NCBI GenBank assembly: GCA_902529885.1
Contig: CABZYC010000005.1
Coordinates: forward strand, 1-42,298
Direction of reading: 5' to 3'
From: an uncultured Candidatus Woesearchaeota archaeon
GTDB lineage: Archaea > Nanobdellota > Nanobdellia > Woesearchaeales > GW2011-AR9
DNA: 42,298 bases
A program made the position numbers and the translations under genes. The notes beneath the pieces were generated by a model that saw only the letters and a list, made by a program, of their open reading frames with translations, searched no databases and was not told where the DNA came from. Positions 1-42,298 of this stretch are shown here, one piece after another (position 1 is the stretch's first letter; every line of letters starts with the position of its first letter).

Positions 1-2
1 GT

Positions 3-461
3 ATGGGAAACGTTAACGCGGACATTATGCTTATCGGGGAAGCACCGGGCGCGAAAGAGGATGCCACAGGTTTACCCTTCCAGGGAATGAGTGGCCGCAT
101 TCTAGACGAAGTGTTGAAACAAGCAGGGTTGACTAGAAACGAAGTATACATTACAAACACAGTACGGTGCCGCCCACCAAATAATCGGAACCCAAAAGTA
201 GCGGAAGTAAGAGCGTGCAGGAACAATCTGCAAAACCTCATTAAAAAGGTTAACCCAAAAGTTATTGTGACCATCGGACTTGTTTCCACAAAACGGTTCA
301 TCCCAATACAAAACATGAAAAATGTTGCTGAACAATCACAAGGTAACATTGTTCCAATGTACCACCCAGCAAGCTACTTATACAGTGGTAGATCAGCAAA
401 TATTATGGAAAGTATGGTACGTTCAATAAAAAATGCTTCTTTACTCACTAAAAGGTTATAA
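3..461 (+). CDS. Type-4 (Fe-S) uracil-DNA glycosylase, 5' end possibly truncated by window edge
   Basis: GEAPGAKEDATGLPFQGMSGRILDE and the C-x(n)-C segment VRCRPPNNRNPKVAEVRAC match family 4 UDG; the N-terminal Cys pair would lie outside the window. Confidence 0.85.
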   Translation: MGNVNADIMLIGEAPGAKEDATGLPFQGMSGRILDEVLKQAGLTRNEVYITNTVRCRPPNNRNPKVAEVRACRNNLQNLIKKVNPKVIVTIGLVSTKRFIPIQNMKNVAEQSQGNIVPMYHPASYLYSGRSANIMESMVRSIKNASLLTKRL

Positions 462-484
462 AATAAAGTCTATTTTAAATTAAA

Positions 485-1069
485 ATGGCTTCAGATATTT
501 TCCGTGATGATGACACATTAGACATTTTTGTTGCATCAATGTTAAGCGGGCAAGATAAAATTAATTTGGGTAGTACAAATATTGAAACGTACATCATACC
601 ACACAATTATACGGTACAAGAATATAATTTTAGTAATGACAGAAGTATTTATCCAAGACAAATACGTGATGCTACTAGTAACGTAGTATCAATCGCAGAA
701 GGTAGAGGGTGTAACCCTAACTTGTTCACAGCATTGTATGAAGCAATACTTAATGCGCACCAACATGGTAACCTTCTTGACAAAAATAAAAATGTAACCT
801 TAGCATACAAAATTGATCCAACAGACGCAGAGATTGGGATTATTGATGAAGGAGGATTAATTAACCCAGCATTCATTGGTTTTGTTAACAGGCACAGGAT
901 TGGGAAGCATAAAGAGCGTTTCTTAGATTGGTACACTTTTAGCGGTAAGGAAAAACCTAAAACGAATAATGGTACTGGCACAAGTTTTATGCACACCTAC
1001 GTTGACAATGTACAATATTTCAAAAGTGATAAAGGAGGGTTAGTCTGCCATCTTACTAAACGATGGTGA
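485..1069 (+). CDS. RsbW-like GHKL ATP-binding protein (anti-sigma factor/serine kinase-like HATPase)
   Basis: ALYEAILNAHQHGN (N box), IGIIDEGG (G1 box), GTGTSFMHTYVDNVQY (G2-like) motifs. Confidence 0.7.
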   Translation: MASDIFRDDDTLDIFVASMLSGQDKINLGSTNIETYIIPHNYTVQEYNFSNDRSIYPRQIRDATSNVVSIAEGRGCNPNLFTALYEAILNAHQHGNLLDKNKNVTLAYKIDPTDAEIGIIDEGGLINPAFIGFVNRHRIGKHKERFLDWYTFSGKEKPKTNNGTGTSFMHTYVDNVQYFKSDKGGLVCHLTKRW

Positions 1070-1678
1070 TTGACCACACAAAAATTTTACAAAATTATCT
1101 TTACTAACTTGCTCTTTATCAGCAAACTTCATGTTAACTTTTAGATCAATCGGTACTAAACATAATCCTGTGTCCCACACATAATCTGGTGCACGACAAT
1201 TTTCTACATAAGAAAATGACCCTTCAATTTTGTACAAGGGTTGTAAAGGAACAATTTTGGTTTCAAAATGCTGGCCTAACTTATGTCCAAAAGGATAAAA
1301 GCTTGCAGCGTTCAAAAAATAGTGTGAAGGTAAACGAATGCCGCCAAGACGCTGTTTAATACGCGCAAAAAGAAGTGCGTTACCTTCAATCATTGGACCT
1401 TGCTTCTTCAAAATTTCTGTATAATGTTCAACCTTCTCCCTTGTAAAACAGTCGCGCCAATCGTCACCTAACAAATTGAAATAACGTAATTTTAAACGTT
1501 GTTTTAAAATGGTATAATCATCATTGACAATGTAACGGTCATCAATAACTTTGTCAACCCATGGATAAACCTCACGAAACAAGTCCACAATCGTATAATC
1601 CATAATTATATCAGCATTAACATTAAGCTTGTCACGTGGAGAAACGAATAAACCGTCAACAATTATTTTCCCATGCAT
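1040..1678 (-). CDS. Hypothetical protein
   Basis: Long ORF, 16-nt overlap with the upstream gpsA-like gene; no family recognised. Confidence 0.6.
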   Translation of the reverse strand: MHGKIIVDGLFVSPRDKLNVNADIIMDYTIVDLFREVYPWVDKVIDDRYIVNDDYTILKQRLKLRYFNLLGDDWRDCFTREKVEHYTEILKKQGPMIEGNALLFARIKQRLGGIRLPSHYFLNAASFYPFGHKLGQHFETKIVPLQPLYKIEGSFSYVENCRAPDYVWDTGLCLVPIDLKVNMKFADKEQVSKDNFVKFLCGQSPSFSKMAD

Positions 1679-2604
1679 ACTTTCATAAACTCCTGAACAG
1701 ACAATGCATCGTGCAACATATGTTTTATACCACTAAGTATTGGTGCGTGCACATTATGTTTCTGGCACAGATTATACACTAACTGTGCAGTATGGTAGCC
1801 TTCAACACTTTTATGCTCAGACTGCATATCTTCATACACAACCAATGGCGCTAAATCAACGCAACGTTGACCAAACTCACGGTTACGTGATGCACCGTAG
1901 CAAGTAGTCATTAAATCGCCCCACCAACTATAACTCCCCGCTACAAAAGTTCGAGGGTCAGCACCAATAGCCACAGCTAACCGTTCACATTCTTTGCTTA
2001 CAGTAGTTAGATAACCGCCAACAGTACTCATACTACTAGCCTGCTGCAACATGCCTGCACCTATAGCAACAACATTCTTGAAAGGTCCTGCAAGTTCAAC
2101 ACCGGTAACATCGGTGCACGCACGAACACGAACAGTCTCACAACGAAACAAGTCTGCAATACCGTTAGCAATACTTAAGTCGCTGCACGCAATGTCCATA
2201 CCGACCGGGTTACCTTTTGTTACATCAGAAGCTACCATGCCACCACTCAAACAAGCATACTCAACGTCCACCATCTCGCTGACACGAGCGTTAGATTCTG
2301 GTTCAAGACCTTTACTACAATTTAGAATTATTTTACTATTAACATTTTCTAAAGCCGAACGTATAAACTTGCTTGGAACCGCCATAATTATAAGGTCTGC
2401 TGAACAAGGTTCACGAACTATTTTGACATTGCTTGGTAAAAAAATTCCTTGATGAAAATGAGGGTGTTCACGGGTTGATTCAATTGTGTCCAGAACGCTC
2501 GTGTTAACATCGTACAAACTAACATTGTGCCCATTCTTACTTAATAAAAAAGCGATTGCGTACCCAAAGGCGCCAGCACCAATGATAGTGATAGAATTAA
2601 ACAT
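1663..2604 (-). CDS. gpsA: Glycerol-3-phosphate dehydrogenase [NAD(P)+]
   Basis: GAGAFGYAIAFLLSKNGHNVSLYD Rossmann motif, SGGMVASDVTKGNPVGMDIA, GVELAGPFKNVVAIGAGM signature. Confidence 0.9.
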   Translation of the reverse strand: MFNSITIIGAGAFGYAIAFLLSKNGHNVSLYDVNTSVLDTIESTREHPHFHQGIFLPSNVKIVREPCSADLIIMAVPSKFIRSALENVNSKIILNCSKGLEPESNARVSEMVDVEYACLSGGMVASDVTKGNPVGMDIACSDLSIANGIADLFRCETVRVRACTDVTGVELAGPFKNVVAIGAGMLQQASSMSTVGGYLTTVSKECERLAVAIGADPRTFVAGSYSWWGDLMTTCYGASRNREFGQRCVDLAPLVVYEDMQSEHKSVEGYHTAQLVYNLCQKHNVHAPILSGIKHMLHDALSVQEFMKVCMGK

Positions 2605-2705
2605 GTGTAAAAGAGAGTTGGGTACTTATTATAGTTTATGGTCCACTAGGTTATAGATACCAAAAAACCATGCACACTTAAATATTTAATAACTACAAAG
2701 CACGT

Positions 2706-3308
2706 ATGAAATACTATATTATTAATGGGAGCCACCAAACTAAAAGTCAAAGTGCAAAAGTTGCTGCATACTTACAAAATTATCTTAATGAACAAAAAAT
2801 GGTTGTGGCAACAGATATTATACACCTCCATCAAATGCCAATACCTATATGGACAAAAGAGTTATGGACAGAAAGCGAGGTTTCTAATCAAGTACAACCA
2901 TTACTTGACCGTATTGCAAAAGCTGATGCATACATAATCATTACACCGGAGTATAACGGGCAAGCAACACCATTAATTAAAAATTTCTTTTTAGTAGCAA
3001 AAGGTCTCGCGCACAAACCAGCAATGCTTGTTTCTGTGTCAGCAGGACGTAGTGGGTCTTACCCCATCGCAGAACTTCGTGCGTTCTCACATAAAAATAC
3101 GCAATTACTTTACGTGCCAGAACATATTATTGTACACAATGTGAACAAGGTTCTTAACCACCAACTTATAGAAGAAGAAAATGTGGAAGACACCTACATT
3201 AAAAGACGTATACAGTATGCGTTAGAGCAATTAATAGTCTACACAAAGTGTATGAAAGATTTACGAAAAGAAATAGTTATTAGTGAAAAGTATCCGTACG
3301 GAATGTAA
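2706..3308 (+). CDS. NAD(P)H-dependent FMN reductase family protein
   Basis: INGSHQTKSQSAKVA, ITPEYNGQATPLIKNFF flavodoxin-like reductase motifs. Confidence 0.8.
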   Translation: MKYYIINGSHQTKSQSAKVAAYLQNYLNEQKMVVATDIIHLHQMPIPIWTKELWTESEVSNQVQPLLDRIAKADAYIIITPEYNGQATPLIKNFFLVAKGLAHKPAMLVSVSAGRSGSYPIAELRAFSHKNTQLLYVPEHIIVHNVNKVLNHQLIEEENVEDTYIKRRIQYALEQLIVYTKCMKDLRKEIVISEKYPYGM

Positions 3309-3313
3309 ATATT

Positions 3314-3691
3314 TTATTGTTTTACTAGCATAATAAGCCATCTTGATTCATTACCATCAAAATGAGTGTATCGATGTGCCCAATGATCACAAGTTACAAC
3401 GTACCAACCAGGGCCAGTAGGTATAACTCGGTCACCTGCCAATAAAGTTCCTTCCCCTGATAACCTCACAAAAATGTATGTACCAGACTCATTAACTGTA
3501 TCATTAAACAACTTGTACTGCTTTGGACCAAAACAGTATACAGTAGATTCCAATAAAGTGTAACCAAGCTTGTTACAAACCTGATTTAAACGATCATCAT
3601 TAATTTGTGCTATTGAACAGGTAATACGGTCAGGATAACTTATTGGTTCAAGCTCATAAACTAAATCAGGGGTAACAAGATCAATTTTCAT
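3314..3691 (-). CDS. Small beta-rich protein, cupin- or 2OG-oxygenase-like half
   Basis: ORF 3314..3952 most plausibly starts at MKIDLVTPD (3691), overlapping the end of the upstream gene by 11 nt; GPGWYVVTCDHWAHRYTHFDGNESRWLIML resembles the C-terminal H...R strand pattern. Confidence 0.5.
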   Translation of the reverse strand: MKIDLVTPDLVYELEPISYPDRITCSIAQINDDRLNQVCNKLGYTLLESTVYCFGPKQYKLFNDTVNESGTYIFVRLSGEGTLLAGDRVIPTGPGWYVVTCDHWAHRYTHFDGNESRWLIMLVKQ

Positions 3692-4205
3692 ATAACCAAC
3701 CCCCCATTGCACGGCGTACACCTGATTCCACTTCGTCAACCGCGTGCCAACTATCCTTTGAAACTTTGAAAAGTACCATACGCCCTTTTTTACTCTCAAT
3801 ACGTTTTGCAATAGTTGTTGGATGCCCATCCTTAGAATTGTACAACAACAAATCTCCACCAGTAGCTTGTTCAAGATAATATAACCATGCAACCTTTCTA
3901 TCTTCCAATCGGTCATCGTGTGGTAACAAATAACAATGTTTACGATACTCACTCATAAAACAGTCATAACCAATTATATCAACATCAAAACATTCTTTCA
4001 ACAACTCTTTGTTAGACAATATAAAAGTGAACAATTGAGTATAACCCTCCACCTTTTTTAATTCCTTACTTTGAAAAAAACTAAACAGGTCAGAATCAAT
4101 TTTATCGAGTTTAGCGAGGGGACAGTCAAAAGATAAACCGTCCCACACAACGTGAGGAAATGGGCTTGGATAAAACGAAAACATACCACATTGTGAATAA
4201 AACAA
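3681..4205 (-). CDS. 2-oxoglutarate/Fe(II)-dependent oxygenase-like protein
   Basis: HDDRLEDRKVAWLYYLEQATGGDLLLY ... GRMVLFKVSKDSWHAVDEVESGVRRAMGGWLY: HxD...H and downstream Arg pattern. Confidence 0.7.
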   Translation of the reverse strand: MFYSQCGMFSFYPSPFPHVVWDGLSFDCPLAKLDKIDSDLFSFFQSKELKKVEGYTQLFTFILSNKELLKECFDVDIIGYDCFMSEYRKHCYLLPHDDRLEDRKVAWLYYLEQATGGDLLLYNSKDGHPTTIAKRIESKKGRMVLFKVSKDSWHAVDEVESGVRRAMGGWLYEN

Positions 4206-4361
4206 GTATTTATGTTTTGCCCAGCGATTTAATTACGTTATTGTAAACAAAACTAAATATTTTTAAAAATGGATATATACATTATATTAAAAAATACAAA
4301 AATCAATGGTGAAAGTTTATAAAGTGACAAGACTCCTAAAGATTACCATCTATCACCTCAT

Positions 4362-4384
4362 CCCAAGACGCTCGTCGTCTTGGG
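4362..4384. other. Perfect 9-bp hairpin (CCCAAGACG-CTCGT-CGTCTTGGG) in intergenic region; resembles the terminal hairpin of IS200/IS605-type elements
   Basis: Read directly; flanked by ATCACCTCAT on the left and TACTTTTT on the right, beginning 6 nt beyond the PAC2 gene stop. Confidence 0.6.
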
Positions 4385-4390
4385 TACTTT

Positions 4391-5095
4391 TTAACCAACA
4401 TAACTTAAATCACGTTTTTGAACAGCTTTTTGAGTCTGGTCTTGCTGCCGTTTTATAGTACGCAACTTCTCTTCAAACTGTTGTGCTTGTTTCTCTAATG
4501 GTTTTGGATCAATATCTAAACCAGTAAACATATCAAATGCCCGAATTATTTGCGCTGCACCTTTACTATCAGGCATCTGAGACTGTGCTTCAGCAAATAA
4601 TGCAAGGATTGGTAACTTTGTATATTTACTAAGTAAAGCACCAGTCACACCAACAATAACACCTTCCTTTAATGGTTGTGCTACCTCAACAACTTTCTTA
4701 AGTTGTTTCTTACCAGTATAATAATAAAACACACGACTTTTACCAGGTTTACTTGAACCTACACCTTCTAAACTAATAACTTGTTTTGCTTCAAGTTTAG
4801 ATGCTAAATCTAATACTAAATCAGCAAGTGCCCAGCCCATGTCACGACCAGCATTAATAGCATGAACAAAAACAAGGTTATGCTTTTTATTATAATGTAT
4901 ACTAATTGGCTCAATAACTTTGCTATTATGTATTGCAACCATAGCTGGAACTTCGTTCATTTCAACAGTACCAATCTTAACAGTGTCTAATTGTTCAAGC
5001 AAAAACTCAAGAGCAATAGTACCAACTAAACCAAAGCCAGGAAAACCTTCAACAATCGTAACACCTTTCGGACGCTTTTTTAATACAAGTTTCAT
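4391..5095 (-). CDS. PAC2 family protein (proteasome assembly chaperone-like)
   Basis: VEGFPGFGLVGTIALEFLLEQL, NEVPAMVAIHNSKVIEPISIHYN, ISLEGVGSS. Confidence 0.85.
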   Translation of the reverse strand: MKLVLKKRPKGVTIVEGFPGFGLVGTIALEFLLEQLDTVKIGTVEMNEVPAMVAIHNSKVIEPISIHYNKKHNLVFVHAINAGRDMGWALADLVLDLASKLEAKQVISLEGVGSSKPGKSRVFYYYTGKKQLKKVVEVAQPLKEGVIVGVTGALLSKYTKLPILALFAEAQSQMPDSKGAAQIIRAFDMFTGLDIDPKPLEKQAQQFEEKLRTIKRQQDQTQKAVQKRDLSYVG

Positions 5096-5126
5096 AAAGT
5101 ATGAAATAAAATAATGGTATTTAATG

Positions 5127-5762
5127 CTATCTAAAACAGTATTCTAATAATAAGTGAGCATCCGGCGACTCTTTCAAATGTGATAAGGCATGCTCATAGT
5201 GCGGAAAATGTTGTAAACGTTGTTGTAAATCTATCCTTGTTTGTTCTGGATGAGATTGGATTGCGTACATGTTACCGTAACGAAACATTTGAAGTTTGTA
5301 CTGTTCACCAGTAGCCAGTAAGGTTGCTCCAGAAGGTAAACGGTCCAAACTATCATTATGCCCACATTGTACTAATAAAGGATTAGGTAAACCGTCCAGA
5401 TTATGTTTTAACTCGATTGTCCCTGTCTCTGCATTCGAAGGATTAAAAATAATGTTGCTACCATAATATTTAGCAATTAGATGATAACCCATACAAACGC
5501 CGACCACACGTTTATCACCAACAGTGTCAAGCAAAGAAGAAATTATCTTAAAAGTATAATCAGCATGTTCATCCTTCTTACTCAAACTTACAGAGCCACT
5601 ACCACCAATCAAAACTGCATCATAGGATTCAACAGAAGGTAAAACATTATCAAAAATGTTGTACCAATCAATATTATAGGAAGGTAAAGAACGTTCAAAT
5701 TGAAAACGTTCAGCAAACATTATTTCTGGGTTTAACCGGATTTGTACTCCAAGAATATTCAT
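5127..5762 (-). CDS. Class I glutamine amidotransferase-like protein
   Basis: GVCMGYHLIAKYYG (nucleophile Cys), CGHNDS, QSHPEQT (His/Glu). Confidence 0.85.
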   Translation of the reverse strand: MNILGVQIRLNPEIMFAERFQFERSLPSYNIDWYNIFDNVLPSVESYDAVLIGGSGSVSLSKKDEHADYTFKIISSLLDTVGDKRVVGVCMGYHLIAKYYGSNIIFNPSNAETGTIELKHNLDGLPNPLLVQCGHNDSLDRLPSGATLLATGEQYKLQMFRYGNMYAIQSHPEQTRIDLQQRLQHFPHYEHALSHLKESPDAHLLLEYCFR

Positions 5763-5790
5763 AATATTAAAAACAGAAAGCTGGTTCTAT

Positions 5791-6345
5791 TTAAAGTTTA
5801 ACATCATATTCATACACAACATTGTACGGGTGCTCCAATTTTAAGGTTTCACGCACACTTAAATGTTCAAGATGTTTACGTAGCATACGTAACACGTTCC
5901 CGTGCATACAAACCCATACTTGATCATATTTACATTTTAACAAACGTTTGTACCAAGCAACCACACGACGTTCAACATCTTTCAAACTTTCACCGTTGGA
6001 AGGTGCAACATCATAATTACGCCGAATAAAATGTAACGCCTCTTCACCATGTTCATGTTTGTACCGTGCATGAGACATGCCTTGTAAATCACCGTAACTA
6101 CGCTCACGTAAGTTTTGGTCAGCAACAATCACAATATCTTTTTTGCCACGAACAATCTTGGAAGTTTCTAAACAACGATGTAAAGGTGACGAAAAAATAA
6201 TGTCTGCAGACTCACTTTTTAAATGTGTACAAAGCTCTCTTGCTTGTTTTCTTCCAAGAGAAGTTAACCGAGCATCCAATGTGCCAGTAAACTTGTGCTT
6301 TTTATTGAAAGTAGTCTCACAATGACGGAACAAAATTAGTTTCAT
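5791..6345 (-). CDS. Histidine phosphatase family protein (phosphoglycerate mutase-like)
   Basis: LILFRHCETTFN motif, DIIFSSPLHRCLETSKI, CMHGNVLR; start at 6345 preferred because GGAGGT lies 4 nt upstream. Confidence 0.85.
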   Translation of the reverse strand: MKLILFRHCETTFNKKHKFTGTLDARLTSLGRKQARELCTHLKSESADIIFSSPLHRCLETSKIVRGKKDIVIVADQNLRERSYGDLQGMSHARYKHEHGEEALHFIRRNYDVAPSNGESLKDVERRVVAWYKRLLKCKYDQVWVCMHGNVLRMLRKHLEHLSVRETLKLEHPYNVVYEYDVKL

Positions 6346-7271
6346 TTGTACCTCCATAAAACAATACGTTCAATCAACCATTTTAAAATGGCAGGGAACA
6401 ATCCTTTAAGCATAAAACCCTTATACTCAAAAACTGCATTGTACGGTCCAAGACTAGTAATTATCACACCATTTTCAATTTTATATTTTTTGTTTTTACC
6501 AAGCAAATTAGAACAAATTATTTTGGCTTGTAACTCAGCATTTTGTGCAGTTTTATGCGCGTTAGAAGAAATTATGTCACCAGCAGCATAAACGTTGTTG
6601 GAAACTTGTAAATAATCGTTCACTTTAACATAACCATTATTATCTAACCAAGCAGAAGGTAAAAAGGAAGTGTTCGGGACTATACCAGCACACACAAAGT
6701 AACGGTCATGAAAATCAGTCGAAACTACATATTCACGCTTATTTTTAATACCCTGTTTTTTTAACCAAGATTTAATGTATGAACGAGAACCTTTACACAA
6801 CTGTTTACACATATTCTTATCGTAGATAGTAATATCTAAATGAGGATGATAATGAGCTAATTCAGCCGCAGTCTCCACGCCCACTAAACCACCACCCACA
6901 ATGCCCACTGAACGCAGTTTATTCAAACCTTTCTTTGCATTAAACACATCTTTTATATTATATAAAGAAAACACCTTATTGCCAGATACTGGTTCACGAA
7001 ATTTTGCGCCTGTACAAATAATAAGAGTATCATACCCCATCTTCTTTTTTCCAAAATAAACATGAGTCTCATCAACTTTTGTAACAGTGGCACACACATG
7101 TTCTATACCTATCTTTGAAAAAGGAATAGTCAACAAGCTCGAATCTTTTGGTCCGAACAACCGCAAAATACCAGGAGTATACTCGAGATAGTCATGAGGC
7201 GAAATTAAGGTTGCACCTAACCGTTTTGCAATGTATACACCAGAAAAACCGCCGCCTATTACCAGTATCAT
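6342..7271 (-). CDS. FAD/NAD(P)-dependent oxidoreductase (NDH-2-like)
   Basis: LVIGGGFSGVYIAKRLG, VGIVGGGLVGVETAAELA, NVYAAGDI. Confidence 0.85.
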   Translation of the reverse strand: MILVIGGGFSGVYIAKRLGATLISPHDYLEYTPGILRLFGPKDSSLLTIPFSKIGIEHVCATVTKVDETHVYFGKKKMGYDTLIICTGAKFREPVSGNKVFSLYNIKDVFNAKKGLNKLRSVGIVGGGLVGVETAAELAHYHPHLDITIYDKNMCKQLCKGSRSYIKSWLKKQGIKNKREYVVSTDFHDRYFVCAGIVPNTSFLPSAWLDNNGYVKVNDYLQVSNNVYAAGDIISSNAHKTAQNAELQAKIICSNLLGKNKKYKIENGVIITSLGPYNAVFEYKGFMLKGLFPAILKWLIERIVLWRYK

Positions 7272-7732
7272 GACCGCAAAAACTTCCCAAACATAAACAT
7301 GCTTTCATTAAAACGGTAATGATGACGTAACGTTGCTTCGTGATCATACCCGTTCTCCATAAAAGTTTTTTTAAGTGGTTCACTCTGGCTTATTAACAAT
7401 TCAACTTTGTTAGTGTCACCATGCATACTTGCATAATCTTCTGCAGCACCAAGTAAAGGTGTTAAAGCTTCACGATATTTCACGCACACATGTTTAAACT
7501 GCCATAAATAATGTGACAGGTTTTTACTAACACATTTTACTAAAATGAAACCGATCATTTTACCCTTATGTTCTATCACTAAACTCTTATTTTTTTTTAT
7601 TTGAGCAGAAAGGTACGGTATTACTTCACACTCTTCACCATCAAAAATGTTGTGGACAGGATAATACTGTTTGAACAATAAACATAATGCTGGAAGATCA
7701 GAATGTTTAGCTTCCCTGACATGAAAATTCAT
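7268..7732 (-). CDS. GNAT family N-acetyltransferase-like protein
   Basis: VREAKHSDLPALCLLFKQYYP, IGFILVKCVSK fold pattern. Confidence 0.6.
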   Translation of the reverse strand: MNFHVREAKHSDLPALCLLFKQYYPVHNIFDGEECEVIPYLSAQIKKNKSLVIEHKGKMIGFILVKCVSKNLSHYLWQFKHVCVKYREALTPLLGAAEDYASMHGDTNKVELLISQSEPLKKTFMENGYDHEATLRHHYRFNESMFMFGKFLRS

Positions 7733-7744
7733 AGTGAAAAGAAC

Positions 7745-7756
7745 AGGTGTACACCT
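7745..7756. promoter_or_regulatory. Perfect 12-bp palindrome AGGTGTACACCT adjacent to a TATA-like element in the divergent xerA/GNAT intergenic region
   Basis: Read directly; on the - strand TTATAAAGGTGTACACCT precedes the GNAT gene. Confidence 0.4.
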
Positions 7757-7803
7757 TTATAATACTTCGCAATGGTTAAATATTACCCTAAGTTAACAAT
7801 TGT

Positions 7804-8586
7804 ATGGAAAAGATGGTGTTACTAGATTCCGAACTTATGTTACAAGGTAAAAGTAAGCATACAAAAGAACTCTATAAAAGGTATTGTAACCAATTTTTAA
7901 AACAGTATGAATGTACACCAGTCAACGTAAAATTGTTCCTTGCAAAAAAAGTGGGGGAAGGATACTCGCCGCGAACCATAAATTTAATGCGGTCAGCAAT
8001 ATACTTTCTGTTTCGTGACGTGCTCGAGATACCTATAGCCACTATTAAAATCCCGAAAATTAAAAAGACCTTACCAACCGTACTCACAGAAAACGAAATT
8101 AAAATGTTGTTTACAAATGCAGGATCAAAAAAAAGTCGATTAATAATGCAAATATTATACTCGTCAGGATTACGAGTAAGTGAACTGTGCAACCTAAAAT
8201 CTGAACATGTCAATAAACAAAACGGTAAAGTAATTGTAAAGGAAGGTAAAGGCGGTAAAGACAGAATTTGTTTTCTGTCAACGACACTCATTAAAAAAAT
8301 ACCTGAATCAGGATACTTGTTCACTGACCGTAAAGGTGGTCCATTAAAACCACGTAGCGTACAACGTATGGTGAAACGAGCTGCGAAACGAGCAGGCATA
8401 AAAAAACATGTTACCCCACACAAACTACGACACTCGTTCGCAACACACTTGCATAATGGTGGGACTAGTATTAGGGTTATACAAGAATTACTCGGGCACA
8501 GTAATTTGCAAACTACACAAATTTATACGCATGTAAGCGAGAAGTTTCTAGAAGATGTTGTGAATCCCTTCGATTCAATAGACTAA
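7804..8586 (+). CDS. xerA: Tyrosine recombinase (archaeal XerA-like)
   Basis: SSGLRVSELCNLK, HKLRHSFATHLHNGG, LLGHSNLQTTQIYTHV: R...HxxR...H...Y catalytic set. Confidence 0.9.
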   Translation: MEKMVLLDSELMLQGKSKHTKELYKRYCNQFLKQYECTPVNVKLFLAKKVGEGYSPRTINLMRSAIYFLFRDVLEIPIATIKIPKIKKTLPTVLTENEIKMLFTNAGSKKSRLIMQILYSSGLRVSELCNLKSEHVNKQNGKVIVKEGKGGKDRICFLSTTLIKKIPESGYLFTDRKGGPLKPRSVQRMVKRAAKRAGIKKHVTPHKLRHSFATHLHNGGTSIRVIQELLGHSNLQTTQIYTHVSEKFLEDVVNPFDSID

Positions 8587-9029
8587 TAAAATGAGTCAAG
8601 AGACAAGTTCACCAAATTTTCTTTAGCTTGCCGTTCTTTAAACTGGCCATCAATTTGAATGTAGACTTGTTTATCCACATAACTTCGTACAAGCGGTACA
8701 CCTTTAGTAATAATAGTGTTAATACGCTCTTGCACAACGGAAGATGGTAACTTTGTTTTTTCGCAAATGTCATGGACAGTCATTGCAAACTCTTCAGTGT
8801 ACAACACTAAAAAAATCTGTTTTTCTAAATGGTTTAATGGTTGCACATCTTTTTTCACCATATGCTCATGCTGAATTTGTACTTCGTCAAGCCGGCTACT
8901 TATACGGTCCATTTTAAGTTCTAACTCTTGCAAATAATCAAACAAGGATTGTATCTCTGCAGAATTATCATTTATACTTTGCAGGTGATCTTCTAATGAC
9001 GAAAATATTTTTTTAAAGTCACCACTCAT
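8583..9029 (-). CDS. Coiled-coil protein with C-terminal winged-HTH-like domain
   Basis: N-terminal heptads; EKQIFLVLYTEEFAMTVHDICEKTKLPSSVVQERINTIITKG. SD AGGTGAT supports start at 9029 (MSGDFKK) rather than 9038. Confidence 0.6.
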   Translation of the reverse strand: MSGDFKKIFSSLEDHLQSINDNSAEIQSLFDYLQELELKMDRISSRLDEVQIQHEHMVKKDVQPLNHLEKQIFLVLYTEEFAMTVHDICEKTKLPSSVVQERINTIITKGVPLVRSYVDKQVYIQIDGQFKERQAKENLVNLSLDSFY

Positions 9030-9090
9030 TTTTATCACCTGTACAAAAAGGGTTGATTACCTTTATATACATTTCTATTAGACCAAATCT

Positions 9091-9708
9091 ATGCGTAGTA
9101 AAAAGGAGTTGGCAGTATACCTATCAAAACTGTTACCGCTCGAGTCACACGACTTGTTTTTGGAACAATACTCTACACCGTCCGAGCTCGCGGCCGAACT
9201 TGTATGGGACGCGCACATGAAAGGCGATTTAATGGGGCGCACCATCCTTGACGCTGGGACCGGGTCAGGAATTTTAGGGATCGGCGCCTTACTCATGGGC
9301 GCGAAACAGGTGTATTTTATTGATCTTGATCAGAAAGCTCTTATGGTGTGCGAGGCCAACGTGAAAAAGGTTGAGGACGAGTATCATATTGGATCGTACA
9401 CCATCACGCACCAAGACATTGTGTTGTTCGATGAAGAAGTTGACACCGTACTCACCAACCCACCGTTCGGAACAAAACAAAAGCATGCAGACAAACGCTT
9501 TTTAGAACTCGCGTTCACGGTTGCACCGGTCGTGTACAGTATACATAAAACGTCAACGTACGTGTTCATTAAAGCTATCGCGAAAGATTATACAATGAAC
9601 ATTAGCGATAAATGGGACCGAAAATTCATGTTACGTAACCAGTTCCATTTTCATAAAAAAGAAAAAAAGTATATTGATGTTACCATCTACAGGTTTAATA
9701 AACCTTAA
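9091..9708 (+). CDS. METTL5-like class I SAM-dependent nucleic acid adenine methyltransferase
   Basis: QYSTPSELAAELVWDA, DAGTGSGILGIGALLMGA, LTNPPFGTKQKHADKRFL (NPPF). Confidence 0.85.
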   Translation: MRSKKELAVYLSKLLPLESHDLFLEQYSTPSELAAELVWDAHMKGDLMGRTILDAGTGSGILGIGALLMGAKQVYFIDLDQKALMVCEANVKKVEDEYHIGSYTITHQDIVLFDEEVDTVLTNPPFGTKQKHADKRFLELAFTVAPVVYSIHKTSTYVFIKAIAKDYTMNISDKWDRKFMLRNQFHFHKKEKKYIDVTIYRFNKP

Positions 9709-10238
9709 AACAACGATTCTAAACGTTTAAGTTTCTCTTTGGTTTTATGCAACCGTTCCAAAGCTTCGTCCACCAGAACGCCTATGTACTCTTTACTACA
9801 CTCGCTCGTTACAATGGTTTCCATTGCGCCCGTATCTTTCACTTCAATAATTAAGTTCGAGCTAATCATACCACTCTTCTTGAATCCATTACTATGCAAT
9901 AAGCTAAGATACTTATTCACTTCATCTTGGTCTTTACACCGAAAATGGATAATGAAACCTTCGTAGATAAACCTTAACCGACCATGATCTTGAATACACT
10001 CATAAATCTTGTCCAGATCAGCACCTTCATGATTCTTATAGATCCATCGACTTTGCCCTTTCTTCACGCCGCTCATAAGCGTAATACGACCGCTGCAACT
10101 GCTCGTGGTTTCAATGACCTTGTTCATGATAGTCAAGGTGTCAAGAATGTCAGGGTCAATGTGGCCCTGCGGACTTTTGTCAACGTCTACACTAAACATG
10201 GTTAGTACACAATAGGCTTCTTTTAAATGACTTTCCAT
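9705..10238 (-). CDS. taw3: tRNA wybutosine-synthesis methyltransferase Taw3/TYW3
   Basis: VDKSPQGHIDPDILDTLTIMNKVIETTSSCSGRITLM, SGMISSNLIIEVKDTGAMET. Confidence 0.9.
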   Translation of the reverse strand: MESHLKEAYCVLTMFSVDVDKSPQGHIDPDILDTLTIMNKVIETTSSCSGRITLMSGVKKGQSRWIYKNHEGADLDKIYECIQDHGRLRFIYEGFIIHFRCKDQDEVNKYLSLLHSNGFKKSGMISSNLIIEVKDTGAMETIVTSECSKEYIGVLVDEALERLHKTKEKLKRLESLF

Positions 10239-10271
10239 TAAACATAAATACTACGTGTCTACCGTAATAAT

Positions 10272-10733
10272 ATGAAAGAAGGAGACATTGCACCAGAATT
10301 CACATTGTTAGACAAAGATAATGTTGAACATTCATTATCACATTTTCAAACGAAGTACACAGTCATATATTTCTATCCAAGAGATAGTACTCCTGGCTGC
10401 ACCTTGCAAGCAAAAGCCTTCACAGACCTCTTACCAACATTCAAAAAGTTGGATACACAGATTATTGGTATCTCTGGAGGTAACGCGAAAACAAAAGAAA
10501 AGTTTTGTGATAAACATAATATCTTAGTATTACTCCTATCAGACCCAGAATATAAAGTTGCTGAAACCTACGGGAGTTACGGTGAAAAGAAGTTTATGGG
10601 ACGAACTTTTCTTGGAGTAAAACGTGATACATATATACTCGATGAAAACAAAAAAGTTATAAAGATCTTCAAAAATGTTAAAGCTGCGAAAAATCCTCAG
10701 GAAATCGTAGACTTTTTACAGTCATTAAATTGA
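10272..10733 (+). CDS. Peroxiredoxin, BCP/PrxQ-like
   Basis: IYFYPRDSTPGCTLQAKAF; FLGVKRDTYILDENKKV. Confidence 0.9.
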   Translation: MKEGDIAPEFTLLDKDNVEHSLSHFQTKYTVIYFYPRDSTPGCTLQAKAFTDLLPTFKKLDTQIIGISGGNAKTKEKFCDKHNILVLLLSDPEYKVAETYGSYGEKKFMGRTFLGVKRDTYILDENKKVIKIFKNVKAAKNPQEIVDFLQSLN

Positions 10734-10742
10734 GTTATTAAA

Positions 10743-11306
10743 ATGGTAAAAATAGACAGTTTAGCACCAGAATTTGAAGCGGACGCGTTCGTTAACAACG
10801 AAATCCGTAAGGTAAAATTAAGTGATTATAAAGGTAAATGGGTAGTACTCTTTTTTTATCCAGCAGACTTCACGTTTGTATGCCCTACAGAACTTGGTGA
10901 CGTAGCAGACTATTATGCACAGTTACAGTCAATGAATGTAGAAGTAATGAGTGTGTCAACCGATACAGCCTTCGTACACAAAGCGTGGCATGATAACAGT
11001 GAGACTATTAAAAAGATTAAATATCCAATGGTGGCAGACCCAACAGCAAGCATCTGTAAACAGTACGGAACATACATTGAAGGTGAAGGTATTTCTTTAC
11101 GGGGGACATTCATTATTAACCCAGAAGGTGTTTTGGTAGCGTACGAATTGCACAGCAATAATATTGGGCGTAACACACAAGAGCTTATCCGAAAACTGCA
11201 AGCTGCACAGTACGTAGCAGAACACGGTGACGAAGTGTGCCCAATGAACTGGAAACCGGGCGATAAAACGCTTAAACCAGGCCTAGATTTAGTGGGCAAA
11301 ATCTAA
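10743..11306 (+). CDS. 2-Cys peroxiredoxin (AhpC-like)
   Basis: FFYPADFTFVCPTELGDVADYY and GDEVCPMNWKPGDKTLKPGLDLVGKI (resolving Cys). Confidence 0.95.
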   Translation: MVKIDSLAPEFEADAFVNNEIRKVKLSDYKGKWVVLFFYPADFTFVCPTELGDVADYYAQLQSMNVEVMSVSTDTAFVHKAWHDNSETIKKIKYPMVADPTASICKQYGTYIEGEGISLRGTFIINPEGVLVAYELHSNNIGRNTQELIRKLQAAQYVAEHGDEVCPMNWKPGDKTLKPGLDLVGKI

Positions 11307-11983
11307 AACAAGTTTCTTAGTGAAGGACGAAACTCCTTCATATTATTTTCAAAAATTATGTCGCGAAAAACATTTTCTTGGTACGACGGTTTACAACGAA
11401 GGCTCGGTATAATACTCCTACGAACAACTTGACCATTATCACGATCATACATCATGGTGCCACCGTCTGTTGAAACATAACTATCATCACCGTACTGTGC
11501 GTAAACATCTTCAAAAGTTCTTCCAAGATTGTATGTGCCCTTACAAAACATTAGTTCAGGTAAAGACCGGCCACCATAACCGTGGTTAGCCAACGTTATT
11601 TTGTCAAGGTTATGACCTTTTAATGCAAGACCGTGGCATGAGCCTGTCGTAAAATAAAAGTGGTCACCATAGACTAATAATCTAAACCCACAATAGCTTG
11701 CCTGTTTACTTTTATACGTTAATAGATGAGTTTCATTATCAGAGATTACTTCTAATAAGCCCAAAGAATTTTCTAAAACTTTCCTGCCGCCAAACCTTTG
11801 TTTGATAATCATCGGGCTTAACAATTCTTTAGCAGGTATTAACTTGTAACGAAGTTGACTGTACTGATTTGAATCTAAATTTAAATTGTCACGCCAATCT
11901 TCTGCAGTTGGACACGAAGACACAACATCAAAAAGCTGTTCTTGATCTAAAGTAGTACCTTCAAACATTTCTTCATATTCCAT
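11303..11983 (-). CDS. Hypothetical protein
   Basis: Long ORF convergent with the peroxiredoxin gene; short similarity to ORF 1040..1678 (WRD...KQR[LF]GG). Confidence 0.55.
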   Translation of the reverse strand: MEYEEMFEGTTLDQEQLFDVVSSCPTAEDWRDNLNLDSNQYSQLRYKLIPAKELLSPMIIKQRFGGRKVLENSLGLLEVISDNETHLLTYKSKQASYCGFRLLVYGDHFYFTTGSCHGLALKGHNLDKITLANHGYGGRSLPELMFCKGTYNLGRTFEDVYAQYGDDSYVSTDGGTMMYDRDNGQVVRRSIIPSLRCKPSYQENVFRDIIFENNMKEFRPSLRNLF

Positions 11984-12056
11984 TCAAAGTAGGCTTAATA
12001 AACCATTTATAAAATTACACAAGCCTTTTATACAATACCTGCACACAAAACAAGTT

Positions 12057-12641
12057 ATGGAACAAGCAACATTACCTAAATTATCATACGAATATAATGC
12101 ATTAGAACCTTATTATGACGCACAAACAATAGAAATACACCATAGTAAACATCATGCAGGGTACGTGAAAGGGTTTAATAATGCACAAGAAAAGTTAGCG
12201 CAAGCAAGAGAGTCTAATGATTATACGCTCATTAAACATTATGAACATGAACTAGCGTTCCACGGTGCAGGACACCGGTTACACTCACTGTTCTGGGAAA
12301 ACATGAGGGCAGGTAAAGATGTGAACGAGCCGTCAGAACAGTTAAAACAAAAGTTGGCTAACTCCTTTGGGTCATACGAAGCATTCGTTGCACAATTCAA
12401 AAAAGCTACTGCGACTGTTGAAGGGTCCGGGTGGGGCGCATTAGTGTCACACGATGATGGGTCAATGCACATTCTTGCAATTCATAACCATCAAAACGCG
12501 TTCATCCCAGGATGCAAAGTGTTACTTGTATGCGATGTATGGGAGCATGCATACTACTTAAAATTCCAAAATAAACGTGCAGAATGGATTAATAGTTTCA
12601 TGCACATTATTAATTGGGACGTAGTAGAACAACGCTTATAG
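12057..12641 (+). CDS. Superoxide dismutase (Fe/Mn family)
   Basis: LPKLSYEYNALEPYYDAQTIEIHHSKHHAGYV, DVWEHAYYLKFQNKRAEWINSF. Confidence 0.95.
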   Translation: MEQATLPKLSYEYNALEPYYDAQTIEIHHSKHHAGYVKGFNNAQEKLAQARESNDYTLIKHYEHELAFHGAGHRLHSLFWENMRAGKDVNEPSEQLKQKLANSFGSYEAFVAQFKKATATVEGSGWGALVSHDDGSMHILAIHNHQNAFIPGCKVLLVCDVWEHAYYLKFQNKRAEWINSFMHIINWDVVEQRL

Positions 12642-12713
12642 AACATATATTTTTTAACACTTCTTTTTTTTGTTACAATCAGGTTTTTATAATTTGGTTA
12701 AGAATATTAGCTA

Positions 12714-13640
12714 ATGCAAAGATTATCAGAAATTGTTTGGCAAGAACCAGACCTTGTCCTAGACCTTATAAGATATACAAACCGTCACCCGTTATCCATA
12801 TTTGAAGAACGGCATATAGACGTAAGTTTTGTATCAAAAGAAGAATCTAGATCATACTTAAACAAACACATTGAAAATGAGTATGGACAAAAAAAAGTGT
12901 TTAACAGAGATTCATTACGTAAAGGAAACATGTTTGTCAATAAAGGTGAATTAGTATTACCTTTATCATACAACCACGATCATCGAAAAGTGTACGGGGG
13001 AACTTACGTGTTCCCAATCATTGAAGATGATAATTTACCGTTCCTTTTACAAAAACAGTTGCACGCGGTCCACGCACTTGAATCCTACACACCCTACATG
13101 CGTTCACTGCACCAGATGGCGTACGTAGACCCCTTAACAGACCTTGGAAATAAGCGAGCACGAGATGAATATTTACAGTCAGTAAACGAAGGGAGCATAT
13201 TAGCAATAGACATTAACAGATTCAAACAAGTGAACGATTCATTCGGTCATGAGCATGGTAACAGTGTCCTTGCAGAATTAGGAATACTTATTGACAGATA
13301 TTTTATGCGGACAGAAGACCGAGGGTTTAGATGGGGTGGAGAAGAGTTTACAGTAGTACTACCAAACACGCCAATTGAGCATGCAAAAAAGGTCGGGCTT
13401 GATTTTTATAAAGAAGTTGCAAAATACCAATTTTCAACGGAGTACATGGACCTTACTAATAACCAATGTTACATCTATAAACCAAACACAATAACAGTTA
13501 GTGTTGGTGCTGCAGACATTGCTGAAAATTGTTTACTGATAGCAGACGCAAATTTGTACGCAGCAAAAACAGTACAACGTATGCGTGAAGCAAAAGGAAT
13601 TATTCCTTTAAGCCCACAACTTGAATTCCCTGTGAAATAA
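12714..13640 (+). CDS. GGDEF-domain protein (putative diguanylate cyclase)
   Basis: DPLTDLGNKRA, AIDINRFKQVNDSFGHEHGN, RTEDRGFRWGGEEFTVVLP (RxxD I-site and GGEEF A-site), ITVSVGAAD. Confidence 0.9.
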   Translation: MQRLSEIVWQEPDLVLDLIRYTNRHPLSIFEERHIDVSFVSKEESRSYLNKHIENEYGQKKVFNRDSLRKGNMFVNKGELVLPLSYNHDHRKVYGGTYVFPIIEDDNLPFLLQKQLHAVHALESYTPYMRSLHQMAYVDPLTDLGNKRARDEYLQSVNEGSILAIDINRFKQVNDSFGHEHGNSVLAELGILIDRYFMRTEDRGFRWGGEEFTVVLPNTPIEHAKKVGLDFYKEVAKYQFSTEYMDLTNNQCYIYKPNTITVSVGAADIAENCLLIADANLYAAKTVQRMREAKGIIPLSPQLEFPVK

Positions 13641-13715
13641 TTATGTACAATTACAACACGTGTCACATGCTTGACACGGTTCACACGTAATACTATTTTG
13701 ACATGAACAATCCAT
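13641..13715 (-). CDS. 24-aa cysteine-rich peptide MDCSCQNSITCEPCQACDTCCNCT (8 Cys)
   Basis: Read directly; SD CACGGAGGTG 5 nt upstream of ATG and a TATA-like TTTATTTAA about 40 nt upstream (13751-13759). Confidence 0.7.
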   Translation of the reverse strand: MDCSCQNSITCEPCQACDTCCNCT

Positions 13716-13847
13716 TATTACACCTCCGTGCTAACACATATTTCATAATATTAAATAAAGTTTATCTCTTCTTGATCCTTCATTTAAAGTCATAACTTTA
13801 TTTTCTGCTTAAATAAGTTTATTAGTAAGTACCATCTCCACTAAAAA

Positions 13848-14090
13848 ATGACATACAAATTGTACCAGTTTAAAGAATGCCCATACTGCGCAAAAGTTAG
13901 AGGTTACCTCCAAGAAAACAAAATTGAATGTGAACTAATAAACGTTAGTTATGACCGTGATAGTGAAGAACGTAAAATGTTATTAAAACAGTCAGGAGTG
14001 GGCACAGTTCCAGTGTTACAGCATAATGAAAAATTTATTGGGGACAGCACGAGAATAATAGAGTATCTAAATGAACATCATACAAAATAA
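13848..14090 (+). CDS. Glutaredoxin
   Basis: YQFKECPYCAKVRGYL (CPYC), VGTVPVLQHNEKFIGDS. Confidence 0.9.
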   Translation: MTYKLYQFKECPYCAKVRGYLQENKIECELINVSYDRDSEERKMLLKQSGVGTVPVLQHNEKFIGDSTRIIEYLNEHHTK

Positions 14091-15036
14091 CGAAGGTCTA
14101 AAAGACCTTATTAAGTCTATTAAACCAACAGACACAGTATACATTGACCTTGAATGTGAAAATAATATGCACCAGTACGGTGTATTTTGTTGTCTAATAC
14201 AAGTTGAACATGAAGGAACACATATTATAGACACATTAGAAGTGTCAAAAAAAATTATTTCTGAACTCTTCATGCACCCGTGCCAAAAAGTGTTTCACGA
14301 TATTACTTTTGATTTTAGGGTTATACAAAATGAGTATGGATGCGTTCCAACAAACCATCTGGACACACAATTAGCAGCCATGATGCTCGGTGAAACTAAG
14401 TTAGGGTTTGGATCACTCGTTGAAAAGTATCTTAACGTTACGCTAGATAAGCATGGGCAACGAGCAAACTGGTCAAAACGTCCAATCAATAAAGAATTGT
14501 TAGAATATGCAGCGAACGATGTTAAATATTTAAAACCGTTATTAGACTGTTTATTAACAAAATTGAATGAGCGTGTTGAATGGTTAAAAGAAGAGTGTGC
14601 ATACAGAGAAACACTTGACTGGCCACTGCATACCCCCCATTGGAACGACCTTAAAAACCTTCGTAGCCTTACCGAAAAACAGTTGTACAAAGCACAAATG
14701 TTATGGTACAAACGTGAAACCCTAGCACAAAAACTTGATAAGCCAGTGTACATGGTAATAAGCAATAAAAATATTATAAAATGTGCATTAGGCCAACGTG
14801 TACCAGCACACCCAAAGTTTAGAGAATTTTTATCATTAAAACCAGCGGAAGGTGAACCATTACCAATACGAGACACAAAACGTTACAATATACAAGAGTA
14901 TAAAGAGTTACGTGACCAAAAAAGTGTTGAACAAAATGTTACCCCAGACATTTTGTTTCCATTACATGATATGCGACTGCTTCATGACGGTAAAAACATG
15001 CTTCGAAACTGGCAAAAAAAGATATTGTATCCATAA
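14071..15036 (+). CDS. RNase D-like 3'-5' exonuclease with HRDC-like C-terminus
   Basis: VYIDLECEN (DxE), FHDITFDFRVI, LLEYAANDVKYLKPL (DEDDy); C-terminal LWYKRETLAQKLDKPVYMVISNKNI HRDC-like. Confidence 0.85.
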   Translation: MNIIQNNEGLKDLIKSIKPTDTVYIDLECENNMHQYGVFCCLIQVEHEGTHIIDTLEVSKKIISELFMHPCQKVFHDITFDFRVIQNEYGCVPTNHLDTQLAAMMLGETKLGFGSLVEKYLNVTLDKHGQRANWSKRPINKELLEYAANDVKYLKPLLDCLLTKLNERVEWLKEECAYRETLDWPLHTPHWNDLKNLRSLTEKQLYKAQMLWYKRETLAQKLDKPVYMVISNKNIIKCALGQRVPAHPKFREFLSLKPAEGEPLPIRDTKRYNIQEYKELRDQKSVEQNVTPDILFPLHDMRLLHDGKNMLRNWQKKILYP

Positions 15037-15078
15037 ATATATATACCAGAACACCACGTGTTTAAACAGGGGTGTTAC

Positions 15079-15855
15079 ATGAAATTATATTTAGACAGTG
15101 CTAACATTAAAGAAGTTGAGACCATGATGTCTTACGGAATAATTGATGGGGTTACCACTAATCCTAGTCTATTAAAAAAAGCGTTACCAATATCAGGGCT
15201 TAACATTACACAACATCTTCGTAAACTGTGTAAAATTATGAAAGGGAAACCAGTTTCAATAGAGCTTACACAACGTACGCATAAAGAAATGGTTAAACAA
15301 GCACGTAACATAATTCAAAAAGTAAAATGTAACAACATTGTAATCAAAGTTCCAGTCTGCACAATTATTAATGGGAAAGAAACATTTTCTATGGACGGTA
15401 TTAAAACAATTAAAAGTTTAAGTGAATGTAACATTGAGGTTAACACCACACTCATTTTTACGCCTGAACAAGCATTACTCGCTGCCAAAGCAGGAGCAAA
15501 ATATGTGTCACCGTTCACAGGAAGAATGGACGATTATTTACGAGACACGCACAGAATTAAGTATGACAAAAAAGATTATTATCCGTTCCAAGGAAAAAAA
15601 AATGTTGAGGATGAAGGTATCATAAGTGGAATTGATCTTGTTCAACAATGTGTGGAGATATTAGAATCTTACAATACAGAAGTGCTAGCAGCGAGTGTGC
15701 GTAACACCCAGCAGTTACGAGAATGTAGTATTGTTGGTGCAGACATCATTACTGTTCCTTACACTGTATTACAACTAATGGTGGTACACCCAAAAACAAT
15801 GCAGGGTATGAAACAGTTTGACAAAGATTCAAGCGAGGAATACAAAGCATTATGA
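15079..15855 (+). CDS. Transaldolase (TalC/fructose-6-phosphate aldolase-like)
   Basis: MKLYLDSANIKEVE, DGVTTNPSLLKK, NIVIKVPV, GAKYVSPFTGRMDD; start at 15079 with GGGGTG upstream. Confidence 0.9.
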   Translation: MKLYLDSANIKEVETMMSYGIIDGVTTNPSLLKKALPISGLNITQHLRKLCKIMKGKPVSIELTQRTHKEMVKQARNIIQKVKCNNIVIKVPVCTIINGKETFSMDGIKTIKSLSECNIEVNTTLIFTPEQALLAAKAGAKYVSPFTGRMDDYLRDTHRIKYDKKDYYPFQGKKNVEDEGIISGIDLVQQCVEILESYNTEVLAASVRNTQQLRECSIVGADIITVPYTVLQLMVVHPKTMQGMKQFDKDSSEEYKAL

Positions 15856-16826
15856 TAATTAATCACGGTACACTCTCAAAAAATAAAAAAAAGCATACAC
15901 TCAAAAGTTCTGAGTATAAGGCTATTACAACATTACGTAAAAAGGTTCAAAATAATAAGTGTAAACGGGTTGTCATAGCAGGGATTGGAGGCAGTAACCT
16001 TGGTGTTAAAGCCATCACAGACATTTTCAAGTTACCAATAATCTTCCTTGAAAGTTATAATCATACTCATAAACCACGTAAAGGTGACGCGTTAATTGTT
16101 ATTAGCAAAAGTGGGAATACCAAAGAAACTTTGTACCACTACAAAACAGCTACCATGTACGAAACAGTCCACGTCGTAACAACAAAAGGCAACAAATTAT
16201 GGAAACATGCTAAACGTCAAAACTATAAATGTAGTAGTATACCTGAACTTGTAGGGGGAAGATACAGCATTTTCACGGCTGTGGGCCAAATACCATTATC
16301 ATACACAGATTTTAATGTTGACTCGTTTTTGAAAGGTGCAAAAGATATGCGAGATATTTGTAAAACAACGCATGTAGCCGCACGCATTGCACATTCAACG
16401 TCAGCAAACATTCTTGACACATTCGTGTTTCATTCAGACTATGAATCGTTAGGAAAATGGAACAGGCAACTTATAGCTGAAAGTCTAGGGAAAAAAAAGA
16501 AAGGATTTTTGCCAACAGTAAGTATTGGTACAGTAGACCTACACAGTATGCTACAACTTTATCTTGACGGACCATTCAACGTTTTAACACAGTTTGTTCG
16601 GGTACCAACATCACACCACGACACCATGGACGCTATCATACAAAATTATTCTGAACAAAAAAAAGTGTGGTACGAAATTGGTGTTGACACAACGGCCTAT
16701 GACACAGGTGCATACATGATGTTTATGATGCATTACGTAATGGAGCTTGGCCAAAAAATTAAGGTGAACACGTTTAACCAGCCAGCAGTTGAACGCTACA
16801 AACGTATCATGCGAGGTGAAAAATAA
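15852..16826 (+). CDS. pgi: Glucose-6-phosphate isomerase
   Basis: VIAGIGGSNLGVKAI, VISKSGNTKET, GRYSIFTAVGQIPL. Confidence 0.9.
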   Translation: MIINHGTLSKNKKKHTLKSSEYKAITTLRKKVQNNKCKRVVIAGIGGSNLGVKAITDIFKLPIIFLESYNHTHKPRKGDALIVISKSGNTKETLYHYKTATMYETVHVVTTKGNKLWKHAKRQNYKCSSIPELVGGRYSIFTAVGQIPLSYTDFNVDSFLKGAKDMRDICKTTHVAARIAHSTSANILDTFVFHSDYESLGKWNRQLIAESLGKKKKGFLPTVSIGTVDLHSMLQLYLDGPFNVLTQFVRVPTSHHDTMDAIIQNYSEQKKVWYEIGVDTTAYDTGAYMMFMMHYVMELGQKIKVNTFNQPAVERYKRIMRGEK

Positions 16827-17953
16827 TGAAGATTGTTTTGCTTGGTGGTAGCGGGGACTTAGCAGTCCGTAAACTGTTACCAGCAATACCCAAAAAATGG
16901 GTCGTAACAGCCTACGGTAGAAGAAAAACTAGCTGGGGTAACCTAGTTAAACGATCGAAAGCTAAGTGTAAAGGAACATACAGTGCAGTAAACTTGTTAA
17001 CGTTCAATTGGAACAATACGCTAAACACAGATATTGTATACTGTGCATTGCCAAGCAAGATTTATGTTGACGTTCTTGAACGAATGCCACTCACTAAAAA
17101 TATGATTGTACTATGTGAAAAACCAGTAGGGCATAACACGTTTTCTGCTAAACAATTAATTGAACGGCTTAATAAACTCAATGCAAAAGTGTATTATATT
17201 GACCATTATCTAGGGAAAGGTATACTTGAAACATTTTATTTTATGCATGCCGCAAACCCCTTATTAAACAATAGTTGGCATACAAAATATGTTGAATCGT
17301 GCACAGTTTATATGAAAGAGAATGCTACTGCTAAGCATAGAGCAGAATATTATGATCAAACAGGAGTTATAAGAGACGTTGTACAAAATCACGGGTTACA
17401 ACTTTTAGCACACGTGCTCCTACAAACAAAACATTATACACAAAATACTAGTAAACATCGTGCACAAATTATTGAAGGATTCAAAGTTGTGTCAAGCACA
17501 GTACAACAGTATGAACCATACCATAACAAAAAGAAGGTTCCAACTTATGCAGAACTTGTGCTTGAACATAAAAAGTGGAATAAAACAACGTTCAAAATTG
17601 TTGCAGGTAAAGGTTTAAACAAGAAGTATACAGCAGTACACCTTAAAATGAGGTTGCCACAGTGCCCAGCAGACTTTTGTCCCGTCTCAGACACAGTCAT
17701 ACTAGAACTTTACCCTACGCCAAGAGTACAATTACAATTTTATACAGGCACAAAAAAGTTGGAAACTAAGATTATAGATTTACCATTAAACATTAAATCA
17801 ACACAAGTTGAAGCTTACAATAAAATCTTAGAAAGTATGCCTAATACAGAACTAGTCATTAATGATAAAGAAATTATTGCGCAATGGAACGTTGTAGAAC
17901 CATGCTTGAAAAAAAGGGTTACAAAAAGGTATAAAAGAGGATCAAAAAAATGA
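16826..17953 (+). CDS. zwf: Glucose-6-phosphate 1-dehydrogenase (divergent)
   Basis: LLGGSGDLAVRKLLPAI, VLCEKPVGHN, YYIDHYLGKGILE, QTGVIRDVVQNHGLQLLAHVL. Confidence 0.9.
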   Translation: MKIVLLGGSGDLAVRKLLPAIPKKWVVTAYGRRKTSWGNLVKRSKAKCKGTYSAVNLLTFNWNNTLNTDIVYCALPSKIYVDVLERMPLTKNMIVLCEKPVGHNTFSAKQLIERLNKLNAKVYYIDHYLGKGILETFYFMHAANPLLNNSWHTKYVESCTVYMKENATAKHRAEYYDQTGVIRDVVQNHGLQLLAHVLLQTKHYTQNTSKHRAQIIEGFKVVSSTVQQYEPYHNKKKVPTYAELVLEHKKWNKTTFKIVAGKGLNKKYTAVHLKMRLPQCPADFCPVSDTVILELYPTPRVQLQFYTGTKKLETKIIDLPLNIKSTQVEAYNKILESMPNTELVINDKEIIAQWNVVEPCLKKRVTKRYKRGSKK

Positions 17954-18822
17954 ATATAGGATTTATAGGGTTAGGTAAAATGGGGTCACGGATCGTGAAA
18001 TCGTTAAGTGCATCGTATAATGTAACAGCAACAGACGTTAACAACAAGCAACGGCGTAAACATCAAAAAGTGTGCAACATTGTACCAAGCACAACTGCTT
18101 TATGCGCATCATTAACACCACCGCGCGTAGTATGGTTAATGGTACCTTCAGAACATGTTGACGAAATATTATCTGAATTAATAGATAACCTTCAAAAGGG
18201 AGATATTATTATTGATGCAGGTAACAGCCATTATAAAGAATCTATTGCTCGATCAAGCGTGCTTGATGAAGAAGGTATACAATATCTTGACATTGGAACT
18301 TCTGGTGGAACAATATCACACAAATTGTGTATGATGGTTGGCGGCAGTAAAAGTGCGTACAGAAAAATTGTACCTTTACTAAAAACCTTGTGCGGTGATG
18401 GTTACCAGTATGTTGGAGACACAGGCTCTGGTCATTACGTTAAGATGGTGCATAACGCTATTGAGTACGGGTGTATGCAAAGTTTGGCTGAAGGGTTCCA
18501 TATGTTGCATGAAAGTAAACAGTTCGAGCTTAACACAACAAAGATTGCTCAATTATGGAAGGAAGGATCAATCTTGCAGGGTACACTCCTAAACACAGTG
18601 CACAACTCGTTAAGAAAGGATGGAGACCTACAAAAAAGTACAAGCAAAGTACAAGATACAGGGGAAGGTAGGTGGGCAGTACACGCAGCTATTGAAGAAG
18701 GGATCAGCATACCTTCTCTAACCTTAGCTTTAATGAACAGGTTTGACAGCCAAGATGTTTCAGAGTTCCGTAACAGGTTATTAAGCGCTATGCGACACGA
18801 GTTTGGTGGACATAAAAAGTAA
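17950..18822 (+). CDS. gnd: 6-phosphogluconate dehydrogenase, decarboxylating (GndA/YqeC type)
   Basis: NIGFIGLGKMGSRIV, DIGTSGGTISHKLCMMVGG, GSGHYVKMVHNAIEYGCMQSLAEGFHML. Confidence 0.9.
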   Translation: MNIGFIGLGKMGSRIVKSLSASYNVTATDVNNKQRRKHQKVCNIVPSTTALCASLTPPRVVWLMVPSEHVDEILSELIDNLQKGDIIIDAGNSHYKESIARSSVLDEEGIQYLDIGTSGGTISHKLCMMVGGSKSAYRKIVPLLKTLCGDGYQYVGDTGSGHYVKMVHNAIEYGCMQSLAEGFHMLHESKQFELNTTKIAQLWKEGSILQGTLLNTVHNSLRKDGDLQKSTSKVQDTGEGRWAVHAAIEEGISIPSLTLALMNRFDSQDVSEFRNRLLSAMRHEFGGHKK

Positions 18823-18903
18823 GTTTCCTAAAACCACTACATAGTCTTAAGGATTGTTTGAAAAAAATAAAAGTTTTTAATCACAACACAATTACTTTCT
18901 AAA

Positions 18904-19149
18904 ATGAATGTTATACCCCTCGGAGAACGTGTTGTAATAGAAGAGTTACAAGAAGAAAAAACATCTGGTGGAATATATATCCCAGAAGGAAGTAATAAAG
19001 AACAACAAGGTGTTATTAGAGCCATAGGAAACATCAGTAGTGTTATCGTGTCTATTGGAGACAAAGTGGTGTACAGTGGGTACAGTGCAACAAAAGTAGG
19101 TAAGTATACCATTGTTGATTATAAAGATCTTATTGCGAGGATAGAATGA
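18904..19149 (+). CDS. groES: Co-chaperonin GroES
   Basis: PLGERVVIEELQEEKTSGGIYIPE, KVGKYTIVDYKDLIARIE. Confidence 0.95.
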   Translation: MNVIPLGERVVIEELQEEKTSGGIYIPEGSNKEQQGVIRAIGNISSVIVSIGDKVVYSGYSATKVGKYTIVDYKDLIARIE

Positions 19150-20690
19150 AACAATTACTTTTTGAACAGAGTGCACGAGAAAAGCTTATGCAAGGTGTTA
19201 ACATTATTACTAACGCCGTGAAAGTGACCCTCGGACCTAAAGGACGGAACGTTATTTTAGACAAAACAGACGGTACACTCATTACTAACGACGGTGTAAC
19301 CATTGCTAAAGAAATCCAGCTTGAAAACAAGTTTGAAAATATAGGGGCAAAACTTGTACAGGAGGTTGCTAATAAAACACAGGATGTTAGTGGGGACGGT
19401 ACAACCACTGCAACAATACTTGCACAACAAATGTTGTGTGACGGTATGAAGAATATTGCAGCGGGAGCTAACCCAATAGAAATTAAGTACGGGATTGACC
19501 ATGCAGCAAAACAAGTTGTTTCATTCATACAACAAAAGAGTATACCTGTAGAAAACAAGATTTTACAAGTTGCAACAATCTCTGCAAATAATGATGATGC
19601 CATAGGAAATATTATTGCTCAAGCAATGAACAAGGTGGGTAATACAGGTGTTATCACCGTACAGGATGGACGAGGGTTCGAAACCAGTCTTAACCTTGTT
19701 GAAGGAATGCAGTTTAACCGCGGGTACACTTCACCGTTCATGGTTACCAATCAAGATAAAATGGTGTGTGAATTTCAAGATGCATATGTTCTTATTGTAA
19801 ACAAAAAAATTAGTACAATGAAACAGTTAATACCAAGCCTAGAAATCGTTGCTAAGCAAGGTAAACCTTTACTAATTATTGCAGAAGATATTGAGGATGA
19901 AGCTGAAGCAACATTATTATTAAACCTTATGCGTGGTGCAATAAAAGTGTGCGCAGTCAAAGCACCAGGGTTTGGTGATGAACAAAAAGAGATGTTGCAA
20001 GACATAGCGGTCGCAACAGGTGCCACTGTCGTAGGCGATATGCACCAGTGCGAAGATGTAACTATAAACATGCTTGGGTCTATTAGACGTGTAACGGTAA
20101 CTAAGGACCGCACCACGCTTGTTGAAGGGCAAGGTGACAAAATAGTGATAAAACAGCGTTGTACCATGCTAGAAAACCAAATTCTTAACGAAGAAAGCTC
20201 GTTTAGAAAAAAAGATCTAAAACAGCGTCTTGCAAAACTTAGTGAAGGAGTAGCAGTCATATCTGTTGGTGCCGCCACAGAAACAGAAATGAAAGAAAAA
20301 AAAATGAGGATTGACGATGCACTCAACGCAACTAGAGCTGCGGTAGAAGAAGGTGTGGTCACAGGAGGAGGCCTTACACTGTACCAAGCACGTGAAGCTA
20401 TCAATACAAACGGGCTTAGTAAAGACAGAGTACTAGGCGCAGAAATTGTTCGTAACGCATTACAGGCGCCCGTCCGCCAGATTGCGGAGAATGCAGGGGT
20501 ACCATCTGAACGTGTGTTAATGAAGACTGAAGGTGACACAGGATTTAATGCACGAACGCACACCATAGAAAACCTGTTCAACGCAGGTATTATTGATCCC
20601 ACGAAAGTTGTTCGTAGCGGCGTACAAAATGCAGCGTCTATTGCAGGAATGGTGTTATCAACCTCTGTGATCATTACAGACAAAGAATGA
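19146..20690 (+). CDS. groL: Chaperonin GroEL (group I)
   Basis: VTLGPKGRNVILDK, DVSGDGTTTATILAQ, AAVEEGVVTGGG; ATGA coupling with groES. Confidence 0.97.
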   Translation: MKQLLFEQSAREKLMQGVNIITNAVKVTLGPKGRNVILDKTDGTLITNDGVTIAKEIQLENKFENIGAKLVQEVANKTQDVSGDGTTTATILAQQMLCDGMKNIAAGANPIEIKYGIDHAAKQVVSFIQQKSIPVENKILQVATISANNDDAIGNIIAQAMNKVGNTGVITVQDGRGFETSLNLVEGMQFNRGYTSPFMVTNQDKMVCEFQDAYVLIVNKKISTMKQLIPSLEIVAKQGKPLLIIAEDIEDEAEATLLLNLMRGAIKVCAVKAPGFGDEQKEMLQDIAVATGATVVGDMHQCEDVTINMLGSIRRVTVTKDRTTLVEGQGDKIVIKQRCTMLENQILNEESSFRKKDLKQRLAKLSEGVAVISVGAATETEMKEKKMRIDDALNATRAAVEEGVVTGGGLTLYQAREAINTNGLSKDRVLGAEIVRNALQAPVRQIAENAGVPSERVLMKTEGDTGFNARTHTIENLFNAGIIDPTKVVRSGVQNAASIAGMVLSTSVIITDKE

Positions 20691-21196
20691 TCTTTTTTTA
20701 TTATTTACTTATTTCATTTTGGACCGTACTATTATTGTACCCTTACAACACCGCACAAAATGAACTTGTACAAGCCATATTCCATATTACAGAATATGCA
20801 CCGATGACAGCCGCAGAGTTAGCACACATGCGACAGGTAGAATGGTACTTTTTTGCTACATTCATTATAACGTGTACACTTACATTGTACCTCTATTACA
20901 AAAAGCCACAACCTAGATGGCGTTATACAACCTTATTTATTTTATTAAGCCCGTTAGCAACAATCAATTTCTATGAAACCTGGGACTGGTTACACAAAAT
21001 ATTTTTTCCACAAGGGAACTATTTTTTTCCCATGGACAGTTACTTAATAACAACTGTGCCCCTAAACTTTTTCTTAAGATTTTCAGTGACAACGTTTATA
21101 TTAGCAACATTACTTTATACAGTATGGACACTCGTTTATTACAAGCAATGGGTTTACTCTTTCTTATCATCATTATCATCGCAGTGGTCAAAATAA
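20687..21196 (+). CDS. DUF1461-like integral membrane protein
   Basis: WDWLHKIFFPQGNYFFPMDSYLITTVPLNFF signature-like segment, multiple TM helices; ATGA overlap with groEL. Confidence 0.65.
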   Translation: MIFFYYLLISFWTVLLLYPYNTAQNELVQAIFHITEYAPMTAAELAHMRQVEWYFFATFIITCTLTLYLYYKKPQPRWRYTTLFILLSPLATINFYETWDWLHKIFFPQGNYFFPMDSYLITTVPLNFFLRFSVTTFILATLLYTVWTLVYYKQWVYSFLSSLSSQWSK

Positions 21197-21279
21197 CAGT
21201 GTACTTATTACCATTAATAATAATAATGGGCCTTATAGCCTACTTATTCAAAAAACTTAATCAATTCACTTCAACATAA
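21124..21279 (+). CDS. Putative 51-aa membrane protein MDTRLLQAMGLLFLIIIIIAVVKITVYLLPLIIIMGLIAYLFKKLNQFTST
   Basis: Open frame read directly; starts inside the DUF1461-like gene in another frame and ends inside the convergent pilin gene; hydrophobic. Confidence 0.4.
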   Translation: MDTRLLQAMGLLFLIIIIIAVVKITVYLLPLIIIMGLIAYLFKKLNQFTST

Positions 21280-21794
21280 AACTTTTTGATATTATCATAA
21301 AGCTCATCTGTATCTTGTTTTATTTGAACATTGAATATGTATGTTCCACTACTTGCGTCACTAGGTACGCTTACTAAAACACCCTCTTTATGATGATCAT
21401 TCTGTGCAATTTCTATCCAATCAGTATTATACAATAACCAAGATTCTGCGCTACTATCAGTACTATCAATATTTTCCTCAGGATCAATATACTTTGCTTG
21501 CTCAATCTCAATCATAAAAGATCGGCCATCAAGAATATTTAAAATGCCTACTCCGAATACGTGACTATCACCACCAGACAAAGATGCCGTATTTAAAGGA
21601 ACCGCTACCTTCTTGTTTTGATCCATCATTAATCGTTCAAGCTCATTAGAAGTTTGGGTGTCAAGGTCAGCTTTCAATTCGTTAGCACCGCCCATGATAG
21701 ACTGTAAAAAAGCTATCCCTAAACCTAAAATAACTATGCTGAGAATAATGATAACGATCATATTGATCGCTAACCCAATTGCACCTCTCTTCAT
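21261..21794 (-). CDS. Type IV pilin/archaellin-like secreted protein
   Basis: MKRGAIGLAINMIVIIILSIVILGLGIAFLQ class III signal-like N-terminus; beta-rich C-terminus. Confidence 0.7.
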   Translation of the reverse strand: MKRGAIGLAINMIVIIILSIVILGLGIAFLQSIMGGANELKADLDTQTSNELERLMMDQNKKVAVPLNTASLSGGDSHVFGVGILNILDGRSFMIEIEQAKYIDPEENIDSTDSSAESWLLYNTDWIEIAQNDHHKEGVLVSVPSDASSGTYIFNVQIKQDTDELYDNIKKFYVEVN

Positions 21795-22048
21795 TTCCAG
21801 ATTTCGTATTCCTTAATTATAACGACCATGAAAACGACAAGTAACACTGCCCCACTAAGTAGGTACCATAAACCGTCCATTAAATCACCTTTTAATGCAA
21901 GGTACATACCAAAACCCATCACAATAAAACCGAGCCATAAAAACTTGTCAAGTACAAGCTTCATTATTTCAAACTCCTGTGTTTCAGTCATTTGTTTTTT
22001 GCCTGATTTCACAGGAGATTTTTTTTTACTACTACTTTTTTTAGCCAT
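21791..22048 (-). CDS. Small membrane protein
   Basis: Lys-rich N-terminus and two hydrophobic helices; ATGA overlap with the pilin gene. Confidence 0.6.
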   Translation of the reverse strand: MAKKSSSKKKSPVKSGKKQMTETQEFEIMKLVLDKFLWLGFIVMGFGMYLALKGDLMDGLWYLLSGAVLLVVFMVVIIKEYEIWK

Positions 22049-22049
22049 C

Positions 22050-22643
22050 TTAGTTCACCCTGATAAAAAACGTTTTACTATCATAATACGTATCAGTATC
22101 TTTGTTTAACAAGCCGTCACCGTCAGTATCAATATACACCAAAATCTTGTAAAGATAATTCCCAAAACTTGACGGTGCAGTAAACGATGCAGTGACAACC
22201 ACACTATCCCCAGCACCTAACATCTGAGGACTATCATCCCATGAGATAATTGCGTCAAAATCGCTACCACTATCACCTGGTTGACTAGCTGTCAAAGTTT
22301 CGAAAGACATGAAAGATTCCATACCTGTATCAGTACGAACTTCAAAACCGACTAAAAACTCTTGCATGCTATCAAGTGTATTTTTAATACCAATACCCTG
22401 CGCACTACTGAGCTCACCAGCAGCCATCTTCATCTCGCTTGCAGGGAATGATAACTTTTTGTTACTGGTACGTAAATCGTCCAAAATTTGCTGTTTAATT
22501 TGTTCTTGTACACCACTCGCAGTTTCTTCCATACTCTTAAACTGACCACGTACAAAACCTAAACCTAATCCTAATACTACAAACGCGATCACTACAATCA
22601 CGATTGCTTGAATTGATAATTCTAATGAAGCTTTCCTATTCAT
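22050..22643 (-). CDS. Type IV pilin-like secreted protein
   Basis: MNRKASLELSIQAIVIVVIAFVVLGLGLGFV class III signal-like; SD GGTGAT upstream. Confidence 0.75.
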   Translation of the reverse strand: MNRKASLELSIQAIVIVVIAFVVLGLGLGFVRGQFKSMEETASGVQEQIKQQILDDLRTSNKKLSFPASEMKMAAGELSSAQGIGIKNTLDSMQEFLVGFEVRTDTGMESFMSFETLTASQPGDSGSDFDAIISWDDSPQMLGAGDSVVVTASFTAPSSFGNYLYKILVYIDTDGDGLLNKDTDTYYDSKTFFIRVN

Positions 22644-22687
22644 CGTATCACCTAAACTTCAAAAGTGTTTTTCTAGTATATATATGT

Positions 22688-23437
22688 TTACATTAAAGTT
22701 AGAACATAATCTTTAAAGTGATATAATACGTATGTTAAAAAAAATGCAGGTACAAATGGAATACCGTAACGAATATCAACAGTGGTAAGTTCACCTTGAA
22801 AACCTAACAAATGTATCTTCCTACAATCTTTTTCTGTCACTAGCCCATTGAAAGAGTGGTGACCAACCTTGATTGGTTCAGCTAACCAGTCGCCAGGAAC
22901 AATCTTATTAAATGTAACATTCTGAACGAATTCTACCGTGTTCAAAAAACTTGTTAATACAGTAAACGAGACTAATAAAACTAGTAAAATACCTAACATC
23001 CAATTCACAAAAAATGAAGAAGCTAGAAAAAGTAAAAGAATGACCCAATATTTACTTTGAGTGTTCAACCATGCATACAACTTTTTAAATTTTAATAAAG
23101 AAATTATGCCCACCCATAATATCCCGTAAACTGCGCCAACCGTGAACAAGATGGGTAAAATTAAGTAGTATTCTAAAGAAAATGGAACGCTCACCATGGC
23201 AAACACAGGTAACAATTTGGCGTCAGCACCGCCCCATACACTCCCGTACACCATCAACCAACCTATAAGAAACAGTAATACCCCTGCCAAAATTGAATAA
23301 TATTGTTGGTTGTATAACGCAATACAGAACATGCTTCCTATAAGAGTGTAACTCACCCAATCCGGCACTTCACGAGAGTGTAAGTCCCATACACTAGCAA
23401 CAAATAGTAGTAGTGATGCTATTACAAAGGTCTCCAT
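22688..23437 (-). CDS. Prepilin/preflagellin peptidase (A24 family)
   Basis: WDLHSREVPDWVSYTL (first Asp) and VWGGADAKLLPVFAMV (second Asp), multi-TM. Confidence 0.85.
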   Translation of the reverse strand: METFVIASLLLFVASVWDLHSREVPDWVSYTLIGSMFCIALYNQQYYSILAGVLLFLIGWLMVYGSVWGGADAKLLPVFAMVSVPFSLEYYLILPILFTVGAVYGILWVGIISLLKFKKLYAWLNTQSKYWVILLLFLASSFFVNWMLGILLVLLVSFTVLTSFLNTVEFVQNVTFNKIVPGDWLAEPIKVGHHSFNGLVTEKDCRKIHLLGFQGELTTVDIRYGIPFVPAFFLTYVLYHFKDYVLTLM

Positions 23438-23525
23438 TAACTTTAGTAGTTTACATAATAGTATAAAAGGTGTACGATAACAATGTTTAAATAATCGTTC
23501 TCTGTTATAGGGTACAGGTGATTAC

Positions 23526-23984
23526 ATGGCTGAAGATTACGATATACTTCCTCATAAATTAATGCAAGATCTACAAACAGATGTAGAATTGCTTAAAAAG
23601 AAACTTACTGAGCCAGAAACAAAAATGAATGAGCTCATCTTAGAAATTGAAACTTTAAAAGATTCAATACACGAACTTACAACTGTTTTTGATAAAGCAT
23701 TATCTGACACAAAAGATGAAGATGTCTATTCAACAATTACACAACTTAATAATCGGTTAGACAGCGTAATTACACAAAATGAAACAATCGCTAAAGGTAT
23801 GATAGCCATAAGTGATAAAGTTGAAGATTTTGTGTCAAACAGTACTGGGGGCAAAGCTAATCAGGCAGTCTCAGTTCCTAACACGAGTCAAGTGGCACCA
23901 GGACAAATGATTCCACCAACAGAAGCGCCAGCGCCAACAATGCCGCCGCCGCCACCAACAACGAAAAAACGTAGCCTATTTTAA
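23526..23984 (+). CDS. Coiled-coil protein with Pro-rich C-terminus
   Basis: Heptad-rich; C-terminus APAPTMPPPPPTTKKRSLF; SD AGGTGAT upstream. Confidence 0.65.
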   Translation: MAEDYDILPHKLMQDLQTDVELLKKKLTEPETKMNELILEIETLKDSIHELTTVFDKALSDTKDEDVYSTITQLNNRLDSVITQNETIAKGMIAISDKVEDFVSNSTGGKANQAVSVPNTSQVAPGQMIPPTEAPAPTMPPPPPTTKKRSLF

Positions 23985-23988
23985 CATC

Positions 23989-24750
23989 ATGTCAAATATC
24001 CGAGCTAAACAATTATTGCGTAACGCAGCAAAAACGCATAATGATATACAAACACGTATTAGTAAGGATGAAATACGACAACGTATTAACGAAATTAAAT
24101 ATTTAAGTTCGCAAGAAGATGTACCTAAATTTAGTCTTCGTAAAGAAGTGTTACACCTCGAACAAAAGTTGGAAGGCGTGTTTAACATTGAAGCACGATT
24201 ATTAAAAACTGAAAAACGTGAAGAATCAAAGATTAACAATCTACGAAAACAAATTGTAATGCTTCGTAAACGGCTTGAGAAAGCCGAAGATAAAGATTTA
24301 CAACGAAAGTTGCACAGACTTTCTAACATTCTAAGTGAGGCACTAGCAAAGAATGTTACAGCGAAAGATGTTGAGATTACAAAAAAGTTAGCAAATGCCA
24401 TGAGTGAAGCTGATAAAGCTGCAGAAACCGTTGTAAAATCTCAACAAGACACGGCACAACGGATGGGAGCAATTTTGCAACGAATAAAAGTTATGCACCA
24501 GGAACTAGAGATCCATAAGCATATGGACGAAGTTGACCCTGAAAAAATCAAAATGTTAGGTGATCGTATTAAACGTATTGAAGAAGCGTGTAAACAGTAT
24601 ACGCAACAGCTTGAAATTAAACATACAGATTTGCTCACTCCACAAATTGAAAATAAAAAGGTTGAACAAGATGTTAAAGAGCCAGAAGTCGAAATATTGG
24701 ATGACCTAAAGGATCTCCCATTACCACCTCCACCACGAAGACACACTTAA
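23989..24750 (+). CDS. Coiled-coil protein with Pro-rich C-terminus
   Basis: Long alpha-helical charged ORF; C-terminus LPLPPPPRRHT. Confidence 0.65.
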   Translation: MSNIRAKQLLRNAAKTHNDIQTRISKDEIRQRINEIKYLSSQEDVPKFSLRKEVLHLEQKLEGVFNIEARLLKTEKREESKINNLRKQIVMLRKRLEKAEDKDLQRKLHRLSNILSEALAKNVTAKDVEITKKLANAMSEADKAAETVVKSQQDTAQRMGAILQRIKVMHQELEIHKHMDEVDPEKIKMLGDRIKRIEEACKQYTQQLEIKHTDLLTPQIENKKVEQDVKEPEVEILDDLKDLPLPPPPRRHT

Positions 24751-24792
24751 ATTAATAGACAATAGAAGTAATGTTTCTTATTATTCAAAAAA

Positions 24793-24963
24793 TTATAAGT
24801 CCCTAGCCATAACTGTTCGCCGCGCGTTTTTTACTGCACGGTTACATGCATCTTTCACTAACAATTCAATTTTACGGTCTAACATTTCCATAAAATCGTT
24901 ACTCATATTCTGTACACCATTTTGTTTAATCATATACTTAATTTGTGTTTTTGCTGCAATCAT
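24793..24963 (-). CDS. 56-aa histone-fold-like protein (archaeal histone/DUF1931-like)
   Basis: Translated by hand: MIAAKTQIKYMIKQNGVQNMSNDFMEMLDRKIELLVKDACNRAVKNARRTVMARDL; helix-long helix-RRTVMARDL pattern. Confidence 0.65.
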   Translation of the reverse strand: MIAAKTQIKYMIKQNGVQNMSNDFMEMLDRKIELLVKDACNRAVKNARRTVMARDL

Positions 24964-24994
24964 TAAAAAAAATAAGATGTTATATAATAAAAAA

Positions 24995-25420
24995 TTATTG
25001 AATTTCTACAAGTTTTAAATGAAAATGTAGTGTTTTACCAGCTAAAGGATGGTTCAGATCAATTTTAACATTATCATCTTTCACTTCAACAATTTGTGCT
25101 GGAAACTGCATACCATTCTCATGGTGCATCATTAGCATCATGCCAACTTTTGGTTCTGCATCTTTTGGTAATTGATCACGTTTTACTTCATGAACTAACT
25201 GATCGTTACGTTCACCGTAAGCATCAGCAGGTTGTAAAACTACATCTTTCTCCTCATTAAGTTCCATACCTGCAACAGCAGCGTCAAAACCAGGTACTAC
25301 CTGTTTTGAACCTATAACAAACTCTAAAGGTTTACCGTGTCGTTCGCTCGAGTCAAATTCTTGACCGTCCTCAAAGGTTCCGCGATATTCTACACGGACA
25401 GTTTTTCCTGCTTCTACCAT
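24995..25420 (-). CDS. FKBP-type peptidyl-prolyl isomerase, SlyD-like
   Basis: VEYRGTFEDGQEFDSS, GFDAAVAGMELNEEKDVVLQPADAYGER, DLNHPLAGKTLHFHLKL. Confidence 0.92.
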   Translation of the reverse strand: MVEAGKTVRVEYRGTFEDGQEFDSSERHGKPLEFVIGSKQVVPGFDAAVAGMELNEEKDVVLQPADAYGERNDQLVHEVKRDQLPKDAEPKVGMMLMMHHENGMQFPAQIVEVKDDNVKIDLNHPLAGKTLHFHLKLVEIQ

Positions 25421-25454
25421 AGTTCAAGTCAACACAATAGATAGTATTTAAGTA

Positions 25455-25847
25455 TTACCAAAACCACGACACTACTTTTAAAGCAGCTCTACTAAGCCCA
25501 TATTTGATTTTACCCATCACACTTTGAGGTTGAATATCTACATCATCACTGTCCATAACCATTATTACATCGTCAAGACTTGAATAAGAACGTGTAAGAA
25601 CGTCTTCAGAAGATAAATAAACTAAATAGCTTGGGTCTATCAAAGGATCGCAACTAAGCTCAGTAATAACCTTATCCTCTAGTATTAAAGAACCATAAAA
25701 CGTGTCTGCAACATGAACGTTCACACGCTCGTTAGTGTAAGGTAGCGCTTGCGGTATTTCTATAGGCATAAATTGTTCTGATAAATTTGAACACCCAGCA
25801 AAAACACTAGGTAACAATAAAAATGATAATAATAATAATTGTTTCAT
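25455..25847 (-). CDS. Secreted/lipoprotein-like hypothetical protein
   Basis: Signal peptide MKQLLLLSFLLLPSVFAGC. Confidence 0.6.
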   Translation of the reverse strand: MKQLLLLSFLLLPSVFAGCSNLSEQFMPIEIPQALPYTNERVNVHVADTFYGSLILEDKVITELSCDPLIDPSYLVYLSSEDVLTRSYSSLDDVIMVMDSDDVDIQPQSVMGKIKYGLSRAALKVVSWFW

Positions 25848-25876
25848 ATACTAACCTAAACACCTTCTACTTTATA

Positions 25877-26752
25877 TTACATGCGCTCAAGACGCTTAAT
25901 ACGCTCATGAATTGGAGGGTGGGTACTAAACATTTTGGTGAGCCAACCACTTTTTTTTCTGAACGGGGTAGAAATAAAAAGGTGTGCTGTTGCTTTGTTT
26001 GCGTTATCAACTAAAGGATCAGGATCATTACTGATCTTACGTAAAGCGTTTGATAATCCTTTAGGGTACCGTGTTAAAACAGCAGCACTTGCATCAGCCA
26101 TGTATTCACGTTCACGTGATACAGCCAATTTAATTAACTGGCCAACGATAGGCGACAAAATTGCTAGAACTAAACCAACAATAATGAAAACTCCTCCTCT
26201 ACTCTCACGTCGACCAAACAAAAAGCTTCGTAATAAAAAATCTGAGAGTAATGTTACAGCCCCCACCATGACAGCAGCAAGCATCATCATCCGTATATCC
26301 AAATTTTTAATATGACTAACTTCGTGCGCAATCACACCTTCTAATTCTTCGCGGTTCAACGTTTTTAATAGCCCAGTTGTTACCGTTACTGCTGCATGGG
26401 AAGGGTCCCGGCCAGTAGCAAACGCGTTCAATGCAGTGTCATGTATAACATAAATTTTTGGTGTGGGAATACCTGCTGCGATAGCTAAACCTTCCACAGA
26501 ATGTACTAAATGAGGATACTTCTTTTTATCTGCTAAAACAGCCCCAGTCATATTCAGTATCATTGAACCGCCAGCATAATAACTTATTAGAGCATATATC
26601 AAAGAGCTTATTAGAGCTAACACTAAACCGCTTAAAGGGTCACCATAAATTATACCCCATAGTGCCCCTAAAAAAACAATTAAAAGTACAAAAAAAGTTA
26701 GTAAAAGATAACTTTTAACTTTGTTACTACGCACAGCATCAAAATGTATCAT
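25877..26752 (-). CDS. htpX: HtpX-like M48 membrane zinc metalloprotease
   Basis: GVIAHEVSHIKNLDIRMM (HExxH), REREYMADASAAVLTR, TM helices. Confidence 0.92.
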   Translation of the reverse strand: MIHFDAVRSNKVKSYLLLTFFVLLIVFLGALWGIIYGDPLSGLVLALISSLIYALISYYAGGSMILNMTGAVLADKKKYPHLVHSVEGLAIAAGIPTPKIYVIHDTALNAFATGRDPSHAAVTVTTGLLKTLNREELEGVIAHEVSHIKNLDIRMMMLAAVMVGAVTLLSDFLLRSFLFGRRESRGGVFIIVGLVLAILSPIVGQLIKLAVSREREYMADASAAVLTRYPKGLSNALRKISNDPDPLVDNANKATAHLFISTPFRKKSGWLTKMFSTHPPIHERIKRLERM

Positions 26753-27286
26753 CTAAAAACTAACCTTTACAGGTTCACGATCTTTTGTTTCAAACATTTT
26801 TTCTTCATTAAACCTAAACATACTCGCTAAAATGTTGTATGGAATACTTTGAATTTTAGTATTATACCTCATTACAACGTCATTATAAAACTGGCGTGCA
26901 TACGCAATCTTGTTCTCAGTACCACTCAATTCTTCCTGTAACTGCAAAAAATTTTGGTTAGCCTTTAAATCAGGATAACTTTCGGCTACAGCAAACAAAC
27001 TTTTTAGTGTGCCAGTAAGCATATTATCTGCCTGAGCATTAGCTTCTGCACCCTGAGCATTCATTAAAGAGCTCCGAGCCTTAGTCACATCGTCAAGAAC
27101 TTTCTTTTCATGTTTTGCATACCCCTTCACTGTCTCAACAAGGTTAGGTATTAAATCAACACGACGTTTAAGCTGTACATCAATTTGTGCCCATCCGTTT
27201 TTCACCTGATTACGTAAACGTACTAAACCATTGTACATTATCACTAGTGCAAACACTAAAATTCCAATTAAGATCCATATAATCAT
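26753..27286 (-). CDS. LemA family protein
   Basis: [54 protein letters not shown]. Confidence 0.95.
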
Positions 27287-27358
27287 GTCATATTCTAAAA
27301 GCCTATCATTTAAAAAGATAATGGATAATTATATTAATCATCAAACAGTGGTTGATAC

Positions 27359-28432
27359 ATGCATATATACGTGTTCAGCGATATTGAACTGGGTGCTGGA
27401 ACTGTCACAGACGATTTTTCGGAGGATATACTCCTCAAACAAACTATTGAAGAATTACAACCTTGCACAGATGCAACTTTAGTGTTTAACGGTGACACGT
27501 TCGATTTTATGAAAACACCTTACAAAAAACGTTACCCAGAACATATCACAGAAAAAATATCTTTACAAAAAATTAAGGATATACAACGTGCACATACAGA
27601 ATTTTTTACAGTGTGTACACAGTGGGTCCGTAAAGGCCATAATATAGTTTTTGTGTATGGGAACCACGATTTTGATTTAGTATTCCCTAAAGTTCAAGAA
27701 CAGATTATATCTTTCATTGGAAAAAAATATCATCAAAAAATCCATTTCTCAGGGTTCGAATGGGAAAGTGGCCCAGTAATCATTGAGCATGGTTCACAAT
27801 TAGATAATTTTTTTAAAGTAGACCCTGAAAACTTGTTGATCCAACGTGAAAAATTTGGTGAATCACCATTTTTAAAATTGCCGTGGATGTACACAGCATT
27901 GTACAAACATCATATACAACTTAAAGAAGAATACCCACTACTTGAAAAAATAAAGCCAAGAGAAAAGTTGCTTAAACATTTACCGTTCAATTTTAAACGA
28001 CACCATTTTTTTGGAAGTTTACGTTATATATTATACAGTTTTTTTATTGATCAATGGAAACGGTGGAGTGACCCGTTAAGTCATATGCACTGGAAAGATT
28101 TCGGGTACACCATCCAAAAACTTTTACGAGGAAGCCTACACCTTGATGTGATAAAACGTGCTAAACGAAAAATGCGGCGTAGTAAACACCAAGTGTTATC
28201 CATAGGTCACAACCATGAACCACAAAAATTATGGGTTGGAAACAAAGTAATTTTGAATACAGGAAACTGGCGGGACGAATATTTTATTGAACATAACGCC
28301 TTATTACCAAGACCTAAAAGTTATGCAGACATATTGTATGAATCAGGGAAAGTTAAACATGCAGAATTAATTTACGTTCCCTCAACCTTACCAATATTAC
28401 CAGTGACACGTATCTATTCAGAACTAGAATGA
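27359..28432 (+). CDS. Metallophosphoesterase (LpxH-like superfamily)
   Basis: FSDIELG, FNGDTFDF, VYGNHDFD, GHNHEP, NTGNW motifs. Confidence 0.85.
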   Translation: MHIYVFSDIELGAGTVTDDFSEDILLKQTIEELQPCTDATLVFNGDTFDFMKTPYKKRYPEHITEKISLQKIKDIQRAHTEFFTVCTQWVRKGHNIVFVYGNHDFDLVFPKVQEQIISFIGKKYHQKIHFSGFEWESGPVIIEHGSQLDNFFKVDPENLLIQREKFGESPFLKLPWMYTALYKHHIQLKEEYPLLEKIKPREKLLKHLPFNFKRHHFFGSLRYILYSFFIDQWKRWSDPLSHMHWKDFGYTIQKLLRGSLHLDVIKRAKRKMRRSKHQVLSIGHNHEPQKLWVGNKVILNTGNWRDEYFIEHNALLPRPKSYADILYESGKVKHAELIYVPSTLPILPVTRIYSELE

Positions 28433-29137
28433 TTCTATAGTAATACCCAAAGTGTTATGGTCAATGTGTATGATTGAACGGTTCGGAACACGCTCCCATA
28501 ACACATTTTGAAGGTTAACAGCTTCGCTACTTATGATAATTGCTTTATCAGAACGACCAATGCTAAGCCCATAATATTCAGGTTTTTCTTTAAACAGTAC
28601 ACTTACAAAAGTTTCTGAGGGAGAATGTAACAACGTGTTCACACCACGATACTCTTTCAAACTTTTTAAAACAGTAATAAAAGATTCTTTCACACTACCA
28701 GAATGTTCAAGAATACGGTGAAATAACCGTTCACTATCAGTACTACCACGAACCTTAGCATTCACTTGATAAATATCGTGGACATGACCATTATGACAAA
28801 ATGTCCAAGTAACACCATCTTTTTCATTAACAAAATGGTGCAAATTTTCTTCGCTCACATCACCATACGTTGCTTTTCGTGCATGCAAAGATAATATTGG
28901 GCTTGAAACCGCATGAATATTCTCAAGATTGTCAAGGTACAGTTTGTTCACACTTGACATTCGACGCCATTCATTGTTTGATAACCATGCAGCACTCCAC
29001 CCACTATCATGTAACCATGTTCCAAGACCATTCTCATTATATTCATGAGACATGTTCTGGTCTTTAGACATTAAAATAATAGCGTTCACAATCTCCGAGG
29101 TTGGATAATCCCCTATCTTTGCAATCATTCGACACAT
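28424..29137 (-). CDS. Class II glutamine amidotransferase
   Basis: Start at MCRMIAKIG (29137) exposes an N-terminal Cys; SLHARKATYG, FCHNGHVHD. Confidence 0.8.
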   Translation of the reverse strand: MCRMIAKIGDYPTSEIVNAIILMSKDQNMSHEYNENGLGTWLHDSGWSAAWLSNNEWRRMSSVNKLYLDNLENIHAVSSPILSLHARKATYGDVSEENLHHFVNEKDGVTWTFCHNGHVHDIYQVNAKVRGSTDSERLFHRILEHSGSVKESFITVLKSLKEYRGVNTLLHSPSETFVSVLFKEKPEYYGLSIGRSDKAIIISSEAVNLQNVLWERVPNRSIIHIDHNTLGITIESF

Positions 29138-30225
29138 AATGCTTCCAAGATAGATTGTGGTACCTTTAAATCTAACGCTGATGGCAGTATACAATCCTTG
29201 GTTGGAACCACTGTTGATGCAATAGCCATTGCAACTTTTAATTTTAAATCGTTAGTAATATCTTGTGGGTAAGCAATCAACGCTTTGAAAAGACCAGGGA
29301 ACACAAGAACATTGTTTACTTGGTTCACAAAATCGCTTCGACCAGTAGCTACCACTTTAGCACCCCCAGCATACGCTTCACCTGGCATAATTTCAGGAGT
29401 AGGGTTTGCACATGCAAAAATAATTGGGTTATCCATTAATGCCACATCATTTTTGGTTAACACATTAGATGTACTCACACCAATAAACACGTCCGCACCA
29501 TTTAACCCTGAACGTAAACTATCAGAGCGTTCACAAAAAGATGCTACACGCTGTTTTTCATTATTAAGATTTTCGCGCCCGTCATAGATTGGCCCTTTAC
29601 TATCACATACAATAATGGAGTTTACACCTGCATGCCGTAAAAGGTAGGCTATTGCTAAACCAGCTGCGCCTGCACCATTAATCACCACCTTAATTGCACC
29701 CATCTTTTTACCTACAACTTGTAAAGCATTATGTAATCCAGCAAGAACAACGATGGCGGTCCCGTGCTGGTCATCATGAAAAACAGGGATCGAAAGCCGT
29801 TCTTGTAACCTACGCTCAATCTCAAAACAACGTGGTGCAGAAATATCCTCAAGATTAATACCTGCAAAAGTGGGTGCTACCCGAACAATAGTTTCAACAA
29901 TTTCATCAACACCTTTCGTTTTAAGTACTAAAGGTACTGCGTTAACACCTGCTAACTGTTTAAACAGTGCAGCTTTACCTTCCATTACAGGCAAGCTTGC
30001 TTGAGGACCAATGTCTCCTAAACCTAAAACTGCTGTACCGTCACTCACAACAGCAACAGTGTTCCCATTCATAGTGTACTGTTTAGCAGACGACGGATTT
30101 TCAGCTATATAATTACAAACTTTAGCAACACCAGGAGTGTATACAATACTTAACGTTTCAGAAGTAATTATTTTTTTGGGAATAACCTCAATTTTCCCAC
30201 CTTTATGCGTTTGAAAAATGTCCAT
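29125..30225 (-). CDS. NAD(P)-dependent malic enzyme
   Basis: VYTPGVAKVCN, VVSDGTAVLGLGDIGP, PVMEGKAALFKQLAG, FHDDQHGTAIVVLAGL. Confidence 0.95.
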   Translation of the reverse strand: MDIFQTHKGGKIEVIPKKIITSETLSIVYTPGVAKVCNYIAENPSSAKQYTMNGNTVAVVSDGTAVLGLGDIGPQASLPVMEGKAALFKQLAGVNAVPLVLKTKGVDEIVETIVRVAPTFAGINLEDISAPRCFEIERRLQERLSIPVFHDDQHGTAIVVLAGLHNALQVVGKKMGAIKVVINGAGAAGLAIAYLLRHAGVNSIIVCDSKGPIYDGRENLNNEKQRVASFCERSDSLRSGLNGADVFIGVSTSNVLTKNDVALMDNPIIFACANPTPEIMPGEAYAGGAKVVATGRSDFVNQVNNVLVFPGLFKALIAYPQDITNDLKLKVAMAIASTVVPTKDCILPSALDLKVPQSILEALCVE

Positions 30226-30247
30226 AAATTTTAGGCCTTAGTGAACA

Positions 30248-31579
30248 CTATTTATTATTTACTAAATTAATATGCATTACTGGAAGTTCAGGGCCAATTG
30301 GAAGAACTCCGCGAAAGTCCCTAAAAGATAAATCCTTACCTTCTACCCCAGCATAATTATAATTCATACGTTCACCATCAAAACCAACATTGTGTAATAT
30401 ATACTCACTATCTATTGAGAATGGATTATCATTCTTGGTAAGCTCACGTACCATTACCATCGCAGCATCGTAAACTGTTTGATCTCTTAAATCAATGTCA
30501 GAATTATTAGGACCCATCTTTACAAGATTGTACCAATTATGAAATCGTTCCATCGGGGTTGGGTCGGGTATAACTTTTCCTAGATCATCAGTGAACGCTA
30601 CAATGTTACTTGCACATCGTAGACCGTATGTTCCTTCAGGAGATAAACGCATTATGCTTGGAACTTTTGAACCACAGTTATTCAGTTCATCATAACTCAA
30701 CCCTTGATGAGTTATAACCACAACATCACCATACTTATGCAGGTAAGCAGAATCTAACCTTCTCTGCATATAACTTGAACGTTTTGCTTCACCCCCATCT
30801 TCATTATACTTAAACATCTCTTGAGTTTCCATATGAATGTCTGCAAAAACTTTATTTCCATTCCTACTAGGTGAACCTAATACCATATGCAAACTCCTAT
30901 ACCCATTTTTTTTAGGGTTTTTAATATAATCTTTTACACGGTAAACATGCAAGTCTCCCACACCACCATAAAGTTTGTCACGGAAAAATTCTAATTCGTC
31001 AAGCGTGTCAAATACTAGTTTTATACCATGCACATCTTCTATTGCACAACGTCCACCACCATGCTGTATAAACATGTCATCAGGCGTCATTGGAAATTCA
31101 ATTTCGTGGCCAAGCTCAAACGCAGAACCGTACTTCTCAATGTAAGACGCACTATCAAACACGTCACGAGCATGCTCAAAATAAACTTTTCTGGCTATAC
31201 TTGGAACACTTTTAACACGTGTTTGAACTTTAATCTGGGAACTATCCCCACGTAAAAGGCCCCTAGTAAGATATGCACCATCTTTTTTTTGAGGGGTATG
31301 TAAAAAACCAGGCACCCACCCCGGCTCATGAACATGGTCAAGACAATAACCAAAAGCATGACTCAGTTCATCTAAAACGGCTCGGTTAGCACTAAGATCA
31401 CGTTCCAAAATAGTAATTGGCTGATCAAACTCCGTATAACTATCAAAAAGTTGAGCAATAGCATGATTCTCAGGATATTGTTCACCCATTCTACCATAAC
31501 TACCACGCACAATCTTTTCTAATGCTAAAGCCCTACGGCCACTCGTATTCGTATAAACATTAGAAGGTCTCTTTGCCAT
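30248..31579 (-). CDS. RelA/SpoT-like nucleotidyltransferase (putative alarmone synthetase)
   Basis: TRVKSVPSIARKV, EDVHGIKLVFDTLDE, RVKDYIKNPKKNGYRSLHMVL, ADIHMETQEMFKYNEDG; no HD hydrolase motif seen. Confidence 0.8.
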   Translation of the reverse strand: MAKRPSNVYTNTSGRRALALEKIVRGSYGRMGEQYPENHAIAQLFDSYTEFDQPITILERDLSANRAVLDELSHAFGYCLDHVHEPGWVPGFLHTPQKKDGAYLTRGLLRGDSSQIKVQTRVKSVPSIARKVYFEHARDVFDSASYIEKYGSAFELGHEIEFPMTPDDMFIQHGGGRCAIEDVHGIKLVFDTLDELEFFRDKLYGGVGDLHVYRVKDYIKNPKKNGYRSLHMVLGSPSRNGNKVFADIHMETQEMFKYNEDGGEAKRSSYMQRRLDSAYLHKYGDVVVITHQGLSYDELNNCGSKVPSIMRLSPEGTYGLRCASNIVAFTDDLGKVIPDPTPMERFHNWYNLVKMGPNNSDIDLRDQTVYDAAMVMVRELTKNDNPFSIDSEYILHNVGFDGERMNYNYAGVEGKDLSFRDFRGVLPIGPELPVMHINLVNNK

Positions 31580-31604
31580 ATATACATATAATCCATATGT
31601 ATTT

Positions 31605-32081
31605 TTAAAAATTTAGAGTCAAACGTGCTATTTTTATGCTTTCAGGACAATAAGGAGAGCAAGGATAATGAAAGATGTTTTGTTCTTCCCTATCATAGTA
31701 GGAAAGTAAATAGTGCGTAAATTTGTGTACTGGATCAGTATTATGCTCATTAAAAACACGTGAGAAATAGTTAATACAACATGAGGGGTACCCTAAATAT
31801 GTCCCGAGAAGACCATGGTTATTATCTAATTCGGCTTTTGCAGCTAAATTGATTAAATTTTCATCAAACGAAAAGTAAGCAACAACGTGACCTGAATCTG
31901 AACGGTAACCCTTCGTTGACCACGGTTCGTCTTGGTTAAAATGAACACAGAATGGTGCAAAAGTCAAGTAAAGGTTATACTTGTTAGCTTGCGTGATAGC
32001 ATGTAAACGTGAAGGGTAAAGTTGTCGTGCACAAGGTTTTAACCTTGCACGAACACATTGTAACTCTTTATTCTTCAACAT
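31605..32081 (-). CDS. Hypothetical protein, possibly DUF483-like
   Basis: YLGYPSCCINYFSRVF and YPCSPYCPESI Cys motifs. Confidence 0.45.
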   Translation of the reverse strand: MLKNKELQCVRARLKPCARQLYPSRLHAITQANKYNLYLTFAPFCVHFNQDEPWSTKGYRSDSGHVVAYFSFDENLINLAAKAELDNNHGLLGTYLGYPSCCINYFSRVFNEHNTDPVHKFTHYLLSYYDREEQNIFHYPCSPYCPESIKIARLTLNF

Positions 32082-32865
32082 AGATGGTTAACACCATCGT
32101 GGTAATATACATCTCAACAAACTGGAAACGACCAGCTTCAGTGAATGTGTAATTCCATTCATCTTCATACTGCAAATCACCTGATTTTACACCAGATAGC
32201 TCTCGTACACCAAGCAGGTGTGCAGTCTCCCACCGGCCAGTACGAACGTTCACAAAATCTATAGTGTCACCAACACTAATGGTAACTTCATAAGGATCAA
32301 AATTTGTATCTCCTATCTCCACAATTAAGTTCTCTTCTATTACTTCTTCTTCAACTTCCTCAGCTACTTCCTCAGCTACTTCCTCAGCTACTTCCTCAGC
32401 TACTTCTTCAACTAATTCTGTTAAAGTTTGTTCTTCTTCAATTTCTTGCTCAATAATCTCTTCTTCAACTAATTCTTCAATTGGTAATTCAAACGGTTCA
32501 GTTGGTACAGTGAACCATTTGCTTGACCACCAATACCTTATTTTGGACCATAAGTTTTGGCCCGTCACAGTGATACCGTCATCAGTATAAAGTTGGGTTA
32601 GTATAGGTACAATGTTACCTTCCAAAGTTGTTGACGCAATGTTTAATTGTACAATGTAATCTGCAGAATCATTAGTTACTAACAACTGTTTTTCTGCAAT
32701 CTTGTAAGATTGTGTAATATCAGTTAACTGTACTTCAACCACAGCGTTACCAAACAGATCGTCTATACCAGAAGGTACACGGTACCCATTCAATTCTGCC
32801 AAGTCCACTGCAAAAACTACAGGGAGTAATAAGAGTATTAATAATAACCATCTCATAAACAGCAT
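32068..32865 (-). CDS. Secreted protein with Glu-rich (EEVA)n linker and C-terminal cupredoxin-like domain
   Basis: Signal peptide; EEVAEEVAEEVAEEV; IGDTNFDPYEVTISVGDTIDFVNV. Confidence 0.65.
   Translation of the reverse strand: MLFMRWLLLILLLLPVVFAVDLAELNGYRVPSGIDDLFGNAVVEVQLTDITQSYKIAEKQLLVTNDSADYIVQLNIASTTLEGNIVPILTQLYTDDGITVTGQNLWSKIRYWWSSKWFTVPTEPFELPIEELVEEEIIEQEIEEEQTLTELVEEVAEEVAEEVAEEVAEEVEEEVIEENLIVEIGDTNFDPYEVTISVGDTIDFVNVRTGRWETAHLLGVRELSGVKSGDLQYEDEWNYTFTEAGRFQFVEMYITTMVLTIYVEE
32354..32401. repeat. Four tandem copies of 12-mer ACTTCCTCAGCT (codes EEVA repeats on - strand)
   Basis: Read directly from sequence. Confidence 0.9.
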
Positions 32866-32888
32866 AGAACATTACTGATACTTAAAGT

Positions 32889-34421
32889 TTATTCTGAAAA
32901 GCCCGGTACACAAATTTTGTGATCAATTATCCCTGATTCATATAATTGTAGATATAATTCAATGTCATCACCACAATCGTCAGCATGATAAATGTAGTCG
33001 TGTAAGTATAATAGTAAACCAGAATAATAATTCCCAGTAGAGTATTGTTCCCAAACTTGTTGTGAACCATAATTTACATCATCAGGAATATATTCAACAC
33101 AAAGGCCACTCTCACAGATATACCCACTATCTTCATTACAAACTCTTAATTCACAATCATTATCATTACAGTCGACCAAACCATCAGCATCGTTATCCTC
33201 ACCATCATTACATGTTAATTCTGTCTCATACTCACAGAATGAAGGGTAAGTTACGATATAATCATAATAATCAACTTGATTCTCAAACGGACCTTCTAGG
33301 TCACTGGCATCTGCAGATACAGCAGCAGTAAGCCAATAAGATGTACTACCAACATCATCAATTTCTTCACGTAAACTTTCGTCACAATAAGGATCAAGAC
33401 AATCTATTAAACCATTTACATCATTATCAAATCCGTCAGCACAATCTGTTTCTAAATTTTGACAATAATACCCATCATCTTGAAATTCTTCATTACAATC
33501 ATCGTCAGCACAATCAATCAAACCATCACCATCATTATCTAAACCATCGGAACAATCACCATCGTCTACAGCAAGTTCGCTGTTATCAACAATACGATAA
33601 GACCCTTCCTTTGGAGAAAATACATAATAAGAATCAGTTGTTGGATATATATCATATAATGGGTATTCTATCATAGAACCAGCACCTAAACCAAATGTTA
33701 AAATTATTATCCATGTGTTAAAAACACCAATTATCTTAGATAGACCTACTAAATTATCGGCATCCAAACCAGAAATTGTATGATCATTATCATCATAAGG
33801 AAAAATAGTATATAGGTCATTATCTGCATAACTATTGCCCAGATCATTCATCAAATGGCCTATACTCCCATAATCATCAGTTACTGCAGCACCCAAAGTC
33901 CCCATAACAGCACCACAATTATAGTGATCTACTCTAAAATGGGTAAAATATTGAACTCCACTATATTCAAAAAAACCAACAGTCATTTGAGTTTCTTCTT
34001 CATCTTCACAATATAAATAACCCGTATCATCATGTGCATCGTTAGATGAGATAGTTACTTGGTTAGCAGCATCATCATAATTTAAAAAAAGCCAATCATT
34101 ATAAGATAAATCATCTGGGCAATCAATATACCATCTTTCACCATCATTAACATAACCAGATGAACTAGGTGTGTCCCAACTATAGTCCGGTGCTGAATAA
34201 GAGTTGGAATCCCTAATATCAGGGGGGTCTTGCGCATAAACTACACGGCCATCCAAACTCTCTTTACAATAGATAGGAAGGCTATCATCAGGTTCAAAAC
34301 TATTAGTTGTAGAAACGATAGATGGGCTAACTTTTTCCACCTCCCCTTCAAATACTAATCCATGCACACCACTCATTACCAATAAAAATAATAATATGTG
34401 TGCCAACCTCATACAAGACAT
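32889..34421 (-). CDS. Large secreted Asp/Cys-rich repeat protein (DGxDNDGDGxIDCxDxDC repeats)
   Basis: Signal peptide; three D/N-rich Cys repeats; C-terminus shared with the downstream paralog. Confidence 0.75.
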   Translation of the reverse strand: MSCMRLAHILLFLLVMSGVHGLVFEGEVEKVSPSIVSTTNSFEPDDSLPIYCKESLDGRVVYAQDPPDIRDSNSYSAPDYSWDTPSSSGYVNDGERWYIDCPDDLSYNDWLFLNYDDAANQVTISSNDAHDDTGYLYCEDEEETQMTVGFFEYSGVQYFTHFRVDHYNCGAVMGTLGAAVTDDYGSIGHLMNDLGNSYADNDLYTIFPYDDNDHTISGLDADNLVGLSKIIGVFNTWIIILTFGLGAGSMIEYPLYDIYPTTDSYYVFSPKEGSYRIVDNSELAVDDGDCSDGLDNDGDGLIDCADDDCNEEFQDDGYYCQNLETDCADGFDNDVNGLIDCLDPYCDESLREEIDDVGSTSYWLTAAVSADASDLEGPFENQVDYYDYIVTYPSFCEYETELTCNDGEDNDADGLVDCNDNDCELRVCNEDSGYICESGLCVEYIPDDVNYGSQQVWEQYSTGNYYSGLLLYLHDYIYHADDCGDDIELYLQLYESGIIDHKICVPGFSE

Positions 34422-34444
34422 ATTATTTAACTACTACTTAAAAC

Positions 34445-35446
34445 TTATTCTGAAAAAACCGGCACACAAATTTTATGATTAATGACTCCTGAATCATATA
34501 ATTGTAAATACAATTCAATGTCAACACCACAATCATCAGCATGATAAATGTAATCGTGTAAATACTGTAATAAACCAGCATAATAATTCCCAGTAGAATA
34601 ATATTCCCAGATCTGTTGTGAGTCGTAGCTAATATCTTCAGGAGAATATTCTATACAAAGCCCATTCATACAAATCATATTACTATCTTGACTACAAGAT
34701 AGTAACTCACAGTCAGGATCCGAGCAATCAGACATTCCATCACCATCATTATCGCCACCATCATAACAGCTTGTTTCAACTTGATATTCACACTCAACCG
34801 TGCAATCAAATGTTGTCTCACAACCACTTTCACACATGAAATCTATCAATTCATATTGTAAACTGATAACATCATTCTCTAAATCGTCACTAACCTCAGC
34901 CAAAAAATCAAGTAAAGATTCGTACAAAATGCTCATTTCAGATTCTAACCCATCACAATCAATAACGCCATCTTCGTAATCTTCAACAATGTTATCATAT
35001 ACATCTTCTAAATCTTCTAAATAATCTTCTTGCTCTGTCGAAGATAGGTCTATTGTTTGGGCTTCGTCATCTTCATCAACCCACATATCTAATTCATCAG
35101 AATCATCGTCACAGTCTGTACTTAATGATTCCCCATGCCAAACCCATTCTTCCAAACAGTCATCCCAAACAGTACCGTTCCAAGAATATTCGATATAATT
35201 ACGAAAACCTGCTGATAGAGCACCACTCAACCAGTCAGCAGTACTACCTTGAGAATCAATCTCATCACGTAGAGAATAATCACAGTAAGGGTCTAAACAA
35301 TCTATTAAACCGTTGTTATCATCATCAATACCATTATCACAATAAAGCTCCCCAGAATGTACATTAATTATTAAAAATAAGGGTAATACTAAACATAATA
35401 TTAAAAACTTAAATGGCGACACAATTAGAGTTATACATTTACCCAT
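34445..35446 (-). CDS. Secreted Asp/Cys-rich repeat protein, paralog of 32889..34421
   Basis: Shared LIDCLDPYCDxSLRxEID..GST..WL..A.SA and YYSTGNYYAGLLQYLHDYIYHADDCGVDIELYLQLYDSGVINHKICVPVFSE. Confidence 0.75.
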   Translation of the reverse strand: MGKCITLIVSPFKFLILCLVLPLFLIINVHSGELYCDNGIDDDNNGLIDCLDPYCDYSLRDEIDSQGSTADWLSGALSAGFRNYIEYSWNGTVWDDCLEEWVWHGESLSTDCDDDSDELDMWVDEDDEAQTIDLSSTEQEDYLEDLEDVYDNIVEDYEDGVIDCDGLESEMSILYESLLDFLAEVSDDLENDVISLQYELIDFMCESGCETTFDCTVECEYQVETSCYDGGDNDGDGMSDCSDPDCELLSCSQDSNMICMNGLCIEYSPEDISYDSQQIWEYYSTGNYYAGLLQYLHDYIYHADDCGVDIELYLQLYDSGVINHKICVPVFSE

Positions 35447-35498
35447 TAATATATACTTCGGATAATATTAAGTAGAAGCATTTACTTAATTAAACCAA

Positions 35499-36749
35499 GT
35501 GAACAGAAAATATTTCATAATTACATTAGGTATAACTGCAGGAATCATCATCTTATTATTACACCCCATTGGAAATTTGATGTTACACCTCATCTTCATG
35601 CATATAACGAGTGCACGTAGTAATGCAAAGATTATGCTATTTTTGCCATGGATCATATTATCAAATATTAATTGTAAACCAAAGAAATGGGAAAAAAATG
35701 TTTTGATAGCTATAATTATATTAGTATACACACTTCAAATATACAGTCTTAAATTGTTGAACCCAGAGCTACCTGTACAAGTCTACAGGTGGCACGTATT
35801 TGAAAATGCAATTTCTAGTAACAGTCTTTTAAGTATCCACAGTAACAAGTTTATTACCGGGTTTATAACAGAAAATATTTTTCCAGACTTAGAAATTATC
35901 CTTGACTCTGGATGGTACTACACCCATCACCTCCCACAATGGTACATGGTCCTAGTAACTACACTAATTATAATGAGCACCATATTTCTTTTTAGACAAC
36001 ATCAAACAGGGTGGCCAATCAAACATAAAATGATGTATACAATAGTTAGCTTTATGATTTTTAAAAATATGGTTGATGGAGGACCAATCACCCCTGAGGT
36101 AATCATAGGACTTCCAATAATGATCTTCCTTTTATACAATATTTCTTTTATACAATCCGTAGTCCCTTCAATCATTTCATTAATCATACTTATATTAACA
36201 AAAATCACACCAATAATTACACTTTTTAGGTCCACAGTATTATTACTAATATTTGTATTAATCAAAAAAAGATGGCCCTTATTGATTATACCTATTTTAT
36301 TATTATCATTCAACACACATAGCCAAGGATACTTCGTGTATGAACAATACGATTATTATAATACAAAAATTAATACTATTACAAACGTGATTACTACTTA
36401 TCCTTGCTTAGAAGATAATATCTTCGATCCATTAAATTGTACTACTAAAATAAAAAATGAAGCTGAATGGAAAAGTCTTATTAAACAACAGATGTTACCA
36501 ATTAATTATCAGCCAATAAAAATTAAATGTTTAGAAAGTATTTTTCACAGCGGTATACTTCTCCCAAATAATGATATTAATGAAACAAACGCTTATGGAA
36601 AAAGTGCACAAATGAACATATTTAAAGTTGAAGGTAATTATCATTATAAAATTAAATTACCAAAATGTATCCCATCAAAAATAAGTTATATTAACCTAAT
36701 AATTGAACAATCAATTAATACCAGTTTTACAGCTGTACCAAGCAAGTAA
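35499..36749 (+). CDS. Polytopic membrane protein (GTG start)
   Basis: Multiple hydrophobic segments, then a soluble C-terminal region. Confidence 0.55.
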   Translation: MNRKYFIITLGITAGIIILLLHPIGNLMLHLIFMHITSARSNAKIMLFLPWIILSNINCKPKKWEKNVLIAIIILVYTLQIYSLKLLNPELPVQVYRWHVFENAISSNSLLSIHSNKFITGFITENIFPDLEIILDSGWYYTHHLPQWYMVLVTTLIIMSTIFLFRQHQTGWPIKHKMMYTIVSFMIFKNMVDGGPITPEVIIGLPIMIFLLYNISFIQSVVPSIISLIILILTKITPIITLFRSTVLLLIFVLIKKRWPLLIIPILLLSFNTHSQGYFVYEQYDYYNTKINTITNVITTYPCLEDNIFDPLNCTTKIKNEAEWKSLIKQQMLPINYQPIKIKCLESIFHSGILLPNNDINETNAYGKSAQMNIFKVEGNYHYKIKLPKCIPSKISYINLIIEQSINTSFTAVPSK

Positions 36750-37208
36750 TTTGTTTGAGATAATATGGCCTAAAAAAATTATTATTAATGAAATAAAAAT
36801 TATTTTTAGATGTACTAACCTTAGCATTGCTAAAGGAACCAAGAAAAAAACAAAGTCTAACTGATCAAAATAAGAGAAATGTCCCTTTTCTATCAATAAT
36901 AACCGTTTTATTAGAGAAGAAAATACCATACCTAAGGCTACAAGTGTACCATAAATTAATCCTTCACCAAATATATTTGATATTGCTAAAGAAATTAACA
37001 AAGCATCAACAGTACGGTGCGGTAAAATACCTAAACCGAGATCCATTGAATAGCCATGCCCTAAAAATCTCCCATAAAAAAATACTATATAATTGCTAAA
37101 TATAGCAGGTATAAAAAAAAGGGCCATAGGAATTTGTAAATCAATTAAAAATGAGAGAAAAAAGAATATTACACTTAATAATAATAATTTCTTCTTTTCC
37201 ATAACCAC
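36711..37208 (-). CDS. CDP-archaeol synthase (CarS/DUF46)-like membrane protein
   Basis: SSLIKRLLLIEKGHFSYFDQLDFVFFLVPL resembles the CarS C-terminal motif; ILPHRTVDALLIS in place of the usual GKT segment. Confidence 0.6.
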   Translation of the reverse strand: MVMEKKKLLLLSVIFFFLSFLIDLQIPMALFFIPAIFSNYIVFFYGRFLGHGYSMDLGLGILPHRTVDALLISLAISNIFGEGLIYGTLVALGMVFSSLIKRLLLIEKGHFSYFDQLDFVFFLVPLAMLRLVHLKIIFISLIIIFLGHIISNKLLAWYSCKTGIN

Positions 37209-38872
37209 ATTCCAAAAATCCCAATTGCTAGACCGTTAAAAAGTCCTCGTAAAAAAACTGCTAAATCCTGAGTGTACCGTAAATCTTGCCACCATCTTGA
37301 TTCGGTTGACCCAAAGTACACGTCCAAATTACTTAGTTCTAACGCATATTCCACGTACAGTAGTGCAGTATTAGGATTATCTTGACGCACAGTTTTAGCG
37401 AGCCGGTAATATGAATATCCTAATATTGGAAACATACCTTCCCCACTCTGCTCAGAGATAACACGTTCTACAGCAACAAGTTTACTATCAATATACCCAG
37501 TGATACCTTCCTCTGTCACACCCAATGAACTAAGCACGCTACTACTCTCTGCTTTCGCTTCAATAGCCGTTATTAAACAGCGTTCAGGGTCACTGTGCAC
37601 AATCTGGGATGCATCATCTATTTTGTTACGAGTACCAACAAGCAAAGTTTCAGGAAGGTACAAAGTAGCATAATTGTACCTCTCTTCTGCTTCCGCAATC
37701 TTAGTGAAACAAATAGAAGATAATAATGATGTGTCAATGGTTACACCGTCCATCTGAAAAAATCGCATCCAACTTAGTGCGGTGTACAAACGTTCGCTTG
37801 CAAATGCAACACCGTGCGCACGGTTCACATTGTCTAAAGCATGAAGTGCGTCGTCCACACGCTGTTTTGTTACCATCTTGGTTTGTAAATCAGTGATGGT
37901 ATCCACTGGTTCATTCTCTAACATCCCCAGTACACGTTCGGCATTAGTTCGCACCAACTTTTCTTCTTGATCCAAAGTTGTATTATCTGTATATTCATTA
38001 TAAAAAGAGTGTGCCATGACATTGTACGCAAAACAAAACGAAGCAGCACTGTACCAATCATCCACACTTTGAATTTTTGTCCAGCTATCATTCAAATCTA
38101 TTGTCTGGTTCAAACTTAAGTCCATTAATGTTATACGGTCACGCCAATCATTTGCACGAGTACATAATAAGTCTTGTAACCCACTCATTATTTCTGTGTA
38201 AGATGTATCTTCAGTCACAATGTTACCTTCTAAAAGTTTACTCTCACCTGTTAAATAATACAAAATGTCATCAAGCTCTTGCACTTCTTCAACACGGACA
38301 GGCGTACCATTAATCATTTGAGCAATAGTAATATTACTTTCATTGTGTGGTAACTGTAAACTGCCGTAGCTTACAAGTACAGTGTCAACAACTTCGCTTG
38401 CAGCAACTATTTTGGCAGCAACACCACCCACAGGACCAATCGTACCACCACTATTAATCGTCCCAGTGACTGCCACGTTTTCGTTATGGTCTACATCCAT
38501 TACTGCTACAGCAGTCAATGCCGAGATGGCTGCGCCTGCTGACGGGCCACCAATGATGCTACTAGACGCTCTTATAGTATAAATAAAATCGTAACGTGTA
38601 CAGTCAAGATCATAATAATCACAAGCAATATCACGTGCGTAACGCGTACTAACCTGCGTATCAATCTTGGTCAAAGGTTGTGTATCCAGAAATACGCGGC
38701 CTGACCCATCACGAAGCTCAAGGTATAAGTCTGCCACTGAACCATTAACCCCGCCATCGTTCACTGCTAAAATGTTTAAATGCCGAGTTTCATAAGGGCT
38801 AGCTAAAACTAAAGGCGTGAATAAAAGAAATAATAATAATAATAACAATAATGTTGGTAAAAACCATCTCAT
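37175..38872 (-). CDS. Secreted/membrane S16 (Lon-type) serine protease without AAA domain
   Basis: IGGPSAGAAISALTAVAVMD (Ser), GGTIGPVGGVAAKIVAA (Lys); signal peptide and C-terminal TM. Confidence 0.85.
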   Translation of the reverse strand: MRWFLPTLLLLLLLFLLFTPLVLASPYETRHLNILAVNDGGVNGSVADLYLELRDGSGRVFLDTQPLTKIDTQVSTRYARDIACDYYDLDCTRYDFIYTIRASSSIIGGPSAGAAISALTAVAVMDVDHNENVAVTGTINSGGTIGPVGGVAAKIVAASEVVDTVLVSYGSLQLPHNESNITIAQMINGTPVRVEEVQELDDILYYLTGESKLLEGNIVTEDTSYTEIMSGLQDLLCTRANDWRDRITLMDLSLNQTIDLNDSWTKIQSVDDWYSAASFCFAYNVMAHSFYNEYTDNTTLDQEEKLVRTNAERVLGMLENEPVDTITDLQTKMVTKQRVDDALHALDNVNRAHGVAFASERLYTALSWMRFFQMDGVTIDTSLLSSICFTKIAEAEERYNYATLYLPETLLVGTRNKIDDASQIVHSDPERCLITAIEAKAESSSVLSSLGVTEEGITGYIDSKLVAVERVISEQSGEGMFPILGYSYYRLAKTVRQDNPNTALLYVEYALELSNLDVYFGSTESRWWQDLRYTQDLAVFLRGLFNGLAIGIFGMWLWKRRNYYY

Positions 38873-38884
38873 ACGCTGAGCATA

Positions 38885-40042
38885 CTACACACTCTTTTTA
38901 TTGATATCGATACTACACTTTAGACGTAAATGTATTATTGAGTTTGTAAGTTCAGTAATAAACGTGTCACGTACTGGCTGTGTTCTAGCATAATACTGTA
39001 ATAAAGAATTAAAATCGTCGAAAAGTTTGTCTGCTTCATTTTGTACTAACACGGAATAATTCTCTGTCACCATACTACGTTCATCATAAGTACGATAACG
39101 TAAATGAGCATTGTAGACAACACAATCCTTATCATGCAGGTCACTGTATGGTTTTAAGTAAGATGCCTCTGCATGATCTAATATGTTCGATGGAACCACA
39201 ATCCTCCCAGACATCATTGCGTGCAACAAACGTAGTAATAATAGTTCAGTCACAAGTTTTGTATAAGGTCCCTTAAGATCTTTTGAATACAGGTTGAATA
39301 CGTATCTTGGAACATGTTTTATAACGCATAGATCAAGGTATAAACATTTTGAAACATAATCATTAAACGGAACTTGCATCTTTTTGTAAACAATGTGAGG
39401 AACTTTCATACCGATAGTTACAGGAGTAGTAGACATAGTACTAAAATTGTCGGGAGTTCGAATTGTATACTCACGCTGCTCCCCACACCTTGTATCATCG
39501 CTCATTTGATCAAGAAAAATGCGTAATAAAAGGTTTAAAAGACCACTATACTCATCAACAAAGTATTTGTAAACTTGTTCAGAAGGTGACCATTGAAGTT
39601 TTGGTTGGACAGACAATTGAACATGTTCGGTTATTTGAGTACTTTCAGTAGAAGTGTCACCTTGTAACAAAACTTGTTTTGGAGTGAATAGGACAGTTGT
39701 GTGACCAGTATCATCATGTACATAACGTACATCATAACGTTGCGTGAAAGTTTTTGGGAAAGATAAAGGAACATGCTGTCTTGCATGCAGATAAGTGAAC
39801 AATATCTTTTTTGTCCAATAATCTTCAAGGGACTGAGAGTTTGGTACTAAAAAATATGGACGGAAAGAATAATCATATAATGTACCGTTACAAATGTTAA
39901 CACTACCCTCAAGTTCACGGGTATAAACACTTTGTGCAAGCATGGGCGACCGTTTTATTGCATATAAACGGCAAGCGTGCCAATACATTGTTCTTAACGC
40001 ATGCTGCACATGTGAAGTGTCAAGGTATGATCGTTCCCACAT
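38885..40042 (-). CDS. Hypothetical protein
   Basis: Long ORF in collinear gene set; no family recognised. Confidence 0.6.
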   Translation of the reverse strand: MWERSYLDTSHVQHALRTMYWHACRLYAIKRSPMLAQSVYTRELEGSVNICNGTLYDYSFRPYFLVPNSQSLEDYWTKKILFTYLHARQHVPLSFPKTFTQRYDVRYVHDDTGHTTVLFTPKQVLLQGDTSTESTQITEHVQLSVQPKLQWSPSEQVYKYFVDEYSGLLNLLLRIFLDQMSDDTRCGEQREYTIRTPDNFSTMSTTPVTIGMKVPHIVYKKMQVPFNDYVSKCLYLDLCVIKHVPRYVFNLYSKDLKGPYTKLVTELLLLRLLHAMMSGRIVVPSNILDHAEASYLKPYSDLHDKDCVVYNAHLRYRTYDERSMVTENYSVLVQNEADKLFDDFNSLLQYYARTQPVRDTFITELTNSIIHLRLKCSIDINKKSV

Positions 40043-40074
40043 ATAACATTATGATTTAATTTTAGAATATTTAT

Positions 40075-40521
40075 TTATTCTGATAGTCGAACACGTGTAT
40101 ACTCTTTAAAATCTACTATTAAACGCTCATTACCCCTTTTTAAGACAATACCCTTCACCAAACTGATTACGTCCCACTCTTCACCATTGTAAATAACCTT
40201 GTCACCTTTCTTAAACGGCATTTGACGGTACAATACTGTTACACGCCATATTTTTTTACCGTCACGTTCACTAAACAAAGAACGAGTAGAATGCAGTTCA
40301 CCACCGTAAGTTCTTTGAAGGTGTTTGCCAAAGTTCAAGGCCCACCGATTATCACCAACATAATAATCAAACCCGTTCTTAACGTTCATTGCTTTAGCTA
40401 TATGAACACCATCTTTCATACACGCACGTTCTAAAATGTAACAAAACTCTTCATCCACAAGTCGTAATTGAATAATAGCTTCATAATATGATCCATGCTT
40501 ACCTTCCATGTTTCGTACCAT
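40075..40521 (-). CDS. NMD3-like protein lacking the N-terminal zinc region
   Basis: SYYEAIIQLR, AKAMNVKN..., FGKHLQRTYGGELHSTRSLFSERDGKKIWRVTVLYRQMPFKKGDKVIY. Confidence 0.6.
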   Translation of the reverse strand: MVRNMEGKHGSYYEAIIQLRLVDEEFCYILERACMKDGVHIAKAMNVKNGFDYYVGDNRWALNFGKHLQRTYGGELHSTRSLFSERDGKKIWRVTVLYRQMPFKKGDKVIYNGEEWDVISLVKGIVLKRGNERLIVDFKEYTRVRLSE

Positions 40522-41537
40522 TAGTTCGGCATCATCCGATCACTACTATAATCAGATGCCCCCGCAATGTTTCCTTTATTCACAATATCAAAAAAACGGT
40601 GAAAGTCAATGTACCGTTTTGGACCACCTTTACGGCGTAAGCATACAACCCTGCTCGGCCCATGTTCAGCAACGACTTCATAATTCTTGAATACGTCAAG
40701 CAACTGCTCAGTGAACGTTTTAACTTCATCGTGCATAGGCATGTTACTTCGTTCAAGATGTTCACGGCTTGCACCAACGTGCATGTACCCCTTCACTTCA
40801 ATAAAGTCTGGTGCAGCACGTTCAACCAATTTTTCGTAACCTTCCAAATCTGTATCGTTGACACCTTTCACAATAGTAAGCCTAATACATGTTCGGAACT
40901 GTTTTTGTTTTAGTATGTCCAAACATTTTAGTAAACGTTCGTAGTAGTCCGGGAAAAGTGGCCGGTCAACTTCTTTAATAAGTTCCTTGTTTGGAGCGTC
41001 AACACTAATGTATAACTGAGTACAATTTTGTATCTTTTCTAAAGCTTCAGGGTACTGCGCATTAGTTACCAGAAACGTGCTTACTTTACGTTTATGAAAC
41101 TCAGATAATATCTCATCAATTAAAGGGTACGTAATGGGTTCACCAGTCAAAGATAATGCTACATGTTTAATATCTTTATACTGTTCAACAAGCTGTTTGT
41201 TCACTTTAGGGTTCCCATCGTACCCACACAACAACTTTTTGTGTGCTTCACTTGCTTCATTTATGATAACAGAAGGTTGGTCTACTGGACCGTACCAGTC
41301 ACGGCTCACGGGGGCTTTATCGCCCCGCCAACAAAATGTACACCGATTAGCACAAAACATGGATGTGGTCATTTGCATACATTGATGGCTACGAATCCCA
41401 TAAAACAAAAATTTGTAGCAGCCACCTTTTTGGGTCAACATATTTTTTGTCCAGCCACACACTTTCACAGCACTGTGGTTCCCTACAAAACGGTACTGTT
41501 GCTTCTCCATACGCTCACGAGCTGACGGTGGTATCAT
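40521..41537 (-). CDS. taw1: tRNA 4-demethylwyosine synthase Taw1/TYW1 (radical SAM)
   Basis: MFCANRCTFCWRGDK (CxxxCxxC), LSLTGEPITYP, EVKGYMHVGASREHL. Confidence 0.93.
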   Translation of the reverse strand: MIPPSARERMEKQQYRFVGNHSAVKVCGWTKNMLTQKGGCYKFLFYGIRSHQCMQMTTSMFCANRCTFCWRGDKAPVSRDWYGPVDQPSVIINEASEAHKKLLCGYDGNPKVNKQLVEQYKDIKHVALSLTGEPITYPLIDEILSEFHKRKVSTFLVTNAQYPEALEKIQNCTQLYISVDAPNKELIKEVDRPLFPDYYERLLKCLDILKQKQFRTCIRLTIVKGVNDTDLEGYEKLVERAAPDFIEVKGYMHVGASREHLERSNMPMHDEVKTFTEQLLDVFKNYEVVAEHGPSRVVCLRRKGGPKRYIDFHRFFDIVNKGNIAGASDYSSDRMMPN

Positions 41538-41669
41538 ATATCCTCAAGAATATCAGTGGTTTAAAAAGCTTTTGAACGTTTACATAAAACTAAATAGCAC
41601 AGTTTAATCTTTGTATATAATCTAATCACACATAAAACTTTATATGTAATATCCGCACCTTAATAGACT

Positions 41670-41864
41670 ATGTTTACTAAAAAAGAGTTGGCGGTACTTA
41701 AAATATTGGTTGAACGAGAAATTAAAGGAATGACAGAGGATGCAAAAAAAATCCTTATTAGCAATAGTGGCTTTTTAACCGGTGAAAGTGAGGATGATTT
41801 ATCATTTCTAAAAGCAGAAGATTTGTATACAGATTTTTTACATAATTTAAAGAAAAAACTATGA
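41670..41864 (+). CDS. Small hypothetical protein
   Basis: 64-aa ORF with ATGA overlap with pfdA; TATA-like element upstream. Confidence 0.6.
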   Translation: MFTKKELAVLKILVEREIKGMTEDAKKILISNSGFLTGESEDDLSFLKAEDLYTDFLHNLKKKL

Positions 41865-42253
41865 GTATCTTAAAACTACGAAGGTTAGAAAGGCAGTTTA
41901 ACAATATTAATGAAGTATGCAGTAAAATTAAACAAGATTTACAGCGTATACACGTTACACGAACTGCAGTAGAACAAGTGCCAAACATTGTTGGTGACGA
42001 ATTGTTGAGTCCATTAGCTGACGGAATGTTCATTAAAACACAATGTTTGTCTGATAATGTGCATGTAAACGTTGGTGCTGGTGTTATTGTAGAAAAAAGT
42101 GTAGGGGAAGCCACTGATCTATTAGACATGCACGCTAGAAGATTACATGAACAATTAGCACATCAAGAAAAAGTTCAAGATGACATTAGTAAAAATATAA
42201 TGGAGCGAATTGAGGAAATTGAAAATGTTCGGGAAACTCAAAGAGAAACTTAA
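41861..42253 (+). CDS. pfdA: Prefoldin subunit alpha
   Basis: LADGMFIKTQCLSDNVHVNVGAGVIVEKSVGEATDLLDMHARRL flanked by coiled coils; followed by an ftsY-like start. Confidence 0.85.
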   Translation: MSILKLRRLERQFNNINEVCSKIKQDLQRIHVTRTAVEQVPNIVGDELLSPLADGMFIKTQCLSDNVHVNVGAGVIVEKSVGEATDLLDMHARRLHEQLAHQEKVQDDISKNIMERIEEIENVRETQRET

Positions 42254-42298
42254 ACAATCTTTAAACATTTTTTCTAAACAAGTTGAAGAAGAAGTTGA
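42225..42298 (+). CDS. ftsY: Signal recognition particle receptor FtsY, N-terminus (truncated by window end)
   Basis: MFGKLKEKLKQSLNIFSKQVEEEV read directly, overlapping the end of pfdA; pfdA-ftsY order is common in archaea. Confidence 0.65.
   Translation, partial: MFGKLKEKLKQSLNIFSKQVEEEV

Follow-up and report, generated by a model that had tools for sequence, protein, structure and literature searches.

The cysteine-rich open reading frame and its locus

The window, which is the whole analysed stretch of 42,298 nucleotides from an uncultured Candidatus Woesearchaeota archaeon, carries on its - strand a 24-amino-acid open reading frame (ORF) with eight cysteines and a GGAGGTG sequence 5 nt before the ATG, exactly as claimed in the first-pass annotation. 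The GGDEF and glutaredoxin genes that were said to flank it and the peroxiredoxin and superoxide dismutase (SOD) genes reported nearby were all seen, and the TATA-like box claimed at about 40 nt before the ATG was likewise located. The features of the locus are as follows.

10272-11306, upstream: two peroxiredoxins
12057..12641, + strand: Fe/Mn superoxide dismutase, 1.0 kb from the peptide
12714-13640, + strand: GGDEF-domain gene, convergent, its stop abutting the stop of the peptide tail to tail
13641..13715 (stop included), - strand: 24-aa, 8-Cys microprotein MDCSCQNSITCEPCQACDTCCNCT followed by TAA, with the spacing CxC-x5-CxxCxxCxxCCxC
13647..13685, - strand: six-Cys module CxxCxxCxxCCxC, common to a microprotein set of the order Woesearchaeales
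13721..13727, - strand: Shine-Dalgarno (SD) sequence GGAGGTG, ending 5 nt before the ATG
13751..13759, - strand: TATA-like box TTTATTTAA, 36-44 nt before the ATG, recognised from the letters only
13848..14090, + strand: glutaredoxin-like gene, divergent from the peptide, with 132 bp of intergenic DNA
15058..18822, + strand: cluster of transaldolase-like (tal), pgi, zwf, and gnd genes (pentose phosphate), assigned from sequence

The tal-pgi-zwf-gnd cluster lies 1.4 kb from the peptide, downstream of the glutaredoxin gene and an RNase D-like gene, and to our knowledge an oxidative pentose-phosphate route encoded in one such cluster is uncommon in archaea. With glutaredoxin, SOD, two peroxiredoxins, and this cluster around it, the window peptide has the redox and sugar-phosphate neighbourhood that characterises the microprotein set described below, and this gene company points to a putative role in redox and metal homeostasis. 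The adjoining GGDEF protein, encoded here by an archaeon, has an intact GGEEF motif, and GGDEF is also present in 17 of 26 relatives and in none of the four archaea among 14 control genomes.

Cysteine accounts for 33% of the window peptide and is arranged in CxC, CxxC, and CC motifs, with no aromatic residue and no histidine. No other ORF of 15-60 aa in the window reaches both six cysteines and 25% cysteine, and none of 400 windows simulated with a second-order Markov model contained an ORF with eight cysteines at 30% or more. Of the five GGAGGTG copies in the window, only two are followed by an ATG at a distance of 3-7 nt: the one before the peptide and one that lies antisense within another gene. 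SDs are lacking from most of the window's genes, which makes a small ORF led by one notable. The TATA-like box would add weak evidence, because the intergenic region is AT-rich.

Searches with the peptide itself gave no direct homologue. A tblastn search of 51 genomes from the window's GTDB family, none of them congeneric, did not find a full homologue, and the lone weak match was spurious, lying within a tRNA-synthetase gene. There was no convincing match in the phage collection searched, a scan of the genome collection (one genome per species) with the glutaredoxin and RNase D found no relative and no congener, and the glutaredoxin loci of relatives, when checked for synteny, had no adjoining Cys-rich small ORF. 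Pfam and NCBIfam models gave no match to the peptide at E-values up to 1, hence none to a curated metallothionein family, and a search of a collection of papers for archaeal metallothioneins found none.

An eight-cysteine microprotein set in Woesearchaeales

Conservation of the cysteine spacing in relatives, which the first-pass annotation had proposed as a check, is seen across the order for the six-Cys part of the spacing, in a set of microproteins with low dN/dS, and no full homologue of the peptide itself was found. When the last six cysteines alone (CxxCxxCxxCCxC) were used as a pattern against 359 genomes of the order, many matches were obtained, against few with the reversed pattern as a control. 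Spurious matches, mostly repeats and antisense frames, occur at ∼0.3 per genome, so a six-Cys match is by itself no proof. The resulting set comprises proteins of 27-36 aa with exactly eight cysteines and the consensus MxECPxCGxEV...CPxCxxCxxCCEC, most of which have start codons and SD-like sites. The dN/dS ratio is 0.06 (G055/G056), 0.08 (G002/G062; dS saturated), and 0.18 (G010/G005), and in these three pairs the members are under purifying selection. A profile of the set (E < 1e-4) matched 18 of the 51 genomes of the window's GTDB family, including two 7-Cys forms, and few genomes outside it; in a scan of named genomes, the archaeal carriers were labelled Woesearchaeota or Nanoarchaeota. 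No Pfam or NCBIfam model matched the set members, and the set is previously undescribed. A profile search of the PDB returned just zinc-ribbon-like partial matches, for example to LysW and L32. The AlphaFold2 model of one canonical member reached a pLDDT of 89 and a pTM of 0.47, and a fold search with it gave no significant match; AlphaFold2 is unable to tell whether the cysteines of such micro-proteins bind metal (PMC11241148).

Fused forms also occur, namely doubles of 62 and 64 aa and an 84-aa triple. Fused triple or double copies lie at L079:1483-1737, L081:1455-1649, and L094 ∼5060-5240, the last being followed by genes for an ArsR-type regulator, a cysteine desulfurase, and IscU. A 48-aa protein with the same 8-Cys layout and an acidic tail was seen in a Candidatus Magasanikbacteria (CPR) genome (L100 ∼610-760), downstream of ATP-synthase genes.

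Among 28 loci, which were picked for carrying a set member and some of which are closely related, so that neighbours counted at different loci are not independent of one another, transketolase lies directly upstream on the same strand in 11, as split genes in most, and 11 C-terminal and 9 N-terminal transketolase domains occur near set members. Pyridine-nucleotide disulfide oxidoreductases (Pyr_redox_2) make up 12 of the 136 neighbouring proteins; with about two such genes per genome, ∼0.2 would be expected near the set loci by chance, a value that assumes about one gene per kb and rests on an estimated gene number. Other neighbours are rubrerythrin (4), the ZIP zinc transporter (3), and SelR/MsrB (2), together with MsrA, IscS/IscU, and SOD.

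Two further Cys-rich small proteins were observed at these loci. In several operons an undescribed protein of ∼60-110 aa with a Lys-rich N-terminus and the motif CPxCGYEAxKLAxLSHCPLCxICxxCxKxVRxCxCxEGE is encoded directly downstream of transketolase (L142:3648-3911, L179:2463, L182:2454, L186:2490, L190:2454, and L191:2469). A 53-aa, 10-Cys protein (MVxASVKCPECG...CGPxGCCITVCxCP; L242:4665-4826 and L243:439-600) is encoded directly upstream of thioredoxin reductase and adjoins a 9-Cys microprotein.

Relation of the window peptide to the set

The C-terminal module CxxCxxCxxCCxC of the set is present exactly in the window peptide, which further resembles canonical members in its two upstream cysteines, its total of eight, its SD, its taxon, and its redox neighbours. 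It differs from them in length (24 vs. 27-36 aa), in a shorter linker, in CCNC instead of CCEC, and in having CxC without a following G in place of the N-terminal CxxCG pair, as is also the case in genome G096. Few residues beyond the cysteines agree between the peptide and the set. Unlike the 11 transketolase-linked loci, the window peptide has no split-type transketolase beside it, the one good match in its genome, at 34%, lying elsewhere, and no canonical set member was found in that genome. The peptide scores 27.0 bits against the set profile uncorrected and 5.6 bits after composition correction, the latter a score that several random ORFs of the window equal or exceed, and the profile search of genomes did not report it. 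Composition-matched shuffles fitted the set as well as the peptide in 133 of 20,000 cases (p = 0.0067, top 0.7%), and a six-Cys module with both other cysteines upstream arises in 0.034% of arrangements.

The full 8-Cys spacing with an ATG, an SD, and a stop was found, besides the window, only in the microprotein MKSTKELCECGAPKSCNGCECCSSCCEC of genome G096, which has the SD GGGGAGGTG and an Fe/Mn-SOD gene 0.4 kb away. Both microproteins thus lie within ∼1 kb of an Fe/Mn-SOD gene, and the residues that they have in common are the cysteines only. In a phylum sample of 275 genomes, to which G096 does not belong, no further microprotein with the exact spacing was found; the exact matches in seven other genomes there proved to be repeats or antisense frames, lacking a suitable start and stop. 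Because the module is shared yet CxC stands for CxxCG, the corrected score is weak, and there is a single exact-spacing match, the window peptide is labelled a short CxC-type relative, presumably of common descent with the set, and is not filed as a canonical member.

The ORF is very probably a genuine small gene of a Woesearchaeota-type archaeon that gene finders missed, and the small-gene claim of the first-pass annotation is well supported, given the ORF statistics, the SD, the order-wide Cys-spacing set, and the exact spacing in G096. An untranslated chance ORF in the intergenic region would fit the failure of tblastn to find a direct counterpart of the locus in relatives, and the SD, which most window genes lack, and the TATA-like box may both have arisen by coincidence in an AT-rich gap; this reading is nevertheless very improbable in view of the simulated windows, a strong SD at ideal spacing, and the existence of both the set and the G096 microprotein. 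An RNA element or terminator between convergent genes, with incidental Cys codons, might be suggested by a 7-bp inverted repeat within the ORF (CGTGTCA-TGACACG) and one terminator-like site. However, the folding z-scores are ordinary (0.49 on the - strand, which leaves a terminator or RNA element no explanatory role, and -0.47), no Rfam family matches, and the set keeps its Cys codons and not the hairpin, so this identity was rejected and its probability is negligible. A real gene that is not homologous to the set, that is, an independent Cys-rich mini-metallothionein whose six-Cys spacing arose by convergence, is improbable but less so than either of these; the corrected score, the CxC in place of CxxCG, the similarity to G096 in cysteines only, and the background of spurious six-Cys matches all speak for it, whereas the common order, family, size class, cysteine number, and SD, and the recurrence of the exact spacing in G096 with its own SOD neighbour, speak against it.

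Predicted metal-thiolate function

Metal-thiolate binding is the most likely chemistry of the window peptide, because it has eight thiols in 24 residues, CxC, CxxC, and CC motifs, and neither aromatic residues nor histidine. Overall, we put at roughly 55% the reading that the peptide is a CxC variant of the undescribed 8-Cys set and acts as a metal-thiolate microprotein, probably with zinc, in thiol or metal buffering. The peptide would fold around a metal, probably zinc, with its eight thiolates as ligands. The first CPxCG of canonical members resembles, together with the CPxC that follows it, half a zinc ribbon, and their tail CxxCCxC would form a second site; in the window form CxC replaces the first CxxCG. 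With SOD, peroxiredoxins, glutaredoxin, and enzymes for NADPH production encoded nearby, the peptide may buffer zinc or thiols, release its metal once oxidised, and be re-reduced by the glutaredoxin/thioredoxin-reductase system. We infer the translation of the window peptide, the identity of its metal, and this redox cycle.

Metallothioneins, including bacterial SmtA and MymT and the short fungal type, are small proteins with ∼20-30% cysteine or more in CxC, CxxC, and CC motifs and no aromatic residues or histidine. The window peptide agrees with them in size, cysteine fraction, motifs, and the lack of aromatic residues and histidine, and thus has their composition, but it has no Pfam match and its canonical relatives are half zinc-ribbon-like. 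The earlier proposal of a mini-metallothionein, redox buffer, or metal chaperone is plausible and favoured by the neighbours of the set, although canonical members do not resemble a classical metallothionein; neither the set nor the transketolase operons in which part of it lies figured in that proposal. The C(P)XCG zinc-finger micro-proteins of Haloferax volcanii are also very small and have paired Cys motifs (PMC11241148, PMC10716476), and zinc was bound by 9 of 14 purified haloarchaeal micro-proteins and not by the others (PMC11241148). Canonical set members resemble these proteins in having one CPxCG and one CPxC each. At 24 aa, the window peptide falls within their size range (<70 aa) but differs in lacking a CG motif, in its cysteine content, in its CC and CxC motifs, and in being far shorter.

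The peptide might instead be a zinc adaptor or redox switch that binds transketolase or another pentose-phosphate enzyme and alters its activity with redox state rather than acting as a buffer. A parallel is CP12, a redox switch of the Calvin cycle with four cysteines and a defined GAPDH/PRK binding motif; the resemblance, one of role only, is that the set too consists of small Cys-containing proteins with ties to redox state and to enzymes of sugar-phosphate metabolism. Such an adaptor would suit the transketolase-linked loci, the second Cys-rich small protein in several of those operons, and the nearby tal-pgi-zwf-gnd cluster. It is nonetheless unlikely, as many loci have no transketolase and instead have thioredoxin reductase, Msr, rubrerythrin, IscS/IscU, or ZIP genes, and a peptide as short and as dominated by cysteine as that of the window leaves little surface for binding a partner. 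Turning from the adaptor back to the metal-thiolate reading, a broader proposal can be put forward tentatively, namely that the undescribed archaeal 8-Cys class, with its double and triple fusions, is a redox-responsive zinc/thiol regulator of the pentose-phosphate/NADPH and disulfide-reductase system, of which the window peptide would be the smallest known form.

Annotation normally applies length cut-offs that exclude genes as short as this one, and searching by cysteine spacing can bring to light microproteins that escape an ordinary homology search. If the proposed function is true, a conserved set of metal-thiol microproteins associated with transketolase and disulfide reductases would provide a new handle on how tiny-genome archaea deal with oxidants, zinc, and NADPH.
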